Shown in pieces: positions 1-64,000 of a stretch of 64,000 bases of DNA. Location of the stretch: contig CP087563.1 in the NCBI GenBank assembly GCA_020974905.1, positions 4,526,001 to 4,590,000 on the forward strand. Reading direction: 5' to 3'. A program made the position numbers and the translations under genes. The notes under the pieces were generated by a model. It did no database searches and was not told where the DNA came from. It saw only the letters and a program-made list of their open reading frames with translations. How positions within the stretch are numbered: the stretch's first letter is position 1; the number at the start of each line of letters is the position of its first letter. This DNA is from Planctomycetes bacterium syqfu (GTDB lineage: Bacteria; Planctomycetota; Phycisphaerae; Phycisphaerales; Phycisphaeraceae).

Positions 1-1658
1 CCAAGCACCATTGCCAGATAAGCTTGTTTTGCAGCCGGTTCGTGTTTGCCGGCATGACGATCACCGAGCATCGGTGAATCAAAACCAGCAGGATGGGCAT
101 AAAGCAAACTCCACGGATAGTTGGCATGCCAGGGATGTTGATCCAGATGGATATCCGCAAGTGATGCCCAGAGGTCCACGGTGGGTAACGCGAAGTTCAC
201 ATTGAGCCCAACACCGTAGGCATAGCCTTCACCCGACCCGCCATCCACCCCGCCAAACCAGGGATAATGTGCAACGAACATCTGCGCAGACCAGAGCAAC
301 CAATCCTGAACCTGTGGTTCTTCATCCCAGATTGCCATCGCTGCAGCCGTCGCCTGATACATCACCGACTGCCAGGCGTGGGCGTTGATGATATTGGTTT
401 CAAGATACGGTTTGTAGATATCAAGCCGTACGAGAATCTGCTTGCGATACAGGGTTTTCTGCTCATCGGTGAGTCGATCGTAAAGCAGGTCATAGGTCAT
501 CCCAAGGCCCTGCAGGATCGTGCTGTTGGCAAACATCACATTACTCGCCCGTGTCAGACCATCCGGATCAAGTGACGCAGCAACGTCGGCGCGCGTGATG
601 ACGTTGGCAATGAAATCTTCACGCTCAAAGAGCACACCAGCCACAGCAAGCTGGACAATCGGCGCGGTGAGTTTGGCGGTGAAATCCTTGGTGACATACC
701 GACGCCCCATATGCGAGAGATGATCATCACCCGTGGGTAACTCCGGCTGATAGTCGCGGTAGGGAATCCCCTCTTTGCAGACTTCGGTCAAACGCAACTG
801 CCAGGTGTCTGCAAAGGTTTTTAAGTCCGTTGACATGACCGCACGCAACTTGCTGATGCGATCAGTTGAAAGAATCAGACGCGGGTGCGACTTGTCCAGA
901 TGACTGAAAAACGCCTGTTTTGTCAGGGGATATTGCAATGCCCATGTTGGCGTCGATGTATCTACCGTAAACGTGATCGGCTCGGACCAGTCGCGGTCGT
1001 TCTGCCGGTAACGCCACTGCCAATCGCCAGCTTCCAAAGGCAAAGTCGGTCGGTGAAAGACGCTTTGCGTGTGTATCACCGGTGCCTGCTCCAGTGGCTG
1101 ACCCACTTTGCAAAGCTGCAATTGCCAATCGTTACCCGGCTTGCCATACCAGCGAAACGTCGGCGGGTTGATGGTCATCTGCGATTGAGCATGCGGCTGA
1201 GGCTGCATCACAAAACTCTGAATCACCACCGGCGATTGGTTGTGATCGATGAGCTTGATCTGCGAAATGTAAACCGGCCCATCGGACTTGAGAATCAACT
1301 GATGCGTCCGTGTCCACTTGGAGTGATACCGAAACGTCAACACCTTGTCCTGCGAATCATCGGTGATTTTGTACGTGTGATCGTTGCGGTTATCCACCTG
1401 AGCAGTCAGCGACGCAGCCTGCGGACTGGCGGTGCGTGCGTTGATCTGAATCGTGAATCCCCCAGCAGGTGCATCAAACGGCATGGTGAGTTCACCGCCA
1501 GACTCCACCAACGCCATGCCTTGCCCATCAATGGTTCGCAGCATGTCCGCTGAAACAATCTCCGAAGCCTGCCAGGTATAGACCACCCGCTGCGCCTTAA
1601 GCGATGATGTGGGACACAGCCATAGCAGTGCCACCAGAATGACAATGGAAAAACGCAT
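1..1658 (-). CDS. Heparinase II/III-like polysaccharide lyase with DUF4962-type N-terminus (3' end outside window)
   Basis: About 552 codons are visible and the frame stays open to the window edge, so the C-terminus is missing. It starts at ATG 1658 with a purine-rich AAGGTG just upstream and a typical signal peptide (hydrophobic IVILVALLWL, then SLKAQ). After a carbohydrate-binding-like beta region (residues ~25-150) comes an NPPTFRW segment and a DWQWRYR...W stretch resembling the fibronectin-like DUF4962 module. A helical region follows (YLLYDRLTDEQK-like, HAWQSVMYQA, GEGYAYG) that fits the alpha/alpha toroid of heparinase/alginate lyase-type enzymes. It would act in the periplasm on acidic polysaccharides. 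It is third in a minus-strand unit after a LacI regulator and a pseudopilin-like gene, 26 bp from the latter. The family is likely; the substrate is unknown. Confidence 0.7.
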   Translation of the reverse strand, partial: MRFSIVILVALLWLCPTSSLKAQRVVYTWQASEIVSADMLRTIDGQGMALVESGGELTMPFDAPAGGFTIQINARTASPQAASLTAQVDNRNDHTYKITDDSQDKVLTFRYHSKWTRTHQLILKSDGPVYISQIKLIDHNQSPVVIQSFVMQPQPHAQSQMTINPPTFRWYGKPGNDWQLQLCKVGQPLEQAPVIHTQSVFHRPTLPLEAGDWQWRYRQNDRDWSEPITFTVDTSTPTWALQYPLTKQAFFSHLDKSHPRLILSTDRISKLRAVMSTDLKTFADTWQLRLTEVCKEGIPYRDYQPELPTGDDHLSHMGRRYVTKDFTAKLTAPIVQLAVAGVLFEREDFIANVITRADVAASLDPDGLTRASNVMFANSTILQGLGMTYDLLYDRLTDEQKTLYRKQILVRLDIYKPYLETNIINAHAWQSVMYQATAAAMAIWDEEPQVQDWLLWSAQMFVAHYPWFGGVDGGSGEGYAYGVGLNVNFALPTVDLWASLADIHLDQHPWHANYPWSLLYAHPAGFDSPMLGDRHAGKHEPAAKQAYLAMVL

Positions 1659-1684
1659 CAAGTTCACCTTGTTGTTAACTGTGA

Positions 1685-2368
1685 TTACCAGTTGACGTTC
1701 TTGTCCTGGTTGGAGCTGAACTGCGGAATGTAGCGCGAGATCACGTCGGACTTGCTGGCATGATCGTACCAGCGCTGTTCGTCCACCGCGTCGGTATGCC
1801 CGTCAGCAAAGGGTGCGTTGACGTGGCCGTTATGTCGATCCAACGCGTAATACTGCATGTACTCAGTGGTCACCGAATAACGGAGTACAAACGCGCGGTT
1901 CTTGGATGGATGCAACGTATTGGTGTCGTTGATTTCCTGATCCAAAGCAAAAATATCATGCACCGGTTTGGTCAATTGATCAATGCGCAGTGCATCCTGC
2001 GGCGCCCAGTTCACATAGGTATTGCCATGGATCCCAAGGCTGAACCCGTAGCTGGAATTTTCCTTTTTGGTCCATGCCTGCCCGGGACGGTAAATGGTCA
2101 AATCCGACGGGCAGGCCATCATCTTGGGCGTGGTGTACCCGCCGTTTACGAGTTTGGGCATCACGAACATGGGGGCGAACCAACCCTTGTTGTCTTCGGT
2201 GTACATGATGTTGGCGGTGCCGATCTGGCGCAACTGTGTCTTGCATTTGAGATCACGCGCCGCAGCCCGAGCCGAACTCAGGGCAGGTAACAGAATGGAG
2301 ATCAGCAGCGAGATAATGCTGATCACTACCAGCACTTCGATGAGTGTGAATGCCTTGTTATGTTTCAT
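1685..2368 (-). CDS. Pseudopilin-like protein (prepilin N-terminal methylation motif, H-X9-DG C-terminal motif)
   Basis: 227 residues. The N-terminus has a type IV prepilin cleavage/methylation motif ([18 protein letters not shown]), a hydrophobic helix cleaved and methylated by prepilin peptidase in other systems. Near the C-terminus, [14 protein letters not shown] fits the H-X9-DG motif of the processing-associated domain found in large planctomycete paralog families. GGAG lies about 7 bases before the ATG. The first 4 bases overlap the end of the lacI-type gene (ATGA), implying translational coupling. Members of this group are often found beside polysaccharide-degrading genes, but their function is not established; they may be surface or secretion-pseudopilus components. 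Identity of the family is sure, the role is not. Confidence 0.85.
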
Positions 2369-3405
2369 GATGAGACTCCGGCAAGTTCAACCGCCTGGAT
2401 CAACTGCGGCTTGAGTTTGATCCGACGCGCGATCGATGACTGTGGATTGTTGATCATCTCCAGAACCAATGCTGCAGCAGATGAACCCATCTGCGAAACC
2501 TGAATATCAATCGTCGCAGGCTTGCGATGGAAATGAGCAAGAAATTGCTGTTCGTTGTTACAACCAATCATATCCGCCACATCAAATGTCCGACCCAGAA
2601 CACGAAGCTCGTTGTAAACCGCGAGCATGAAATTGTCGGATGTGAAAAACAGACCCGTGCTGGTTGTATCCGAATCAATAAACTCCTGGGCAACGATTTG
2701 AGCGTAATGTGAAAACGCATCATTCTCACGCGGTGCATGAAAACATGTCACATCCATGCCCAATGCTTTGCAGCGGTCGACGAATGTTTTTTCACGCTGT
2801 TGGAAGATCACATAACCGGGCATCTGCGAGAAGATGGCAACCTGTCTGTGACCACGCTGATGTAGATAGTCTGCTGCCAACTCGCCAACGACGTGGTTGT
2901 CATAGGAGACCTGGGCAAAGCCGCGCGCTGCCTTTTCGTCTTCACGGTTAAAGCACCAGACCGTGGGGATTTTCTTGAGTTTGGCTTTGAGGCGCAGGCC
3001 AAGATGACTTTCAAAACCGTAGACGACCACGCCATCACAGTACTTACTCTCCAGCGCTTCGGGGATGTCATCACCGCCCTGCGAATGGGCATAGCTGACC
3101 ATCATCCCCTGCTCGATGAGATAGCTTTGCAGTCCAGCAAGGAGCATCGGGAAGACGGGCTCTTTGTGCATGTGATGGGCATTGAACCGACCAATGGATA
3201 AAAACGTGATCACGCCGGTGCGGACGCCCTGTCGGTTCTCGGTTTTGCGACCCGGGCGACGGATACTGGGGCGATAGCCGGTCTGTCGCATGGCCTGCTC
3301 GATTTTCTGAGCCGTCGCCTCTGCCACCTTGCCCGACCCGTTGATGTACCGGGAGACGGTGGCAATGCTCACATTCGTCAGATTGGCGATGTCATGGATG
3401 GACAT
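2365..3405 (-). CDS. LacI family transcriptional regulator
   Basis: 346 residues, normal for the family. Residues 1-50 form the LacI helix-turn-helix and hinge ([20 protein letters not shown], then [10 protein letters not shown] and TGYRPS), followed by a periplasmic-binding-protein-like ligand domain with [30 protein letters not shown] and [15 protein letters not shown] sits 8-9 bases before the ATG. It is the first gene of the unit leading to the pseudopilin and the heparinase-like lyase, so it probably senses a sugar released from the target polysaccharide and controls this unit. A perfect 12-bp inverted repeat at 3481-3510 in its upstream region is a candidate operator. The inducer cannot be read from sequence. 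Confidence 0.92.
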
Positions 3406-3480
3406 GCGGCGATACCTTTTGATCCAAAATCATACGATTCTGAGATGATCCTAGGCAGCGAATAGTCCAAGTCAACGGCA

Positions 3481-3510
3481 AAATGTAATAAATTTTGTTT
3501 TATTACATTT
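3481..3510. promoter_or_regulatory. Candidate operator: perfect inverted repeat between lacI-type gene and peptidase gene
   Basis: Two 12-bp arms (AAATGTAATAAA and TTTATTACATTT) separated by 6 bp lie in the 200-bp divergent spacer. The symmetry and position suit a transcription-factor site; a second half-like TTTTACATT follows. It lacks the central CG usual in LacI operators, so binding by the neighbouring LacI protein is inference. Confidence 0.45.
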
Positions 3511-3608
3511 CGTTTTACATTCCAATCACGTCCGATTTTTGGTTACATGCTCAGAACCGGTACACTACAAGACCTCTTTAAACTTGCTTTACCGAAAGGT
3601 TTTTGAAT

Positions 3609-5315
3609 ATGTCTCAGATGGTTTCTGATTTTGTCCCAGCGGATTTGGATTGTTCGGATTTCTCCCAGCTTGAGCCGTTGTACAAGCAGCTATTGGAACG
3701 TGAACTGACCAGCGTCGATGACGTGAAGCAGTGGCTCCAGGATTATGCGGACTTTGCGTCGGTGATCAGTGAGTATGGTTCGCGTCGCAACATTGACGTG
3801 TCCTGTCACACGGATGACGAAGCAATCGAGAAGCGTTACATGCAATTCGTCGAGGAGATTCAGCCTAAGATCAAGCCCCTGGGTTTTGCGATGGTGCGCA
3901 AGCTGCTGGACTGTGGCTATGCTGACCAACTCAGCGAACCCAAGTATGTCCAACTCGTCAAGGAATGGGCAGCGGATGCTGAGCTTTATCGTGATGAAAA
4001 CATCCCCCTGCAAACCGACGTGACCAAACTCACCACGGAGTATGGCAAGCTGTGTGGCAAGATGATCGTCGAGTTCAAGGGCGAGAAGATGACGCTCCAG
4101 CAACTGGCTCGCTTCATGGAAGAGACCGACCGGCAGACCCGCGAAGATGCCTGGCGTCTGTCGACCACGCGCCGGCTTGAAGACCGCGATGCGATGGATG
4201 AGATTTTCAATAAGCTTCTGGCCAAGCGCGCGGAAATTGCCAGCAACTCCGGCAAGGCCAACTACCGCGACTACATCTGGCAGTCCAACTGTCGCTTTGA
4301 CTACACGCCCCAGGACTGCCTGACGTTCGGTGATGCGATTGAAGCAGTCTGCATGCCCATCGTCAAAGAACTTGATGAGAAGCGCAAGGCTGAGTTGGGT
4401 GTGGACCCGCTTAAGCCCTGGGACGGTGCGGTGGACCCCAAGGGCCGCCAGCCGCTTCGCCCGTTTGATGCCAAGGACCCGATGCAGATGGTCAAGGGTG
4501 TGCGTGAGATTTTTAATCGCGTCTCCCCGGAACTTGCCAACCTGTATGACGAACTCAAACCGGGTAAGAACTTTGACCTTGAATCACGTCCCGGTAAGCG
4601 CCCCGGTGGTTTTCAAAGTTCACTCGAACAAGTCCGTGAACCGTTCATTTTCATGAATGCTGCGGGCACGCATCGCGATGTCGAAACGATGCTCCATGAA
4701 GCCGGTCACGCGTTTCATTACATGGATGCCCGTGATGAACCGTTGATGTTCGTTCGTCATGCACCGCTTGAGTTCTGCGAAGTGGCAAGCATGTCCATGG
4801 AACTCATCGGCTGTGATCACTTTGATGTGTTCTATGCCCCGGAAGATGCCAAGCGTGCCAAGGCGGCGCAGCTTGAAGGCATTCTCCGGTTCTTCCCGTG
4901 GATGGCAACGATCGACGGCTTTCAACATTGGCTTTACACCCACGAAGACAATCTCACCGAACCCCGCACCAAGGCATGGACGGAGATTTACAACCGTTAT
5001 TCCAGCGGCGTAGCAGATTGGTCGGACATCCCCGAAGCGCGACTGGCGCGTTGGCATGCCCAGCTTCACGTCTTCCATTACCCGTTCTACTACATCGAGT
5101 ACGGCATTGCTCAACTGGGTGCTTTACAAGTCTGGCAGAACTTCAAACAGGATGCAGACACCGCGCTGGCCAATCTGCGCAAGGCGTTTGCATTGGGTGG
5201 TGCCAAGCCGCTGCCTGAGTTGTTTGAAACGGCCGGCATTCGTTTTGACTTCTCGGCAGACACGCTCGGACCGCTGATCGAGATGGTCAAGACGGAGTTG
5301 GATGCGTTGGAGTAA
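3609..5315 (+). CDS. M3 family oligoendopeptidase (zinc metallopeptidase)
   Basis: 568 residues, the normal size for oligoendopeptidase F-type M3 enzymes. The zinc site HEAGH is near residue 362, with the following glutamate region LEFCEVASMSMEL and the C-terminal YPFYYIEYGIAQLGALQVW stretch typical of the M3B branch. The ATG at 3609 is preferred over a TTG at 3603 because AAAGG at 3595-3599 is correctly spaced only for the ATG. No signal peptide is seen, so it is a cytoplasmic enzyme cleaving short peptides. It is transcribed away from the LacI-type gene and stands alone. Confidence 0.93.
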   Translation: MSQMVSDFVPADLDCSDFSQLEPLYKQLLERELTSVDDVKQWLQDYADFASVISEYGSRRNIDVSCHTDDEAIEKRYMQFVEEIQPKIKPLGFAMVRKLLDCGYADQLSEPKYVQLVKEWAADAELYRDENIPLQTDVTKLTTEYGKLCGKMIVEFKGEKMTLQQLARFMEETDRQTREDAWRLSTTRRLEDRDAMDEIFNKLLAKRAEIASNSGKANYRDYIWQSNCRFDYTPQDCLTFGDAIEAVCMPIVKELDEKRKAELGVDPLKPWDGAVDPKGRQPLRPFDAKDPMQMVKGVREIFNRVSPELANLYDELKPGKNFDLESRPGKRPGGFQSSLEQVREPFIFMNAAGTHRDVETMLHEAGHAFHYMDARDEPLMFVRHAPLEFCEVASMSMELIGCDHFDVFYAPEDAKRAKAAQLEGILRFFPWMATIDGFQHWLYTHEDNLTEPRTKAWTEIYNRYSSGVADWSDIPEARLARWHAQLHVFHYPFYYIEYGIAQLGALQVWQNFKQDADTALANLRKAFALGGAKPLPELFETAGIRFDFSADTLGPLIEMVKTELDALE

Positions 5316-5334
5316 CTTTTCCGACTCCAAGGCA

Positions 5335-5545
5335 AATTAGCCACAGATGAACACAGATAAACACAGATGTTTCCGATTCGGGGCGTCTGTGTTTTTTTGT
5401 GTCGTGATGGCGTTAGTCAGGATTGTAAAAAACGACAAGGCAACCCGTGACTCAGGAGAGTCACGGCTTTTGCGGAGAATACACAAAACACAGTTTTTTA
5501 TCTGTGTGTATCTGTGTTCATCTGTGGTTAAAAATGTCTTGAAAC
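5335..5545. repeat. Inverted pair of CACAGATGAACACAGAT-type repeats, with a nested terminator-like palindrome
   Basis: The left arm (5339-5370) carries GCCACAGATGAACACAGAT-type iterations and the right arm (about 5500-5530) the reverse complement, ending in TTAAAAATGTC. The interior holds a hairpin repeat at 5437-5471 (CAACCCGTGAC...GTCACGGCTTTT) of the family also seen at 8950, 11934, 12000, 15164, 32268, 32316, 33824 and 33875. The element fills the space between the convergent peptidase and glycosyltransferase genes. Related arms occur at 8713, 11046 and 52797-52975. Confidence 0.75.
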
Positions 5546-5557
5546 GTTGGGCGCAAT

Positions 5558-6712
5558 TCACGCATACTGCTGGGCTGCATTGACGATGGCCATGACGGGG
5601 TCGGCTTTGTCTTGCCAGCGTTGTAAGACTTCGCCTGCCTTGGCTCCCATTTGGTGAGCGGTATCACCGTCGGAGATTTGCAGCATCGCATCAGTCAGTG
5701 CATCCACATCGTTGGGCTTGATGAGTAAACCATTGACGCCCGGCTCGATAAGTTCGTTGGCAGCGCCGACGACATCCGTGGCAATGATCGGCAAACCCGC
5801 AGCGACCGCCTCATTGATCACCAAGGCCCACGGCTCATAACTCGGCGGGTGGACCAACACATGTGAAGCACAGTAACAGGCGACCGTCTGATCAAACTGC
5901 AAAAAGCCCAGGAATTTTACCCGCTGTTTGATTTCATCCGTCACCATCGCTTTAAGCTTGGCTTCCAGCACGCCGGTGCCTGCGATGAGTAAATCCCAAT
6001 TCGGACGCTGGCGACTGATGCGCTCAAAGGCGGTGATGATCAGGTCGACATTCTTGATATCAATCAGACGACCACAGTAAAGAAAATGTCGGCGGTCGGC
6101 ATCAAGCTCTTTGTCTTGGAGAAAAGCGCTGCAACAGCGCGGGCCACAGTTTTGAATGTGCGAATAGTCCGGCTCGTAGGGACAGATGAAACTCGGCAGG
6201 TTGTGCGGCTTCAACCAGTGATCAAAAAACTGTTGCCCGCATCGGCCCATCGGCATCAGGGCGGTGATGCGTTTGGCGATCCAGCGGAGCGTGATGCGTT
6301 TGATCATCGCGCGCATGCCGGTGATTTGTTCCTGACCGTGAATGTTGGAGTCCCCACGCAGAAGCACCGCTATGCCGCGCTTCTTTGCCCAGCGGATGAT
6401 CATCATGCGACACCAGTCACCGTAACCATTGAGCACGATCATTTTGATATTGCGCGATTGGATGTAGCGGGTGATCTGTGAAGCCAATCGCCAGCATTGG
6501 GTGAACGTGCTTTTGTGTCCCAGCGCTTCATCTTTGAAAAAGACGGTGCGCGGGATTTGGCTAAGGTCCATCTGCCAAGGCACATGAGCTGAATCGAAGG
6601 TGTGCGTGAAGATACTATGGACGCGCAGCGTCGGGTGCTCATCGGCAAGGCGCTTAAGCAGATGCAGCCGATAAGGTGTCGGTTCATTGGAGATAAATGC
6701 AATATCTTTCAT
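5558..6712 (-). CDS. Glycosyltransferase family 4 (GT-B fold)
   Basis: 384 residues. The N-terminus (MKDIAFISNEPTPYRLHLLK) and the C-terminal donor-binding region (FLYCGRLIDIKNVDLIITAF, then PPSYEPWALVINEAVAAGLP with the EPWALVINEA signature equivalent to the family E-x7-E motif) identify a retaining GT4 enzyme using a nucleotide-sugar donor. The ATG at 6712 matches the expected start of the Rossmann strand; an in-frame GTG at 6745 would add 11 residues lacking family resemblance. It is divergent from a second GT4 gene 150 bp away, which with the WcaF-like acetyltransferase suggests exopolysaccharide assembly. Donor and acceptor are unknown. Confidence 0.88.
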   Translation of the reverse strand: MKDIAFISNEPTPYRLHLLKRLADEHPTLRVHSIFTHTFDSAHVPWQMDLSQIPRTVFFKDEALGHKSTFTQCWRLASQITRYIQSRNIKMIVLNGYGDWCRMMIIRWAKKRGIAVLLRGDSNIHGQEQITGMRAMIKRITLRWIAKRITALMPMGRCGQQFFDHWLKPHNLPSFICPYEPDYSHIQNCGPRCCSAFLQDKELDADRRHFLYCGRLIDIKNVDLIITAFERISRQRPNWDLLIAGTGVLEAKLKAMVTDEIKQRVKFLGFLQFDQTVACYCASHVLVHPPSYEPWALVINEAVAAGLPIIATDVVGAANELIEPGVNGLLIKPNDVDALTDAMLQISDGDTAHQMGAKAGEVLQRWQDKADPVMAIVNAAQQYA

Positions 6713-6859
6713 ACCTACCCACGTAAACATCGGCCTATGCGACACCCAATCTGAGTATTTTTACCAAAGAAGTGTCAGCATCATGTCAGAGTTCGATGGA
6801 ATCAGGCAAGTTGAGAACTTTTTTGACCGACATATCAATAGAGACAAGGCTATCAGACC

Positions 6860-8053
6860 ATGCGCATCGTACACGTTATCGGAAGTCTGGACCCTGCATT
6901 GGGCGGGCCACCCATGGTGGTCGGTCGCCTTGCTGCTGCACAGGCGCATCTTGGGATGGACGTGCGCATCCTGACGATTGCCTGCTCACAACAGGAACAA
7001 GTTGAAAAGGGTTACCAGCAGTCGATCCCGCATTTTGGTCAGATCACCATTCACCCGCTTACGGGGCAGGGCATGATCGGTCGCGCGGTCAGTCACGCGA
7101 TTGGTGAGTTTGCCCAGGACGACTTGCCGACGATTGTGCATATCCACGGTGTGTGGGAACCGATCCTCAGGCAGGCGATGCTGGCAGCGAGAAAAACCAA
7201 CACGCCTTACATCATCGCTCCGCATGGCATGCTCCACCCGTGGTCGCTGTCTCAAAGCAAATGGAAAAAGAAACTCGCACTGGCGATGGGTTACCGCAAA
7301 CTCCTCAAAGGCGCGACGGCGTTTCATGCGCTCAACGCCGACGAAGCAACGCACATCCGCGGACTTGGCATGCACCAGGCATGTCACGTCTTACCCAATG
7401 GCGTGTTTCTCAACGAGATTGAACCCTTGCCCGCGCCCGGCAGTTTCATCACGCAATTACCCGACCTGGCAGGCAAACCCTACATCCTGTTTTTAAGTCG
7501 CCTGCATTACAAGAAAGGTCTGGACCGACTGGCCAAGGCCTTTGCGATCCTTGCTGAAAAAGTCGAACACCTGCACCTTGTCGTCGCAGGCCCGGACGAT
7601 GGCGATCAACAACGATTCGAACAGATCATCGACAAGCATCAACTCGCAGGCCGCGTGCATCTGGTCGGCCCATTATGGGACAAGAGTAAATATGCAGCGA
7701 TGCTCGATGCTGCGTGTTTCTGTTTACCTTCGCGACAGGAAGGCTTCAGCGTTGCGATCACCGAAGCGCTGGCGGTGGGCGTCCCCGTGGTGATCAGCAA
7801 GGCATGTTGCTTTGACGAAGTTGCCAGCGCCGGCGCGGGATACGTAGTGGATCTGGATGATGCCAAGCCTGATCAATCGACACAGGCACTTGCTGATGCG
7901 CTGCAACGTGTGCTCGATTCGCAGCCCAATTCCCGGATGCGTCAAGCCGGTCGGCAACTGATTCGACAGCGATACACGTGGCCTGCCATCGCCGCACAGA
8001 GTCAGCAATATTATCAATTGATGTTGGGAGATCACCATGCCCGACATGCCTGA
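6860..8053 (+). CDS. Glycosyltransferase family 4 (GT-B fold)
   Basis: 397 residues with the GT4 pattern: MRIVHVIGSLDPALGGPPMV at the N-terminus (glycine-rich acceptor-side loop), HIHGVWEP, APHGML, and the donor domain FLSRLHYKKGLDRLAKAFAI followed by PSRQEGFSVAITEALAVGVP with the E-x7-E motif. It overlaps the downstream acetyltransferase gene by 17 bp, so the two are co-translated. Together with the divergent GT4 gene it points to a small capsular or colanic-acid-like polysaccharide locus. The specific sugar transferred cannot be told. Confidence 0.92.
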   Translation: MRIVHVIGSLDPALGGPPMVVGRLAAAQAHLGMDVRILTIACSQQEQVEKGYQQSIPHFGQITIHPLTGQGMIGRAVSHAIGEFAQDDLPTIVHIHGVWEPILRQAMLAARKTNTPYIIAPHGMLHPWSLSQSKWKKKLALAMGYRKLLKGATAFHALNADEATHIRGLGMHQACHVLPNGVFLNEIEPLPAPGSFITQLPDLAGKPYILFLSRLHYKKGLDRLAKAFAILAEKVEHLHLVVAGPDDGDQQRFEQIIDKHQLAGRVHLVGPLWDKSKYAAMLDAACFCLPSRQEGFSVAITEALAVGVPVVISKACCFDEVASAGAGYVVDLDDAKPDQSTQALADALQRVLDSQPNSRMRQAGRQLIRQRYTWPAIAAQSQQYYQLMLGDHHARHA

Positions 8054-8651
8054 GCAGGAACCAACGAACACCGAAAAACAGCCTGTTTTCCAGCGTTTGG
8101 ATCAGACTGCCGGCTATCCGTACACCTTTGGTGATTACGTCAAACGCTTCAGTTGGCAGTGGGTCCAACGCCTGCTCATCAAGCCGAGCTTCCGACGGTC
8201 CCATACCTGGCGGCGTTTTTTGCTCACGCGCTTCGGCGCCAAAATCCACCCGACCTCAGGCACCAAAGCCAGCACGCACATCTGGCATCCATGGCTCTTT
8301 GAGATGGGTGAATATTCGATGCTCTCCGAAGGTGTCACCGTCTACAACCTGGGTAAGGTCACTATCGGTGATCACACCGTTCTCTCGCAGGATGTCTATC
8401 TCTGTGCGGGAACCCATGACCACACCAAGCCCAATCTCCCCTTGCAGCGACCGCCCATCACCATCGGCAGCGGTGTCTGGATTTGTGCAGGTGCTTTCAT
8501 CGGCCCGGGTGTCACCATCGGAGACAACGCGGTCATCGCAGCGCGGAGTGTCGTCGTCAAAGACGTCCCGGCAGGCATGATTGTCGGCGGGAATCCTGCC
8601 AAGGTGATCAAGCCACGCCAGATGGATGAGACGGTCGAAGCGAATCAGTAA
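8037..8651 (+). CDS. WcaF-like colanic-acid-type acetyltransferase (left-handed beta-helix)
   Basis: 204 residues. Hexapeptide repeats (VTIGDHTVLSQDVYLCAGTH, then ITIGSGVWICAGAFIGPGVT and IGDNAVIAARSVV) fold as a left-handed beta-helix, and GTHDHT supplies the catalytic-type histidine of the acyltransferase group. The C-terminal VVGGNPAKVIKPR-type tail (IVGGNPAKVIKPRQ) is characteristic. It would O- or N-acetylate a polysaccharide or its lipid-linked repeat with acetyl-CoA. The gene starts within the last codons of the upstream GT4 gene, so it shares its transcript. Confidence 0.9.
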   Translation: MPDMPEQEPTNTEKQPVFQRLDQTAGYPYTFGDYVKRFSWQWVQRLLIKPSFRRSHTWRRFLLTRFGAKIHPTSGTKASTHIWHPWLFEMGEYSMLSEGVTVYNLGKVTIGDHTVLSQDVYLCAGTHDHTKPNLPLQRPPITIGSGVWICAGAFIGPGVTIGDNAVIAARSVVVKDVPAGMIVGGNPAKVIKPRQMDETVEANQ

Positions 8652-8783
8652 ACCACTGATCAAGATTCAATGGCATGTGGCATGTCGGTCACCACTACGC
8701 CCAAGACATTTTTTGCCACAGATACACACAGACCCCGGAAGTACACACAGATAAAGTCGATTCAAACAATGAATCTCGACATT

Positions 8784-8873
8784 TCGTCATTCCCGCGCAG
8801 GCGGGAATCCAGTGGCATTCTGTTGACGCTTGCAAGTTCCACTGGACTCCCGCCTGTGCGGGAGTGACGGAAA
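8784..8873. repeat. dRS3-like paired palindrome, copy 1
   Basis: Two inverted halves, TCATTCCCGCGCAGGCGGGA and the matching CTCCCGCCTGTGCGGGAGTG, flank about 45 bp that ends in CCACTGGACT. The same unit occurs at 10866, 32141, 34747, 38262 and 53584 and in altered form at 41083. The core resembles the ATTCCC-N8-GGGAAT of neisserial dRS3 repeats. Confidence 0.85.
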
Positions 8874-8949
8874 GTGAAACTGCTCTTTTATCGATTGCTG
8901 ATCAATCAAACGTGTTTATCAATACAACAACGTCACATGACAACCATTC

Positions 8950-9047
8950 AAAAGCCGTGACTCTCCTGAGTCGCGGGTTGCCTTGATGATGTTGACGTTA
9001 AGTTACTGACTGCGAACCAACCCGTGTCGCGGGAGCGACACGGGTTT
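8950..9047. repeat. Inverted pair of terminator-like palindromes
   Basis: The first copy reads AAAAGCCGTGACTC...GAGTCGCGGGTTGCC, the second CAACCCGTGTCGC...GCGACACGGGTTT. Each is a GC-rich hairpin with an A or T run at the outer side, so the pair could terminate transcription from both directions. Confidence 0.7.
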
Positions 9048-9068
9048 GATGATCACAACGCGCGCATG

Positions 9069-9096
9069 AAAAAACCGCGATCATCGCTGACCGCGG
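9069..9096 (-). terminator. Rho-independent terminator of the CBS-domain gene
   Basis: On the minus strand a CCGCG...CGCGG stem is followed by TTTTTT, about 45 bp past the stop codon of the CBS protein. Confidence 0.6.
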
Positions 9097-9140
9097 CTCA
9101 TGAGGAGTTTACTTGATGCGTCGGCCCCTGTGTCCAGGTA

Positions 9141-9584
9141 TCAGGTGATGGGTTGGCCGTAGAGATATTCGTGTAACAGGTGGATCGTCTTTTCCTGACC
9201 TTCAAGCCGATACGCGTTGAGGTCACCGATGGAGATCACACCCAACAGCTTGTCATGCTCATCAACCACCGGCAAGTGGCGGATGCGACGGTTACGCATC
9301 ACCGTCCGCGCTTCGTCAATGCTCGTCTGTGCCAGGCAGACGGCAATTTCCTGCGTCATCACCGCCAACACCGGGGTCGCAGCCGGATCACGCTCTGCAG
9401 CAACCACGCGCGAAAGCACGTCGCGCTCCGTGATGATCCCCTGAAGCTGCTCGTCTTCGGTGACCAGCAACGAACCACACTTGTGCTCATTCATCAGCCG
9501 GGCGGCTTCCAGGACGGTCGCACCCTTGCTGATCGTCAAAACACGGGATCCTTTTTCGGCAAGAATAGAAGCTACTGTCGTCAT
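9141..9584 (-). CDS. CBS-domain pair protein
   Basis: 147 residues forming two CBS motifs (about 15-65 and 80-135), recognisable by CGSLLVTEDEQLQGIITERD and RHLPVVDEHDKLLGVISIGD. Such stand-alone CBS pairs bind adenosyl ligands (AMP, ATP or SAM) and act as energy-sensing modules; no catalytic domain is attached. The ATG at 9584 is chosen because AAGGAA lies 7-8 bases upstream; a further in-frame start 33 bp upstream has no such site. It is monocistronic, with a terminator behind it. Confidence 0.9.
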   Translation of the reverse strand: MTTVASILAEKGSRVLTISKGATVLEAARLMNEHKCGSLLVTEDEQLQGIITERDVLSRVVAAERDPAATPVLAVMTQEIAVCLAQTSIDEARTVMRNRRIRHLPVVDEHDKLLGVISIGDLNAYRLEGQEKTIHLLHEYLYGQPIT

Positions 9585-9840
9585 GAGGTGTTCCTTTTCC
9601 AAATATTGAATTGTCACATTTCAAAACAGGACGCAATTGGCGGCGCGTCACTGTCAGGCGGAATTGTTTGAGAGGCGGGTCCAATCGACCCGAGGCGAGA
9701 TAAGCGTCATTCCAATACTTATTATTAGGGGGCAGTCGGAATAATTCCAGTAAATTTTTGTCTAGTTACCCTAAACGACACCATAGACACACGTTATTGG
9801 ACGTTAAATCGGTGTTTAGTGTGATAAAAAAGAGTGCGCG

Positions 9841-10713
9841 TCACGCTTGAGACTGAATCGCCAGGGTAACCTGCATCGCCTGCCAATTGGCCAAAATGTC
9901 GTGGACGCGGAAGATTTTGACCCCCGCCTGGACACCCAAAGCTGTGGTTGCACAAGTCGCACCCAGTAGTTCTTCGGGCTCCGGCGCTGGCTGATCCGGC
10001 ATTGTGCAAACCGCCTTAAGCGAACTTTTGCGACTCGTCCCAAGCAGCACTGGACTGTCGCCTGCAAGTTTGACCAATTGGTGAAGCGATGCCAGTAATG
10101 CCATGTTGTGTTCGACGGTCTTCCCAAAGCCGATCCCCGGATCAAGGACGATTTGAGAGACAGGGACACCGACGGACTGAGCAGCTTTCGCGCGGTCAAG
10201 CAGATAGTCAAACACCTGACGGACCACATCGTCATAGTTGGGATTCTCCTGCATCGTCGCAGGTGTCCCCTGTTTGTGCATCAACACAATCGGCACGTGA
10301 CGCTCCGCTGCAAGCGATAAAATCCGCGCATCTTCCTCACCGGCTGAGACATCGTTGATGATGTCGGCACCGGCCTGGAGCGCTGCCTCTGCAACCTCAC
10401 TGAGCGTGGTGTCGATGCTGATGACCACCTGCGTATGCTGCTCACGAATTTTGGCAATCACCGGCACGGTGCGACGAATCTGCTCCTCAGCATCAATCCG
10501 ATCCGCACCCGGTCGCGTGGACTCACCACCAATGTCAATGATGCTCGCACCATCAGCCACCATGTGCATCGCATGACTCACCGCACGCAACGGATCATCA
10601 TGCATCCCCCCATCACTGAAACTGTCCGGCGTGACATTGAGTATGCCCATGATCAGAGGCTTTGCCAATGACATTTCACGCTGGTTGGGGAGTTGGAGTT
10701 TGGGTTGATTCAT
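9841..10713 (-). CDS. folP: Dihydropteroate synthase
   Basis: 290 residues. It condenses 6-hydroxymethyl-dihydropterin pyrophosphate with p-aminobenzoate in folate synthesis, in the cytoplasm. The signature motifs are all present in order: MGILNVTPDSFSDGG, GGESTRPGA, GADIINDVSAG, LDPGIGFGKT, LLGTSRKS and the C-terminal RVHD. The ATG at 10713 has GGTGAG upstream; a further start at 10761 would add an unrelated 16 residues read partly from a CCGCCAAGG-type repeat. No other folate genes are adjacent. Confidence 0.96.
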   Translation of the reverse strand: MNQPKLQLPNQREMSLAKPLIMGILNVTPDSFSDGGMHDDPLRAVSHAMHMVADGASIIDIGGESTRPGADRIDAEEQIRRTVPVIAKIREQHTQVVISIDTTLSEVAEAALQAGADIINDVSAGEEDARILSLAAERHVPIVLMHKQGTPATMQENPNYDDVVRQVFDYLLDRAKAAQSVGVPVSQIVLDPGIGFGKTVEHNMALLASLHQLVKLAGDSPVLLGTSRKSSLKAVCTMPDQPAPEPEELLGATCATTALGVQAGVKIFRVHDILANWQAMQVTLAIQSQA

Positions 10714-10865
10714 TTTTCTCACCGCCAAGGTCGCCAAGTTTCCAAGACAGAGCCAAGTCATTTAACCACAGAGGACACACATCGAAAACAAAATACGAGC
10801 ACCGCATGTCAATACAGTGCAGGTTAGTGCAGTTCAAGTAATTAATCTCCATGCATTTTAGATTT

Positions 10866-10953
10866 CGTCATTCCCGCGCAGGCGGGAATCCGGTGGTATT
10901 CTGTGCGCACTTGCAAATTCCACTGGACTCCCGCCTGCGCGGGAGTGACGGAA
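10866..10953. repeat. dRS3-like paired palindrome, copy 2
   Basis: Same architecture as the copy at 8784: TCATTCCCGCGCAGGCGGGA, about 45 bp, then CTCCCGCCTGCGCGGGAGTG. Confidence 0.85.
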
Positions 10954-11000
10954 GGTGGAGATTATTTCGTTGAACCGCTCTAACACAACACGCATCAGAC

Positions 11001-11028
11001 CTGCACCAGATTTACATCTGGTGCTCAG
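11001..11028. repeat. CACCAGAT/ATCTGGTG palindromic repeat
   Basis: A short palindrome ending in GCTCA. Relatives with CCGGGT in the stem lie at 36877-36946, 41194-41270, 43057-43083 and 53453-53526. Confidence 0.7.
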
Positions 11029-11114
11029 ATTGATCCTGTCTTAAACATCTGTGTTTATCTGTGTTCATCTGTGGCAAATATGTCTTGAAACGTTGTGCTC
11101 AATCCATGCCACGA

Positions 11115-11804
11115 TCACGCGTTTTTGAGTTTGTCGATCACATCTGCCCGGTCATCACTGCCGAAGATCGCCGACGCCGAGACGATCACATCGATGCCAG
11201 CTTTGACAGCATCCGGCGCGCGGTCGGGGTTCATGCCACCGTCGATTTCCAGGCGGACATTCTCAGGTAAACGCTCTTTGAGCCAGGCTGCTTTTTCCAG
11301 CACTTCGGGGATGTAAGCACCCCCCGATGCGCCCGGCACCACGCTCATGATCAAAAACATCTCAACCTGATCAATGTAAGGCAAGAACACCTGTGCCGGG
11401 GTCGGCGGGTTGATCACCATGCCCGCATCCATCCCTGCATCATGAATCTGCTTGATCAGATCATTGGGATTCACGCCCGTCGGATACATGGGGAAACTGA
11501 CCTCCGCATGGAACGTGAACATGTTCGCGCCGGCTTTGGCGAAAGATTCCACGTAATCCTGCGGCCGTTCAACCATCAAATGCACATCCAGATACACGTC
11601 CGGCAATGCGCGCCGAATCCCCGCGATCATGTCCTGACCCATCGTGAGATTGGGGACGAAGTGACCATCCATCACATCCACGTGCAGCAGGTCCGCGCCC
11701 TTGTCCAGCACGTCCTTGCATTCTTCGACCATCCTGCCAAAGTCCGCAGAGAGAATCGACACAGCCACCAACGGCTTATCCGGCTTTTTCGTGATATCGA
11801 GCAT
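11115..11804 (-). CDS. rpe: Ribulose-phosphate 3-epimerase
   Basis: 229 residues. It interconverts ribulose 5-phosphate and xylulose 5-phosphate in the pentose phosphate and Calvin pathways. The TIM-barrel motifs are present: SILSADFGRM, LHVDVMDGHFVPNLTMG (metal and catalytic aspartate), HLMVE, a phosphate-binding region VVPGASGGAYIP where most family members have NPGFGGQ, and EIDGGMNPD. The ATG at 11804 has GAGGAA at suitable distance; upstream in-frame starts lack it. The unusual PGASGGAY loop is worth noting but all catalytic residues I can recognise are kept. Confidence 0.93.
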   Translation of the reverse strand: MLDITKKPDKPLVAVSILSADFGRMVEECKDVLDKGADLLHVDVMDGHFVPNLTMGQDMIAGIRRALPDVYLDVHLMVERPQDYVESFAKAGANMFTFHAEVSFPMYPTGVNPNDLIKQIHDAGMDAGMVINPPTPAQVFLPYIDQVEMFLIMSVVPGASGGAYIPEVLEKAAWLKERLPENVRLEIDGGMNPDRAPDAVKAGIDVIVSASAIFGSDDRADVIDKLKNA

Positions 11805-11933
11805 CAGCGTTTGGTTCCTCAACATAATGGGTTGGCGAGAACACACATCATAACGTCTGAGTCTCCGCGCATAAAAACACCGTGAGTTGTATCGCACACG
11901 GTGTCATGAATGCTTACGTTGTTATCAACTCTC

Positions 11934-12034
11934 AAAGCCGTGACACTCCTGTGTCACGGGTTGCCTTTATTGACGATTGACATCACACATCACGCGACCA
12001 AGGCAACCCGCAGGACGGGAGCCCTGCGGCTTTG
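11934..12034. repeat. Inverted pair of terminator-like palindromes
   Basis: AAAGCCGTGACAC...GTGTCACGGG at 11934-11968 and AAGGCAACCCGCAGG...CCTGCGGCTTT at 12000-12034 are opposed, with about 30 bp between them, in the gap between rpe and the barrel protein gene. Confidence 0.7.
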
Positions 12035-12043
12035 GAAGATGCA

Positions 12044-13048
12044 TCAGAATTTCACTTCAGCGGCAATCCGCAGATAGGGTGCATCACCGAAGATCAATTT
12101 CTCATCAGCAAAACCAAATCCTTCATCCGCATCGTTAATGTCATCGCCATGGGTTATCTGCTGATCGAATGCATAACCGCCAGCAACTGTCAATTCGAAT
12201 TCCTCGCAGGGGTCCCAAACCAAGCCTAACTCAACGGTCTGCTGTTCAAAGAAAAGTCGTTCGTCTGAGTCATAGATCAGAGAATCTTCTGCAGGCATAA
12301 AGGCATCGGTTCGGCTGGCATACTCGGTGTAAATCTCCAACCCTTCGAGCAATTCATAACTCACACGCGCATTGATGTCGTAAATCAAAACCGCACCCAG
12401 TTCGATCTCCCATTTGTCATCCGGCTCCCAGGTTAACGAACTGTAAGGTAAGCCCAATGTCCAGGTGAACTGCGGGTTGGACCAATCGGTGTAAGCAATG
12501 GACGGCAGGGGCCAATCCGAAAGGAAGCTACGGTTGCCGTTGTAATCGATGATCACCTGCCACATACTGGTATCCGAAGCTTGTTTTGTCCAGATCAAGT
12601 CCGCCTTGCCGTACCAGGCATTGCCATCGCGGTAGGGTTCGCTGCCGCTGTATCCGAAGCCGATCACCGCACTGAGTTTGCCCTCCGCCAATTGGCCGAG
12701 GTTCATGCCCAGTGCAAAGGACTGATCCATCAACGGGTCCATAAAAATGGTTCGAGGGTTCGTGTCGAGTACGGTCAGTTGGCTGCCGAATGTCAGACCA
12801 AGTTCATCCTGCGTAATCTGCCAGCGACCTTGAGCATCATAGATTGACAGTCGTTGATCAATGGGGCTAACCACCCATTCCTCGGTTTGTTCTTCGCCCT
12901 GTAATTGCGTGGAGACTTCGACTTCAAACGGCTTGCCATCCTCAAACGGCTTGGTGATCAGGGACGGGCCGGTCTGGGCATTGGCCAGTGAACTCAGACC
13001 CATGACACCGGCGATGGCCAGCGTTGCCAACTGTGACAATCGATTCAT
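12044..13048 (-). CDS. Outer-membrane beta-barrel protein (unassigned family)
   Basis: 334 residues with a signal peptide (MNRLSQLATLAIAGVMGLSS, cleavage near LANAQ). The rest is made of alternating amphipathic strands rich in aromatic residues with D/N-rich turns (for example WTLGLPYSSLTWEPDDKWEI, FFEQQTVELGLVWDPCEEFE), and the chain ends in phenylalanine (LRIAAEVKF), as outer-membrane barrels recognised by BamA do. AAGGAG precedes the ATG. It resembles the DUF6268-type putative barrel proteins, though I cannot confirm that by search. Function unknown; a porin or structural role is possible. It is not in an operon. Confidence 0.7.
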   Translation of the reverse strand: MNRLSQLATLAIAGVMGLSSLANAQTGPSLITKPFEDGKPFEVEVSTQLQGEEQTEEWVVSPIDQRLSIYDAQGRWQITQDELGLTFGSQLTVLDTNPRTIFMDPLMDQSFALGMNLGQLAEGKLSAVIGFGYSGSEPYRDGNAWYGKADLIWTKQASDTSMWQVIIDYNGNRSFLSDWPLPSIAYTDWSNPQFTWTLGLPYSSLTWEPDDKWEIELGAVLIYDINARVSYELLEGLEIYTEYASRTDAFMPAEDSLIYDSDERLFFEQQTVELGLVWDPCEEFELTVAGGYAFDQQITHGDDINDADEGFGFADEKLIFGDAPYLRIAAEVKF

Positions 13049-13615
13049 ACGAAGCTCCTTGTTGTGTATCAGTGTGTGTGGACCGTGTTAGCATATGCGA
13101 ATTGGCGATTGAGGGCGAGAGGTCTTGCCAACTCAGGCGAGTTGCGTTCTTTCCTCTTTGACTTATAGACATCATCAACCGGTTTGGTTTTAGCCAGGGC
13201 ATCGGTTCATGGGTGGCGATCGCAGACTTTTTTCGTGTCCATCCCCACATGCGCCATCGGGCCTCACAAGCTCGACTTGCCTTAAGCAACGCCGGCCACT
13301 CACCGGTTGTCTGGACGAAACCTGCACGCCTTCAAAGTTCAGGAATATGAAGCCAGCTTCCGAGGCGTGCGCGTCTGCTGCAAAAAAAACAGGTGAGTGG
13401 CCGGCGTTGCTGCGTGCAGCTTTACGCGTGTGTCGGGCATGGCGACAGAGCAGTCCATTTTCACCTTGTATACAGCTCAACATCCTTGAACCGATGCCTT
13501 GATGAGTTGCGGATAAGGCAATGGTGGCCCACCGCAGCTCGTCTGAGGGTAAATTCAACAAAACTCCATTGAGGGTCATTCAAATTCGGTCAACATCGGT
13601 GTACCATGTTCGACT
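13049..13615. other. Non-coding gap containing one inverted-repeat element
   Basis: Nothing gene-like is convincing. The main content is the element at 13284-13410. The only longer frame, on the minus strand, runs through that element and is not supported by a ribosome-binding site. Confidence 0.6.
13284..13410. repeat. 127-bp element with CGCCGGCCACTCACC ends, copy 1
   Basis: Perfect 19-bp terminal inverted repeats (GCAACGCCGGCCACTCACC and its complement) enclose an inner pair GCACGCCT/AGGCGTGC. A second copy at 56411-56537 keeps the right end and the inner ACCTGCACGCCT but has a decayed left end. It is likely a small mobile or structured element. Confidence 0.7.
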
Positions 13616-15142
13616 ATGCACCACAGTCACTTTATTTACCCGACCCTGATGCATGGTCCAACCGTGGCGATCCCCACGGGCAAGGGTGTACTGCATTGTC
13701 GGGCGACCGCGACGCTGGTCCCGCAGAATACCTGTCACCCCGAAAATATCTCCGCGGAGACCCAATCGGTGATCTGGCAGTTCCCGCAGTTCAACCACAC
13801 GCCTCAGCAATCCCTCTGGCTGCGACTGATCCCAGCCGTGGATGTCCGCAGCTACACGATGATCCGCGTCTACACCGGTCAGACCCACCAGTTCCTGGCT
13901 CAGCAATCGGTGGGTTTGCCCAGTGTGTATGAACCCTTGGATATCCCGCTGCCGGATGACTCGGCATCGATCATTGCCAAGGAGGGTCTGCAGCTTGAAC
14001 TCTATGGCGATGAACCGATGCATGTGTTCGTGCAGCAGGGACGTGCGACCGAAACCGACATCACCAACGACGCGCTGTCATCAGGACTGGTCGTCCAGCC
14101 AGCAGGCCAATCTCGCGCAGAACTCATCGGCGCTTTGGAAAAACGTCTGTGTTCGGCAGGCAGTTGGCAGGCGTGGAGTTGGATGGGGGGTTGCGTCCTG
14201 GACGGACTCTGGGCGTTAAGCCAGGTCGGCAGCATTCAGTCAGGCAAACATTTCACCGATGCCATCGAGCGTTTTTTTGATGCCTACATGACCGACTTTG
14301 ATCTGGTGAGTTTCACCCCGCAGTCGGTGATGGTGGTCAACGAGATCGGTGGCGTGGAAGGCGGTCTGCCCTGGGCGACGATGATCCGTCAACGCCCGGA
14401 TCACCCGGTGACCGAACTCTTTGCCAACTTCATCCCGCGTTTCCTCTCCGAGCAGCAGCAAAGACAACATTACTCCTGTGAAGGTAATTACACGTTCACC
14501 TATCCGATGATGGTCACAGCGCTAGCCAAAGGTCGCGAAGACTGGGTGATGCAGGCGTGGGACAATCTTCGGAATTGGCAGGATGCCTTGCGTCAACACG
14601 ATGGTCTGTATCTGCGCAACAGTGCAGGCAAATTGACCTATCGCAACTGGGCCCGTGGTTGCTGCTGGTACAGTCTTGGTCTGGTACGGACCCTGCAGGC
14701 AGCCCAGACTTCGGGGGCGACGTTGCCGGATGATTTACTCGAAGAAGTCAACGAAGTTTTGCGTTGGCTGCTGGCTCAACAACGTGCAGACGGGTTGTGG
14801 TCGAACTTCATTGACGAACAGGCGATGCTGCCTGACACCTCCGGTTCAGCAGGAATTGCCGCTGCCATGAGCATTGCTGCCAATGAGGGCATGCTTGAAG
14901 AGACGTTAGCCCAATCCTGCTTACAGGCTGCCAACTACGCGCTGGACACCTTGCTGCATTACGTCACCGCGGATGGTCATCTCACCGGTGTCGCGCCCAA
15001 CAACAAAGCCGAGTCGGGCACGACCCTCCAACGCCAGACTTACCGTGTGACTATCCAGTTCGGGACGGGGTTACTGGCCAGTCTCCTGGCCGCACAACGC
15101 ACGGCCGGATCAGGCATCTCGGCGGTTGATGAATTGGATTGA
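13616..15142 (+). CDS. Putative GH88/GH105-like glycosidase-fold protein
   Basis: 508 residues, no signal peptide. Residues 1-160 are beta-rich (for example LRLIPAVDVRSYTMIRVYTG) and may be a carbohydrate-binding module. Residues ~170-495 are helical with features reminiscent of the alpha6/alpha6 barrel of unsaturated glucuronyl/rhamnogalacturonyl hydrolases: GGVEGGLPWATMI, ARGCCWYSLGLVRTL, QRADGLWSNFIDEQ, LPDTSGSAGIAAAM and QFGTGLLASLLAAQ. Those enzymes cleave unsaturated disaccharides released by polysaccharide lyases, which would suit a heparinase-bearing genome. The catalytic aspartates cannot be assigned with certainty, so enzymatic function is tentative. Confidence 0.55.
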   Translation: MHHSHFIYPTLMHGPTVAIPTGKGVLHCRATATLVPQNTCHPENISAETQSVIWQFPQFNHTPQQSLWLRLIPAVDVRSYTMIRVYTGQTHQFLAQQSVGLPSVYEPLDIPLPDDSASIIAKEGLQLELYGDEPMHVFVQQGRATETDITNDALSSGLVVQPAGQSRAELIGALEKRLCSAGSWQAWSWMGGCVLDGLWALSQVGSIQSGKHFTDAIERFFDAYMTDFDLVSFTPQSVMVVNEIGGVEGGLPWATMIRQRPDHPVTELFANFIPRFLSEQQQRQHYSCEGNYTFTYPMMVTALAKGREDWVMQAWDNLRNWQDALRQHDGLYLRNSAGKLTYRNWARGCCWYSLGLVRTLQAAQTSGATLPDDLLEEVNEVLRWLLAQQRADGLWSNFIDEQAMLPDTSGSAGIAAAMSIAANEGMLEETLAQSCLQAANYALDTLLHYVTADGHLTGVAPNNKAESGTTLQRQTYRVTIQFGTGLLASLLAAQRTAGSGISAVDELD

Positions 15143-15260
15143 TAACGTTGATAATTCAATATCCAAGGCAACCCGTACCGCAGGAGCGAGACGGCTTTGG
15201 TTGTGAAATACGTTGGTATTAATGACGGTGATCATCCACGGATAATGCATGCAGGACACA
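15143..15260. repeat. Single terminator-like palindrome in the gap after the GH88-like gene
   Basis: AAGGCAACCCGTACC...GAGACGGCTTTGG at 15164-15199 lies about 20 bp after the stop codon and could terminate this gene, although the stem has mismatches. The rest of the gap to 15458 holds only the hairpin at 15261. Confidence 0.6.
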
Positions 15261-15304
15261 AAAAACACACCGCAGCCAGGAGAACGCACTAGGCTGCGGT
15301 GTGT
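15261..15304 (-). terminator. Strong terminator of the HAD phosphatase gene
   Basis: A perfect 13-bp stem (ACACACCGCAGCC and complement) with a 14-base loop is followed on the minus strand by TTTTTTG. On the plus strand there is no T run, so it serves the minus-strand HAD gene. Confidence 0.8.
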
Positions 15305-15458
15305 CACAACTATCTGTCAGCCGTCTTCGTACAAATGGGGCAAGTGCCGGCTGACATTGGGGGATCCTGGTATGGATTTCTCCGATGCGTTATCTATCTT
15401 TCACGAAATTGATGTCTGTAAGGGGGATCCCCCACTCCGCCCCAAAATGTCGATCGGA

Positions 15459-16253
15459 TCAGGCAGCAGCGGTGATCATGGCATATTCCAGTGCCTGATC
15501 ACAGAGATCGCCGATGCAGTCGACCACCTGTCCGGGTTGGTAAGCAAAGTCGGGTAAATCGTCACGTGTTGTCCCGCCGGAGAGCACGAGCACGGTGTTG
15601 TAGCCCATCTGCACGCCGCCGAGGATGTCGGTTTCCATGGTGTCGCCGATCATGGTGATTTCATCGGTGCGCAGGTTCAGTTCCTTACGGGCTTGACGCA
15701 TCATGATCGGGCTTGGCTTGCCCACACTAAACGCCTTGGCACCGGTGGCGGATTCGATCATGGCAACGATCGCGCCACAGCCCGGGCGAAGCCCATGTTG
15801 CGTGGGGCAATTGGGGTCCATATTCGTTGCAATGAGTTTGGCGCCGTTGGCAACGAGGCGGACGGCCTGCTCGATCTGTTCCATGTTAAAGGACCGACCT
15901 TCGCCGACGACGACGTAGTCCGGGTCATGGTCGACGATGGAATAACCGTTGATATGCAAAGCCTGCGTGAGACCGCCTTCACCGATGACGTAAGCTGTGC
16001 CGTCGGGTTTCTGGTTGGCCAGGAAACGCGCGGTTGCCATGGCACAGGTGAAGATGTGTGTTTCGTCAACGTTGATACCCATGCGAGCGAGTTTGGTCGC
16101 CACGTCGCGACGGGTCCGCTGTGAGTTGTTGGTCAGGAAGAGAAACGGGATGTCATGTTCGAGTAAGAGATTGATAAATTGATCGGCACCGCGGATGAGT
16201 TGGCTCCCGCGGTAGATCACGCCGTCCATGTCAATGAGGAATCCTTTGGCCAT
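15459..16253 (-). CDS. HAD-superfamily subclass IIA phosphatase (NagD/PNPP-like)
   Basis: 264 residues. HAD motif I is DMDGVIY (residues 8-14), motif II TNNSQRT, motif III lysine in GKPSPIM, and motif IV GDTMETDILGG; the large C2-type cap between II and III places it in class IIA with NagD and p-nitrophenyl phosphatase. It hydrolyses a phosphate ester, probably a sugar phosphate or nucleotide; the natural substrate cannot be predicted. The ATG follows a short non-coding stretch; a strong terminator lies behind the gene. Confidence 0.92.
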   Translation of the reverse strand: MAKGFLIDMDGVIYRGSQLIRGADQFINLLLEHDIPFLFLTNNSQRTRRDVATKLARMGINVDETHIFTCAMATARFLANQKPDGTAYVIGEGGLTQALHINGYSIVDHDPDYVVVGEGRSFNMEQIEQAVRLVANGAKLIATNMDPNCPTQHGLRPGCGAIVAMIESATGAKAFSVGKPSPIMMRQARKELNLRTDEITMIGDTMETDILGGVQMGYNTVLVLSGGTTRDDLPDFAYQPGQVVDCIGDLCDQALEYAMITAAA

Positions 16254-16815
16254 TTTTACTTCTCCATGGCATTGGGGTTCAATGCTCCCGGTTCCGACGT
16301 GGGTGGGTTGTAAAAAGTCGGAGGTCCCGAATTCCGGTTAAGCCGAATTCCAGGGGCCGGGGGCGGTGGGTTGTATTCGTCAGCAGATACAGCACGGCTG
16401 ACGCCAGAGCGGATATGCAAAGGTCGTGCCAGACTCAAAAATGTTCATTGGATGAATAAAATCAACGCTTTGAACACAATTCAAGGTCTAAATTGCGCGC
16501 ATGGCTTTAAAAGTGCCTGAAAACAAGGCATTAATACTCATATCAACGGTCACAGACCTGTAAATCAAGATCAATGTGCTAGCAAACAACGTGAACAAGC
16601 GGGGAAGATGGGGGGCGAAATCGGGGTGATCAAACTATTTTGTAACATATGTGATATAAAACTAGACACACCCTTGCATTTTTAACGAATGATTCATGGG
16701 ACCAGCAGGCTTGCCCGTTTGGCACACTGGCCACGATTCAGGCAGGCATGCTTCATGTTTAGGCAGAACATGCAGAATGGAAAACAAGATTCATGGGGGA
16801 TTCAATGGCGTTGCG
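16254..16815. other. Gap with a palindrome and a GGTGGGTTGTA direct repeat
   Basis: No gene is supported. GGTGGGTTGTA occurs at 16302 and again at 16366, enclosing a GAATTC-CGG...CC-GAATTC palindrome (about 16329-16350) and a GGGGCCGGGGGCGG stretch. The remainder to 16815 is plainer and AT-richer, and I see nothing there. Confidence 0.5.
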
Positions 16816-17856
16816 TTAATTGCCAAGATCGCCTGGGTGGATCAGATTCCCCTTGTCAATATCGCTTGAAAGGATTCGGCCCACCACATCATCCAACTGG
16901 GCAGCAGGAATGCCAGTCCCCGGGCGACGGAGCGTCAGGTCCTCGCGCGTCAGTGGCGTACCCATTTTCAGATCACGGGCAGCGCACACACTCTGACGGC
17001 TGATCCGACGGACTTCGCGTTCGACATCACTGACGGACTTGTTGCGTTTCCCCAGCATGATCTGGGCATCACGAATCTGCTGCACATACCGAACGAACAT
17101 CTCCGGTGCCATGCTTGCTGCATGATCCGGGCCCGGTGCATTGACGTCATGCGTAATATGTTTCTCAATCACACAAGCGCCTGCAGCGACCGCCAAAGCG
17201 CCGGTATGCAGGTTCTGCGTGTGGTCCGAATAGCCGATCGGCAAATCAAACGTCTGTGCCATCATCGCAATCGCCCCGAGGTTGGCATCCTCCATTGGGG
17301 TCGGGTAGCTGGAGACACAATGAAGCAAACACGCCTGCTCACAGGTTCGGCTCAGCAACTCGGCAGCAGGATGAATCTCCGCCAGATCGGCGGTCCCCGT
17401 GGACACCAGCATCGGCTTACCCAACTCGCAACACGCCTCAAGCAACGGCAGATTCACCACGTCCGGCGAGGCAATCTTGATCGCATCAACCTCAAAATCC
17501 TGCACCGCTGGCACGTGCTCCAGGCTGAACGGCGTGACGATAAAACCGATGTCCAATTCCCACGCCAGATCACGCACCGCCAGGACCGCAGTTAACTCCA
17601 ATTGCAACTGCCTGAGCATCTGCTTGACGTCGGTCGCCCCCTGATCCTTTTGATAGTTGGCCAGCACCGCCTGCTCCGAGAGCAGCAGGTCCGGGTCAAA
17701 AAACTGCAGCTTCACCGCATCCGCCCCCGCCTGCTTGGCAATCCGCGTCAATGACAACGCTTTTTGCACATCCCCATCATGATTAACGCCAATCTCAGCA
17801 ATAACACAGACTTGCGGACTGTGGTCTACCGAGATCGGAGCAAAAGTGATGGGCAT
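16816..17856 (-). CDS. neuB: N-acetylneuraminate synthase-type (NeuB) enzyme
   Basis: 346 residues. NeuB family enzymes condense phosphoenolpyruvate with an N-acetyl hexosamine-derived sugar to make sialic or related nonulosonic acids. The TIM-barrel shows AEIGVNHDGDVQKAL, DAVKLQFF, TPFSLEHV, IKIASPDVVN, STGTADLAEI, LLHCVSSYPTP, GYSDHTQ and EKHIT. The C-terminus (RRPGTGIPAAQLDDVVGR) is a SAF/antifreeze-like domain as expected. The ATG at 17856 has CAGGAA upstream; a start at 17901 would read 15 unrelated residues. No neuA or neuC lies next to it, so the exact product (sialic, legionaminic or other) is open. Confidence 0.9.
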   Translation of the reverse strand: MPITFAPISVDHSPQVCVIAEIGVNHDGDVQKALSLTRIAKQAGADAVKLQFFDPDLLLSEQAVLANYQKDQGATDVKQMLRQLQLELTAVLAVRDLAWELDIGFIVTPFSLEHVPAVQDFEVDAIKIASPDVVNLPLLEACCELGKPMLVSTGTADLAEIHPAAELLSRTCEQACLLHCVSSYPTPMEDANLGAIAMMAQTFDLPIGYSDHTQNLHTGALAVAAGACVIEKHITHDVNAPGPDHAASMAPEMFVRYVQQIRDAQIMLGKRNKSVSDVEREVRRISRQSVCAARDLKMGTPLTREDLTLRRPGTGIPAAQLDDVVGRILSSDIDKGNLIHPGDLGN

Positions 17857-17882
17857 GGCTGGGGTTCCTGAGCTTGATTTAC

Positions 17883-18270
17883 AAGACATTTTTACCGCCA
17901 AGACGCCAAGAACGCCAAGGTCGGAGAGAATGATTTAACATGGTGTTGCTGATTGGTCGTGTAACGTTTGCTTGAGTTTGAGGATTTGGATATTCAGAGC
18001 GCAAATATAAGCTAAGACTGGCCAGATGATCGCGGTAACGCAGGCGAAAGTCCAAATGTATGGATCACTTGAAATTACATCTTGTTCATGCATGGTAAAG
18101 ACAGATACCCATGTCATCACTGTCAAAAACCAAGCCCCAGTTTTTGCGGACTTGTAAGATCGAATCTTCTTTTCAAAGTTCACTTGTGAATCCCCCATCT
18201 GAAATCTTCCTCTCTCTGATCTTGGCGACCTTGGCGTCTTGGCGTCTTGGCGGTGAAAAAAAATGTCTCA
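17883..18270. repeat. Inverted CCGCCAAGACGCCAAG repeats flanking a small membrane-protein gene
   Basis: The left arm at 17883-17924 reads AAGACATTTTTACCGCCAAG and onward; the right arm at 18219-18270 is its imperfect reverse complement (TTGGCGTCTTGGCGGTGAAA). Together they bracket the 87-residue gene. A partial relative lies near 10722. Confidence 0.7.
17935..18198 (-). CDS. Small two-helix membrane protein, unknown function
   Basis: 87 residues. A charged N-terminus (NFEKKIRSYKSAKTG) is followed by two hydrophobic segments, AWFLTVMTWVSVF (about 22-36) and YIWTFACVTAIIWPVLAYIC (about 47-66), and a short polar tail. GAGGAAG precedes the ATG at good spacing, which argues for a real gene. It is boxed by inverted repeats, unlike other genes here. 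I recognise no family. Confidence 0.55.
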   Translation of the reverse strand: MGDSQVNFEKKIRSYKSAKTGAWFLTVMTWVSVFTMHEQDVISSDPYIWTFACVTAIIWPVLAYICALNIQILKLKQTLHDQSATPC

Positions 18271-18372
18271 CCACCTCACCCCAACGTCACGCCAATTGGC
18301 AAAAATCCTCTTCTCAGGATAACATTTTCCCTCTTACACCCAAGTTCAAGATTACCAATGGGAGCAAAAATT

Positions 18373-19443
18373 ATGGCCCTTGATCTCGCAATCCTGCCCG
18401 GTGACGGTACCGGACCGGAAGTCGTTGCTGAAGCAGTTAAAGTTCTCCAAGCCATTGCCAAGGCAGAAAACTTCGAATACACCACCAAGGAATATGACTT
18501 CGGCGGTGATCGTTACCTGTCCACCGGCAAGATCATTGACGATGAAGAAATTGCCCAACTCCAGAAGCATGATGCCATCCTGCTTGGTGCTGTCGGTCAC
18601 CCCGACGTGAAGCCCGGCATTCTGGAAAAGGGTCTGCTCCTGAAGATGCGCTTTGCCATGGACCAGTACATCAACCTGCGTCCGGTCAAGCTTTATCCCG
18701 GCGTGGACACCCCGCTTAAGGACAAGACCCCCGAAGACATCAACTTCGACGTCATCCGTGAAAACACTGAAGACCTTTACTGCGGTAACGGTGGCATCAT
18801 GCGTCAGGGTACTGCCCAGGAAGTTGCCACCCAGGAAATGATCGCCACCCGCTTCGGTGCTGAGCGTTGCCTGCGTTATGCGTTTGAATATGCCAAGCGC
18901 AAGAAGGAATCCGGCGAAGGCAAGGGCATGCTCACCCTCGTCCACAAGACCAACGTGCTCACCTACTGCGGCGACCTTTGGTTCCGTGCCTTCAACGAAA
19001 TCGGTGAAGCCGACTACCCCGACATCAAGCGTGACTACAACCACATCGACGCAGCCTGCATGTGGTTCGTCAAGAACCCCGAGTTTTATGACACCATCGT
19101 CGTGCCCAACATGTTTGGCGACATCATCACCGACCTCGGTGCCATGATTCAGGGTGGTATGGGTATCGCTGCCGGCGGTAACATCAACCCCGACAAGGGC
19201 GGCACCAGCATGTACGAACCCATCGGTGGCTCTGCTCCCAAGTACACGGGACAGAACGTCATCAACCCGCTTGCCGCCATCGGCGCCCTTGCCATGCTGC
19301 TGCAGAACTCCGGCCAGAAGGCTGCTGGCGATCGCGTCGAAGCTGCCATCAAGAAGGTCACCCCCAAGCTCAAGAGCTTGTCCGCTGGTCGCATGGGTTA
19401 CTCCACGACCGAAGTCGGCGACCTGGTCATCGACAACCTGTAA
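18373..19443 (+). CDS. leuB: 3-isopropylmalate dehydrogenase-type beta-decarboxylating dehydrogenase
   Basis: 356 residues of the isocitrate/isopropylmalate dehydrogenase superfamily: ILPGDGTGPEVV at the N-terminus, DVIRENTEDLYCGNGG, HKTNVL, the metal-binding NMFGDIITDLG and the cofactor loop EPIGGSAPKYTGQNVINPLA. LeuB oxidatively decarboxylates 3-isopropylmalate in leucine synthesis. The H-GSAPKY-type loop and length favour LeuB, but RENTEDLY is also seen in NAD-isocitrate dehydrogenases, and no leuA or leuCD is nearby. GGAG 8 bases upstream selects ATG 18373. Codon use is strongly biased, suggesting high expression. Confidence 0.82.
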   Translation: MALDLAILPGDGTGPEVVAEAVKVLQAIAKAENFEYTTKEYDFGGDRYLSTGKIIDDEEIAQLQKHDAILLGAVGHPDVKPGILEKGLLLKMRFAMDQYINLRPVKLYPGVDTPLKDKTPEDINFDVIRENTEDLYCGNGGIMRQGTAQEVATQEMIATRFGAERCLRYAFEYAKRKKESGEGKGMLTLVHKTNVLTYCGDLWFRAFNEIGEADYPDIKRDYNHIDAACMWFVKNPEFYDTIVVPNMFGDIITDLGAMIQGGMGIAAGGNINPDKGGTSMYEPIGGSAPKYTGQNVINPLAAIGALAMLLQNSGQKAAGDRVEAAIKKVTPKLKSLSAGRMGYSTTEVGDLVIDNL

Positions 19444-19475
19444 ATTCAGTTTGTCACCGACAATCGAATATCCAA

Positions 19476-19508
19476 AAAACGCACGGCAATTCGTCGTGCG
19501 TTTTTTTT
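19476..19508 (+). terminator. Terminator of leuB
   Basis: AACGCACG and CGTGCGTT form an 8-bp stem followed by eight T residues, 35 bp after the leuB stop codon. Confidence 0.88.
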
Positions 19509-19522
19509 ATGTCTCTTCCCAT

Positions 19523-19606
19523 TTAGCCGCATCACTTGTGATGCGCTTAACTTGACGATGTGGTTCACAACACGACGCGCATCACAAGTGATGCGGCTAA
19601 ATAAAT
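19523..19606. repeat. Perfect inverted repeat with TTTAGCCGCATCAC ends
   Basis: ATTTAGCCGCATCACTTGTG starts a 26-bp arm repeated in reverse complement about 30 bp later. Each arm itself contains the GCATCAC/GTGATGC palindrome. A related single hairpin (GCATCGC/GCGATGC after TTTAGCC) follows ppk1 at 26876-26903. Confidence 0.75.
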
Positions 19607-19646
19607 CACATCCGTTCATGCACCACCACGGTATCATGTACCTCAC

Positions 19647-22211
19647 ATGTATCACGAACCTTCCGGCATTATCCCTTTTGACCAAACGCCCCACCGTCCG
19701 GGGTGGATGACGCATCTGGCGATTGCGGCCATGGTCGGGATTGTCTTGGGCTCGGTCACCGGCTTCCCAACGTTGTGGCTGAGTTTATGTGCGGTCTGTC
19801 TGGGGGCAGCCGGTTTCGTGTTGCTGACCAAGCGACCGGATTTCTGCGCGCGGTACCTGATCCTTGCTGCATGTGCCTTCGGCTTTGCCAACTGGTATCA
19901 GGCATCCCATCAATACATCCGTGCCGATGACATCCGCCAATACGCACAGCAGGAATCCCAACTCATCGACCTGACGGGAACCATTGTTTCACCCACGCAT
20001 TTTTCGACACCCAAGCGCGGCGCACTGGGACAGTTCAGCTACCAATCCCCTGCAACGCTGTTTGTCATGCAGGTCGACACCATCACCAAGCATGGCAAGC
20101 CTGAATCGGCGTCGGGTAAAACGCTGGTCAAGATCGAACAGATCGACCCCACCCTGGCAGTCGGCCAACGCCTGCGTATCACCGGCTGGTTCCGCCAAAC
20201 CCAGGGGCCGTCCAATCCCGGCGAATATGACTACCAGCGGATGCTCGCCCAACAGGACATCCACACGCGCGTCACCCTCAAGAGTGTTGCCAACGTCACG
20301 CGACTTGAATCGCCCGGTGGTTTGAATCACCTGCGCCGCTTTCGGGGTTGGTGTGCAGAACATGCCAACAAAGCTTTGTCACTGGGCATGAAACACAACA
20401 GTCGCGAACTGGGCTTATTGCAGATCATGCTGCTGGGTCAGCGTGGGGGGAACCTTGATGAGTTGGATGATGCGTTCCGCGAAGTGGGTTTGGCACACCT
20501 GCTGTCGATCAGCGGCGCGCATCTTGGCATCCTGCTGTACCTGTCCCTCTTTGGCGCGATCCTGATCACGCAATATCCGCGCCGACAAATCTGGATCGTC
20601 ACGGCGGTGTTGGTTTTTTACATGATCGTCGTGCCAACCCGCGTCCCCATCGCCCGCGCCGGTGTCATGGCTGGGGCGTTTTGCTTCTGCTCACTGACGG
20701 GCCTGATCATCGGGCGAATCAATATCCTGGGTTTGGCAACGCTCGTGGTTTTACTCTGGCGTCCAGCGGACTTATTCACGCCGGGGTTCCAACTGAGCTT
20801 CGGCACGGTGGCAGGACTTGCTGTCTTCGTCCCCAATGTCAGCCGGTTTCTGTATCCCGATCCACGGGTGATGCTCATTGAACATACGCGACATCGGATT
20901 GCGCGAAAAGTGGCGGATTACTTTGCAGTAAACATTGTCGCGTTTTGTGTGGCACTGCCGTTGGTGGCATACCACTACCAAATGCTCTGCCCGTGGAACA
21001 TGGTCTTGACGATGTTGGCATTGCCACTGGTGACGATGATGCTAGGGCTTGGGTTTCTCAAGATCATGCTGGGGATGTTTTTCCCGAGTATCGGTTTGTT
21101 GTTATCCGGTTTAACGAGTTGGGCGACGCAGATGCTTGCCTCGCTGGTGGAGAGTGGGCGAACTTGGCCGCTAGCGAGTATCGGTTTGGGGGCAGGTCCG
21201 AGTGTGTGGTGGATGCTTGGCGCGCTGATGGTGGTTTTCGCCTTGTTTTGCGGGGTGTTTACCAAACGTCGCAAAGAGCTCGCGGGAATGATCGTGTTCT
21301 TGTGCGTGTGGTTAGCTGTCCCCATGTTGCCAACCTGGCGAACCATCCCCGTCTCAGTGTTACCCCGTTCGACACCGATGGCAACGCTGCGCAGCGTGTC
21401 GGTGGGCAATGGGTCCTGCTACATCCTGCAACTCAAACCGCGACAGCGATGGAAGTCCGACTATGTGTTGATGTTCGACTGTGGTTCACAGCAGTTTCTC
21501 GATGCTGGCAAACGCAGTGTGTTACCGACGCTGGAAAATCTGAACATTCGACAGATTGACTGCCTGATGCTTTCGCATGCGGATATTGATCATTACGGCG
21601 GTGTGCTGGATGTGGCCGATGGTGTGCGGATTAAGCAAGTGTTACTGCCACAGCATATGCTCGATGATGCACAAGCCAATCCGCGAAAGGCGACAGCAAA
21701 TCTGCTTAAGGGTTTGGAAACTCGGCAGATTCCGATTCACGTGGTGCATGCCGGTTGGAAACATACGTATCAGGAACATGCGTTAGAACTGATCTGGCCG
21801 CCTGTCCAAAGTGACTTCCCAGTGGAGCGTCACAACGATTCATCCCTTGTTTTAAGTGTCCAAACGCATGGCAGTCGCATCCTGCTAAACGGTGACATTC
21901 AACAGCGCGCGATCACTGCGATGCTCGCGCGCGGGCTGGATCTCAAAGCCGACATCACGGACCTGGCACATCATGGCAGCATCGTCAAAGCCACGCCGGA
22001 TTGGTTGCGTGCGGTCAACCCGGAGATTGCCATCCAATCCGCCGGTTGGTCGCGACTCTACGGTGACCGTGATAAGTGGCCTGCGTTATTTGAACAAACC
22101 GGTGTCCAGACACAGCGCTTCATCACCGCCCCCAATGGCATGATCAGTGTGCATATCACCGTGGATGGCAGCATTAAAGTAGAGCGCTTTATCCAATCCA
22201 CTGAAAATTGA
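19647..22211 (+). CDS. comEC: ComEC/Rec2-type DNA uptake channel with metallo-beta-lactamase domain
   Basis: 854 residues. The N-terminus has several membrane helices and a DUF4131-like region (~20-190). The competence domain (~215-520) has the signature LLSISGAHLGILL and ten or so helices. The C-terminal MBL domain (~575-850) keeps LSHADIDHYGG (the HxDxDH metal motif) and DLAHHGS. ComEC carries single-stranded DNA across the inner membrane in natural transformation. All three parts are present, so the gene looks intact. No comEA or pilus gene is adjacent. The ATG at 19647 has no strong ribosome-binding site. Confidence 0.93.
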   Translation: MYHEPSGIIPFDQTPHRPGWMTHLAIAAMVGIVLGSVTGFPTLWLSLCAVCLGAAGFVLLTKRPDFCARYLILAACAFGFANWYQASHQYIRADDIRQYAQQESQLIDLTGTIVSPTHFSTPKRGALGQFSYQSPATLFVMQVDTITKHGKPESASGKTLVKIEQIDPTLAVGQRLRITGWFRQTQGPSNPGEYDYQRMLAQQDIHTRVTLKSVANVTRLESPGGLNHLRRFRGWCAEHANKALSLGMKHNSRELGLLQIMLLGQRGGNLDELDDAFREVGLAHLLSISGAHLGILLYLSLFGAILITQYPRRQIWIVTAVLVFYMIVVPTRVPIARAGVMAGAFCFCSLTGLIIGRINILGLATLVVLLWRPADLFTPGFQLSFGTVAGLAVFVPNVSRFLYPDPRVMLIEHTRHRIARKVADYFAVNIVAFCVALPLVAYHYQMLCPWNMVLTMLALPLVTMMLGLGFLKIMLGMFFPSIGLLLSGLTSWATQMLASLVESGRTWPLASIGLGAGPSVWWMLGALMVVFALFCGVFTKRRKELAGMIVFLCVWLAVPMLPTWRTIPVSVLPRSTPMATLRSVSVGNGSCYILQLKPRQRWKSDYVLMFDCGSQQFLDAGKRSVLPTLENLNIRQIDCLMLSHADIDHYGGVLDVADGVRIKQVLLPQHMLDDAQANPRKATANLLKGLETRQIPIHVVHAGWKHTYQEHALELIWPPVQSDFPVERHNDSSLVLSVQTHGSRILLNGDIQQRAITAMLARGLDLKADITDLAHHGSIVKATPDWLRAVNPEIAIQSAGWSRLYGDRDKWPALFEQTGVQTQRFITAPNGMISVHITVDGSIKVERFIQSTEN

Positions 22212-22295
22212 AACTGTCTCATAGCGTTCATTTCGACTACCATAACACGGCTGATTGCATTTCATTCAAGTCCATCACCAGGGGGCATTTGATCC

Positions 22296-23351
22296 ATGGC
22301 CATTGTTCTGTTTCCTGTCATCCTGTTTTTTATTGTGTTCGTGATCGCTCGTGTTTTCTTTGGCAAAGGCAAGCCGGTCCTCAGTGAACCCTACTGTGCC
22401 AAGTGCGGCTATGACCTGCGGGTGAATTGGGATTCGTCGATGGCCTGCCCGGAATGTGGGGCGGACCTCAAGGCCAAGGGTGCGGTGAATTTTGGGACGA
22501 TGAAAAAGTCACGCCCCTGGGTGACGGTTGCCATCATCATGCTCGTCCTGCTTTTAACCGTGCTACTCCTGGCTGGTGTGACCATACCCATTCGCCGCAA
22601 CACCAATCCTGGGAAAATCACCAAACTCACGAACAACAATTTGATCGTCAATCTCCCGACGCGCATTGACGAGCCGTGGACCTGGAATGAACTCAAAGCA
22701 CGCTACATGGCAGGTCAACTCAGTGACAAGGAAGTCGATGAGATGCTTGCTGAACTGATCAATGGTTTGAAGCTCAAGCCGATCGCTGAGCGCGGCCCCA
22801 TTCACTGGGCAACCAACTTCCTGCAGACGCTTATTGACGATGAGAAAATCTCGCCGGCGCGTTTTGCCCAATTGATGAAAGTGTATTTCGGTCCCGGCCC
22901 GACCAAGTTCCATCCCATCACCAGCAAGATGCAGCCGAACTGGTCAGCCATCTACGCTTCTTTCACACAGCCCTGGTCATTGGGATCAACCGATAAAACC
23001 AAGCCACACTGCAAGCTGGTTTCCGTAGTGGTTGAAGGTGACGAAGAAACGCCGTTGCTATTTGTCCCTGAAGCACAGACGCATTGGCAATTTGAGCAGG
23101 TGGTGAAGCTGGATTCGCTACCAATCACGTTTTCTTCGGGTAGTCGTATTTGCCTGCGGAACACACTGGAACCCGGCGAACATGTACTGCGGCTGAAATT
23201 TCTCACCGAGCTTTACCCATCGCTTGGCCCCATGGACAAACCTTCGGAGACAGACAAGCCTTTTGCAAGCTATACGCATGTCCAGCCACTGAAAGTGACG
23301 GTGGACGAGACGGGTCGAATCATCTGTGAAAAACTGACGATTCTGCGCTAA
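22296..23351 (+). CDS. Zinc-ribbon membrane protein, paralog 1
   Basis: 351 residues. One N-terminal helix (LFPVILFFIVFVIARVFF), a treble-clef-like zinc ribbon CAKCGYDLR...CPECG (about 33-55), a second helix (TVAIIMLVLLLTVLLLAGV, ~75-97) and a large soluble C-terminal region with WTWNELKARYMAGQLSDKEV and GPIHWATNFLQTLIDD. GGGGG lies before the ATG. The next gene, 21 bp downstream, is a clear paralog in order and motifs (WHWQELERRMTNGDLSAEQI, GPLHWANQFIADIL). The CxKCGYDLR ribbon is a common planctomycete membrane-protein module of unknown role. Confidence 0.82.
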   Translation: MAIVLFPVILFFIVFVIARVFFGKGKPVLSEPYCAKCGYDLRVNWDSSMACPECGADLKAKGAVNFGTMKKSRPWVTVAIIMLVLLLTVLLLAGVTIPIRRNTNPGKITKLTNNNLIVNLPTRIDEPWTWNELKARYMAGQLSDKEVDEMLAELINGLKLKPIAERGPIHWATNFLQTLIDDEKISPARFAQLMKVYFGPGPTKFHPITSKMQPNWSAIYASFTQPWSLGSTDKTKPHCKLVSVVVEGDEETPLLFVPEAQTHWQFEQVVKLDSLPITFSSGSRICLRNTLEPGEHVLRLKFLTELYPSLGPMDKPSETDKPFASYTHVQPLKVTVDETGRIICEKLTILR

Positions 23352-23372
23352 TCTGCTGGGGGAATCACGACC

Positions 23373-24488
23373 ATGCCCATTCTCTATCTCCCGATCTACC
23401 TGCTTGTCGGACTGCTGATCTATCTCGGGCCGGCAACGGTGCTGCTTTATTTCGGACTCTGGCGGAAGATGCGGCTAAGTCATCCGCGCTGCGCAAAATG
23501 TCGCTATGACCTGCGGACCTGCTGGGATCAGACGGCCTGCCCAGAATGTGGCAGTGATATCCAAAAGCCCAACGGCGTGCTGTTTGCTGAGCGTGGCCTG
23601 CAAAAACCGCTTCTGGTGATTGCGCTACTCTGGTTGACCGCCCCGGTCCTCGTGGGCATTGTCACCCTTGCCATCAGTCAGACCACCGGTATTCAGGCAT
23701 TGCCCAAAACCAGTACCCACAGACTCATCGCAGCACTCAGCAGCAGCAACATGGATCAGCCCTGGCACTGGCAGGAACTTGAGCGCCGCATGACCAACGG
23801 TGACCTGTCGGCAGAACAAATCAACGCATGTCTCGTGAAACTCACCGAGCATCTGAAAACCAAACCACCTGCCAACCGTGGTCCATTACATTGGGCCAAC
23901 CAGTTTATCGCAGACATTCTCAACTCCGGCAAAGTCACCGACAAAAACCTGGTCGATTTCTTCGAAACCTACTATGGCTATCCGATTCGCTTTACCAGTT
24001 TTCGCATCAGTCAACGTTACAAACGCAATGAGGTCATGAAAGTCAGTCTGGTGTTTTACCATTCTTGGGAACTGCGCAACAATGCGCCGGAGCCTCAATG
24101 CTTTCTGACGGGTGTCGTTCTTGAAGGGGACACACCGACACCGATCGCATTTGAATCTCTGGAGTTTCGCGCGATCCAGCAGCAGCGAGACGACCATGCC
24201 GTGCCGATCTCGCTGGACTTTGGGCTCAGTGATTTGTATCTGCTTCGTGTGTTACCTGAGGGAGAGCATGTGCTGGTCTTCTCTTTTGCCATCCGCTATG
24301 ACAAGCCCATCACCGCGAATCTCAAACAGGATGCAAGTCAACGGACCGTCTGCATCACCCGTAAAGATGTCCGCGTCAAGGTGGTCATCAACAAGATTGG
24401 CGTGGGGAAAGTGACGGCACTCAACGACACAGGAGCCCCTGAAGTAGCCACCACGAGCAAGCCCCAGACTATGCCACAAACACCGTAA
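23373..24488 (+). CDS. Zinc-ribbon membrane protein, paralog 2
   Basis: 371 residues. Helix 1 (YLLVGLLIYLGPATVLLYFG), zinc ribbon CAKCRYDLR...CPECG (~40-60), helix 2 (~76-98, LVIALLWLTAPVLVGIVTLA), then a soluble domain sharing the pattern of the preceding gene; the C-terminal part (HVLVFSFAIRYDKPI) is again similar. The two genes are 21 bp apart, same strand, and probably arose by tandem duplication. GGGGGAA precedes the ATG. A role as a pair is possible; function unknown. Confidence 0.82.
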   Translation: MPILYLPIYLLVGLLIYLGPATVLLYFGLWRKMRLSHPRCAKCRYDLRTCWDQTACPECGSDIQKPNGVLFAERGLQKPLLVIALLWLTAPVLVGIVTLAISQTTGIQALPKTSTHRLIAALSSSNMDQPWHWQELERRMTNGDLSAEQINACLVKLTEHLKTKPPANRGPLHWANQFIADILNSGKVTDKNLVDFFETYYGYPIRFTSFRISQRYKRNEVMKVSLVFYHSWELRNNAPEPQCFLTGVVLEGDTPTPIAFESLEFRAIQQQRDDHAVPISLDFGLSDLYLLRVLPEGEHVLVFSFAIRYDKPITANLKQDASQRTVCITRKDVRVKVVINKIGVGKVTALNDTGAPEVATTSKPQTMPQTP

Positions 24489-24680
24489 CGCAGCATGCCT
24501 CATCTCATCTGAGTCACAAGATTGCCTGCTTTTGAAGTTGTTCAGATTCGGTAAAAAACGCGTATTGGACCTTCCTGAACCAAGGCTGGGCATTGTGTCA
24601 TCAGCGCCAAGTGGTAAGATTTGACTCTCGGTCCATTGCCTGAAACCTCATTTGAATTGATCAAGACAGGATTTGCTTTC

Positions 24681-26873
24681 ATGAATGACACCCCCGGAAA
24701 TCCCGGAAACCCGGAAAATCTCACCCCGATCAGCGAGATGCCCAATGAGGAGTTATTCCTTAATCGCGAATCCAGTTGGTTGGAGTTTAACCGGCGTGTG
24801 CTTCATGAAGCATTGGACAGCCGAACGCCATTGCTTGAACGTGTGGCATTCCTGGCGATCTTCAATTCCAATCTCGATGAATATTTCCAAAAGCGCGTCG
24901 GCGGACTCAAGCGGCAGATCAATGCAGGCGTCACCACCCGCACAGTCGATGGCATGACCGCGCAGGATCAACTGGCCCTGATCCGTTCGACCGTGCTCGA
25001 AGATTTGCAAACACAGGCCAAGTGCTTTGAGGAACAGGTCAAGCCTGCTTTGGCTCAAGAAGGTGTACATCTACTTAAATGGGATCAACTCACCGACGAA
25101 GAAAAGCAGTACACCGATGACTACTTTGAAGACAACCTTTTCCCGGTCCTCACACCGTTGGCAGTGGACCCCGGTCACCCGTTCCCGTTTATCAGTAACC
25201 TTTCGACTTCGCTGGGTGTGATTCTGCGTTACCCTGATGGGGCATCAACGCATGACGATTCGGAGACGGGTGAGATTCAGTTTGCCCGTGTGAAGGTGCC
25301 GCGTATTTTACCGCGATGGGTCCGCCTGAATGAAGGTGGCGAAGACTATCGATTCATTCACCTTGAGGATCTGATTTACCAGTATCTGGATCGTCTGTTT
25401 GAAGGGATGATCATTGAAGACGCCATGCCGTTTCGCATCTCGCGTAATGCGGATGTTGAACGTGATGAGGAAGATGCTGAAGACCTGTTGGAACTGGTCG
25501 AACAGGAGTTGCGTGAGCGTCGCTTTGCCAAGGTCATTCGCCTTGAGGTGCCATCCAATCCCAACGAGAAGATGGTTCGGTTCCTCATGGAGGAATTGGA
25601 ACTCGATGAGAATGATGTCTACGTCATGCCTTCGGAACTGGATTACACCGACCTGTGGCTGATTAACGGCTTGAGCATCCCGCGCTTGTCCAACAAGCCC
25701 TGGCAACCGCAGACGCCGGTGCGATTGATGGACACCGAGGCGGACATTTTCAGCATCATTCGTGGCGGTGACATTCTGGTGCATCACCCGTACGACTCGT
25801 TTGCTGCCAGTGTCGAGCGGTTCATCGCTGCTGCTGCTAGAGACCCCAAGGTCGTTGCCATCAAGTTGACGTTGTACCGGACCGCCAAGGACTCGCCGTT
25901 CATCCCGCAGTTGATTCGTGCTGCTGAGGAAGGCAAGCAGGTGGTCGTGCTCGTGGAACTCTCAGCCCGCTTCGACGAAGAGCGTAACGTGGCGTTGGCC
26001 CAGACCCTGGAAAAAGCAGGCATTCACGTGGTCTACGGTCTGGTCGGACTCAAGACGCATACCAAGACCGCGCTGGTTGTCCGACAGGAAGCTGACGGCA
26101 TGCGTTCGTATTGTCACATCGGCACCGGCAACTACAACTCCAAGACCGCCAACCTCTACACCGACTTGGGCCTGTTCACCGCCAAACCGCACATCACCAG
26201 TGAACTCACGCAGGTGTTCCACTTCCTCACCGGCCGCAGTCTCAAGCGTGACTTCAAGCATCTGCTTGTCGCACCCATCAACATGAAGCGTCGGTTCTAT
26301 GAACTGATCGATCGCGAGATCACCCACACCATCGCATGGAAGGAACGTGGCGGTGATCTGAACGATCCGAACCGGCCTAAGATCATTGCCAAGATGAACA
26401 GCCTTGAAGACCGGGGCATTGTCCGCAAACTTTACGAAGCCTCGCAGGTCGGTGTCCGCATCGACCTGAATGTCCGCGGATTCTGCTGCCTGAAGCCCGG
26501 AGTCCCCGGTATGTCGGATAACATCAAGGTCATCAGCGTCATCGGTCGATTCCTTGAACACGAACGCATTTACTACTTCCACAACGAAGGTGCTCCCGAG
26601 TACTTCATCGGCTCAGCTGACTGGATGTACCGCAACCTCAATAACCGCGTTGAATGCATCACCCCCATCCAGGAACCGTCACTACAGAAGAAACTCTGGC
26701 ATATTCTCGAGACGCTGTTTAACGATCAGCGTCAGGCGTGGGACATGCAGCCCGATGGCAAATACATCCAACGCAAGCCCCAGAACGAGACTCAGGAAAA
26801 AGGCACCCACGACATCCTCATGGAAGTCACCAAGCGCGAAATCCTCGGGGTCACCGGCAAGGGAGGCCGCTGA
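24681..26873 (+). CDS. ppk1: Polyphosphate kinase 1
   Basis: 730 residues, typical size. It polymerises the gamma phosphate of ATP into polyphosphate. Family motifs: NRESSWLEFNRRVLHEA at the N-terminus, NSNLDEYFQKRV, DPGHPFPFISNLS, YDSFAASVERF, LVELSARFDEERNVALA, LKTHTKTALVVR (containing the histidine region that is phosphorylated in the family), YCHIGTGNYN and IGSADWMYRNLNNRVE. All four PPK1 domains (N, H, C1, C2) are therefore present. The ATG at 24681 has CAGGA upstream; an upstream in-frame start at 24621 would add residues not in the family. No ppx is beside it. Confidence 0.96.
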   Translation: MNDTPGNPGNPENLTPISEMPNEELFLNRESSWLEFNRRVLHEALDSRTPLLERVAFLAIFNSNLDEYFQKRVGGLKRQINAGVTTRTVDGMTAQDQLALIRSTVLEDLQTQAKCFEEQVKPALAQEGVHLLKWDQLTDEEKQYTDDYFEDNLFPVLTPLAVDPGHPFPFISNLSTSLGVILRYPDGASTHDDSETGEIQFARVKVPRILPRWVRLNEGGEDYRFIHLEDLIYQYLDRLFEGMIIEDAMPFRISRNADVERDEEDAEDLLELVEQELRERRFAKVIRLEVPSNPNEKMVRFLMEELELDENDVYVMPSELDYTDLWLINGLSIPRLSNKPWQPQTPVRLMDTEADIFSIIRGGDILVHHPYDSFAASVERFIAAAARDPKVVAIKLTLYRTAKDSPFIPQLIRAAEEGKQVVVLVELSARFDEERNVALAQTLEKAGIHVVYGLVGLKTHTKTALVVRQEADGMRSYCHIGTGNYNSKTANLYTDLGLFTAKPHITSELTQVFHFLTGRSLKRDFKHLLVAPINMKRRFYELIDREITHTIAWKERGGDLNDPNRPKIIAKMNSLEDRGIVRKLYEASQVGVRIDLNVRGFCCLKPGVPGMSDNIKVISVIGRFLEHERIYYFHNEGAPEYFIGSADWMYRNLNNRVECITPIQEPSLQKKLWHILETLFNDQRQAWDMQPDGKYIQRKPQNETQEKGTHDILMEVTKREILGVTGKGGR

Positions 26874-26875
26874 CC

Positions 26876-26903
26876 CATTTAGCCGCATCGCTTGCGATGC
26901 GAT
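26876..26903. repeat. Hairpin repeat after ppk1
   Basis: GCATCGC-TT-GCGATGC follows TTTAGCC immediately after the ppk1 stop codon. It is related to the arms at 19523-19606 and may act as a 3' end or RNA-stability element. No T run follows. Confidence 0.55.
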
Positions 26904-26948
26904 TGGGGACTCGCATTACCGCAGACATTTGATATCCTGTTAAACGAA

Positions 26949-27026
26949 ATGATCAAGACAACCACCACAACCACGACTGTGACTACCACGCCCGAATTAA
27001 ACGGGGACGTGTCGCTGGTTGTTTGA
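26949..27026 (+). CDS. Threonine-rich leader peptide of thrS (candidate attenuator)
   Basis: A 25-residue frame starts ATG ATC AAG and reads MIKTTTTTTTVTTTPELNGD then VSLVV. Ten of 25 residues are threonine, seven in one run. It ends 28 bp before a terminator hairpin (27055-27086) and about 250 bp before thrS, the threonyl-tRNA synthetase gene. This is the layout of a ribosome-stalling attenuator like the E. coli thr operon leader, but in front of a synthetase. The ribosome-binding site is weak (AAACGAA). A hairpin GTTTGA...TCAAAC (27021-27038) and a possible antiterminator (27003-27014 with 27055-27064) support switching. Expression is not shown. Confidence 0.75.
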   Translation: MIKTTTTTTTVTTTPELNGDVSLVV

Positions 27027-27086
27027 GCTTGATCAAACAGATATGAAAACCATCACGACCGTCCAACGTTGGGCGGTCGTTTTTTA
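27003..27086 (+). promoter_or_regulatory. Attenuator region of thrS: antiterminator, pause hairpin and terminator
   Basis: GGGACGTGTCG (27003-27014) can pair with ACGACCGTCC (27055-27064) as two 4-bp blocks, competing with the terminator stem. TGGTTGT (27016-27022) can pair back to ACAACCA in the Thr-codon run (26957-26963). A ribosome stalled on Thr codons would mask that run and favour the antiterminator. The pairings are by eye; no folding energy was computed. Confidence 0.55.
27055..27086 (+). terminator. Attenuator terminator upstream of thrS
   Basis: ACGACCGTCCA and TGGGCGGTCGT form an 11-bp stem with one G-T pair and a small loop, then TTTTTT. It lies between the leader frame and thrS, where a terminator would block thrS transcription. 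Confidence 0.85.
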
Positions 27087-27089
27087 TTG

Positions 27090-27194
27090 TCAGGCGAGCC
27101 GCGTCGTGTCGGTGCGGGATTGACCCCAGGTCAATGTTTCAAACCATTTGAGCTTCGCTCAACCCCGCCGCAACACGCAGCGGCTCGCCTGAAC
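27090..27194. repeat. REP pair of the RAYT-associated family, copy 1
   Basis: CAGGCGAGCCGCGTCGTGTC at 27090 and the opposed CGCAGCGGCTCGCCTG ending at 27193 form an inverted pair about 105 bp long. It lies in the 5' region of thrS, after the attenuator. The same sequence flanks the transposase gene at 62309. Confidence 0.8.
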
Positions 27195-27273
27195 AGAGCA
27201 ATCACCTTTGTGGTGAAGCACGAGAGAGCGCGATACACTATGCAACTCGCTCAAAAATTCAGGAGTCCGACAG

Positions 27274-29532
27274 ATGAAAGTCACCCTTCCCGACGGAAGC
27301 GTTAAAGAATTTGATAGTCCGGTCAGTGCCTACGACGTGGCGATGACCATCGGTGAAGGTCTGGCCAAGGCTGCCATCGGTGCCCGGGTCAATGGTGTAC
27401 TCACCGACGTGAACCGTCCGATCACCGAAGATTGTGACCTGGGCATTGTCACCGCACCGCGCTTCGACAAGAAGGGTAAATCCAAATGGCGTGATGAAGA
27501 CCACGAAAAGGACGCGCTGTACCTGCTGCGTCACTCCACCGCCCACGTCATGGCAGAAGCGATTAAACGCATCTGGCCAGATGCCGAACTTGCGTATGGT
27601 CCGCCGTTGGATAACGGGTTTTACTATGACATCAAACTCGACACCCCGATCAGTGCGGATGACTTCGGAAAGATCGAAGAAGAAATGAGATTTGTAGTTA
27701 AGGGCAATAAGCCATTTATGCGGCTTGAGCTTCCACTAGATCGTGGGTTTGAAAAGCTTAAGAATGAAAAGAATAAATATAAGATAGACAATGCTGAAAA
27801 GGCTCAACAAAATGGGGCTACCACATTAAGTTGGTATTACACAGGTGAGCCTGATTTTATTAAACAAGGCGGCGGAAAAAAAGCTTACTTGATACGCTCG
27901 GGGTATGGCCTAAAGATTTGGAGCGTCCCCCCAGAAAATGTTGCTGGCAATGTCATGAATGGAGTGATTGTTGATACAACAGGCACTGATCTTGATATTG
28001 AAGGATTCATAGATAACGCAAGCGAACCAAGCCGTGCACATTTCGAAGACTTGTGTATGGGGCCGCACGTACCCAATACATCTTTCATCGGCGCTTTTAA
28101 GGTGATGAGCATTGCCCAATCACACTGGCATGGTGATATCGAATCCGACGCCTTTCAGCGTGTGTACGGCACCGCGTTTTTCTCGCAGGCTGATCTCGAT
28201 GATCACATGGAAAAACTCGAAGAAGCCCGCAAGCGCGATCACCGCGTTGTCGGTCGCAAGCTTGGACTTTTTGAAATCAATGACACCGTGGGCCAGGGTC
28301 TGATTCTCTGGAAACCCAACGGTGCTGTCGTTCGCCAGGAACTCCAGAATTTCATCTCCCAACACCTCGAACGCCAGGGATACAGCCAGGTCTTCACGCC
28401 ACACATTGGCAAGCTTGATCTCTACCGCACTTCCGGCCACTACCCCTATTACTCCGACTCGCAGTTCCCCCCGCTGGTCGACCGCGAAACGATCAAGAAG
28501 CTCGGTGACGAAGGTTGCAGCTGCTCCGATTTGGCAAACCATCTTGAAAACGGTGAGATCGAAGGCTATCTGCTTAAGCCGATGAACTGCCCGATGCACA
28601 TCAAGATTTTCGACTCGGAAAAACGCAGCTACCGCGACCTGCCCATCCGCTTGGCCGAGTTCGGCACGGTGTACCGCTGGGAGCAGTCCGGCGAACTGGG
28701 GGGCATGACGCGCGTCCGTGGCTTTACCCAGGATGACGCACACCTGTTCGTCACCCCGGATCAGTTGGCCAAGGAAGTGCTCGGCTGTATCGAACTGGTC
28801 AAGATCGTCTTCAAAACGTTGGGCATGGATGACTACCGCGTCCGCGTGGGTCTGCGTGACCCCGACTCCACCAAGTTCGTAGGCAACAGTGATGACTGGG
28901 ATCAGGCGGAAAAAGCCTGTATCGACGCTGCCCAATCTCTGGGTGTTCCCTTCAGCAAGGAACCGGGTGAAGCAGCCTTCTACGGCCCGAAGATCGACTT
29001 TGTGGTCAAGGACGTGATCGGTCGCGAATGGCAGCTTGGCACGGTGCAGGTGGACTACCAACTGCCCCAGCGGTTCAAGCTTGAGTACATTGGTGCGGAC
29101 AATGCACCGCACGTGCCGATCATGATCCACCGCGCGCCGTTTGGTTCGATGGAGCGTTTTGTTGGCGTACTCATCGAACACTTCAACGGCGCCTTCCCGC
29201 TGTGGCTGGCGCCGGAGCAGGTGCGCGTACTGCCGATCTCCGACAAGTTCACGGATTATGCTGACAAGGTTCTTGCAGCACTCAAGGCCAAGGGTATGCG
29301 TGCAACATTGGACAGCTCCAACGAACGCGTCAATGCCAAGATCAAGGACGCCCAGGAAATGAAGGTGCCCTACATGCTCGTCGTCGGAGGTCGCGATGCC
29401 GAAGCCGGCACGGTCAGTGTCCGCGAACGCTTTGAAGGTGACCTGGGTGCCTTAGCTTTGGAAGACTTCGTCAATCAGGCCAAAGCCGAAATCGACAGCA
29501 AGGGTGAAAGCCGCGTGACGGTCAGCAAGTAA
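27274..29532 (+). CDS. thrS: Threonyl-tRNA synthetase (long form with AT-rich internal patch)
   Basis: 752 residues, longer than the usual ~640. Order: TGS domain (1-65, LPDGSVKEFDSPVSAYDVA); editing domain with HSTAHVM (H87, H91) and DLCMGPHV (~259-266); class II catalytic core with RDHRVVGRKLGLF, MNCPMH, GGMTRVRGFTQDDAHLF, MIHRAPFGSMERF; and an anticodon-binding domain (~640-752, VPYMLVVGGRDAEAGTVSV). All zinc and editing ligands I know are present. Residues ~137-289 come from DNA of about 40% GC with other codon choices, and ~70 extra residues (from LSWYYTGEPDF to ASEPSRA) precede DLCMGPH. AGGAG fixes the ATG. Probably attenuated by the leader at 26949. Confidence 0.96.
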   Translation: MKVTLPDGSVKEFDSPVSAYDVAMTIGEGLAKAAIGARVNGVLTDVNRPITEDCDLGIVTAPRFDKKGKSKWRDEDHEKDALYLLRHSTAHVMAEAIKRIWPDAELAYGPPLDNGFYYDIKLDTPISADDFGKIEEEMRFVVKGNKPFMRLELPLDRGFEKLKNEKNKYKIDNAEKAQQNGATTLSWYYTGEPDFIKQGGGKKAYLIRSGYGLKIWSVPPENVAGNVMNGVIVDTTGTDLDIEGFIDNASEPSRAHFEDLCMGPHVPNTSFIGAFKVMSIAQSHWHGDIESDAFQRVYGTAFFSQADLDDHMEKLEEARKRDHRVVGRKLGLFEINDTVGQGLILWKPNGAVVRQELQNFISQHLERQGYSQVFTPHIGKLDLYRTSGHYPYYSDSQFPPLVDRETIKKLGDEGCSCSDLANHLENGEIEGYLLKPMNCPMHIKIFDSEKRSYRDLPIRLAEFGTVYRWEQSGELGGMTRVRGFTQDDAHLFVTPDQLAKEVLGCIELVKIVFKTLGMDDYRVRVGLRDPDSTKFVGNSDDWDQAEKACIDAAQSLGVPFSKEPGEAAFYGPKIDFVVKDVIGREWQLGTVQVDYQLPQRFKLEYIGADNAPHVPIMIHRAPFGSMERFVGVLIEHFNGAFPLWLAPEQVRVLPISDKFTDYADKVLAALKAKGMRATLDSSNERVNAKIKDAQEMKVPYMLVVGGRDAEAGTVSVRERFEGDLGALALEDFVNQAKAEIDSKGESRVTVSK

Positions 29533-29559
29533 AACCAACGGATACAAACAACCCATTCA

Positions 29560-29592
29560 AGACCGTGTTGCATTCTGTGACACGGTCTTTTT
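29560..29592 (+). terminator. Terminator of thrS
   Basis: AGACCGTGT and ACACGGTCT form a perfect 9-bp stem with an 11-base loop, then TTTTT, 27 bp after the stop codon. Confidence 0.9.
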
Positions 29593-29660
29593 CTTTGGTT
29601 CAGACTTGAAATCATATTTTGATCCCTGATACTCTAAACAGACTTAACGGGAGAGACCTC

Positions 29661-30143
29661 ATGAAAGAATCGCCATCAATGGATGAACAACCAGTCGACC
29701 CACCACCCGCATCACCGCGTGGGTTGGTGATCGTTGCAGGCTACGGCCCGGTGGGTCGCGTGGTTTGTGACATGCTTGAGAATGCCGGCTTTGAGATCCA
29801 CGTGATCGACATCAACAAGCGGACCACCGAGAAGGAACACCCGCATAAGCGCAAGTTCATTCTCGGGGACATTCGCGATCCGACCGTGCTCATCAAAGCG
29901 GGTATCCGTCAGGCGACTGCCTTGATTCTGGGGATTCCCGATGAAGATCAGGCGGTGGTTGCCTGTCGCGTTGCCCGTGAGTTATCGCCGGACATTTATA
30001 TTGCTGCGAGGACGAATTTCGTGAGTAAGGGTTTGCTTGCCACGCAGGCCGGCGCGGATCACGTGGTCATTGAAGAAGTGGTCACCGCCCAGGCGATGAA
30101 GGAAGCGATCATGCACCTGGTGGATGAGAAGCAGGCGGAGTAG
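29661..30143 (+). CDS. TrkA-N (RCK N-terminal) NAD-binding protein
   Basis: 160 residues. A Rossmann fold with GYGPVGRVVCDML (GxGxxG) and the acidic VIDIN end of strand 2, then GDIRDPTVLIKAGIRQATAL and AARTNFVSKGLLATQAGAD, matches the regulatory N-terminal half of TrkA/KtrA. RCK proteins gate potassium channels or transporters by NAD(H) or ATP binding. No TrkA-C domain or TrkH/KtrB partner is present, so the controlled channel is elsewhere. GGGAG precedes ATG 29661. Confidence 0.88.
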   Translation: MKESPSMDEQPVDPPPASPRGLVIVAGYGPVGRVVCDMLENAGFEIHVIDINKRTTEKEHPHKRKFILGDIRDPTVLIKAGIRQATALILGIPDEDQAVVACRVARELSPDIYIAARTNFVSKGLLATQAGADHVVIEEVVTAQAMKEAIMHLVDEKQAE

Positions 30144-30240
30144 GTTGTCTTCTGAATCGCAGATTCAGCAACAGGAGCGCCACCGCGATGCGTGGTATGA
30201 TGTACGCTGAATATCCAACACCTCATTTTGGAGAACTGAT

Positions 30241-30915
30241 TTGAAACGTTCGCTCATGCTTGCTTTTGTGTTGTGTCTGACAACGGGAACTTTGGTCCAT
30301 GCAGATGAATTGGCTGACCTGCGTGCGGAGAATGCACGTCTGAAGTCTGAGAATGCTCAACTCAAACAGCGCATCGGGCAACTGGAACAGCACAACCAGC
30401 AAATCCAGGTTCAGGTGCAGCAGGCACAAGCTCAGGCCAGGCAGGCGCAAGACCAGAAGCTGGCTCACTACCTGACCGCCAAGCCGATTGCAGGCGGCGG
30501 GCAAAGCGTGATCACCTTCCCGCGCCCCTTGCCGGTAACACGGGGTAAAGCACGTCACACCAGCTACCAATTCACAGGCACCACGCAGAGTGACACCGTG
30601 AACTTGACCATCCGCGCGGACATGTCCCCGGGCATGTTCCGTACCGCCAAGGCACTGGAACTCGTCGTCGACGGCAAGCCGATGGACATCGCCATCACCG
30701 ATTATGAATCCAAGCGTCGTCGCAGCGGTGCCGGTTCACGCACCGGGACCACGCTCTATGACGAAACGGTCATCATCAATCTCACCCCGCAGCAAATGGC
30801 CCGTCTTGCACAGGCTGATCAAATCACCGGCAATCTGGGTATGGCCGAACTGGGCTTGGGCCGCGAAGACTACAACCTGCTGACTGTTTTTGCAGAGTCA
30901 TTGAATATCAAGTGA
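30241..30915 (+). CDS. Secreted coiled-coil protein, unknown function
   Basis: 224 residues starting from TTG at 30241 with GGAG 8 bases upstream; the next ATG would cut the signal peptide. A signal peptide (RSLMLAFVLCLTTGTLVHA) is followed by a heptad-rich helix (residues ~22-75, LRAENARLKSENAQLKQR and VQQAQAQARQAQ). The C-terminal half (~100-224) is mixed alpha/beta with a basic linker KRRRSGAGSRTGT. Likely periplasmic. I recognise no family. No operon partner on either side. Confidence 0.75.
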   Translation: MKRSLMLAFVLCLTTGTLVHADELADLRAENARLKSENAQLKQRIGQLEQHNQQIQVQVQQAQAQARQAQDQKLAHYLTAKPIAGGGQSVITFPRPLPVTRGKARHTSYQFTGTTQSDTVNLTIRADMSPGMFRTAKALELVVDGKPMDIAITDYESKRRRSGAGSRTGTTLYDETVIINLTPQQMARLAQADQITGNLGMAELGLGREDYNLLTVFAESLNIK

Positions 30916-31001
30916 GATTCATCACTTGGCTGCCTACAATGTGAATAGTTCGTTCTCAGTTCACGCTTGTTCTGATTTTGATTTGATCACAAGGCTCGCA
31001 C

Positions 31002-32060
31002 ATGGATCCACTGACCCAAGGCCTTCTGGGTGCCACACTCTGTGGTTCACTATTCAGTAAACAACTCGGTCGCTGGAGTTGGGCGGTCGGTCTGGTCTCA
31101 GGTATGCTCGCAGATGCGGACATGATCGTGAGTCTGTGGATGCCCCCGCTTGAAGCGTTGTACTATCACCGTCACTTCACGCACACGTTCTGGTTCATCC
31201 CCATCGGCGGGTTGATCGCGTCTTTGCCGTTCATGCTCATCCCCAAGATGCGATTGCGGCGAAAGAGTCTGATCATGGCGTCCATCGCTGCCTTTGCGAC
31301 CCATGCGCCATTGGACATGCTCACCAGCTACGGCACACCGATTTTCTGGCCGTTCGACTACACGCGCATCAGTCTGGACATCATGCCGATTGTCGATCCG
31401 ATCTTTACGTTCATCCTGCTCATCGGCATGATCGTGATGACAATCCGCCGGTCGAACATGGTGGGTCGCCTGACACTGCTTTTAGCCGGACTTTACATCG
31501 CCTTTGCTGCCACGCAACACAACCGCGCACTGAATGCTCAACTTGCTTTATCTGAGCATCGCAATAACAAGCCTGAGATTGTCCGCGTCATGCCCACGCC
31601 GGGGAACCTGCTGGTTTGGAACAGCGTGTACAAGTCCGGTGATGCGATTTACACGGACCTCATCCGCGTGCCACTGTCATCGGAAAAAGCGCGAATCATC
31701 GAAGGCAAACGCACGGAGATGCTCCGCAAGGATCGGATCTTCAAGCGACACAAGATTGCAGATGACAGTCGTGTTGCCAAAGACATCACCAACTTCGAGT
31801 GGTTTGCCGGTGGCCTGGTTGCACCGCTTGATCGTCAACAACCAAACGAACTGGCTGACATGCGATACACCATTCAATGGATGGGCAACACACCGCTTTG
31901 GACGATCAAGGTCAAGTTTGCCAAGCCGGATGAACCTGCCGAATTGGTCTATCACCGACCGGATCGCAAAGAAGCGATCAGCAAACTCTGGGAGTTGGTC
32001 AAAGCTGCCCCGGAAAACAGCAAGTCGGTGGTGGAGTATTATCCAATTATTGAAGATTGA
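31002..32060 (+). CDS. YdjM/DUF457-like membrane-bound metal-dependent hydrolase
   Basis: 352 residues. The N-terminal 170 residues carry the family pattern: MDPLTQGLLGATLCGSL, ADADMIVSLW, HRHFTHTFWFIP and THAPLDMLTSYGTPIFWPF, set in four to five membrane helices. The conserved His and Asp residues suggest a metal site in the membrane; the family (YdjM, LexA-regulated in E. coli) has no established substrate. The C-terminal ~180 residues form a soluble domain seen in the longer branch (YfhO-like). AAGG precedes the ATG. Confidence 0.85.
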   Translation: MDPLTQGLLGATLCGSLFSKQLGRWSWAVGLVSGMLADADMIVSLWMPPLEALYYHRHFTHTFWFIPIGGLIASLPFMLIPKMRLRRKSLIMASIAAFATHAPLDMLTSYGTPIFWPFDYTRISLDIMPIVDPIFTFILLIGMIVMTIRRSNMVGRLTLLLAGLYIAFAATQHNRALNAQLALSEHRNNKPEIVRVMPTPGNLLVWNSVYKSGDAIYTDLIRVPLSSEKARIIEGKRTEMLRKDRIFKRHKIADDSRVAKDITNFEWFAGGLVAPLDRQQPNELADMRYTIQWMGNTPLWTIKVKFAKPDEPAELVYHRPDRKEAISKLWELVKAAPENSKSVVEYYPIIED

Positions 32061-32371
32061 TGCGATCAGGTAAAAGCCGTGATGCAAAAATCTCCTGACG
32101 TAAACGGGTCTAAAGCCGTTCGAGGAATTAATCTCCACCCTCCGTCACTCCCGCGCAGGCGGAAGTCCAGTGATATGTGCAAGCGTCAACAGAATGCCAC
32201 TGGACTCCCGCCTGCGCGGCAATGACGGACAAATAAGATGTAATGGAGATTCATTTTTTGATCTGGTAAAAAGCCGTGATCCTCCCGGGTCACGGGTTGT
32301 CTTGACTGACGTATGAAAGGCAACCCGTGCCGCAGGAGCGACACGACTTTGATGACATTTGATACTTTGTC
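32061..32371. repeat. Repeat block between convergent genes
   Basis: A dRS3-like paired palindrome (32141-32229, CCGTCACTCCCGCGCAGGCG ... CTCCCGCCTGCGCGGCAATG) is followed by an inverted pair of terminator-like palindromes at 32268-32304 and 32316-32351. These sit exactly between two converging stop codons, where bidirectional termination is needed. No gene. Confidence 0.8.
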
Positions 32372-33739
32372 TTAAGCGCGCTTGGCGACTTGCATGCGTT
32401 TATACAGTCGGGCAAAACCGATCATGGCAATAAACTGGAAGACCAGCGCAATCAGAAATGTGTATGGCCCGATCCCATCAAACGCGGGCAACCAATCCCA
32501 GCCGGTCTCGCCCCAGCCTTCATAGAGTAGCATCCCCACAAACGGCGCCGTCGCGCCACGGAATCCGGTGAGTGTGGCATGGATACCAATGTAGGTCACC
32601 ACCTGTCGACGGTCGGCAAAGTCATTATGCCCCAACTGCCAGGCGAGCATCGCCCCACCGTTGGCAACACCACGGACCAACTGCGAGACCGCCAGAATCC
32701 AGAGCAGTCCAAAATAGGTCGCCCAGAACACCAGGAAAATATTGATCGCAAAGACAGCTGTGTGATACACACGGAACTTGGCGATGTGCGTGTTATCCAG
32801 AAATCGTGCCCAGAACTGGATGCAGATCGACCCGACGACAAACGGCATGGTCGTGCCAATGATCATGCTCCACGTGTAGCCGTTAGCCATATCACGGGTC
32901 ATCTCTTCGATGATGTACACGACCATGGTGGCGGTCATGATGTTGCCGCTTCCGAGCATGAATTGGTTGACCTGGTAGCTGCGGAAGAACTTGTCCTGCC
33001 GGAGTACTTTCCAGAAGGTGGACTTGCCATCGTCGGGGTTGTATTCGTAGAGCGGCGCTGGCGAACCTTGTGGCGTAGGTTTGCTTGAGGGCATCATCTC
33101 GTAGCGCAACAGGTCACGTTCGCCACGGATTCGGATCTTTGAAAAAAACCAGGTTCCAATCAGCGCAAAGACCACTGCCAACAGGTAGACATACCGGAAC
33201 AGCGCTGGGTCTTTGTCCAGCAGGCTGTAACAGAGGGCAGGCGCGATCGCCATAATCGCACTGACGATGAGCATGGTCTTACCGGTGATTTGCGCCCGGA
33301 CATTTCGCCGGTAGTTCTGGCGTTTGACGGTGGAGAGTAACGTGGTGATGCCCGCCAAACAGGCACGGTTAACCAGGATCAGGATGGTGAGCAGGACACC
33401 GCCGGTCGGCGTGGTGGGCAGGGCTGCAATCCCGACCATGCAGGCAATCATCAATAACCGCACCACGGTGATGGCTTTGATTTTGGACTTGCCTCGCGCC
33501 AATCGTGACCAGAAAAAACTGGTGAAGTGGGCGAGCATGGGTGATGCCATGATCAGCGAAAAGCCCAGCGGCCCGACATCAAAAACGCGTCGCGCCAGAA
33601 TGCCGATGACCGAACCTTCGACCATGGAGATGGCAACGGGGAAGGTCATCGCCGTCTGCAGTTCCCGCCAATAGCTCGGTCGCGTCATCAATGGGACGGA
33701 CTGCGGGGAAAAATTCTTGACGATTCGTGCAAACATCAC
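32372..33739 (-). CDS. MFS transporter
   Basis: 455 residues with about twelve hydrophobic segments and the split-halves pattern of the major facilitator superfamily, separated by a charged cytoplasmic loop around residues 205-245 (RGERDLLRYEMM...PDDGKSTFWKVLRQDKF). Motif-like segments include GPLGFSLIMASPML and WFFSKIRIRG. Substrate unknown. It starts at ATG 33739 (a second ATG follows directly at 33736); no strong ribosome-binding site is seen. It lies convergent to the YdjM-like gene. Confidence 0.82.
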   Translation of the reverse strand: MMFARIVKNFSPQSVPLMTRPSYWRELQTAMTFPVAISMVEGSVIGILARRVFDVGPLGFSLIMASPMLAHFTSFFWSRLARGKSKIKAITVVRLLMIACMVGIAALPTTPTGGVLLTILILVNRACLAGITTLLSTVKRQNYRRNVRAQITGKTMLIVSAIMAIAPALCYSLLDKDPALFRYVYLLAVVFALIGTWFFSKIRIRGERDLLRYEMMPSSKPTPQGSPAPLYEYNPDDGKSTFWKVLRQDKFFRSYQVNQFMLGSGNIMTATMVVYIIEEMTRDMANGYTWSMIIGTTMPFVVGSICIQFWARFLDNTHIAKFRVYHTAVFAINIFLVFWATYFGLLWILAVSQLVRGVANGGAMLAWQLGHNDFADRRQVVTYIGIHATLTGFRGATAPFVGMLLYEGWGETGWDWLPAFDGIGPYTFLIALVFQFIAMIGFARLYKRMQVAKRA

Positions 33740-33823
33740 ACAAACATACCGCGTTATCTCAAGGTTGGCGAATCGGTGGTAACAGGTTGGATTCTGCGAC
33801 CGGCAACTGCTGTGCGTATCCTC

Positions 33824-33911
33824 AAAAAAAAGCCGCGGCCCTTCCGGGTCGCGGGTCTATTGGTTGTCGATTGGACAAGAGACCCGTGCCGCAGGAGCGA
33901 CACGGCTTTTT
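33824..33911. repeat. Inverted pair of terminator-like palindromes
   Basis: AAAAAAAAGCCGCGGCCC...GGGTCGCGGGTC at 33824-33857 ends in T8 on the minus strand and lies just after the nitroreductase gene, so it should terminate it. The opposed copy at 33875-33911 (GACCCGTGCCGC...GCGACACGGCTTTTT) ends in T5 on the plus strand. Confidence 0.75.
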
Positions 33912-33928
33912 GATTTTTCATTTGACGT

Positions 33929-34531
33929 TTAAAACTTGTCGACGATCATCACATCTTCCAACGGCAACTGTCCGGGGCGCGGCCAGGGTGCTTTGGTGCC
34001 CTTACCCACAGCGACCATCATGGTGATCACGTGGTCCTCGGGCAGGTTGATGATCTTGCCCACCGCATCAAAATCAAAGCCATCCATCGGACAACTGTCC
34101 AACCCCATGGCCTTGGCGGCGAGCATGATGGTCTGCGCTGCAATGCCGCAACTGCGCATGGTCTCATCGCGTTGAACCGACTCCTTGCCCTCGTAATAAC
34201 CGGTGATCGCTGGCACGAGAATGTCCTGGACTTCACTGGGCGCATGAACCCAATAGCGACTGGGGTCCTTGGCCCATGCCTGCTTGTCCGCACACATCAC
34301 GATCAACATCGAAGCATCGGTGACCTGAGCCTGATCCCATGCTACAGCCCGAATCGCCTCCCGCTGAGCCTTATCCTTGACGACAACAAACCGCCAATGC
34401 TGAATGTTAAACGCGGTCGGGGAAAGCATGGCCAACGAGATCAATTCCTTGATCTGCTCGTCGGACATTTCATGGTTCGGATCATAATGTTTGACAGAAC
34501 GACGCTGAGAAATAGCATCCAAAGTGTTCAT
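33929..34531 (-). CDS. Nitroreductase family flavoprotein
   Basis: 200 residues. The FMN-binding fold is seen in RRSVKHYDP (N-terminal FMN-contacting arginines), LISLAMLSPTAFNIQHWRFV, a SCGIAAQTIMLAAKAMGLDSC segment and MVAVGKGTKAPWPRP near the C-terminus. Members are NAD(P)H-dependent dimeric reductases acting on nitro compounds, quinones or flavins; the substrate here is unknown. GGAG precedes the ATG. A terminator-like repeat follows. Confidence 0.92.
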   Translation of the reverse strand: MNTLDAISQRRSVKHYDPNHEMSDEQIKELISLAMLSPTAFNIQHWRFVVVKDKAQREAIRAVAWDQAQVTDASMLIVMCADKQAWAKDPSRYWVHAPSEVQDILVPAITGYYEGKESVQRDETMRSCGIAAQTIMLAAKAMGLDSCPMDGFDFDAVGKIINLPEDHVITMMVAVGKGTKAPWPRPGQLPLEDVMIVDKF

Positions 34532-35005
34532 TGATTGGCTCCAAAGACGATTGATAATTCAGGTTGGACGAATACAACATCATGACACATGCAAAGTGTG
34601 TCAGTGCGTAAAACAATAACAAAATAACATCGGCAGGTGATGATTTATTTCACTTTGAAAGGGATTGGTGATTTGGGATGAATGGAAAAATCGAACTTCA
34701 ATCACTGGAACATGACCATGCATCATCTCCGTGTTGTTTTTTGATTCCGTCATTCCCGTGAAGATGGGAAACCAGTGATATTCAGTGAACACCTGCAGGT
34801 GCCACTGGACTCCCGCCTGCGCGGGAGTGACGGAAAGTAATGATTGTTTGGACGATGCTATTGCATTTTCACTCAAGTGTCGTGTCGACGGGTGACGCGC
34901 GAGTTGTCAGCTCGCGGCTATTGAATTGGTTTTTCATTAAAGATGCACACAGACATGATCGCGCCAGACGCGACATTTGAGTGAAAAATGCAATATCCCA
35001 GAACA
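34532..35005. other. Gap with a dRS3-like pair and other palindromic debris
   Basis: No convincing gene. A dRS3-like paired palindrome is at 34747-34836. Downstream, 34880-34920 has short GTGTCGACGGGTGACGCGCGA and TCAGCTCGCGGC motifs related to other repeats. The ~275-bp frame on the minus strand is the translation of the repeat. Confidence 0.7.
34747..34836. repeat. dRS3-like paired palindrome, copy 4
   Basis: CCGTCATTCCCGTGAAGATG opens and CTCCCGCCTGCGCGGGAGTG closes a ~90-bp unit like the one at 8784; the left half has decayed. Confidence 0.8.
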
Positions 35006-36730
35006 TCAATCAAACGCATCCAGTCCACGCAGACGGCGGGAGACCGAATTCTCGTTGTGTCGGGCAGCCGCGGCGGAACCGGCGTCACTGATATGCTCAT
35101 TGCTGTAACTGGACTTGTCCTTGCTCGTCCTGGCGGCAGGGGCGATGAGAATATTTTCCGACACACGCTCGACATTCGGTGGCACACCCGGTGCGTCAAC
35201 TGACGAAAGCGGGGTCACCGGCGGGGCGAGATTGGTCTTGATCTGATGCGTGTTGGTGCGCGTGGCAATGCCCCCCTTCTTGTTGTACGTGAGCACATTC
35301 TCACTGACGATGCACGGCTGGGTCTGCGATGAGAGATAAATCCCAACCCCACCGTTAAGCTGACAGTGATTGCCCACGATCCAATGCCCTGCACTTTGAT
35401 CTCCGACGCGGATGCCATGGCCCAGGCTATTGCGCACGTGACATTGCTGGACGCGGCAGAAGCGACTGTCAAAGAGACCGATCCCATCATGGGACCAATC
35501 CTCCACGCAGACATCCTGCACCACGCACTGATCCGAGCCCATCAACTGGATCGCACAGCAGGCATGATCGGGACCAAACGGCGCATCACCGATGGCATTC
35601 TGATTCCCCAGTAAGTGCATGTCCGAGATGTGAACCTGAGACTGCCCCAGCACGGTGATCAGCGGGAACCAGTGACAGACCATCGTCGGGGTGTTGGCGT
35701 CATAAGCCATGATCAAAGGCTGATCCAGCCACAGACGTTGACCATCAATGCGCGTGATGCGGGCGCGGGTGGCCTGCCAACCTGTTTGCTGGGGGCTGGC
35801 AATCATCACATCATCACCGACTTCAAGCAGCGATGGGTCTTCGACCTGCACGCGATCGGTCCCGGCCTGGGCGGAGGTCATCAACTGCGTACTCACCGGA
35901 CCTGATGCCTGCAGTGATGTGGTGAATCCTGCACCCTTGAGAATCGTCCGACTGGTTAGCCGCAGGCTTTGACGCAGCGTGAACCGCCCCATGGGCAGCG
36001 ACACCATCCCCCCTGCCGGACCCAGCGCGTTGATGGCATTTTGAATCCCACACGTCGGATCATCACGATCGATGAAATCACTGGCATCCACCTGCGAGGG
36101 CTGATGCGTTTTCTGATGGGGTAATGTCGGTTCAAGCGTGCCATGAATGACATCACTGATATGAGCGGGTGGCAGGTCGATGTTAAACAAGGCCAACTCA
36201 TCAATGACCACAGGCTCTGCAGCGGGTGTCAGCGGACCCAGTTGCAGGTAATTCTGTCGCGAGGAACTCACCGACAGACCTGTAAAAGGCATCTGTGAGA
36301 CGGCCACCTGTTTGGCATCCAGATACAGCATCACGCCATCGGGATTGAAGGTGACACAGACATGATGCCACTGGGCGGAAGTTAAGCGCGTCTGGCTGAC
36401 GAGGACGCGGTCATCGACATTGACCACCAATGCCAGACCCTGCGAGAGGTCCACGGTGATCTGAATCATGCCCTGGAGATTCAGCAGGTCGACCTGGCCG
36501 CGCCCGCCGTTGATTTGCGTCCAGAAACAGACACTGCCACAGCGCAGACGTCCCGGCCCTTTACCGGTCGCACGATCACCGGGTAAGCGCAGTTCCAAAG
36601 CCTGCCCGAATCGGCGTGGGGTCCGCAGCGCACCATGGATTGACAGCGGCGAACCGTTGGCCAGCGCGTTGCCTGCCAGGTGTCGGCTGTTTTCATCAAA
36701 ATGCCACAGTCCAATGAGATTCTGCTGCAT
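35006..36730 (-). CDS. LamG-like plus right-handed beta-helix protein
   Basis: 574 residues. The first ~200 resemble a LamG/concanavalin domain (LIGLWHFDENSRHL, SAQWHHVCVTFNPDGVMLYL, VVIDELALFNIDL). Residues ~225-490 form a parallel beta-helix: a pectate-lyase-type entry (CGIQNAINALGPAGGMVSLP), then repeats such as QCVVQDVCVEDWSHDGIGLF, CRVQQCHVRNSLGHGIRVGD and HCQLNGGVGIYLSSQTQPCI. Such proteins bind or cleave polysaccharides. The tail is serine-rich. No signal peptide is seen from either ATG (36730, or 36778 giving 16 more charged residues), which is odd for a surface enzyme. Start and export are uncertain. Confidence 0.72.
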   Translation of the reverse strand: MQQNLIGLWHFDENSRHLAGNALANGSPLSIHGALRTPRRFGQALELRLPGDRATGKGPGRLRCGSVCFWTQINGGRGQVDLLNLQGMIQITVDLSQGLALVVNVDDRVLVSQTRLTSAQWHHVCVTFNPDGVMLYLDAKQVAVSQMPFTGLSVSSSRQNYLQLGPLTPAAEPVVIDELALFNIDLPPAHISDVIHGTLEPTLPHQKTHQPSQVDASDFIDRDDPTCGIQNAINALGPAGGMVSLPMGRFTLRQSLRLTSRTILKGAGFTTSLQASGPVSTQLMTSAQAGTDRVQVEDPSLLEVGDDVMIASPQQTGWQATRARITRIDGQRLWLDQPLIMAYDANTPTMVCHWFPLITVLGQSQVHISDMHLLGNQNAIGDAPFGPDHACCAIQLMGSDQCVVQDVCVEDWSHDGIGLFDSRFCRVQQCHVRNSLGHGIRVGDQSAGHWIVGNHCQLNGGVGIYLSSQTQPCIVSENVLTYNKKGGIATRTNTHQIKTNLAPPVTPLSSVDAPGVPPNVERVSENILIAPAARTSKDKSSYSNEHISDAGSAAAARHNENSVSRRLRGLDAFD

Positions 36731-37105
36731 GTCGGCCCCGTGTCCCCTTCGCTTCTCTGACTTCCAAACTGCCATCATATCTCAAAGCGGGTTGGAAATA
36801 TAGGACGTCTTGTTTTGATTGAACAGCGCAAGACTGAAGGTGTATTCGGATCGCATGAAAACAGATGAATCGACAAGAGCACCAGATGTCAATCTGGTGC
36901 AGGCTTCAAAACACGACCTGCACCGGATTAACATCGGGTGCTCAACTGTGTACCGCGAATGATTATTTAAAAACTTTGTAACCATTGGGGACTGAAACTT
37001 GCCTTATCGATCTGGGTATGTTTGAGTAATAAGAGATCGCATTTCTGTATTGGTTTGATTCGTACTTGTCATCACGCAATAGTCGTCGGATCTCGGGGAG
37101 TCAAC
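36731..37105. repeat. Inverted pair of CACCAGAT/CACCGGAT palindromes
   Basis: GAGCACCAGATGTCAATCTG (36877 onward) and GCACCGGATTAACATCGGGT ending CTCAAC (to 36946) face each other in the divergent space between the beta-helix gene and the EEP gene. Nothing else is seen in the 375 bp. Confidence 0.65.
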
Positions 37106-38155
37106 ATGTCAAAGGCCCTAAGCGAATCACAAGTCAGTGATATCCCAGTGTGTGAAAAAACCAAACCCGACAAAGCCACGGGACTCAAACGACAGTTTTC
37201 CGATGTGAGTCTGGTCGGCTTATTGCAGGTCATTGGTGTCCTGCCGTTCATTGCGACCTTCATCGGATTCTTTGGCGGATTGCATTGGACGTTTGATCTG
37301 CTGACCCATTTTCGGTTTCAGTATCTGATTGTGCTCACGGTGGTGTGCCTGCTGTTGGTGTATCTGAAGCACCGGCGATTGGCAGCGTTGTATCTCATCG
37401 GGGTAGCGGTGAATCTGCTGACGGTCCTGCCGATGTACTGGCCGACGTTTGATGGTGTTGATCCGACCAAGCCCCAATTAACCATCATGCACTTTAATGT
37501 CCATGTGGGGAACAAGGACTACGATGGCATGGCAGCGTTCATCTCCGAATCCCAGCGCGATATCGTCTTCATCCAGGAACTGCACAACCGTATGGATGAA
37601 CGCCTTCGCCAGATGTCCGACTACACGATGGTCTGCTCGGTCCCGCGTTATGACAGCTTCGGGATTGGCATGTTGGTCCGCAATGATGCTACTGGGTTGG
37701 TCGTGAACCAAACGCAATGTGAAGACATCACTGAAGGCCGTGCCCAGGTGCCTGCGATTACCGCGCATCTGACGTGGGAAGGTCAACCGCTGGCGATCAT
37801 GTCCCTGCATACACTCCCCCCTTACAAGCGGAGTTACGCCATCGCCCGAGATACGCAGCTGACCGAAGCTGCCAACTGGATCAATTCACAAAACATGCCC
37901 ACGGTGCTCATCGGTGATCTGAATGCCACGCCGTGGTCCAACGGATTTCGTCAGATGATTTACCAGACCGGATTGCATAACTCCGCCCAGGGTTTTGGTG
38001 TCGGGGCAAGCTGGCCGGCGGATGGTGGGCCGATCGGTAAGATTCCGATTGATCACTGCCTGGTGACCGATGCGCTGGTGGTCACCGATCGTTCACTGGG
38101 TCAAAGCCATGGGTCGGATCATCTGCCGTTATGGGTGAGTCTGCAGATGCGATGA
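37106..38155 (+). CDS. Membrane-anchored endonuclease/exonuclease/phosphatase domain protein
   Basis: 349 residues. Three hydrophobic segments (~35-105, including GLLQVIGVLPFIATFIGFFG) are followed by an EEP catalytic domain: MHFNVHVGNKDY (N metal ligand), DIVFIQELHNRM (E), MSLHTLPPYKRS, TVLIGDLNATPWSNGF (GDxN) and HGSDHLPLWVSL (SDH). The catalytic residues are all kept. Such membrane-anchored EEP proteins cleave phosphodiesters or lipid headgroups at the cell surface; the substrate is unknown. GGGAG precedes ATG 37106; a TTG at 37022 is not supported. Confidence 0.88.
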   Translation: MSKALSESQVSDIPVCEKTKPDKATGLKRQFSDVSLVGLLQVIGVLPFIATFIGFFGGLHWTFDLLTHFRFQYLIVLTVVCLLLVYLKHRRLAALYLIGVAVNLLTVLPMYWPTFDGVDPTKPQLTIMHFNVHVGNKDYDGMAAFISESQRDIVFIQELHNRMDERLRQMSDYTMVCSVPRYDSFGIGMLVRNDATGLVVNQTQCEDITEGRAQVPAITAHLTWEGQPLAIMSLHTLPPYKRSYAIARDTQLTEAANWINSQNMPTVLIGDLNATPWSNGFRQMIYQTGLHNSAQGFGVGASWPADGGPIGKIPIDHCLVTDALVVTDRSLGQSHGSDHLPLWVSLQMR

Positions 38156-38204
38156 GATCATGAATACCGATGTAATGCATATGGAATATGAACGCAAATT
38201 GCAA

Positions 38205-38351
38205 GACACAACCGAGCCAGGATGACTCGGCTTGAGTAGCCTGCGTCATTCATCGCTACCCTCCGTCACTCCCGCGCAGGCGAGAGTCCAGTGATAGGTG
38301 CAAGCGTCAACAGAATGCCACTGGATTCCCGCCCGCGCGGGAAGGACGAAA
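38205..38351. repeat. dRS3-like paired palindrome, copy 5, with CCGAG hairpin
   Basis: A CCGAGCC...GACTCGG hairpin (38208-38236) of a small family also at 51359 and 53721 is followed by a dRS3-like pair at 38262-38351, between convergent genes. Confidence 0.7.
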
Positions 38352-38417
38352 GAGATTTTCTATGGCGGTTATTTACGCGGACTGCCCTATATGCAGCTAT
38401 CGCCCGGACATTCTGAT

Positions 38418-40331
38418 TCACGAATTCATCGAGACGAGATTAATCGTCGGTTGGACTTCGACGGGGATACTGATGGTAAAGGTTGACCCCTTGTTGAGTC
38501 CGTCGGAATGGGCATTGATGCTGCCATTGAGTTCACTGACCGCCAGGGCAGCGGAATGAAGTCCGACACCGCGTGCTGATGGATTGGTGGTAAAACCATG
38601 CTCAAAGATATTGGGTAATTGCATTGGATCAATCCCACAGCCGGTATCGTGGACGGTGATCTGAAGGATGCTGTTGTCGATGAGATGGGCTGAGACATGC
38701 AGGCGACGTTGATCGTCGTCAACTTTCTCCAGGGCATGACGGGCATTGGTCATCAGGTTGGTCAAGACCTGTGCCAAACGATAGGCATCGACCTTGATCA
38801 ACTGCTCGACACTGACCTGGACATGCGTGAGAATGTTCTTGAGATTCATATCTTCAGCATCAATGGCAAGTACATCACGAATCAATCGCTCAATGTCAGT
38901 GTTGACGTAGATGGCATGGTTGTTGCCATGGGCACTGGGGGTTTGCGGGCGAACGAGTTGGCGGATGTGTTCCATGGACGAGCCGATGTCCTCAAGATCG
39001 TCCTCCAATTGCTTGTCGGATTTGCGATCCCACTTAAGCAGCACATCACGAACAATGCGGCAGCGCGGGGACTTGAGCACCAGGCGTCTGGCAACCACGA
39101 ACAGGATCAGCATCACGACTGCCTGAATGCCGACAAACCACATCGCCAGACGATTGGATGCCTGATCCGCCGGCTTGGTGAACGTGGAGACCGGCACGAC
39201 CATCACCACGTTCCAATAGGTCCGGGGCATGTGAAAGACACTGACCATGCACGGCTCACTGACCAGCGGCATACTCGCCAAGGTCATGCGGCGGACCTGG
39301 CGCGGATTCAGTGCTTTGACCTTTGTCTGATCAAACATCGAGGCGATGAGCATTTGCGTTTGCTGCGTGGTCAATGCCGGATACTTGCGATGCAGTTCAT
39401 CGACACGCTGGGTGAAGTTCACCATATTCTGCTGAGCATTCTGAATCATGCGAATGTTCATTTCGTCATGAAGTTCAGCAATGCGCGACATGCCCGGAAG
39501 CTTGGTGGTGACATCCTTGAGATTCAGATATTCGGTCTGTACGTCGCCAGCTTCGCCCACATGTTCCTGCCGAATCATGTCCATCTGTGGGAAAGCAACG
39601 AATCGTCCCTCACGATCAACCACAAACAGGTACCCGCCGATGGTGTTGGCGGCTCGGATCAAGGTACGGTTCAGGCCATCGAGTTTCAGGTCGATGGTGG
39701 CCACGCCGTTGAACTGCTGCTCTTTGTAAATGGGGACGGTGCAGGTGACCATCGGCTGGAGTGAATAGGGATCGGTATAGGACCGTGACCAGATGGCAGC
39801 GGATGGCGGATAGTATCGGCCGGGGATGTACCAGTGTTCCATGTGGTATCCCGGGCCATTGGGGTCGTTGTAGTCGTCGTAGTATTTGAGTGAACCATCG
39901 GGCTCCATCCCCCAGAAGAAGCTGCGACGTTCGACAGCAGGATCAAACGCATAGGGTTCCGGCCAGATACCTCCACCTGCCACCACGTCACGCATGTCCG
40001 GCGGGACGATGATCTGGCTAAAGAGTTTCTGATATCCCGCAGGCTCCGGTTCGACCACCTGGGCCAACTCCGCCAAAACGCGCGTCTGGTTTTGTGCTTG
40101 AAGAATCACCCCGTTGAGATCTGAGACCACACGCAAGCCAAGCTGCTCAGCGTAGTCTTCCCCCTGGCGAACCAGCAGGGAACGTTGCACGGTGTAAATC
40201 ATGGTGACGCTGGCAATGATCAGAACGCCAAACACCAGCAGATGAGCGAATGTCAGCCGGAATGACAGGCTTTGACGCCAACGACGTACCAACCGCCACA
40301 GATGAGGATTTTGGCTGACGGGACTTTTCAT
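38418..40331 (-). CDS. Cache-domain sensor histidine kinase-like protein without an obvious H-box
   Basis: 637 residues. A first membrane helix (~30-52, LTFAHLLVFGVLIIASVTMI) and a second near residue 400 flank a large periplasmic cache sensor (GGIWPEPYAFD, PMVTCTVPIYKEQQFNGVAT, GGYLFVVDREGRFVAFPQ). The C-terminus is an HATPase: LMTNARHALE (N box), HDTGCGID (G1), GVGLHSAALAVSELNG (G2). The usual SHExxxPL phospho-acceptor helix is missing; the only nearby histidine is in SMEHIRQLV. So ATP binding is likely but autophosphorylation is doubtful. No response regulator is adjacent. The ATG at 40331 is chosen over a TTG at 40349. Confidence 0.82.
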   Translation of the reverse strand: MKSPVSQNPHLWRLVRRWRQSLSFRLTFAHLLVFGVLIIASVTMIYTVQRSLLVRQGEDYAEQLGLRVVSDLNGVILQAQNQTRVLAELAQVVEPEPAGYQKLFSQIIVPPDMRDVVAGGGIWPEPYAFDPAVERRSFFWGMEPDGSLKYYDDYNDPNGPGYHMEHWYIPGRYYPPSAAIWSRSYTDPYSLQPMVTCTVPIYKEQQFNGVATIDLKLDGLNRTLIRAANTIGGYLFVVDREGRFVAFPQMDMIRQEHVGEAGDVQTEYLNLKDVTTKLPGMSRIAELHDEMNIRMIQNAQQNMVNFTQRVDELHRKYPALTTQQTQMLIASMFDQTKVKALNPRQVRRMTLASMPLVSEPCMVSVFHMPRTYWNVVMVVPVSTFTKPADQASNRLAMWFVGIQAVVMLILFVVARRLVLKSPRCRIVRDVLLKWDRKSDKQLEDDLEDIGSSMEHIRQLVRPQTPSAHGNNHAIYVNTDIERLIRDVLAIDAEDMNLKNILTHVQVSVEQLIKVDAYRLAQVLTNLMTNARHALEKVDDDQRRLHVSAHLIDNSILQITVHDTGCGIDPMQLPNIFEHGFTTNPSARGVGLHSAALAVSELNGSINAHSDGLNKGSTFTISIPVEVQPTINLVSMNS

Positions 40332-40596
40332 AACGCACCCAATTGCCAACCCCCCATGCTCAAGTACTTCCGGTGTGAAAGCACTTAGCAGGTGATTAAC
40401 AAATCATGACCTAGCAGAATGGACCTGAATTCAGACAAATGATTCAAATCTTCTATTAAATCAATCGGGGATTTTACTGATGATCTTAACCAACCTTCAT
40501 ACCTTGACTTTTGTCTATGAGGTGAAGGCCTGCAAAGGGTTAGAAGCTACAAACATGTTATTTTTTAGATAACGTTTACCGAGCGAAAATCGTTGT

Positions 40597-40796
40597 TGAC
40601 AAAAATAACCTGACAAACTGGTAGAAATACCATATGGCTTTTGACAAATCCTTGCCGATACTTATTTTGGAAAGTCCAAGATCTTTATGAATCAGCCGAT
40701 AGAATAAAGCAGCTTCTGAACTTTCAAATAAAAGAAGACCTCGGCGGGCTGAACTGAACCTGGACCCCCCTTGCCTCTGCCGAGGTCTTCTTTTTT
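40597..40796 (+). ncRNA. Candidate small RNA ending in a strong terminator
   Basis: Two TTGACA-like hexamers precede about 100-190 bases with no frame, ending in a 13-bp stem (AGAAGACCTCGGC and complement) with a ~35-base loop and a T6 run. It is more than 600 bp from the murJ fusion stop, so it is unlikely to be that gene's terminator. Boundaries are guesses and no -10 element is clear. Confidence 0.3.
40731..40796. terminator. Bidirectional terminator hairpin in the gene-poor region
   Basis: AGAAGACCTCGGC and GCCGAGGTCTTCT are perfect complements, with TTTTTT on the plus side and TTTTATTT on the minus side. Confidence 0.75.
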
Positions 40797-41082
40797 ACAC
40801 AAATCACCTGTAATTAACCTGAAACTCACGCCAATCATCAAATTACGCACCCGGTATGAGCTTCATCCCCCTTGATTGATCATTAAGAGCATTTTGGACT
40901 CCCGAAAAGCTGCATAGGCAAAAACAATACTAAACGAACGTATAGTTTGTTTTATTGTACCGATGTTACACAAATGTTCCAGATACAATCGTGGTTGATT
41001 TTCCAGAATAAACAGCTTTATTCCGTCGCAAAACAGCATATTTGAAATTAGAGCGAATCAAAAAAAAATGAATCTCCATCTT

Positions 41083-41309
41083 CCGTCACTCCCGCGCTGA
41101 GGCTTTATGCACGTCATTTTACAAGTACTTGTATTAATTGGGATTGCAGGCGTTTTAAGGGTCGGGCTTACTCGACACAGATCGTCAGAAATTGAGCACC
41201 GGGTGTAAACCCGGTGCCCCTTGGATAAACGTATGCACAGCGGGCACCGGGTTTACACCCGGTGCTCAACTTTGAAAATGACGTGCATAAAGCCTCAGCG
41301 CGGGAGCGA
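41083..41309. mobile_element. MITE-like inverted-repeat element fused to a dRS3-like palindrome
   Basis: A 200-bp core (41098-41297) has perfect 23-bp ends beginning TGAGGCTTTATGCACGTCAT. Outside them GTCACTCCCGCGC and GCGCGGGAGCGAC extend the symmetry to about 36 bp with one mismatch; these are the two halves of the dRS3-like repeat seen elsewhere. Inside are two CACCGGGT/ACCCGGTG palindromes (41194-41220 and 41244-41270). It has no gene. It may be a miniature transposon that entered the repeat loop, or a palindrome extended by recombination. Confidence 0.6.
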
Positions 41310-41416
41310 CGAGATCAGAGAGTGTGTGTGGAGAATAATTTGTTGAACTGCGCTAAATCATGCAACACCAAGAGGCTGGTGGATGGATTGGGAACGCTCA
41401 AACCTTCCGAGACAGC

Positions 41417-43960
41417 TTAACGTGCCTGACGCCTAAGCAGCCAGCGTAGTTCGTCGGACTTGAGCACCCATGCCCCAGCCAGGTAGACGCCCGCGCCCAC
41501 AGCGACGAGGATCGCCAGCATCCCCGCCGACTCCTGGCGGTTCAGGGCTGTCAGATCGACGCGATTGATCAGCGGGTAAAGCACCATGCCCATGATCGCG
41601 CTGAGCACCAATGTGCGACACCACGAAAACAGCACCGCATCATCCAGTGGCATTTTCACGTACCGACGCATCGCCCGGACCAGCAGAAACGTCTGCCAGA
41701 TCGCACAGATCGCCGTCGACCATGCCAGACCTGCTGCACCGAGATACCAGATGAGGACACAGTTGAGCGTCAGGTTCAGCATCACGTTGACCATGGTGAT
41801 CTTCAGTGGCGTCCTGGGGTCCTTGATCGCATAAAACCCACGGGTGAGTACATGCGTTGCTGAGTAAGCCCAGATCGCTATCGCATAGCCCACCAGGATC
41901 GTTGCCACCCGAGAAGCATCTTCCAGATCGAACTTGCCATACTGGAAAATCAGTCGCGTCAACGGCAGGCGCACCATGATCAAACCGACACTGGCAGGCA
42001 GGCCGATGAACACCGTCAACCTCAGCCCGTTGCGTAACGTCTGATCAAAGCCCGCGCGATCCGACGCAGCACACTTGGCTAACGCAGGGAAAATCGCCGT
42101 CGCCACCGCGATGCCAAAAACGCCCAGCGGGAATTGGTAGAGACGTTGTGACCAGTTCAGCGCGGCCACCGCGCCAGCCTGGATCGGATAGTAAAGCTTC
42201 TTGCCCGCGATCATCGCCATGATTGTCTGCTCACCAGCGCCTTCAGGTGAACTAAAGCCGTAGCTGATGAACATGTCCATCGCCGAGTTGATCTGGAAGA
42301 CCGCCAAGCCCAGCAGCATCGGTCCCATGGTGAGCATCACCGCCTTAAGCGGCTTGCGCGTGTTGGCAAAATCCAATGTCCCCGGCTCATCACGCCAAAC
42401 CGCTGCCACCTGCCAAAGCAACTGCAGAACACCAGCCACCAAAACGAACACTGCAACCAGGTACACGCCACGCTCAGCACCGACCCACAAATGCCCGATC
42501 ACCGCAGCGGCGACCATCGCGATGTTCAGCAAAATCGGTGCAGCGGCCGTCGGGCCGAACTTGCCATGCACTTGCAGCATCCCGCCGACCAACGCAACCG
42601 TGCAAACCAGCGGCATGTACGGCATCATCACCATCACCAGCCGCAGCGTCAGGTCCGTCGTGTCCGTCCATGTCCCGGCTTCGAGTAAACCAAACAACAC
42701 GGCCTCGGTGATCAACACGATGACGCTTAAGCCGATCATCAGCAGACTCACCATCGCCCAGGCAAACCGACGTGCTAGCTTGCGGTCTTCATGCAGCAAT
42801 GTGGTGTACTGCGGGATAAACGCAGCAGACAATGCCCCCTCACCAAAGAGTCGGCGAAACAGGTTGGGGATCAGGAAACCCATGGTAAACGCCACTGCCG
42901 TCGGACCCAGCCCAAAAAGAGATGCAAGCATCGAGTCGCGGAAAAGCCCCGTAAACCGGCTGAGAATGGTCATCCCCATCACCGTCCGAGCATGCCGCGC
43001 AACCCCCCCCCCGGAAGCCCCGCCCCCGGAAATTGCCTTAGGCGATTCATTCTCCTGAGCACAGGATGTAAATCCGGTGCAGGTTCCGCTTGCCTCATCC
43101 GCATCCCGCAGATCCACCACGCCCTTGGGGTGATGCTTGGAGATGGCGACCAGATATCCCCAGCCGGTGAGGATGGCCAGCAGCGAACCGGTGCAATGGG
43201 CGACAATGTCACTGATCTCAAAACCGCGTCCGGTGTGACGCTGCACCATCTCCACAACTACGCCCGACATCGCCACCGCCAGCACGGAGATTACCACGCT
43301 GAGCTTGGGACGTTTGCGACCCAGCGGCATCGCCCAGGCGAGCAACCAGGTTGCCATGAACGCAACGAAGATATGGACCACGTGATCGCCACGCATCTCG
43401 ATTTCGTCACCCATCACCGGACCCATCGGCAAGCCAAAGGGCGCTTCAAACGTGAAGTTGGGGACAAAGGCAGCAAGCAGCATCAGTGGTGTGATGGCAA
43501 TGATCGACAACCTTGCCAAAAACGTGTTGTCCGGCGGTGATGGATGATCATCACGCACCCGTGCTGCACTGAGTCCCATCGCAGCAAGTATCCCCAGCAT
43601 GTTAAACAGCAGGTCCGTCGTGGAGGGATGTCGCTGCGTGAAAACCTGGGTGTACTCATCGATGTAGGCATAGGTCGAGGTGATGAGAATACTGCCAAAG
43701 AGATTCAGTCGAAGACTGCAGGCCCGTCCCATGGGCAGCGCCCGGAAGATCAAACCTTCGAGCAGTCCGAATGCCAGGAAATGGATCGGCTTATCCAGAT
43801 ACAGATCACCCATGGACCTGCCTGCGATCTGTGGATTGAGCTTCGGCCAATGGGTTGCCACCGCCAGCAGAGGCCAATAGATCAGCAACACCATGCGGGC
43901 CAGCAAGGGGTCATGATCAAATTGCGGATTATCCCCAGCAGGGCGTGGCATGCGATCCAT
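41417..43960 (-). CDS. murJ: Fusion of two VanZ-like domains with MurJ lipid II flippase
   Basis: 847 residues. Residues ~20-280 hold two VanZ-like membrane modules: IHFLAFGLLEGLIFRA...YAYIDEYTQVF...RHPSTTDLLFNMLG, then VVHIFVAFMATWLLAWA...VEMVQRHTGRGFEISDIVAH. A linker (~285-320) leads to a complete MurJ (VARHARTVMGMTILSRFTGL, GFLIPNLFRRLFGEGALSAA, KLYYPIQAGAVAALNWSQRL, GVFGIAVATAIFPALA), with about 14 helices. MurJ flips lipid II for peptidoglycan. The linker is encoded partly by a CACCGGAT-type intergenic repeat (43057-43083) and has a run of ten G on the coding strand near 43003-43012. ATG 43960 is preferred to TTG 43966. Confidence 0.87.
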   Translation of the reverse strand: MDRMPRPAGDNPQFDHDPLLARMVLLIYWPLLAVATHWPKLNPQIAGRSMGDLYLDKPIHFLAFGLLEGLIFRALPMGRACSLRLNLFGSILITSTYAYIDEYTQVFTQRHPSTTDLLFNMLGILAAMGLSAARVRDDHPSPPDNTFLARLSIIAITPLMLLAAFVPNFTFEAPFGLPMGPVMGDEIEMRGDHVVHIFVAFMATWLLAWAMPLGRKRPKLSVVISVLAVAMSGVVVEMVQRHTGRGFEISDIVAHCTGSLLAILTGWGYLVAISKHHPKGVVDLRDADEASGTCTGFTSCAQENESPKAISGGGASGGGVARHARTVMGMTILSRFTGLFRDSMLASLFGLGPTAVAFTMGFLIPNLFRRLFGEGALSAAFIPQYTTLLHEDRKLARRFAWAMVSLLMIGLSVIVLITEAVLFGLLEAGTWTDTTDLTLRLVMVMMPYMPLVCTVALVGGMLQVHGKFGPTAAAPILLNIAMVAAAVIGHLWVGAERGVYLVAVFVLVAGVLQLLWQVAAVWRDEPGTLDFANTRKPLKAVMLTMGPMLLGLAVFQINSAMDMFISYGFSSPEGAGEQTIMAMIAGKKLYYPIQAGAVAALNWSQRLYQFPLGVFGIAVATAIFPALAKCAASDRAGFDQTLRNGLRLTVFIGLPASVGLIMVRLPLTRLIFQYGKFDLEDASRVATILVGYAIAIWAYSATHVLTRGFYAIKDPRTPLKITMVNVMLNLTLNCVLIWYLGAAGLAWSTAICAIWQTFLLVRAMRRYVKMPLDDAVLFSWCRTLVLSAIMGMVLYPLINRVDLTALNRQESAGMLAILVAVGAGVYLAGAWVLKSDELRWLLRRQAR
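43057..43083. repeat. CACAGGATGTAAATCCGGTG palindrome inside the VanZ-MurJ linker
   Basis: GAGCACAGGATGTAAATCCG and the following GTGCAGG match the palindrome family at 36877, 41194 and 53453, but here it is translated (GTCTGFTSCAQ) inside a gene. Confidence 0.75.
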
Positions 43961-44081
43961 CGTCAAGATTGTATCGGCAAGATCGCTGTTGATTCATTCC
44001 ATTACCGGCAAGTCCGATCAAGCCTCACATCTGAACCACAAAACCGAGACAAACACAGGGCTAGCTCGGTATCATACGCCC

Positions 44082-45131
44082 ATGATTCAACACCACGAAT
44101 TGATTACTGATCATCACCAACTTGTCCGCCCGACGCAGACGGCTGCAGATATGGGCTTTCGGATGCCTGCAGAATGGGAAGCTCACGACGGGGTCTGGGT
44201 CAGCCCACCACATAATGCCAACACCTGGCCAGGTGAGACGTTAATCAATTCCCAAAAAGAGTTTGCATACTTTTTAAAGCAACTCGCAAAACACACCCCA
44301 CCCATGCTGTGTTCGGATCATGGCATAAGTACCGATGACAGTTGGATACGTGATTACGGCCCGGTGTTCGTGGTGGATGACCAAGGTCAGCGAGCAATCC
44401 ATGACTTCCGATTCAACTGCTGGGGGACAGATTACGGTCCCTATGACCAGGACGATCTGGTCCCACAACACATTGCCAGAAGTTTGAACTTCCCCGTCTG
44501 GGTGCATCACATGGTCCTGGAAGGCGGCGCGATTGAAGTCAATGGCAAAGGAACTGTCATGACCCCACAAAAATGCCTGACCACGGCCACACGCAACCCT
44601 TACATGTCCATCGAACAGGCAGAAGTTGCTTTGCACCAATCACTTGGAACCCGTCACTGTCTCTGGACCCCCCACATTCACCTGGCAGGCGACGACACCG
44701 GCGGACATATCGACACCTTCTGCCGATTCATTGCTCAGGACACGATCGCTGCCATCCGCGCCCCCCGGAGTCACCCGGATCATGAGCATCTGGAAGTGTT
44801 ATGGGACTATCTCAAAACCGCCCGCGATCAGGATGGGAACCTGTTTAACCTTGTGGAACTGCCCGTCCCTGAGGTGATGGAGTACGACTATCCCGATGTC
44901 TTTGGCGTGGAACCGGGTCTCCAGCGCGTCCCAGCAGGCTATGCCAATTTCCTGATTTCCAACGGCGGGGTGTTCCTCCCAATCTATGGTCAGGACACCG
45001 ATGACGTGGCATGCAAGGTGCTCCAAGACGCCATGCCCGGCTATCGCATTTACCCGATTCCCGGTAAGTGGCTGATCATCGGCATGGGGAGCCTGCACTG
45101 TCTGACACAACAGCAACCTGCTGCAAAATAA
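44082..45131 (+). CDS. aguA: Agmatine deiminase (peptidylarginine-deiminase family)
   Basis: 349 residues, normal size. It hydrolyses agmatine to N-carbamoylputrescine and ammonia in the arginine-to-putrescine route. Family motifs: PAEWEAHDGVWVSPPHNANT, DDSWIRDYGPVFVV, EGGAIEVNGKGT, TGGHIDTFCRF (catalytic His/Asp) and the nucleophile GSLHCLTQQ at the C-terminus. It starts 120 bp from the divergent murJ fusion. The next gene in the pathway (N-carbamoylputrescine amidase) is not in the window. No strong ribosome-binding site is visible. Confidence 0.93.
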   Translation: MIQHHELITDHHQLVRPTQTAADMGFRMPAEWEAHDGVWVSPPHNANTWPGETLINSQKEFAYFLKQLAKHTPPMLCSDHGISTDDSWIRDYGPVFVVDDQGQRAIHDFRFNCWGTDYGPYDQDDLVPQHIARSLNFPVWVHHMVLEGGAIEVNGKGTVMTPQKCLTTATRNPYMSIEQAEVALHQSLGTRHCLWTPHIHLAGDDTGGHIDTFCRFIAQDTIAAIRAPRSHPDHEHLEVLWDYLKTARDQDGNLFNLVELPVPEVMEYDYPDVFGVEPGLQRVPAGYANFLISNGGVFLPIYGQDTDDVACKVLQDAMPGYRIYPIPGKWLIIGMGSLHCLTQQQPAAK

Positions 45132-45168
45132 AGAGATGAAAAAAATACGTGAGTCGTAAAACCAGAAC

Positions 45169-45405
45169 CTAGCTGGAAATACGTCTCCAACCTTTGGCCT
45201 TGGGCAGCTTTTCTTTCGCTCGCTGGTCAGCAAAGAACAGAGTATGTCCGCACTCCTGACAGACGACCACATCAAATTTTGGGGATCGCCAAAAACTGCC
45301 CAACCCCGAAAGCAGATTGGGGCCATATGCTCCACCAGAGTCGATTTTGCGCGTGTAAAGTTCGCTGCCACCACAACATGGGCAAGATGATAAATAGGGT
45401 GACAT
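45169..45405 (-). CDS. Small zinc-ribbon protein
   Basis: 78 residues with two CxxC knuckles (CPCCGGSELYTRK and VVVCQECGHTLFF) about 40 residues apart, a classic zinc ribbon. GGGGGGAAC lies before the ATG. It follows parB on the same strand with a 33-bp gap and may be co-transcribed. The tail is basic (KLPKAKGWRRISS). No function is assigned; nucleic-acid or protein binding is possible. Confidence 0.75.
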   Translation of the reverse strand: MSPYLSSCPCCGGSELYTRKIDSGGAYGPNLLSGLGSFWRSPKFDVVVCQECGHTLFFADQRAKEKLPKAKGWRRISS

Positions 45406-45438
45406 TTGTTCCCCCCCTGTTTTTGCATCGAAAATGTC

Positions 45439-46434
45439 TCAGTCCGTCAGATCAACACCCAGTTTCTGAAGGAACGTGTCGAATTGATCCAGTGAATAGA
45501 AGTCCAGCGCCAGTGAGCCACTGCCCTTTTTTCGGCCGGGTTTGATGATGACCTTGGTCCCCAGTTGCTGACTGATCTGTTGCTGGAGATCGAGGATGTG
45601 AGCCCGTTTACCCAGCGAGGTGATCTGGTCGGGATCGTACTCTGTTGTATCACCTTTCTCCGTTTTCTCATTCATCTGGGCAACGAGTTTTTCCAGCGAT
45701 CGAACACTCAGACTCTGGGCGATGGCTTTCTTGGCCAAATCCAATTGCTGATTCGGGTCAGATAACCCCGCGATGGTCTTGGCCTGGCCGTTGGAGAGTT
45801 TACCATCCAATACAAGTTGCTGAACCTCGACAGGCAGGTCCAATAAACGGAGATAATTACTGATGGTTGATCGTTGGATACCGACTCGCTCTGCAACCTG
45901 GGCGTGGCTGAGTTCAAATTGCTTGATGAGATTGTCAAATGCCTTGGCACGTTCGATTGGGTTCAGATCCTCGCGTTGGAGGTTTTCAATCAGTGACCAC
46001 TCTGCCGTTTGCTGATCCGTCAGTTCACGGATAATCGCTGGCACGGTTTGGAGTTCAGCAAGCTGTGATGCGCGCCACCGACGCTCCCCTGCCACAATCT
46101 GATACGTGTCATCGACACCCGGACGGACGATCACCGGCTGCATAATACCGTCCGTTTTGATGGATTGTGCCAACCCCATTAACGCTTCATCATCAAAATG
46201 CTTACGTGGTTGATCTGGATTGGGAACGATCTGTTTTACCGGTAAGTACACCACTGCATCGCCCGTCGGCTTGATTTTGGGCGTATTCTCAGTCGTTTCG
46301 ACGGTTTCAGGGCTGTTTTGAGCCTCCTGAACGTCTTTTTCTACCTCAGCAGGGGGTTGAACCTGCACATTTTGTGACAACAATGCGGAAAGACCTCGCC
46401 CCAGACGGGGTGAACGTGCGCGTGATTCAGCCAT
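45439..46434 (-). CDS. parB: ParB family chromosome partition protein
   Basis: 331 residues: a variable N-terminus, ParB/sulfiredoxin CTPase domain (~80-175, VKQIVPNPDQPRKHFDDEAL, GERRWRASQLA, ENLQREDLNPIERA), a helix-turn-helix (~180-240, ELSHAQVAERVGIQRSTISN, LLDLP, GKLSNGQAKTIAGL) and a C-terminal dimerisation segment. The GERRxR and ENxQR motifs needed for CTP binding are intact. ParB loads on parS and spreads to condense and segregate the origin region. Two parS sites lie 57-145 bp upstream. No parA precedes or follows it within this window. Confidence 0.95.
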   Translation of the reverse strand: MAESRARSPRLGRGLSALLSQNVQVQPPAEVEKDVQEAQNSPETVETTENTPKIKPTGDAVVYLPVKQIVPNPDQPRKHFDDEALMGLAQSIKTDGIMQPVIVRPGVDDTYQIVAGERRWRASQLAELQTVPAIIRELTDQQTAEWSLIENLQREDLNPIERAKAFDNLIKQFELSHAQVAERVGIQRSTISNYLRLLDLPVEVQQLVLDGKLSNGQAKTIAGLSDPNQQLDLAKKAIAQSLSVRSLEKLVAQMNEKTEKGDTTEYDPDQITSLGKRAHILDLQQQISQQLGTKVIIKPGRKKGSGSLALDFYSLDQFDTFLQKLGVDLTD

Positions 46435-46491
46435 GGAATACTCCTTGATCCAAGGCTTCTTAGTCTAATCACTATCCCCCCTCTCGCAACC

Positions 46492-46507
46492 TGTTCCACG
46501 TGGAACA
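46492..46507. promoter_or_regulatory. parS site 1
   Basis: TGTTCCACGTGGAACA is a perfect 16-bp palindrome differing from the widespread TGTTTCACGTGAAACA only at the two symmetric positions. Confidence 0.88.
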
Positions 46508-46563
46508 AGTCAATAATTCTCACAAATGAGATTTCGCACGACCGTTTGCTGGTGTCAAACAGG

Positions 46564-46579
46564 TGTTCCACGTGGAACG
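46564..46579. promoter_or_regulatory. parS site 2
   Basis: TGTTCCACGTGGAACG differs from site 1 only in its last base; it lies 72 bp further from parB. Confidence 0.82.
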
Positions 46580-46654
46580 GCGTTGATCTGGCAAGATCTT
46601 TAACCGCAGAATACAGTACACAAAGCTGAAAACGCTGCACAAAACATGTCCATG

Positions 46655-46672
46655 AACATGTCCGGACATGTT
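46655..46672. promoter_or_regulatory. 18-bp palindrome, possible operator
   Basis: AACATGTCCGGACATGTT is perfectly symmetric; AACATGTCCATG overlaps its left side from 46643. It is located between parB and the divergent histidine kinase. The binding protein is unknown. Confidence 0.4.
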
Positions 46673-47186
46673 ATCAGGTGGTCTCGACTGCTGAAAAGGG
46701 ATCGAATGTCTATGAAGCAATCTGTGTGATCGCAAACTTGAAAGTCGAATATCCGGCTCTTGGTTTGAGTTTTTATGTCAAAAATATAACTCAGGCAATG
46801 CCCCCAGGGTCTCCTCTGGAATTCTTCGGCTGCCAGCGACATTGATACGCACTGCAAAGCCGCTGGAAGCTGTGCAGCAAATTCAGCGGGTGTCTTGAAT
46901 GAAGCAAGAATAAAGCGACAGATCATTGTGCAAAACGATTCGACGGTATCAAAAGCAGTCAGATTCAGAATCTCAGTACTTCCTGTGACCTCTGCGATAG
47001 AAATCTGCCTTGAGCGAATCTACACGAGTCGATCTGCGGGTTAAAAGATTATCGGAATTCAATCACAATTCCATTTGGTGGAAAGGTGCTCCAATCGTAT
47101 GTTTAGAGTGCCTTTGGCGCCCGATAAGTCTTCACCTTGCAACGCAATGTTGTCATCCTGACTTGGACGCCGATACTAGATGCATT

Positions 47187-48017
47187 ATGACCACACACTC
47201 TTCGGATCCGGTAATGATGTCCGACACCGATCAATTGGCGGGGATTGAGCAGCTGCTGGAGCACTTTGAGCAGTTGGAGAAGCAATTCACATCGGTCCGT
47301 GAATCGTTGACACGATCACACCGGCTGACGACGCTGGGGACGTTGTCATCAATTGTTGCTCATGAGCTCAACAACATCTTCACGCCAATTATGAGTTACG
47401 CCGAATTGGCCATGCATCGCCCAGATGATGCCAATCTGACGCGTAAGGCGCTGGAGAAGGCATTTGCAGGGTGTCAGAGAGCATCCAAAATCAGCCAGTG
47501 TATTCTCGAATTTTCCCACAGCAGCGATCAGACGCGTATCGCCAATCTCCCGCAGATGGTTGAGGATACACTTTCCTGTTTGGCTCGAAATCCATCAAAA
47601 GACGGGATTGAGCTGCTGGTCAATGTACCGGATGTCCAAATCCAGATGTCGCCACTGAATCTCCAACAGGTTCTTTTGAATCTTATCTTAAATGCCAGAA
47701 AGGTTTTAAGAAAAACAGGGGGCGTTCTCGAGATCAAAGGCCAAGCCAAGGGTAGCCAGGTCGAATTAGCCATCTCTGACACGGGACCTGGGATTCCTGA
47801 GGAAATCCGTGAAACACTGTTCGATCCGTTTGTGACGCAGAATGCGGATCCCAATGATGTGAATAATGAGAGCAAAGGCACGGGCCTTGGGCTATGCATC
47901 TGTCGGGATCTGGTTCACCAGGTCGGCGGGGAGATCGATTTCACGACCCAAGCAGGTCAAGGTACAACTTTTTTTCTGACTTTACCCATTCTCCAGGACC
48001 TCTACGAAACCACGTAA
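47187..48017 (+). CDS. Soluble sensor histidine kinase
   Basis: 276 residues, no membrane segment and no sensor domain: a short coiled N-terminus (~20-55, IEQLLEHFEQLEKQFTSV) leads into HisKA with an intact H box (IVAHELNNIFTPIMSYAEL, acceptor His near residue 65) and an HATPase domain (LNLILNARKVL, SDTGPGIPEEI, GTGLGLCICRDLVHQVGG). It resembles NtrB-type cytoplasmic kinases. No response regulator is adjacent. ATG 47187 is the likeliest start; ATGs at 47211-47214 are also possible. It is divergent from parB. Confidence 0.88.
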   Translation: MTTHSSDPVMMSDTDQLAGIEQLLEHFEQLEKQFTSVRESLTRSHRLTTLGTLSSIVAHELNNIFTPIMSYAELAMHRPDDANLTRKALEKAFAGCQRASKISQCILEFSHSSDQTRIANLPQMVEDTLSCLARNPSKDGIELLVNVPDVQIQMSPLNLQQVLLNLILNARKVLRKTGGVLEIKGQAKGSQVELAISDTGPGIPEEIRETLFDPFVTQNADPNDVNNESKGTGLGLCICRDLVHQVGGEIDFTTQAGQGTTFFLTLPILQDLYETT

Positions 48018-48347
48018 TCTGACAATTTTGTCACCAATTCATGCCATACCAATCTAGGTATTTGGGCATACTCTGGATACCCTCTGATCTTGCGTTTTCG
48101 CACGTATCTGAACACGGATCGTTTTGAGTCACGTAACCAAATGCATATACGTCAATTCTGTCGTGAAGTCCAAAGCTCTCAAGGCTACCCTGTTCGGGTA
48201 TTTCGCAAATGTGCACTTATGTATTAAGATATACTTGTCTTGTTTACTTCTTAATCCTATTAAGAAGTTGAACTTATATTTAAAAAATTTTCTGCATTTT
48301 TATAATAAATCGCTTGCTTTGATATGGCCACATGTTAAAATCTAGTG
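48018..48347. other. AT-rich gap upstream of the candidate ncRNA
   Basis: A 300-bp stretch that turns markedly AT-rich near 48200-48320 with no gene; the promoter-like hexamers at 48314-48341 lie at its end. Confidence 0.5.
48314..48341 (+). promoter_or_regulatory. Candidate sigma-70-type promoter for the ncRNA
   Basis: TTGCTT, 16 bp, TAAAAT (4/6 and 5/6 matches to TTGACA and TATAAT), followed about 7 bases on by the presumed start of the structured transcript. Confidence 0.45.
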
Positions 48348-48456
48348 AGTTGAGTGAGTGACAGTGACTCACACTTTGGGACTGACCGCTCAACGACATT
48401 CCATTTGCCCCCGGAAGGGCTCGGTTCCGCATCTGTGGGCCGGGCCTTATTTTTTG
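48348..48456 (+). ncRNA. Candidate structured non-coding RNA or cheX leader
   Basis: About 110 bases preceded by a promoter-like pair and ended by a terminator. Visible stems: TTGAG...CTCAA enclosing GTGAGT...ACTCAC, and GCCC-CCGGAA-GGGC overlapping the terminator (AAGG-CTCGG with CCGGGCCTT, T6 at 48450). It has no frame and no match to SRP, 6S or tmRNA signatures I know. It may be independent or an attenuator or riboswitch for the CheX gene 63 bp downstream. Confidence 0.45.
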
Positions 48457-48481
48457 ATTAACACTGCTGCCCATTTAGCCG

Positions 48482-48511
48482 ATAGCCCTTGTAACCTCTT
48501 GCAAGGGCTAT
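48482..48511 (+). promoter_or_regulatory. Hairpin just upstream of the CheX-like gene
   Basis: ATAGCCCTTG and CAAGGGCTAT are perfect complements with a 10-base loop. The right arm contains AAGGG, the only Shine-Dalgarno-like stretch, about 11 bases before ATG 48519, so the hairpin could hide it. Confidence 0.45.
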
Positions 48512-48518
48512 ATCACTT

Positions 48519-49001
48519 ATGAAAATGGACATGCGATTTATTGAGCCTTTTGTTTCGTCATTGCAAAACGTCTTTACCTGCATGCTCGGGACACCTGCCC
48601 AACTCGGCAAGCCCTTTCTCAAGGGTGCCATGACGCAACAGGTCGATATTGTGGCCATTATTTCACTTTCAGGTGATGTCATCGGCAGTACCGTGCTGGG
48701 CTTCCCCAAACAGACCGCCCTGGCCATCGCCTCACAATTTGCTGGCGAAGAAATGACGTTGGATCACCCGGATCTGCCCGATGCACTGGGCGAACTGATC
48801 AACATGGTCACAGGCAGCGCCAAAGCCAATCTCAAAGGCATCACCGCCTCAATTTCGCTTCCCCGTGTGATTGCAGGCAATAACGTCATGGTTGGTGGCC
48901 CAAAAACCCTGCCATTCGTCGTCATCCCCTTCAAGTCCGATCTGGGCTACTTCTACCTGGAACTGGCTGTGCTCAGCAACGAAAAGTCCGAAGCAGCCTG
49001 A
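48519..49001 (+). CDS. CheX-like chemotaxis phosphatase family protein
   Basis: 160 residues, the size of CheX. The conserved central motif E-x2-N-x3-G is seen in LGELINMVTGSAKANL, where the Glu and Asn hydrolyse CheY-P in CheX; flanking strands IIALSG-like (VDIVAIISLSGDVIGSTVLG) and PFVVIPFKSDLGYFYLELAV complete the fold. It would accelerate CheY-phosphate decay in motility control or act as a related phosphatase. No other che gene is beside it. An alternative ATG lies 6 bases in. Confidence 0.87.
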   Translation: MKMDMRFIEPFVSSLQNVFTCMLGTPAQLGKPFLKGAMTQQVDIVAIISLSGDVIGSTVLGFPKQTALAIASQFAGEEMTLDHPDLPDALGELINMVTGSAKANLKGITASISLPRVIAGNNVMVGGPKTLPFVVIPFKSDLGYFYLELAVLSNEKSEAA

Positions 49002-49169
49002 GCACCCCGACTCTGTATCCCCACCATTAAACCAATTCGCATTGGTGCGATTGTTGTATTTATCTCAAAGCACCTAAAAAAACACTTGATAATCCTCAGT
49101 TAATCCGCAAAATATACTGTTCAATCGTTCAGTTTTATTTCTTGTCATGCGCAGGGGAAAGGAATCATC

Positions 49170-51215
49170 ATGAATGGGGTACGTTTCACACTTTTAAAAA
49201 GTGCGATTATTGCATTGGTAATGGTTGGGGTATGTCAAGCTCAAAGCACTACTTTACAAACAACTTATGTTCGCTGGGAAAACCTTGATTCACAAGGCGA
49301 TGGTCTGTTTGGATGGTCGGATGCGACAGCGAGTAGTGACGGGTTCAGTACGTCTGACAGTGACCATTTCGATGATGCCATGGGGGTGAGTATCGGTGGG
49401 GTGTCTTATGGCGGGGATATGAACGCAGCCGCCATCGATGGCTTTCGAATCACATTGCCCACCCAATCCATCAGCGGCATGAATGTCCACGTGGAGTTCT
49501 GGGCCAGTGATACCTCACCTGTCATGCGTCAGCTTGTGGTTATCGAAAATCCAACTGGAACAACGTTCAGCAGCAATATCCAATGGATCAACAACTCCGG
49601 CAACGACAGCGATCAACGCATCATCGGCAGCTCCAGCGCGGACTTGAACCATGACACTTCCGACCGTTGGATTGCCACTGCGGACAGTTCCGATCTGACG
49701 GCCGACGGAACCGAAACCAATGTCTGGGTCATGTATGGCCCGGACAATCCGACTTCCACCACCAACATGATTGCCATGACCGAAGATTACAGCAACTTTG
49801 GCAGTTCCGATGACGATGGTCTGGTTGCCACGCTCCCCGTGGAAGTTCCATCTGGGCAGACGCGGTATGTGATGTTCTTCGTCGTTGCCACCCCAACCGG
49901 TCAGGAAGGCCTGGACCTGGCAGCCAATTTCGATGATACCGACAGCGCTTTGTTTCAAACATTGATCTCGGATTTGTCTGCTCAGCAGTTGGAGTTAATC
50001 CTCAACTGGGCTCAGATCAACAGCTTTACCTTCGTCGGTATTGCTCAGTCTCCCAAACAGTTAGGTGTCGCCCGTGTCTTTGATATCGCCTTTAACAGTG
50101 CCAGTACCGGCAGTAACCTTGCGACATGGAACGCACTCAACGCCTTGACCGATGCCCAGAAATTACAGGTCATGGAGCAGGCCATCCCGCAGTTGAACAT
50201 GGGCGCCACCGGTGCCTTGCTCGGATCACAGCAGATGTTCACCGACCTGTTGTCCCAACGCTCGGTCAAGCAACTCAAAGCCCAGCAACTCGGTCGGGAC
50301 ATGATCGACCTGAACACCATGCTTGCTGCCAATGACAATGCAGCAGTCGGTGATGCCGTCGATGCCATGCAACATGCACCAGACCGTGGCATGAATCTCT
50401 GGGTCCAATCGATCAACAACTTCGGCGATCAGGACTCCGACGCCAACGCGGCAGGCTACAGTTGGCAGAGTTACGGCGGGGTGTTGGGTGTCGACAAACG
50501 CATCAAAGACGACTTCCTCTTCGGGATCGCGCTTGCAGGCTATAACACCGACGTGGAAGGTGCAGTGAACAGCGGTCACGTCGACATCACCACCTTCAAT
50601 CTCGCAGGCTACGGAGGGTGGTCCAACGGCAAAACGCATGTCGATGCAGGCATGAGCGTCGGCTTTGCTGAAAACAAGACCAGCCAACCTTACCCATTGC
50701 TCGGTGTCACCGCCGAGGGCAAGTATGACTCCCTGCTGTTTAACACCTGGGTCGGCATCGGCCATGTGCTGGACCTGAAAACCAAGTGTCCGGTGAAAGT
50801 CGAACCCGTTGCCGGTCTGGCTTACCAGCACATCCGTGATGAGGACCACGTCCAAACCGGTGCCGGTGGCATGAACCAGGCCATCAGCGAACAGAACACC
50901 GATAGCCTGATCTCACGGTTGGGGGTGAACTTTGTTTACGATCTGGCCCTGGCAGCCAATCAACAGCTGGAGATTTCCGCAGGCACCGCCTGGCGTCACG
51001 AATTTCTCGATGACCAGGTCCAGACGCAAAGCAGTCTTTCCGGTAGCAGTTTCTCCGCTGAGGGTGTGGACCGTGGAAGCGATGCCTGGGAAGTCTCCGG
51101 CGGGTTGGCCTGGCAACTGCGATCCAACGTGGTCCTCAGTGGCAGCTACACCGGTCAGTTTGCCAGCAACTGGGACAACCACCATGTGAAGTTCGGCCTG
51201 TTAATCCAATTCTGA
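49170..51215 (+). CDS. Autotransporter-barrel protein
   Basis: 681 residues. A signal peptide (FTLLKSAIIALVMVGVCQA, cleavage after Q-A) is followed by a passenger (~26-380) with D/S/N-rich strands and a helical linker (WNALNALTDAQKLQVMEQAI). The C-terminal ~270 residues are an autotransporter-type beta barrel: LWVQSINNFGDQDS, YGGVLGVDKRIKDDFLFGIA, THVDAGMSVGFAENK, VEPVAGLAYQHI, LEISAGTAWRHEFL, and the final HHVKFGLLIQF ending in Phe. AAAGGAAT precedes the ATG. The passenger has no recognisable enzyme motif; adhesion is possible. Confidence 0.87.
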   Translation: MNGVRFTLLKSAIIALVMVGVCQAQSTTLQTTYVRWENLDSQGDGLFGWSDATASSDGFSTSDSDHFDDAMGVSIGGVSYGGDMNAAAIDGFRITLPTQSISGMNVHVEFWASDTSPVMRQLVVIENPTGTTFSSNIQWINNSGNDSDQRIIGSSSADLNHDTSDRWIATADSSDLTADGTETNVWVMYGPDNPTSTTNMIAMTEDYSNFGSSDDDGLVATLPVEVPSGQTRYVMFFVVATPTGQEGLDLAANFDDTDSALFQTLISDLSAQQLELILNWAQINSFTFVGIAQSPKQLGVARVFDIAFNSASTGSNLATWNALNALTDAQKLQVMEQAIPQLNMGATGALLGSQQMFTDLLSQRSVKQLKAQQLGRDMIDLNTMLAANDNAAVGDAVDAMQHAPDRGMNLWVQSINNFGDQDSDANAAGYSWQSYGGVLGVDKRIKDDFLFGIALAGYNTDVEGAVNSGHVDITTFNLAGYGGWSNGKTHVDAGMSVGFAENKTSQPYPLLGVTAEGKYDSLLFNTWVGIGHVLDLKTKCPVKVEPVAGLAYQHIRDEDHVQTGAGGMNQAISEQNTDSLISRLGVNFVYDLALAANQQLEISAGTAWRHEFLDDQVQTQSSLSGSSFSAEGVDRGSDAWEVSGGLAWQLRSNVVLSGSYTGQFASNWDNHHVKFGLLIQF

Positions 51216-51507
51216 TCCGACAGCAAATGCCGACCGGGTCTTATTCATATTGTAGAGACTCAACGCCATCCGGGGCAGTGTGTACCGGATGGCGTTTTCA
51301 TTACTGATGATGATGGCGAATCAACCTTTGCCACAGAATGACAGCAGGATGTAGATATCGCCGAGTCATCTTGACTCGGTTGGGTTGTGTTGTGCCGGTG
51401 TTCGCGGTGCAGGCTCGGATGATGCCAACGGTGACTGGCTGCGGATTATTTACTGGTGATCAACAAAACGATCACACGAGATCTCACTCAGCCGGCTCGA
51501 ACGCCGT
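51216..51507. repeat. Gap with a CCGAGTC hairpin repeat
   Basis: CCGAGTC-ATCTT-GACTCGG at 51359-51379 is a hairpin of the family also found near 38208 and 53721. No gene is seen and no clear terminator T run. Confidence 0.55.
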
Positions 51508-51813
51508 TCACCTGCTGGCGGTCAGATATTTTTCAGGATCCGCCTTGAAAGCAGGGGCACAGTCATCACAGCAAAAGCCGTAGGTCTTACCTTTGTATTC
51601 GACCGCGACACCCTTGCCGGAGATGGCATGCTTGCTGATGGGGCACAGTTCGTTGTCGAATTGGGCCTGAGCCTGGGGCTGCGTCGTGGCCGGTTGTGAT
51701 GCCGGGACGGTGACATCAGAAGCAGGTGTGGCAGGCGCTTCTTCCTTGCCGCATCCGGCCAATGTCATACATGCAACGGCCAGGCAACCGACAGTCAGAA
51801 TGGATTTGAACAT
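51508..51813 (-). CDS. Lipoprotein with YHS-type metal-binding domain
   Basis: 101 residues. The lipobox TLAGC places the mature N-terminal cysteine at residue 21; an Ala/Pro/Thr/Gln-rich linker (~25-50) leads to a ~45-residue YHS/TRASH-like domain (NELCPISKHAISGKGVAVEY, GKTYGFCCDDCAPAFKADPE) whose cysteines (C-x26-C-C-x2-C) are suited to bind a soft metal ion. AAAGGAAG precedes the ATG. It would sit in the periplasm as a small metal chaperone or sensor. It stands alone. Confidence 0.82.
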   Translation of the reverse strand: MFKSILTVGCLAVACMTLAGCGKEEAPATPASDVTVPASQPATTQPQAQAQFDNELCPISKHAISGKGVAVEYKGKTYGFCCDDCAPAFKADPEKYLTASR

Positions 51814-52306
51814 GGTGATCTTCCTTTTTTAAGATTTTAACGCAGGGGTCACTGAATATGAACGCGCGAACCTGGAAAATTATTCAACTTTTCTGCCCAT
51901 GTCCCGTGATTTGAACAGTTGGTTAGCATTGGGATTAGGTTAATATCGCTAACTGCTTTGCCATAAACATGTTTGGATAATTTTAGGTATTTCTTAACAT
52001 CATTCAGGATTTTTGTTGCACTGTTATAGGTGCCGGTTACAATCGATATCAGCAATATTTTCCAGTTTCTTATCGGGCCAAAAACACGGTTTTTTTGCTA
52101 TATCGCAAAGTAAATGCTATAGTTAAGGAGTTGACAGGATTTTTGACAATCCTTCAAGTGCAGCGAACGTGTTTGGCGATATGTAGAGTGGAAAGAAAAG
52201 AACTGCTGCAAAGGCCGCCTCGGGGATGTGACCAACGGGTCCGAAAGCTCTGAACTGAGGCACGAATTTGGTGCGCTTTGAAATGCAGTTCCAAGGAGTA
52301 GACGCC
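51814..52306. other. Upstream region of flgM
   Basis: No gene; AT-rich from 51850 to 52130. An extended -10 promoter is proposed at 52095-52123. The short minus-strand frames (51849-52055, 52098-52388) lack ribosome-binding sites and family resemblance. Confidence 0.5.
52095..52123 (+). promoter_or_regulatory. Candidate promoter of flgM
   Basis: TTGCTA, 17 bp, TATAGT with TGC just upstream (an extended -10). It lies 180 bp before the ATG. It looks like sigma-70 rather than the flagellar sigma-28 (TAAA...GCCGATAA). Confidence 0.45.
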
Positions 52307-52585
52307 ATGAATGATATTGCTCCAATCGGTCGCCCCAACTACACGGCGATAGGGGGTTCAACACGCCGCGGGGCATCCCCCGTGACACCGGTAAACGGTG
52401 CGCAGCGTGGCAGTGACGAGGTTCAATTCTCCGACACCGCCCGTCTGCTCAGCAAACTCCGCGAGTTGCCCGACATCCGACAGGACAAGATTGACCAGGT
52501 CCGACAAGCCATCGATGACGGCACCTATGACACCGACGAGAAAGTCGATGCCATGCTCGATGCCCTGATGGAAGATCTCGCCTGA
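52307..52585 (+). CDS. flgM: FlgM-like anti-sigma-28 factor
   Basis: 92 residues. The C-terminal half follows the FlgM pattern: VQFSDTARLLSKLRELPDIR, then QDKIDQVRQAIDDGTYDTDE and KVDAMLDALMEDLA, the helices that hold FliA. The N-terminal half is disordered, rich in Pro, Gly and Arg, as usual for FlgM, which is exported when the hook is complete. AAGGAG at 52293-52298 sets the ATG at 52307. A clean terminator follows, so it is monocistronic; flagellar genes must lie elsewhere. Confidence 0.85.
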   Translation: MNDIAPIGRPNYTAIGGSTRRGASPVTPVNGAQRGSDEVQFSDTARLLSKLRELPDIRQDKIDQVRQAIDDGTYDTDEKVDAMLDALMEDLA

Positions 52586-52657
52586 TCCCAATCAAACTCC
52601 AACGCTCCTGGCTTTAACCGCACAGGATGTTGGACAATCCCCCCGCAAACAATCACA

Positions 52658-52690
52658 GCATCCCGATCACGAAGGTCGGGATGTTTTTTT
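52658..52690 (+). terminator. Terminator of flgM
   Basis: CATCCCGA and TCGGGATG form an 8-bp stem followed by T7, about 75 bp after the stop codon. Confidence 0.88.
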
Positions 52691-52796
52691 ATTGCCTTGT
52701 TTTCGTCGGTGATTGGGCCATGAGCTTTAAGGTGTATCAGCGTGCATGATACGTTCGCGTCGATGGCTTGTTGTATGTCAACGAGTTCAAGACAAA

Positions 52797-52975
52797 TTTT
52801 AGCCACAGATGAATTACAGATAGACACAGATCAAATCAACGATTACGAATCTGATCCATGAACATGTCCAATAAATTGCTGCTTGAGTGTTTTGCTCCAT
52901 CAAATGTGAGATTCATTGAGAAGCGCTCAAAATATCTGTGTTCATCTGTGTGTATCTGTGGCTCAAAATGTCCTA
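52797..52975. repeat. Inverted pair of CACAGATGAA-type repeats
   Basis: TTAGCCACAGATGAATTACA opens and CATCTGTGTGTATCTGTGGC closes a ~175-bp unit ending in CAAAATGTC, matching the element at 5335-5545. The interior (about 52835-52925) is unique and has no gene. Confidence 0.75.
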
Positions 52976-53051
52976 GGCGCGGAGACGCACAACAAGCCAA
53001 CAGACCGACGGACGACTTGACCCCAACAATAACAGTCTGCACAATCGAGCG

Positions 53052-53348
53052 ATGAGCACTGTTCTGATTCTCGTAGCAATCATCCTGGCCGTGGTGATCC
53101 TCATCGCCATCAACTTCAAACGCCAGTACCAGTTCATCCTCACCATCACCGATGGGCAGGTCCAACGGACACATGGGCAGGTGGACGAAGCATTTGTGAA
53201 TGATGTTCAGCGGATCTGTGAACTCTTCAACGTCAAACAGGGCACCGTCAAGGGCGTTGCAGGGATCAAGGGTGTGAACATCGTATGCGCAGGCCCCGTC
53301 AAGGCTCAACAACGCGCCATCCAGAACGCGATGAATCACCCGATTTGA
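53052..53348 (+). CDS. Small membrane-anchored protein, DUF3634-like
   Basis: 98 residues. One N-terminal membrane helix (VLILVAIILAVVILIAI) is followed by a compact domain (FILTITDGQVQRTHGQVDEA, then FVNDVQRICELFNVKQGTVK, GVAGIKGVNIVCAGPVKAQQ). The N-terminal helix plus this pattern resembles DUF3634. Function unknown; the soluble part would face the cytoplasm or periplasm. The start is uncertain because no strong ribosome-binding site is visible. Confidence 0.65.
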   Translation: MSTVLILVAIILAVVILIAINFKRQYQFILTITDGQVQRTHGQVDEAFVNDVQRICELFNVKQGTVKGVAGIKGVNIVCAGPVKAQQRAIQNAMNHPI

Positions 53349-53804
53349 GGTGAATCAAAAGCATGATCAATGTTCACAGTCTTGAACAACACCGTAAGAT
53401 TGTTGAAGGTTGCATCGACGAGTCTGCCTCTGAGTTGAATCGAATACATTTTGAGCACCGTGTGTAAACCCGGTGCCCGTTACGTTGACACACTTTCAAA
53501 CGGACACCTGATTGACACGGGTGCTTATCTCTTCGTGTTTGTTTGGAGTAATTCTCGTCATTACACGGCAAACAGTAATTCGATCCGTCATTCCCGCGAA
53601 GGCGGTAATCCAGTGACATTCAGTGTACGCTTGCAGGTTCCACTGGACTCCCGCCTGCGCGGGAGTGACGGAAGTGGGCGATTGTTGATGCGAGTTGCTT
53701 TAATACTTCATCCCCAAACGACCGAGTTAAGCTGGCTCGGCTGTGTATGTGGTGTCGGTTTTCCGGGTTGGGTTCAAAGATGACAACTCATTTGCAATAC
53801 AGCA
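53349..53804. repeat. Repeat cluster: two CACCGGGT palindromes, dRS3-like pair, CCGAG hairpin
   Basis: GAGCACCGTGTGTAAACCCG at 53453 and a degraded ACACCTGATTGACACGGGTG at 53502-53526 are followed by a dRS3-like pair (53584-53673) and a CCGAGTTAAGCTGGCTCGG hairpin (53721-53739). No gene. Confidence 0.75.
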
Positions 53805-55226
53805 TTAATCCGATTCAAGCACGATGCGAAAGCCCAGGCAGTTACTGGTGAAGGAGCCATCGACTTTGTTACGTTTGGAAGCGCGGGCGTAGTGTGGCAG
53901 GGGAAACCAACCTCCGCCACGAAAGATGCGAAAACCCGCGCGATCCGGGCCGGTTGGATTGGTTTGCGTCTGCTTCTCATAAGGACCGTACCAGTCGCGG
54001 ACCCATTGGTTGGCATTGCCGAGCATGTCATGAAGCCCCCACGGGTTGGCCTGAAAGTGTCCGACGGGTGAGGTCTGGGCGTAGCCGTCTTCCCAGTAAA
54101 GCCAGCGTTTGAACCGATTGGGGACGAGGGTGGCATACCAGTCATCGTAGCTGCCGTCGTGGAGATTTTCTTTGCCCTGAGCGCCGTTCATGTCGTCACC
54201 CCACCAGAAGATGCCTTTCGTCCCGGCTCGGCAGGCGTACTCCCATTGCGCTTCGGTGGGCAGGTTGTAACTGCGTTTCTCTCGCTGACTGAGCCATTGG
54301 CAAAAGGCGGTCGCATCGTAATAACTCACGCATACGACCGGGTGATCATCTTTTTGTTCGTATCCGGGGTGATGCCAGGAGATGCCTGACTTCTTGCCCC
54401 ATATCTCAGTTTGCGTCATGCCATAGGCAAAGCCAGCTTTTTCAGCAGTGGTTTGGTGGCCGGTGTCTTTGACAAAGGCAGCAAACTGTTTGCGAGTGAC
54501 ATGGGTTGTTGCCATGAAAAACGGTTTGGTGATGCGAACCTTATGGGCGGGGAACTCATCTTCTGCACTGTTGCCGGTGAAAGTGAAGCGTTCGATGAGT
54601 TGCTCGTTGGAGACGGGGCTACCCATGATGAACTCGCCGGGCTCGATCCGGGTGAGTTGGATATGCAGACTGTTGGTCAGCGTGCGCCCGCCCGCTGTCG
54701 GCATGGGTTTGGTCACCGTGGTCCGCGTGGGCGTTTGGGTTTCGGTTTCTATTATGGGTTCGAGCGTGCTGGTGCTTGGTGGGATATAGCTGCTGGTAGC
54801 TGGCGGTGGGGGTGCGTTTTGATACTTACTTAACATCGCACGCGCCCGACCATGCGTTGGCAAGAGTTCAAGCAGCGCGGAGAGCTTGGCAATGCATGTC
54901 TGCGCATCCTTGTCCGTGTCCGCCTGCACCGCCATGCGCCAAAGCTGGCCAATCTCGCGATAGCGTTGGACATTGGTTTTTTTGTACAGACTGGTGATCG
55001 CCCGATTTTCAGGATCACGCTCGTGAGCCAGGTCGATCGCCCGCCAACCTTCAGCCAGGTTGTCTTCGCTCAGATGCTTCTTGGCGAGCGCCAATAGCTG
55101 CTTGGCCGTCAGGTGATCAATCGCCTGTTTCTGCAGCACTTCGGTGATGTTTGGATCGTCATCAGCAATGAGCGGTGCACTCAACGAGCAGAACACCAAG
55201 ACAATGATCAAGAGAGAACGCGACAT
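53805..55226 (-). CDS. Formylglycine-generating-enzyme (SUMF1) family protein with TPR-like N-terminus
   Basis: 473 residues with a signal peptide (SLLIIVLVFCSLSAPLIA). Residues ~30-145 are helical repeats (LAKKHLSEDNLAEGWRAIDL, AHERDPENRAITSLYKK), then a Pro/Thr-rich linker, then an FGE-sulfatase domain (~205-473): IEPGEFIMGSPVS, EFPAHKVRITKPFFMATTHV, DDHPVVCVSYYDATAFCQWL, YNLPTEAQWEYACRAG, WGLHDMLGNANQWVRDWYG, FRIFRGGGWF, RASKRNK and the final LGFRIVLE. Most such proteins in planctomycetes are not sulfatase activators but bind ligands; the Cys pair of true FGE is not evident. ATG 55226 with GGGGGCG is preferred to GTG 55253. Confidence 0.85.
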   Translation of the reverse strand: MSRSLLIIVLVFCSLSAPLIADDDPNITEVLQKQAIDHLTAKQLLALAKKHLSEDNLAEGWRAIDLAHERDPENRAITSLYKKTNVQRYREIGQLWRMAVQADTDKDAQTCIAKLSALLELLPTHGRARAMLSKYQNAPPPPATSSYIPPSTSTLEPIIETETQTPTRTTVTKPMPTAGGRTLTNSLHIQLTRIEPGEFIMGSPVSNEQLIERFTFTGNSAEDEFPAHKVRITKPFFMATTHVTRKQFAAFVKDTGHQTTAEKAGFAYGMTQTEIWGKKSGISWHHPGYEQKDDHPVVCVSYYDATAFCQWLSQREKRSYNLPTEAQWEYACRAGTKGIFWWGDDMNGAQGKENLHDGSYDDWYATLVPNRFKRWLYWEDGYAQTSPVGHFQANPWGLHDMLGNANQWVRDWYGPYEKQTQTNPTGPDRAGFRIFRGGGWFPLPHYARASKRNKVDGSFTSNCLGFRIVLESD

Positions 55227-55328
55227 GATCGCCCCCGGTATTTTAGTTTTCACCCAAACCGAGTATCCGCAGTGCCCCTTGCCGTGTCAAGGTTTTAAAA
55301 CGCGCACATCAGAGAACATGTCATGTTT

Positions 55329-56279
55329 TCAATACAGCGGAATCCAGATTTCCGTGAGTAGGTCTTCGGGGAAGATGTCGTCGGGGTTGTTGAGGTAACA
55401 CTCAAAGGGCGGCTGATCGCGACACTCCCGACCGATGCTGGGGAAGGCTTCCTCGCCGATCCATTGCCAGGTCTCAGGCAATTTATCGTAGGGTCCCTTG
55501 TGCAGTACGACCGCATAGTCACCGCCGGGCAAAACCTGTTCCTGCATGCCCTGGGGGCAGGGGCGTTGGTCATGGATGGTGATGCCTGCGTCGTAGCGAC
55601 ATTGCTCATCGAGCGTGTCCCGTGGGTCATCCTGACAGATACCGATGACCATACAGTTGGGCGTGAACAGGTCATGCTTGAAAGCTGCCTTGAGGAAGAA
55701 CTTGAAAAACGGGCCGAGTTCAGCAGGGGCGTACGGGCCGACTTTACGAGCATAGAACACGCGCAGATCAGGCATGGTGCGGATGGTCATGCTCTGGTGT
55801 TCGCGATTGGGGGTTTGAGTTTCCTGCTGATCTTCCGGGGGCGGGGGTGGGGGTGGCATTTTGCTCAGATCAAACTCGCCGACCTTGGTCGCAAACGTCC
55901 AGAGATGGCCTTGGGGGTCCTTGAGGGTAAACATGCGATCGCCCCAGAACATGTCCTCAAGTTCGTTTATTATTTTCACCCCGGCTTTGACGACGCGATC
56001 GTACATCGCATCGACATCTTCACAATAGATATACAACCCCACGGGGCTGGCTACGCCGGAGTTGATTGGTGCCTGGGGCATGCCACAACCTCCGGCTTGA
56101 GCAAGCATGATCACCATGTCCTGCCAAACCAGTTCCGCGTGAACCGGTTCGTCTTCGGGAATGCGCAAACGACAGCACATCCCAAAAGTCTGTTCATACC
56201 ATTGCTGTGCAACATTCACATCGTTAACCGTCAGATGTGGCATCAGCCAGGGACAGTCATCAGGTTTGCAGGTGGGCAT
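55329..56279 (-). CDS. Fusion of VOC/glyoxalase-like and GyrI-like effector-binding domains
   Basis: 316 residues. Residues ~12-140 are a VOC domain (HLTVNDVNVAQQWYEQTFGM, VHAELVWQDMVIMLAQAG, GLYIYCEDVDAMYDRVVKAG, WGDRMFTLKDPQGHLWTFAT). After a proline run (PPPPPPP), residues ~165-316 form a GyrI/SOUL-like small-molecule-binding domain (RVFYARKVGPYAPAELGPFF, YDAGITIHDQRP, GGDYAVVLHKGPYDKL, TEIWIPLY). The fusion suggests a binding or antibiotic-resistance-type protein rather than an enzyme. AAGGAG precedes the ATG. Confidence 0.85.
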   Translation of the reverse strand: MPTCKPDDCPWLMPHLTVNDVNVAQQWYEQTFGMCCRLRIPEDEPVHAELVWQDMVIMLAQAGGCGMPQAPINSGVASPVGLYIYCEDVDAMYDRVVKAGVKIINELEDMFWGDRMFTLKDPQGHLWTFATKVGEFDLSKMPPPPPPPEDQQETQTPNREHQSMTIRTMPDLRVFYARKVGPYAPAELGPFFKFFLKAAFKHDLFTPNCMVIGICQDDPRDTLDEQCRYDAGITIHDQRPCPQGMQEQVLPGGDYAVVLHKGPYDKLPETWQWIGEEAFPSIGRECRDQPPFECYLNNPDDIFPEDLLTEIWIPLY

Positions 56280-56625
56280 TGGTGCTCCTTTGTGTCGGAT
56301 AGATTGTCAGACATTATAAAGCGTGATGTCTGATCAAGGGGGCGATGGTCGAAGTTGTTGCATCATACCCGCCTGCGACATGATCGTGTGACGACCTGCC
56401 GGACTGTGAGTAACGACGTCCACTCACCGATTTTTGAACGAGACCTGCACGCCTCGAGCGCAATCAGTCAGCCAGTTGGCATCCGGGGCATACAGCTCTC
56501 GAACAATCACAGGTGAGTGGCCGGCGTTGCTTGATGTGAGAGAGTAGATTGAGATGTTAATGGCGTGATGCCGTTGCCTAACTGCATGAGCGCACATCAC
56601 CATCCATTGATGGATCGGATTCATG
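56280..56625. repeat. Gap with the second CACTCACC element (about 56411-56537)
   Basis: The unit ends in CAGGTGAGTGGCCGGCGTTG like the element at 13284-13410 and shares ACCTGCACGCCT near the left. The left terminal repeat has mutated (ACGTCCACTCACC). Otherwise no gene; the minus-strand frame across it is the translation of the repeat. Confidence 0.65.
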
Positions 56626-57330
56626 TTACCGCGCGTGGGACATCGCTAACACATCAGCCAATGCGGTTGAACAAGACACATTAGCCAACACGCTTTTGGC
56701 AAAACGCAGACGGTCGGTTTTTGACAACGTAAATGGACAAGGGGATTGGCCAGCAGCTTCCATCGCGGTCTTCTCCAGTAACCTTGTCATGCGTTTGAGA
56801 CAGTCAGGTAATTGGGCAGCGGAGACTTTACGAATCGACCCCGCATCGATAAGTCGTAATTGGCCAGCTTCATCCATGAGAATGTTGCTGCATTTGAGAT
56901 CGCGGAAAAAGAGTTGCTTTGACAGCAGCAGGGCGGTGAGTTGCCCCAGCGCTTTGGCTAATGCATGTCGTGCTGCCGGTTGATCAAACTGGCCCGCCTG
57001 TGCAGCACGGTCCAGTGACTGACCCATCACCGGGGTAATCAGGCAGAGTTTACCCGCCTGCCAAACCTGTTTCTCAATCGGCACGACGGGGATGCCCAAC
57101 CGTTCCAACTGACGGTGTTGCTTGATCTCACACTGACCGGGATGGATTTGCAGACACCGTAAAAACTGCTGCTTGGCAGGGGATGACTCAAAGCGTTTGA
57201 CCACGTACTGACGATCGCCATCAACCTCCAGCCAAACGTTGGAGCGCTTCGGGTCGAACTTGTAGACCGTCTTGATTGTGCCCGTCAGTGGCTTGATGTC
57301 AGGTTGGGTCGCTTTAGCTGTCACGCGCAT
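56626..57330 (-). CDS. Kdo/WaaP-like small kinase
   Basis: 234 residues of the eukaryotic-like protein-kinase-fold group that phosphorylates lipopolysaccharide core sugars (KdkA, WaaP). Visible features: the ATP-lysine region (VDGDRQYVVKRFESSP), E in CEIKQHRQLERLGIPVV, the catalytic loop FFRDLKCSNILMDEAGQLR (D and N kept; the usual His is Arg) and the metal aspartate in LIDAGSIR. It would phosphorylate a sugar, probably of the envelope. It could instead be a RIO-like or HipA-like kinase; the family is moderately sure. The start at 57330 lacks a strong ribosome-binding site. Confidence 0.72.
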   Translation of the reverse strand: MRVTAKATQPDIKPLTGTIKTVYKFDPKRSNVWLEVDGDRQYVVKRFESSPAKQQFLRCLQIHPGQCEIKQHRQLERLGIPVVPIEKQVWQAGKLCLITPVMGQSLDRAAQAGQFDQPAARHALAKALGQLTALLLSKQLFFRDLKCSNILMDEAGQLRLIDAGSIRKVSAAQLPDCLKRMTRLLEKTAMEAAGQSPCPFTLSKTDRLRFAKSVLANVSCSTALADVLAMSHAR

Positions 57331-57430
57331 AGGCTAATGCATCAATAACGGTTAAGCCACTTGCAATGAGGCATTGATTCGACAATTTCTTCACATGCCC
57401 ACCAGATGCATACACATTTGCGCCCGCTTG

Positions 57431-57446
57431 CTACAATATTTTGTGA
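57431..57446. promoter_or_regulatory. NrdR box upstream of nrdR
   Basis: CAATATTTTGTG (57434-57445) matches CWATATATWGTG at 11 of 12 positions. It overlaps a TACAAT that could be the -10, so NrdR would block its own promoter. Confidence 0.55.
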
Positions 57447-57521
57447 TTGGCCAACGGATATGTATGCATTGCAGACACCCGGGCCCAATCCAATTTTCGG
57501 CGGCATGACCTGGAGCAACCG

Positions 57522-58016
57522 ATGCGGTGTCCGTATTGCAACTCAAAAGACAACAAAGTCATCGACTCACGTGCAGCAGATGGCGGCGATTCCATCCGTC
57601 GTCGCCGTGAGTGTCTCAAGTGCTCACGTCGCTTTACCACCCGTGAACATGTCGAACAACGCGCCCGACTCGTCGTCATTAAAAAGGATGGCACGCGCGT
57701 TCCCTTCGAGCGTCAGAAAATCCAGGCAGGCCTCGAAAAATCCTGTTACAAGCGACCCATTGCCACCGAAACTCTCCAGGCCATGACCGATCGCGTCGAA
57801 GAGGAACTCCACCGCAAATACGAACGCGAAGTCGAAGCCATCGTCATCGGCAAGACCGTCGCCGAGCATCTCAAAAAGCTTGATCAAATTGCCTACGTCC
57901 GCTTTGCAAGTGTCTACAAAGAGTTCCGCGATCTGGACGACTTCCTCGACGAAGTCAAAGAAGTCCTCGACTCCCGGCAGCAGGAAAGTCTCAAAGATCA
58001 GGACACGCTGTTTTAG
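57522..58016 (+). CDS. nrdR: Transcriptional repressor NrdR
   Basis: 164 residues, the typical length. Zinc ribbon at the N-terminus (MRCPYCNSKDNKVIDSR, then RRRRECLKCSRRFTT), followed by the ATP-cone (~47-140, VIKKDGTRVPFERQKIQAGL, YVRFASVYKEFRDLDDFL). NrdR senses ATP/dATP and represses ribonucleotide reductase genes. GGAG 7 bases upstream selects ATG 57522 (an ATG-less extension upstream is rejected). A likely NrdR box lies 76 bp upstream, so autoregulation is probable. The nrd genes are not in the window. Confidence 0.96.
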   Translation: MRCPYCNSKDNKVIDSRAADGGDSIRRRRECLKCSRRFTTREHVEQRARLVVIKKDGTRVPFERQKIQAGLEKSCYKRPIATETLQAMTDRVEEELHRKYEREVEAIVIGKTVAEHLKKLDQIAYVRFASVYKEFRDLDDFLDEVKEVLDSRQQESLKDQDTLF

Positions 58017-58194
58017 TCACAGACGTTTTGCATACGCGATCTGACGGTTGATCTTGATTGCATTCAATCTTCACACACAACGATAAACTGCTGCGCAGTT
58101 TCAGCATTGCGTTGCAATGCAGCTATTGATATCAATTCACTTCGATCAACTGAAATCAGTAATTTGCTGATGTCTTGCGTGACAGAAGACAAAT

Positions 58195-58236
58195 AAAAAG
58201 CACGTCTCCGACGATGAGTCAGAGACACGCTTGATG
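58195..58236 (-). terminator. Terminator of the GNAT gene
   Basis: On the minus strand GCGTGTCTC pairs with GAGACGTGC (two G-T wobbles), then T5. It lies 20-60 bp beyond the stop codon. Confidence 0.7.
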
Positions 58237-58252
58237 TTGAATGAATGTCCGT

Positions 58253-58732
58253 TTAATCCGGTAAGGTCACGTACACTTCACCATCGGGTTTCACCGACCA
58301 ATGTGAAACATCCCAGGGGACAAAGCCTGCTTTGTTTAACAGTGAAGCCATCGGTTTATTTTCAGATCGATGGCTGGATGCAATACGCTGAACATTGGGA
58401 TTGAGCTTGAGTCGTCGGATGATCTCATCGATGGCAGCTTTGCCGAACCCCTGGCGTTGGTATCGCTGATCAATCATCAGGCGAAGCAGAAATCCAATGC
58501 CATCGTCGGTGATTTCAATGACCGCAAATCCAACCGGTGCATGCTTGGGTTCCGGATCATTGCATTCTGCTGGAAGAATCAAATAAGGTACGAGATTGGT
58601 ATCAACATAAGCTTCAGCGATTGACTGAACATTTGAAGCTATTTGACTGAGTGCTTGTTGTTGTGGCGTGATGGATAGTCCGAGTGCTTTACGCCAATTG
58701 TTTGCGTTGATTTTGACAAGCGAAATTTTCAT
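58253..58732 (-). CDS. GNAT family N-acetyltransferase
   Basis: 159 residues. The acetyl-CoA motif A is seen in DDGIGFLLRLMIDQRYQRQG (RxxGxG/A in RYQRQGFGKAAIDEII), and IASSHRSENKPMASLLNKAG gives the following helix of the fold. The group acetylates amines, proteins or antibiotics; here the substrate is unknown. ATG 58732 is the clearest start, but it lies inside an upstream small frame that has the strong ribosome-binding site, so translation may be coupled. Terminators exist on both sides, so it is monocistronic with the small ORF. Confidence 0.82.
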   Translation of the reverse strand: MKISLVKINANNWRKALGLSITPQQQALSQIASNVQSIAEAYVDTNLVPYLILPAECNDPEPKHAPVGFAVIEITDDGIGFLLRLMIDQRYQRQGFGKAAIDEIIRRLKLNPNVQRIASSHRSENKPMASLLNKAGFVPWDVSHWSVKPDGEVYVTLPD

Positions 58733-58784
58733 GAAAGGTACTTTCAAAACGAGTATGAACGTTAAGGTCAGTAAACGGTGTCAT
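58689..58784 (-). CDS. Small ORF overlapping the GNAT start (31 residues)
   Basis: It starts at ATG 58784 with AAAGGAGGTG 5-6 bases upstream, the best ribosome-binding site around, and reads MTPFTDLNVHTRFESTFHEN and on to a TAA at 58689-58691, overlapping the first 44 bases of the GNAT frame in another frame. It may be a leader peptide for translational coupling rather than a functional product. No family is recognised. Confidence 0.5.
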   Translation of the reverse strand: MTPFTDLNVHTRFESTFHENFACQNQRKQLA

Positions 58785-58852
58785 CAGAACACCTCCTTTC
58801 ATGTGCTGTCGGTTGGACAGATGTGATGGGAATGATCACATGGCCCAATCAT

Positions 58853-58889
58853 AACAAAAGCACCCTCGACTGAACATCAAGGGTGCTTT
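58853..58889 (-). terminator. Terminator of the desaturase gene
   Basis: AAGCACCCT and AGGGTGCTT form a perfect 9-bp stem with a 13-base loop; on the minus strand TTTTGTT follows. Confidence 0.82.
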
Positions 58890-58960
58890 GGGTATTGGGT
58901 TGTTTGTATGTTTGCCCCGTGTCATGCCAGGGGAAACTTCCGGGGGTCCGGGGCGGGAGG

Positions 58961-59872
58961 TTAGGCTGGGATGTTTTTCTGATCCATTTGGGCGGTGGTG
59001 GGTTTGACGATGTCCTTGGCAATGCCGACGACACCGAGCATGCGGATGACGATGTAGGTCATGTCGAACTCCCACCATTTTAAACCATGTGCAGCGGAGC
59101 GCTGGAAGGCGTGGTGGTTGTTGTGCCAACCTTCACCGAAGGAGAGCAGGGCGACCCACCAGCTGTTGCGGGAGTCATCGGTGGTGGTGAAGTTGCGGTA
59201 GCCCCAGGTGTGGGTAGCCGAGTTGACGAACCATGTGCCGTGGTAGGCACAGGCAGTGCGGAGGAAGATGCCCCAGACAACCCATGAGAGAGCGAGCATG
59301 TGACCTTCGGTGCCTTGGCCGCCGAAGAAGTAGCCGCCTGCATAGAGTGCGCCCGCCAGGATGAACTGGAAGACCCAGAAATACTTATCGATCAGGACCA
59401 GGCCCTTGTCTTTCTGCAAGTCCTTTGCTGCATCGTAGGGTTTGAAATCTTCGTGATCCTTGAACATACACCAGAACATGTGTGCCCAGTTAAAGCCGTG
59501 CTTGGGGGTGTGCGGGTCTTCTTCGTGGTCCGAGTGTTTGTGGTGAAGGCGATGCGTGCCGACCCAGCGGATGGGACCACCTTGCCATTGCAGACAACCG
59601 CAGATGGTCACGAAGTAGTAGAACCACTTGGGACATTTAAAGGATTGGTGGGTCAGCAGGCGGTGAAAGCCCATGGTGATGCCCAGGCAACCGCCCATCC
59701 AGGAGAGGATGGCAAAGATGATCAGGCCGGACCACGAAAAGGTCCAGGGGCTGGCCAGCGCACCCAGATGGATACCGCCGATGAATAGAATCACCGGCCA
59801 GTCAATTTTACGATTCTCAGGATTGATTTTTTCAGAAAATGGGATGCGACGCGGGATCGGGGTAGCTGACAA
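58961..59872 (-). CDS. Acyl-CoA/acyl-lipid desaturase
   Basis: 303 residues. The three histidine boxes that hold the di-iron site are HRLLTH, HRLHHKHSDHEEDPHTP and HNNHHAFQ; with GWHNNHHAF and four hydrophobic segments this is the integral-membrane delta-9 desaturase group. It introduces a double bond into fatty acyl chains, controlling membrane fluidity. The start is TTG 59872 with GGAG upstream, since no ATG upstream in frame fits. A terminator follows. Electron donors are not adjacent. Confidence 0.92.
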   Translation of the reverse strand: MSATPIPRRIPFSEKINPENRKIDWPVILFIGGIHLGALASPWTFSWSGLIIFAILSWMGGCLGITMGFHRLLTHQSFKCPKWFYYFVTICGCLQWQGGPIRWVGTHRLHHKHSDHEEDPHTPKHGFNWAHMFWCMFKDHEDFKPYDAAKDLQKDKGLVLIDKYFWVFQFILAGALYAGGYFFGGQGTEGHMLALSWVVWGIFLRTACAYHGTWFVNSATHTWGYRNFTTTDDSRNSWWVALLSFGEGWHNNHHAFQRSAAHGLKWWEFDMTYIVIRMLGVVGIAKDIVKPTTAQMDQKNIPA

Positions 59873-60078
59873 GATGTTCTCCAGGGCCGCGCAGACATCT
59901 GTCTGGCGGGTTCATGAGGTTTCCAAACATGCAATTGATCAACCGTCGCACAAGAATGAGGTGTAGCTGAGTTGATCTGCGTAAACTGTTTAACTGTTAT
60001 CGGCACACAGGCCGTAATTCCTTCGACGTTCCATCGGTAAAGGGCGGGCATGATACCCGTTCCCATGTTGTAATTCAA

Positions 60079-60375
60079 TCATAATTGTTGATTCACGGAT
60101 TCGATTTTATCCTGGATGGATTGGTCACGATCCGTCCGGGTGCCGAACCGCATGGATGAAGTGATCCGAGGCGCTCCCATCTCATGAACAACTTCGTGAC
60201 AACGCTTTATGGCAGCAAACACCTCATCCCAAGGCCCCTCAATGTTGGTCCCGTAGGCATGAAGTTGGTGGCTGAGTCCTGCTTGGACAAGGACTTTTTC
60301 ACAAGCTGCGACATATTGACTCACCGAGACACCCACCCCCATGGGCACCACGCAGAGATCCGCAATGACATGCAT
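60079..60375 (-). CDS. MTH1187/YkoF-type thiamine-binding protein
   Basis: 98 residues of the DUF77 group: VIADLCVVPMGVGVSVSQYV, GLSHQLHAYGTNIEG and the following EVFAAIKRCHEVVHEMGAPR fit the ferredoxin-like fold of YqgV/MTH1187, proteins reported to bind thiamine or its precursors. CAGGAGAA precedes ATG 60375; a GTG-type start 42 bp further is not supported. Role: probably a thiamine-related salvage or sensing protein. Confidence 0.82.
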   Translation of the reverse strand: MHVIADLCVVPMGVGVSVSQYVAACEKVLVQAGLSHQLHAYGTNIEGPWDEVFAAIKRCHEVVHEMGAPRITSSMRFGTRTDRDQSIQDKIESVNQQL

Positions 60376-61016
60376 GAACCGTGTTCTCCTGAATGTGACC
60401 GAAACCCAAACCGTCACCCTGTTGTCGGGTTACTCACAATACCGATCTGATTGAGACCGGGTTGCAAATGGTGCTGGAAATTCATGTTGGGAAACGGTGA
60501 GAAGGAGACGAGTGTTGATTCCCCTGTTAATAGTGAAGGAAGCGTCAACCTTCAATTCATACCGTGGTAACACAAGGAAACATCTGATAGAAATCATCAT
60601 GGTATGTCTTGCCATCATCGCAATCTGTGATATGGCTAAGGCAGCGATGAATCTCTCGCAGAACCACAAGAAGTGATTCTGAGAGTCGCGAATGAAAGGT
60701 CACTATAACGGTTAGTTACCTCACCAATCACAGCGACACCTCAACGACAATCCGCCCGCGTCGACACGACGCGGCTCGCCTGAAGCTTTGAATGTGCGTA
60801 TTCAACGCGCCTCAAGAACTACGTCTCGAACTTATCATTAACGGATATAACCGATCTGCAATCCACTGAAAAAATAAAAAGACTGAGCCCAATCTGTCGG
60901 AATGCAACGCAAAATGTGTCTTATCAGACTTGGATAATTCTTTGGGACGATGATTTTTACACAAGTTAAGCTTTCAACCACTGGCATCACGTCCGTCAGG
61001 TGTTACAATCAGTCCC
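60376..61016. other. Gene-free region with one isolated REP
   Basis: The only recognisable item is the REP at 60753-60785 (CGCGTCGACACGACGCGGCT then CGCCTGAAG), of the RAYT-associated family. The 80-codon minus-strand frame (60430-60669) is not supported. Nothing else is seen. Confidence 0.6.
60753..60785. repeat. Isolated REP of the RAYT-associated family
   Basis: CGACACGACGCGGCTCGCCT matches the REP halves that flank the transposase at 62309 and lie upstream of thrS at 27090. Confidence 0.75.
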
Positions 61017-61232
61017 ATGTTCAAACGCACGTTGATTTTTGCTGCTGTACTCGGCACGCTGACGCTTTTGGGTGGGTGTGAAAAAGCACTCTTCCCCGAA
61101 ACTGCTCAACGCACGCCCTATGACCGGTATCAAATGCTCCGTGGCCAGGGTCGCGTCGCAACCGAAACCGACGTCTATGGCAACGATGAGCCGGCGCTGC
61201 GTGATCGACTTCGCCCGCTCAGTGAACAGTAA
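61017..61232 (+). CDS. Small lipoprotein, unknown function
   Basis: 71 residues. Signal peptide II with lipobox LLGGC (Cys near residue 21, after FAAVLGTLTLLGG) and a short polar, charged mature part (YDRYQMLRGQGRVATETDVY). A small envelope lipoprotein; no family is recognised. It is upstream of a PGRP-type amidase gene by about 145 bp on the same strand. The ribosome-binding site is weak. Confidence 0.72.
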   Translation: MFKRTLIFAAVLGTLTLLGGCEKALFPETAQRTPYDRYQMLRGQGRVATETDVYGNDEPALRDRLRPLSEQ

Positions 61233-61377
61233 TCATGCCCCATTCGGGTATGGACTGAGATCACAATGGGTGCTTAAGCATACCTGATCGTTGGGTGTTA
61301 ACGGGGTCTGATAAAAAGCTGTACAGTAAACCGAAGTCTAGGCTTTTGTTATTGAAGTAAATGGATCGGTCTGGCCG

Positions 61378-62067
61378 ATGAAAACGATACATTCGTTATA
61401 TTCCAACTCGCACGTCTCCAGAAGGAAACGGTGGAAGGTGAAGCCAGACCGACGCACCATCATCGTCTTAACCACACTCATCAGTGCCATGACACTGGTC
61501 AGCGGTGTTCTTCTGATGATGGAGCCCGGCCCGATCCAACCGCTGGCGATCAGCCTTCAAGCGTTCGATAACACCGACAAAACCACCACCAACCCACTGG
61601 CCACCGATGCCATGCTGCATCAATGGTTGGGGATCGTCATTCACGATAGTGGCACCCTCCAGGGTACGGCCGATCAAATCGACGCAGCTCACCGCCAGTT
61701 CGGACTCGGCAGCCTCGGGTATCACTTTGTGGTCCACAACGGTGCTCCTGCAACACCCGGGAATGATGATGGCCAGATCGTCGTCAGTGAACGCTGGAAG
61801 AATCAGGCAGACGGTGCTTACTGCGGTGGTCCCGATGCAGACCAGTTCAATCAGAACGCGGTCGGCGTGTGCATGATCGGCGACTTTGATCGACAGGCAC
61901 CCACCGAAGCCCAAATGCAATCCCTGATCAATCTCGTCCGTGGCCTGCAAAGCAAGTTCGGCATCCCCGCAGATCGCATCTGGGTCCAAACCGGGGGTCG
62001 CACCGACTCCTCCACCGGCAAGCTTTTCCCGATCGCAACATTCCAACGCCAACTGCGCCAGTTCTGA
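61378..62067 (+). CDS. Membrane-anchored N-acetylmuramoyl-L-alanine amidase-type (PGRP/amidase_2) protein
   Basis: 229 residues. A basic N-terminus (RRKRWKVKPDRR) and one membrane helix (TIIVLTTLISAMTLVSGVLL) anchor a zinc-amidase-like domain: LGIVIHDSGT (metal His), DAAHRQFGLGSLGYHFVVHN (metal His in YHFVVH) and NAVGVCMIGDFD. Amidase_2 enzymes cut the lactyl-amide bond of peptidoglycan. The third metal ligand (Cys/Asp position) is hard to place, so activity is probable rather than sure. A terminator follows. Confidence 0.85.
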   Translation: MKTIHSLYSNSHVSRRKRWKVKPDRRTIIVLTTLISAMTLVSGVLLMMEPGPIQPLAISLQAFDNTDKTTTNPLATDAMLHQWLGIVIHDSGTLQGTADQIDAAHRQFGLGSLGYHFVVHNGAPATPGNDDGQIVVSERWKNQADGAYCGGPDADQFNQNAVGVCMIGDFDRQAPTEAQMQSLINLVRGLQSKFGIPADRIWVQTGGRTDSSTGKLFPIATFQRQLRQF

Positions 62068-62097
62068 TTGCGTTGTGACAACTTCAAAAATAAAACG

Positions 62098-62124
62098 AAC
62101 CGTGAGTGATCCTCACGGTTTTTT
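62098..62124 (+). terminator. Terminator of the amidase gene
   Basis: AACCGTGAG and CTCACGGTT form a perfect 9-bp stem with a 5-base loop, then T4-T6. Confidence 0.88.
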
Positions 62125-62164
62125 GTTGCGCGATTAGCGAGATTTCATGTAGAGCTACGCTCTA

Positions 62165-62267
62165 TCCCGCGGTGACACACCGCGGCTCGCCTGAAGACTT
62201 TGACGCATCTATTTACACACTCAGGCGAGCCGCGTCGTGTCGACGCGGGCTTCGTCGAAGACGAAAT
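62165..62267. repeat. REP pair on the left of the RAYT transposase
   Basis: CCGCGGTGACACACCGCGGC and onward to CGCCTGAAG, then about 25 bp, then CAGGCGAGCCGCGTCGTGTC ending TCGTCGAAGACGAAAT. The same 100-bp arrangement occurs after the gene at 62827-62931. Confidence 0.85.
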
Positions 62268-62308
62268 AAATCTTTCATCATCTCATTAACCGACATACAA
62301 TCCCTCTC

Positions 62309-62821
62309 ATGACCCAGCATCTTGATCCGGCAAGAGCAACCTGGCATATCACCTTCGGGACCTATGGCACACGCATACACGGTGACGACCGGCCAACCGT
62401 GGATCGTAAGCAAAATCACCCGACCGAGCCTTTCATTTTTCGTGATCAAAACCGCCTGAAGCAGAATCAGCAGGCACTCAAAACACCGCCGTTATATTTG
62501 AGTCTGCAACAAAGACAATTGATTGAATCGATTATCCCCGAAATATGTCATCGTGGTGATTGGTCGTATCGCATCAACGCAGCACCGGTTGATGGTGATC
62601 ATGTTCACGTCTTGCTCGATGCAACCTGTGATCGCGATCCGGATGCGATCATGAAATGGCTTAAGCGATGGGTTGGTGAAGCACTCACTGAAAAGTGGGG
62701 CAACCCTGCCAGCGGAACATGGTGGGCAAAATGCGGCTCCACCAAACCGATCAAGGATGAAGACTATTTGAACAATGTGTATGAATACATCCGACGGCAA
62801 AGGACGTTTCCTGTGATTTGA
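62309..62821 (+). mobile_element. RAYT (REP-associated tyrosine transposase) gene
   Basis: 170 residues, a typical RAYT length. The HUH motif is DHVHVLLD and the Y1 catalytic tyrosine lies in YEYIRRQRTFP (tyrosines near residues 160 and 162). The N-terminus (TWHITFGTYGTRIHGDDRPT) matches the RAYT subgroup of IS200-like enzymes. RAYTs cut and move REP hairpins of their own host. It lies between two direct ~100-bp REP pairs, with related REPs at 27090-27194 and 60753, so the enzyme and its substrate are both present. The gene is intact. Confidence 0.9.
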
Positions 62822-62826
62822 ACGGG

Positions 62827-62931
62827 AACCCCGCCGCGACACGCGGCGGCTCGCCTGAATTCCGTGACGGATCCATCTGCACACTCAGGCGAGCCGCGTC
62901 GTGTCGACGCGCGATTCGTCGAAGACGAAAT
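62827..62931. repeat. REP pair on the right of the RAYT transposase
   Basis: CCGCCGCGACACGCGGCGGC to CGCCTGAA, about 20 bp, then CAGGCGAGCCGCGTCGTGTC to GTCGAAGACGAAAT: a direct copy of the left pair, with the outer stem changed in matching pairs. It lies within 10 bp of the next start codon. Confidence 0.85.
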
Positions 62932-62939
62932 TTAAAACC

Positions 62940-63725
62940 ATGCCTGAACAACCATCCCGAAATAGATATCGTTTGATTCCGTCATGTCCTGTGTGCGGGA
63001 AAACGGTGTTGCCCTGGGTTGCTTTGCAGGATGACAACACGCCAATTGCATGCCGTGGCTGTAAGACTCAGTTGCGAGCCGAAGTACGAGGAACAACCTT
63101 GCTGTTCATGTTGTTCATGCTCATGTCGATTCCGGCTTGGATGGTGTGTTCACTGGTGGGATGGTTCAAGTTTTGTCGTTGGATGAATATTGGTGGCCAC
63201 GAGGAATTGATTGTGTTTTTTGTTGGAGCGGTACTGTGCCTGGTTTGGTCTTTGAGTCTTTGGCCTTTGAGTTCGCTGTATGTTTGTAAAACAGTCAAAC
63301 TCTGGGAGTCGCATTGTCGAAAGTGTGGCTATAACCTCAAGGTCATGACGGATGACACATGTCCGGAGTGTGGGGCGGTTTACGACCCGGATTACCAGCC
63401 GTTGTTGACGCGTCATGTGTGTCAATTCAACTTCACCCGACAAGCAATCAAACGTTGCTTGGTGTGGACTGGTGTGCTCTTTGTCATCCTCTCATTGGTC
63501 AACGGGTTTTACAGCATGGTGACAGATCAGCCGGTCCAAGCGATTGGATATCCAGCAACCTATTATTCCTCTGGTCATCTTGATGGGCTGATGGTGCAAA
63601 ACTTTTCATTGGGTTTGATGTTGTGGGATATGCTGATTTGTTTCGTGATCGTCTGGCTGATCCAAACCGTTTGTTACAACATTCAATTGAGAAAGCATGC
63701 TGGCGTAGCGGATATGAAAAGGTGA
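62940..63725 (+). CDS. Membrane protein with two zinc ribbons
   Basis: 261 residues. A first ribbon (CPVCGKTV...CRGCKTQL, ~16-43), two membrane helices, then a second CxKCGYNL...CPECG ribbon (CRKCGYNLKVMTDDTCPECG, ~120-140), and two more helices. It is the planctomycete CxKCxYxL module again, as at 22296 and 23373, joined here with the first-type ribbon of the next gene. The ATG at 62940 follows the right REP pair, which therefore lies in its 5' region. Function unknown. Confidence 0.78.
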   Translation: MPEQPSRNRYRLIPSCPVCGKTVLPWVALQDDNTPIACRGCKTQLRAEVRGTTLLFMLFMLMSIPAWMVCSLVGWFKFCRWMNIGGHEELIVFFVGAVLCLVWSLSLWPLSSLYVCKTVKLWESHCRKCGYNLKVMTDDTCPECGAVYDPDYQPLLTRHVCQFNFTRQAIKRCLVWTGVLFVILSLVNGFYSMVTDQPVQAIGYPATYYSSGHLDGLMVQNFSLGLMLWDMLICFVIVWLIQTVCYNIQLRKHAGVADMKR

Positions 63726-63730
63726 ATTGA

Positions 63731-64000
63731 ATGTCGGAGAATGCTTCAAACAACCAACTCCAATTCCTGCCGCGTTGCCCGTGTTGCGGGGCGAAGTTGC
63801 CGGTGGGGTGGATGCTCACGTTTGATACCAGGCGGGTGATGGTGTGTCCGTCATGTGAGAAGCAGTTGCAGATCGACATGAAAATGACGGTGGCGGATTG
63901 GCTGATCCAGACGGTGATTTATGCGCCGCTATTGGTGTATGGGTTAGCCGTGTCGTTGTGGTTGAGTCGGTTATTGCCTCAGTTACAGGTGACGATTTTC
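63731..64000 (+). CDS. Zinc-ribbon membrane protein (3' end outside window)
   Basis: 90 codons visible, no stop. The ATG follows AGGTGA, 6 bp after the previous stop codon, so both are one operon. It has CPCCGAKL...CPSCEKQL (~16-44), the same ribbon type as the N-terminus of the preceding protein, then a membrane helix (YAPLLVYGLAVSLWLSRLL). The rest lies beyond the window. Confidence 0.72.
   Translation, partial: MSENASNNQLQFLPRCPCCGAKLPVGWMLTFDTRRVMVCPSCEKQLQIDMKMTVADWLIQTVIYAPLLVYGLAVSLWLSRLLPQLQVTIF

Follow-up and report, generated by a model that had tools for sequence, protein, structure and literature searches.

A threonine-rich leader frame and a probable transcription attenuator upstream of thrS in a planctomycete, with a possible second terminator layout in the same class

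How is thrS, the threonyl-tRNA synthetase gene, controlled in a planctomycete in which a short frame made up largely of threonine codons lies in front of it? In the window, by which we mean the whole stretch of 64,000 nucleotides analysed, a first-pass annotation had pointed to a 25-codon frame with ten Thr codons, seven of them consecutive, followed 28 bp later by a strong intrinsic terminator and then by thrS. Translation bears out the frame (Table 1), with the uninterrupted run at 26958–26978 and all four Thr codons in use (ACC four times; ACA, ACG and ACT twice each). The terminator scanner recovered the hairpin with its T tract; the hairpin has a folding energy of −18.7 kcal/mol and starts 28 nt past the leader stop codon (27024–27026). 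The downstream protein scores 619.8 bits as threonyl-tRNA synthetase in NCBIfam (cut-off 383.65). Folding of 26940–27090, proposed with the annotation as a check, gave −49.4 kcal/mol and a z of −3.9 relative to 200 shuffles. The gene 5′ of the leader, on the same strand, encodes polyphosphate kinase and has its stop at 26873. The window holds one other run of at least six Thr codons (39863–39883, minus strand), which was dismissed as a second leader because it lies off-frame inside a 643-codon ORF; across the 7.38-Mb genome the six-Thr-codon pattern has 9 matches, counted on both strands and with overlapping matches within one run taken separately. Within thrS itself, codons 140–262 (27691–28059) are AT-rich, with 41% G+C as compared with 54% and 57% in the remaining parts, and this stretch holds an extra segment (approximately residues 194–255) that is missing from most relatives' synthetases and aligns with several close ones.

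Table 1. Features of the thrS upstream region, with positions in the window.
Feature	Position	Strand	Basis
P1: −10 element TATCCT, preceded by TGA (extended −10)	26933–26938	+	sequence; −10 position rule in relatives
Leader peptide frame, MIKTTTTTTTVTTTPELNGDVSLVV*, 25 codons, 10 Thr	26949–27026	+	translation; similar frames in relatives
Outer protector strand, takes in two start-codon bases; pairs with 27028–27035	26950–26957	+	fold
Control codons (Thr codons 4–10 and 12–14)	26958–26990	+	translation, codon count
Protector strand 1 (Thr-codon RNA); pairs with 27011–27022	26967–26977	+	fold
Antiterminator 5′ strand (GGACG U GUCG); pairs with 27056–27064	27005–27014	+	stalled-ribosome folds; duplex versus shuffles
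Protector strand 2, overlaps antiterminator strand	27011–27022	+	fold
Intrinsic terminator hairpin, 11 bp, loop 4	27055–27080	+	terminator scan, fold
Terminator U tract	27081–27086	+	sequence, terminator scan
Palindromic repeat, 103 bp, 45-nt arms, 78% complementary, between attenuator and thrS	27090–27192		repeat search
P2: conserved block GCGATACACTAT, −10-like TACACT at 27234–27239, 3′ of terminator	27230–27241	+	identical in four same-genus genomes
thrS, threonyl-tRNA synthetase; TGS, SAD, class II core and anticodon-binding domains	27274–29532	+	NCBIfam, domain search

Our preferred reading, to which we assign a probability of about 0.87, is that a ribosome-mediated transcription attenuator controls thrS. 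A leader frame in which 10 of 25 codons specify Thr stands before the gene and recurs in relatives, an intrinsic terminator lies between this frame and the structural gene, and computation also confirms the alternative pairings, as predictions, and the position of a −10 element. From these elements we infer the following course of events. RNA polymerase would start a few bases before the leader start codon, as judged from the −10 position, and the Thr-rich frame would be translated by a ribosome on an mRNA that is leaderless or almost so. With threonyl-tRNA plentiful, the ribosome would reach the stop codon and cover the antiterminator strand, or leave and let the Thr-codon RNA re-pair with that strand; in either case the terminator would form and transcription would stop. 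With threonyl-tRNA in short supply, the ribosome would stall on the Thr codons, the freed antiterminator strand would pair with the terminator 5′ arm, and polymerase would read on into thrS, yielding more enzyme. Since all four Thr codons are used, the signal read is probably the total charging of Thr-tRNA rather than that of one isoacceptor. A second promoter 3′ of the terminator (P2) probably provides a basal level of thrS.

The pairings required for such a switch are predicted at the locus. Without a ribosome, 26967–26977 pairs with 27011–27022, which includes the TGGTTGT near 27016 that the annotation had named as the partner of the Thr run, and 26950–26957 pairs with 27028–27035. Because the second protector strand overlaps the antiterminator strand, the two pairings are mutually exclusive. 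When a stalled ribosome is represented by a mask with its A site at any of five codons in 26958–26988, and the free RNA ahead of the terminator 3′ arm is folded, the antiterminator is predicted; it consists of 27005–27009 and 27011–27014 paired with 27056–27064, and thus falls within the broader limits first suggested (27003–27014 with 27055–27064). A mask for a ribosome at the stop codon gives the terminator hairpin instead. At equilibrium the complete free RNA of the stalled state still forms the terminator; antitermination therefore requires, as in the classical attenuation model, that the antiterminator form before the terminator does. The antiterminator duplex at this locus has a dG of −20.2 (p 0.013 versus shuffles), and among 24 leaders it reaches p≤0.05 against dinucleotide shuffles in 15, with a mean z of −1.9; the other nine fall short of p 0.05, three of them (L139, L170 and L096) being no better than shuffles, and the protector pairing is weak in several leaders. 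The combined antiterminator p of 2e-13 is no true probability, the rows being related. Comparison of this genome with the same-genus genome G003 reveals a change of terminator base 27064 from C to U that is matched by G to A in both of its alternative partners, 27071 in the terminator and 27005 in the antiterminator. This compensating change is one base triple, and, since a G-U pair is possible, combining the strands of the two genomes crosswise has a cost of only about 1 kcal/mol. Prediction and this one compensating change together suggest that terminator and antiterminator exclude each other, that a stalled ribosome would free the antiterminator and that a ribosome at the stop codon would block it.

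The position of the putative promoter P1 bears on how the leader would be translated. The last base of TATCCT lies 10 nt ahead of the leader start codon, which predicts a 5′ UTR of approximately 0–5 nt. A sigma-70 promoter scan of 26500–27700 found no consensus promoter, and the promoter argument therefore depends on the −10 element. Of 25 leaders of the window's type (23 from the order sample and two from the class sample), 23 carry a TANNNT hexamer that ends 4–11 nt ahead of the start codon, the misses being L139 and L170; the background, searched over 3–12 nt, was 91 among 1660 other ATGs. Selection of the start codons by eye, next to the Thr run, somewhat favors this result, and longer in-frame starts exist upstream. 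The rule holds only for leaders of the window's type and applies to none of the seven leaders of families f15 and f25 and none of three from Opitutales. A Shine-Dalgarno-like tetramer was found in 0 of 28 leaders as compared with 10 of the 28 thrS starts at the same loci. The weak ribosome-binding site that the annotation had listed as a caveat is explained by a −10 element just before the start codon; the leader mRNA is, on these sequence features, probably leaderless or nearly so.

Comparison of thrS upstream regions from relatives, the principal check proposed for the attenuator, gave a positive though patchy result. For the order, thrS was found in 56 of 61 genomes and the upstream DNA of all 56 was taken; one region below 250 nt was dropped, and the remaining 55 include that of the window. 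Of these 55, 23 have a short frame with at least 5 Thr in ten codons, and in 20 this frame is followed by a terminator within 110 nt, as compared with 1 of 55 for the best other residue, His, and this enrichment supports the attenuator reading. Of 56 regions, 17 have a ten-codon window with at least 8 Thr, and the count for every other residue stays at 7 or below; at the lower bar of 6 of 10 codons, Arg-rich windows (19/56) are nearly as frequent as Thr-rich ones (22/56). The search of the class found thrS in 154 of 159 genomes, from which 60 regions spread over families were taken; Thr frames are present in 11 of the 60, five with a simple terminator, as compared with two Pro frames with a terminator. 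Upstream of pheS, 25 usable regions of 30 loci contained no Phe-rich and no Thr-rich frame, and Arg frames and Ala frames with a terminator were each present in 4 of the 25, which illustrates the background in G+C-rich DNA. The class comparison of five with two and the Arg and Ala frames before pheS indicate that a Thr frame with a terminator is not a strict criterion by itself.

A further 17 class regions were added for the positive families f15 and f11, and the pooled count of Thr-rich short frames before thrS, 39 of 132 (Arg 14, Ala 10, Leu 10), is thereby biased upward. These frames belong to families f1–f6, f11, f15 and f25, and are absent from the remaining 93 regions. Spacing from stop codon to terminator is 24–31 nt in 19 of the 24 leaders with a recognized terminator. 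On a tree of 132 N-terminal synthetase fragments, in which the window's own was too short and one genome (G028) was scored as lacking the leader despite upstream DNA too short for a decision, 27 changes are required for the leader as compared with 33.3 for shuffled labels, and 4 of 500 shuffles were as low. On this tree the Thr leader is clustered, and its distribution suggests frequent loss or regain. Outside the class, 60 of 131 thrS-bearing genomes from the search of the phylum were sampled and gave two raw matches, neither of which was counted: L358, attributed to chance after inspection by eye, and L383, in which a 39-codon frame reaches 5 of 10 Thr. Among 72 usable regions from 80 named contigs, mostly Verrucomicrobiota, five matched; three (L039, L040 and L042) match close relatives already counted and the other two are from Opitutales (L084 and L096). 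A third member of Opitutales, L094, was found by the codon-window scan, so that Thr-rich frames precede thrS in three of these Verrucomicrobiota; the thrS start is uncertain for all three because the query matched only from residue 70–85.

The same-genus genomes bear on a second promoter, which the annotation had placed near a TACACT at 27236 and which, lying past 27086, it had regarded as potential evidence against attenuation. The P2 block is identical in 4/4 same-genus genomes despite differing DNA between it and the terminator. One of them, G002, an incomplete assembly in which thrS is split over two contigs, has lost the leader frame and P1 and kept the terminator and P2, with a weak remnant of the antiterminator (−6.2 versus −17.0 kcal/mol); the weakness of this remnant in a genome that lacks the frame counts in favor of the attenuator. 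Because thrS is expected to be essential, we infer that P2 must work in G002; P2 is thus probably used in at least one same-genus genome, and attenuation is probably not the only input to thrS. The concern about a downstream promoter is in part borne out, and these observations lend some weight to a reading in which the attenuator is largely vestigial in the genus, with thrS transcribed from P2 and little contributed by the upstream element. We nevertheless consider this reading unlikely. G000, G001 and G003 retain the leader frame, Thr run, terminator and antiterminator, with the compensating change described above, and outside the genus, 12 of the 17 order members that have a terminator show only 39–91 nt between its end and thrS, which leaves little room for a second promoter. 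Transcription from P2 could bypass the attenuator and would lower the degree of control that the attenuator has over thrS, not its existence.

A different output from the same sensor is considerably less probable. The Thr frame could act through Rho-dependent or translational control, or the RNA could be an operator bound by threonyl-tRNA synthetase as in E. coli, and a terminator was not recognized in 4 of 28 leaders (L127, L130, L084 and L094), as such readings would allow. The terminator at this locus is strong, mutually exclusive pairings are predicted, and an Rfam scan of 26000–28500 found no family, T-box included, at the gathering score. That the terminator instead serves the polyphosphate kinase gene directly upstream on the same strand, with the Thr frame a chance ORF, is very improbable given the recurrence of Thr frames before thrS, their spacing to the terminator and the −10 element beside the start codon.

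Attenuation by a translated Thr leader may take a second form within the class. Six class leaders (L235–L238, L240 and L241) lacked a simple terminator in the first scan, and a search for long-range hairpins was therefore made. In family f15 and in G174 of family f25, the partner of the terminator 3′ arm is a stretch of RNA that ends at the leader start codon or overlaps it, so that the Thr frame sits within a terminator loop of approximately 100 nt. Seven of eight such hairpins tested reached p≤0.021 against shuffled 5′ sides, L242 being the failure; these p-values are somewhat optimistic, as the most favorable T tail was taken. The arms vary between genomes yet remain complementary. An automatic search found eight loci, seven in f15 and one in f25 (L235, L237, L238, L241, L261, L385, L389 and L391), at which a frame with four or more Thr directly follows the 5′ arm of a long-range hairpin, this arm abutting the start codon; L236 and L240, both recognized earlier, were missed by the search. 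The hairpin search alone is unspecific, with candidates in 32 of the 77 regions from the class, 16 of the 55 from the order, 6 of the 60 from the phylum and 4 of the 72 from named contigs, and it is the combination with such a frame that is confined to f15 and f25. L393 has the hairpin with only two Thr, and L242 with three. We tentatively suggest, at somewhat less than even odds, that one class combines the same Thr sensor before thrS with two types of terminator: a leaderless arrangement with a classical antiterminator in the window's order, and a two-part attenuator with the frame in the loop in f15 and G174. In the latter, a ribosome stalled near the start would block the terminator 5′ arm directly, and no antiterminator would be needed; the layout is possibly a simpler attenuator.

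Ribosome-mediated attenuators are known for biosynthetic operons and pheST in gamma-proteobacteria, and share with the present locus the codons of the regulated amino acid and the competition of protector, antiterminator and terminator. They differ in the gene, which is thrS here, in the host, a planctomycete, and in the leader mRNA, which here appears to be leaderless. Control of thrS is exerted by a T-box in Firmicutes and a translational operator in E. coli; these act on the same gene and signal, whereas the present locus matches no T-box model and its sensor is a translated frame. In 2020 Canestrari reportedly described leaderless polycysteine attenuators of mycobacteria, which, by title alone, resemble this leader in having a one-codon run in a leaderless short frame, and which concern cysteine and other genes. 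A study of Streptomyces lividans (PMC8079986) lists leader peptides before aminoacyl-tRNA synthetase genes (thrL-thrS, alaL, trpL2, leuL2) and reports thrL as a leaderless frame before thrS, as proposed here; two of its 18 residues are Thr and it has no clear terminator of the intrinsic type, as opposed to ten Thr and a strong terminator at the present locus. The first-pass view that the systems described for Thr synthetases use a T-box or protein autoregulation thus needs correction, a Thr leader before thrS being already on record in this bacterium; for Phycisphaerae, none of the matches listed in the open-access literature describes attenuation by a leader peptide or a thrS gene preceded by a Thr leader. 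PMC1262725 names pheST as attenuated, describes attenuators for trpS and leuS in Streptomyces and reports no conserved structures before threonine operons in Actinobacteria; PMC2965389, of 2010, mentions autoregulation of E. coli ThrRS and gives Proteobacteria and Actinobacteria as the only groups with known leader-peptide systems until its own case in Firmicutes; and PMC4833913 treats leader genes of Planctomycetes in general, with the word thrS absent from the main text. By the present results, the bacteria in which translated leaders control an aminoacyl-tRNA synthetase would be joined by one class of Planctomycetota and, it appears, by a few Verrucomicrobiota, with control codons far more numerous than in S. 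lividans, the one printed thrS case found. The leaderless start and the frame-in-loop variant would form a natural series for asking how few parts an attenuator needs. Planctomycete cell organization has been debated, and attenuation of this kind implies close coupling of transcription and translation in these bacteria.

Leader frames were also found before leuA, where 8 of 21 usable regions, from 30 loci taken, have a Leu-rich frame with a terminator; a Thr frame precedes leuA in 1 of the 21, and that frame is also Leu-rich. In the window's own genome the leuA leader is MKQQTTYSNIHSDSKDLLGLLLLSVRG (L402:853–936), followed, by eye, by a hairpin and T tract, and the leuA leaders of two relatives end in LLGLLLI(P/S)SAG. 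The palindromic repeat that lies between attenuator and thrS has 81 matches in the genome, with both strands and single arms counted, and received the sole Rfam match listed, an irrelevant one to a microRNA model at 26 bits (gathering 80). Inspection by eye showed a similar element in G002, where it separates the terminator from P2, and other repeats in G001 and G003. One copy of the palindromic repeat is located directly 5′ of the leuA leader.
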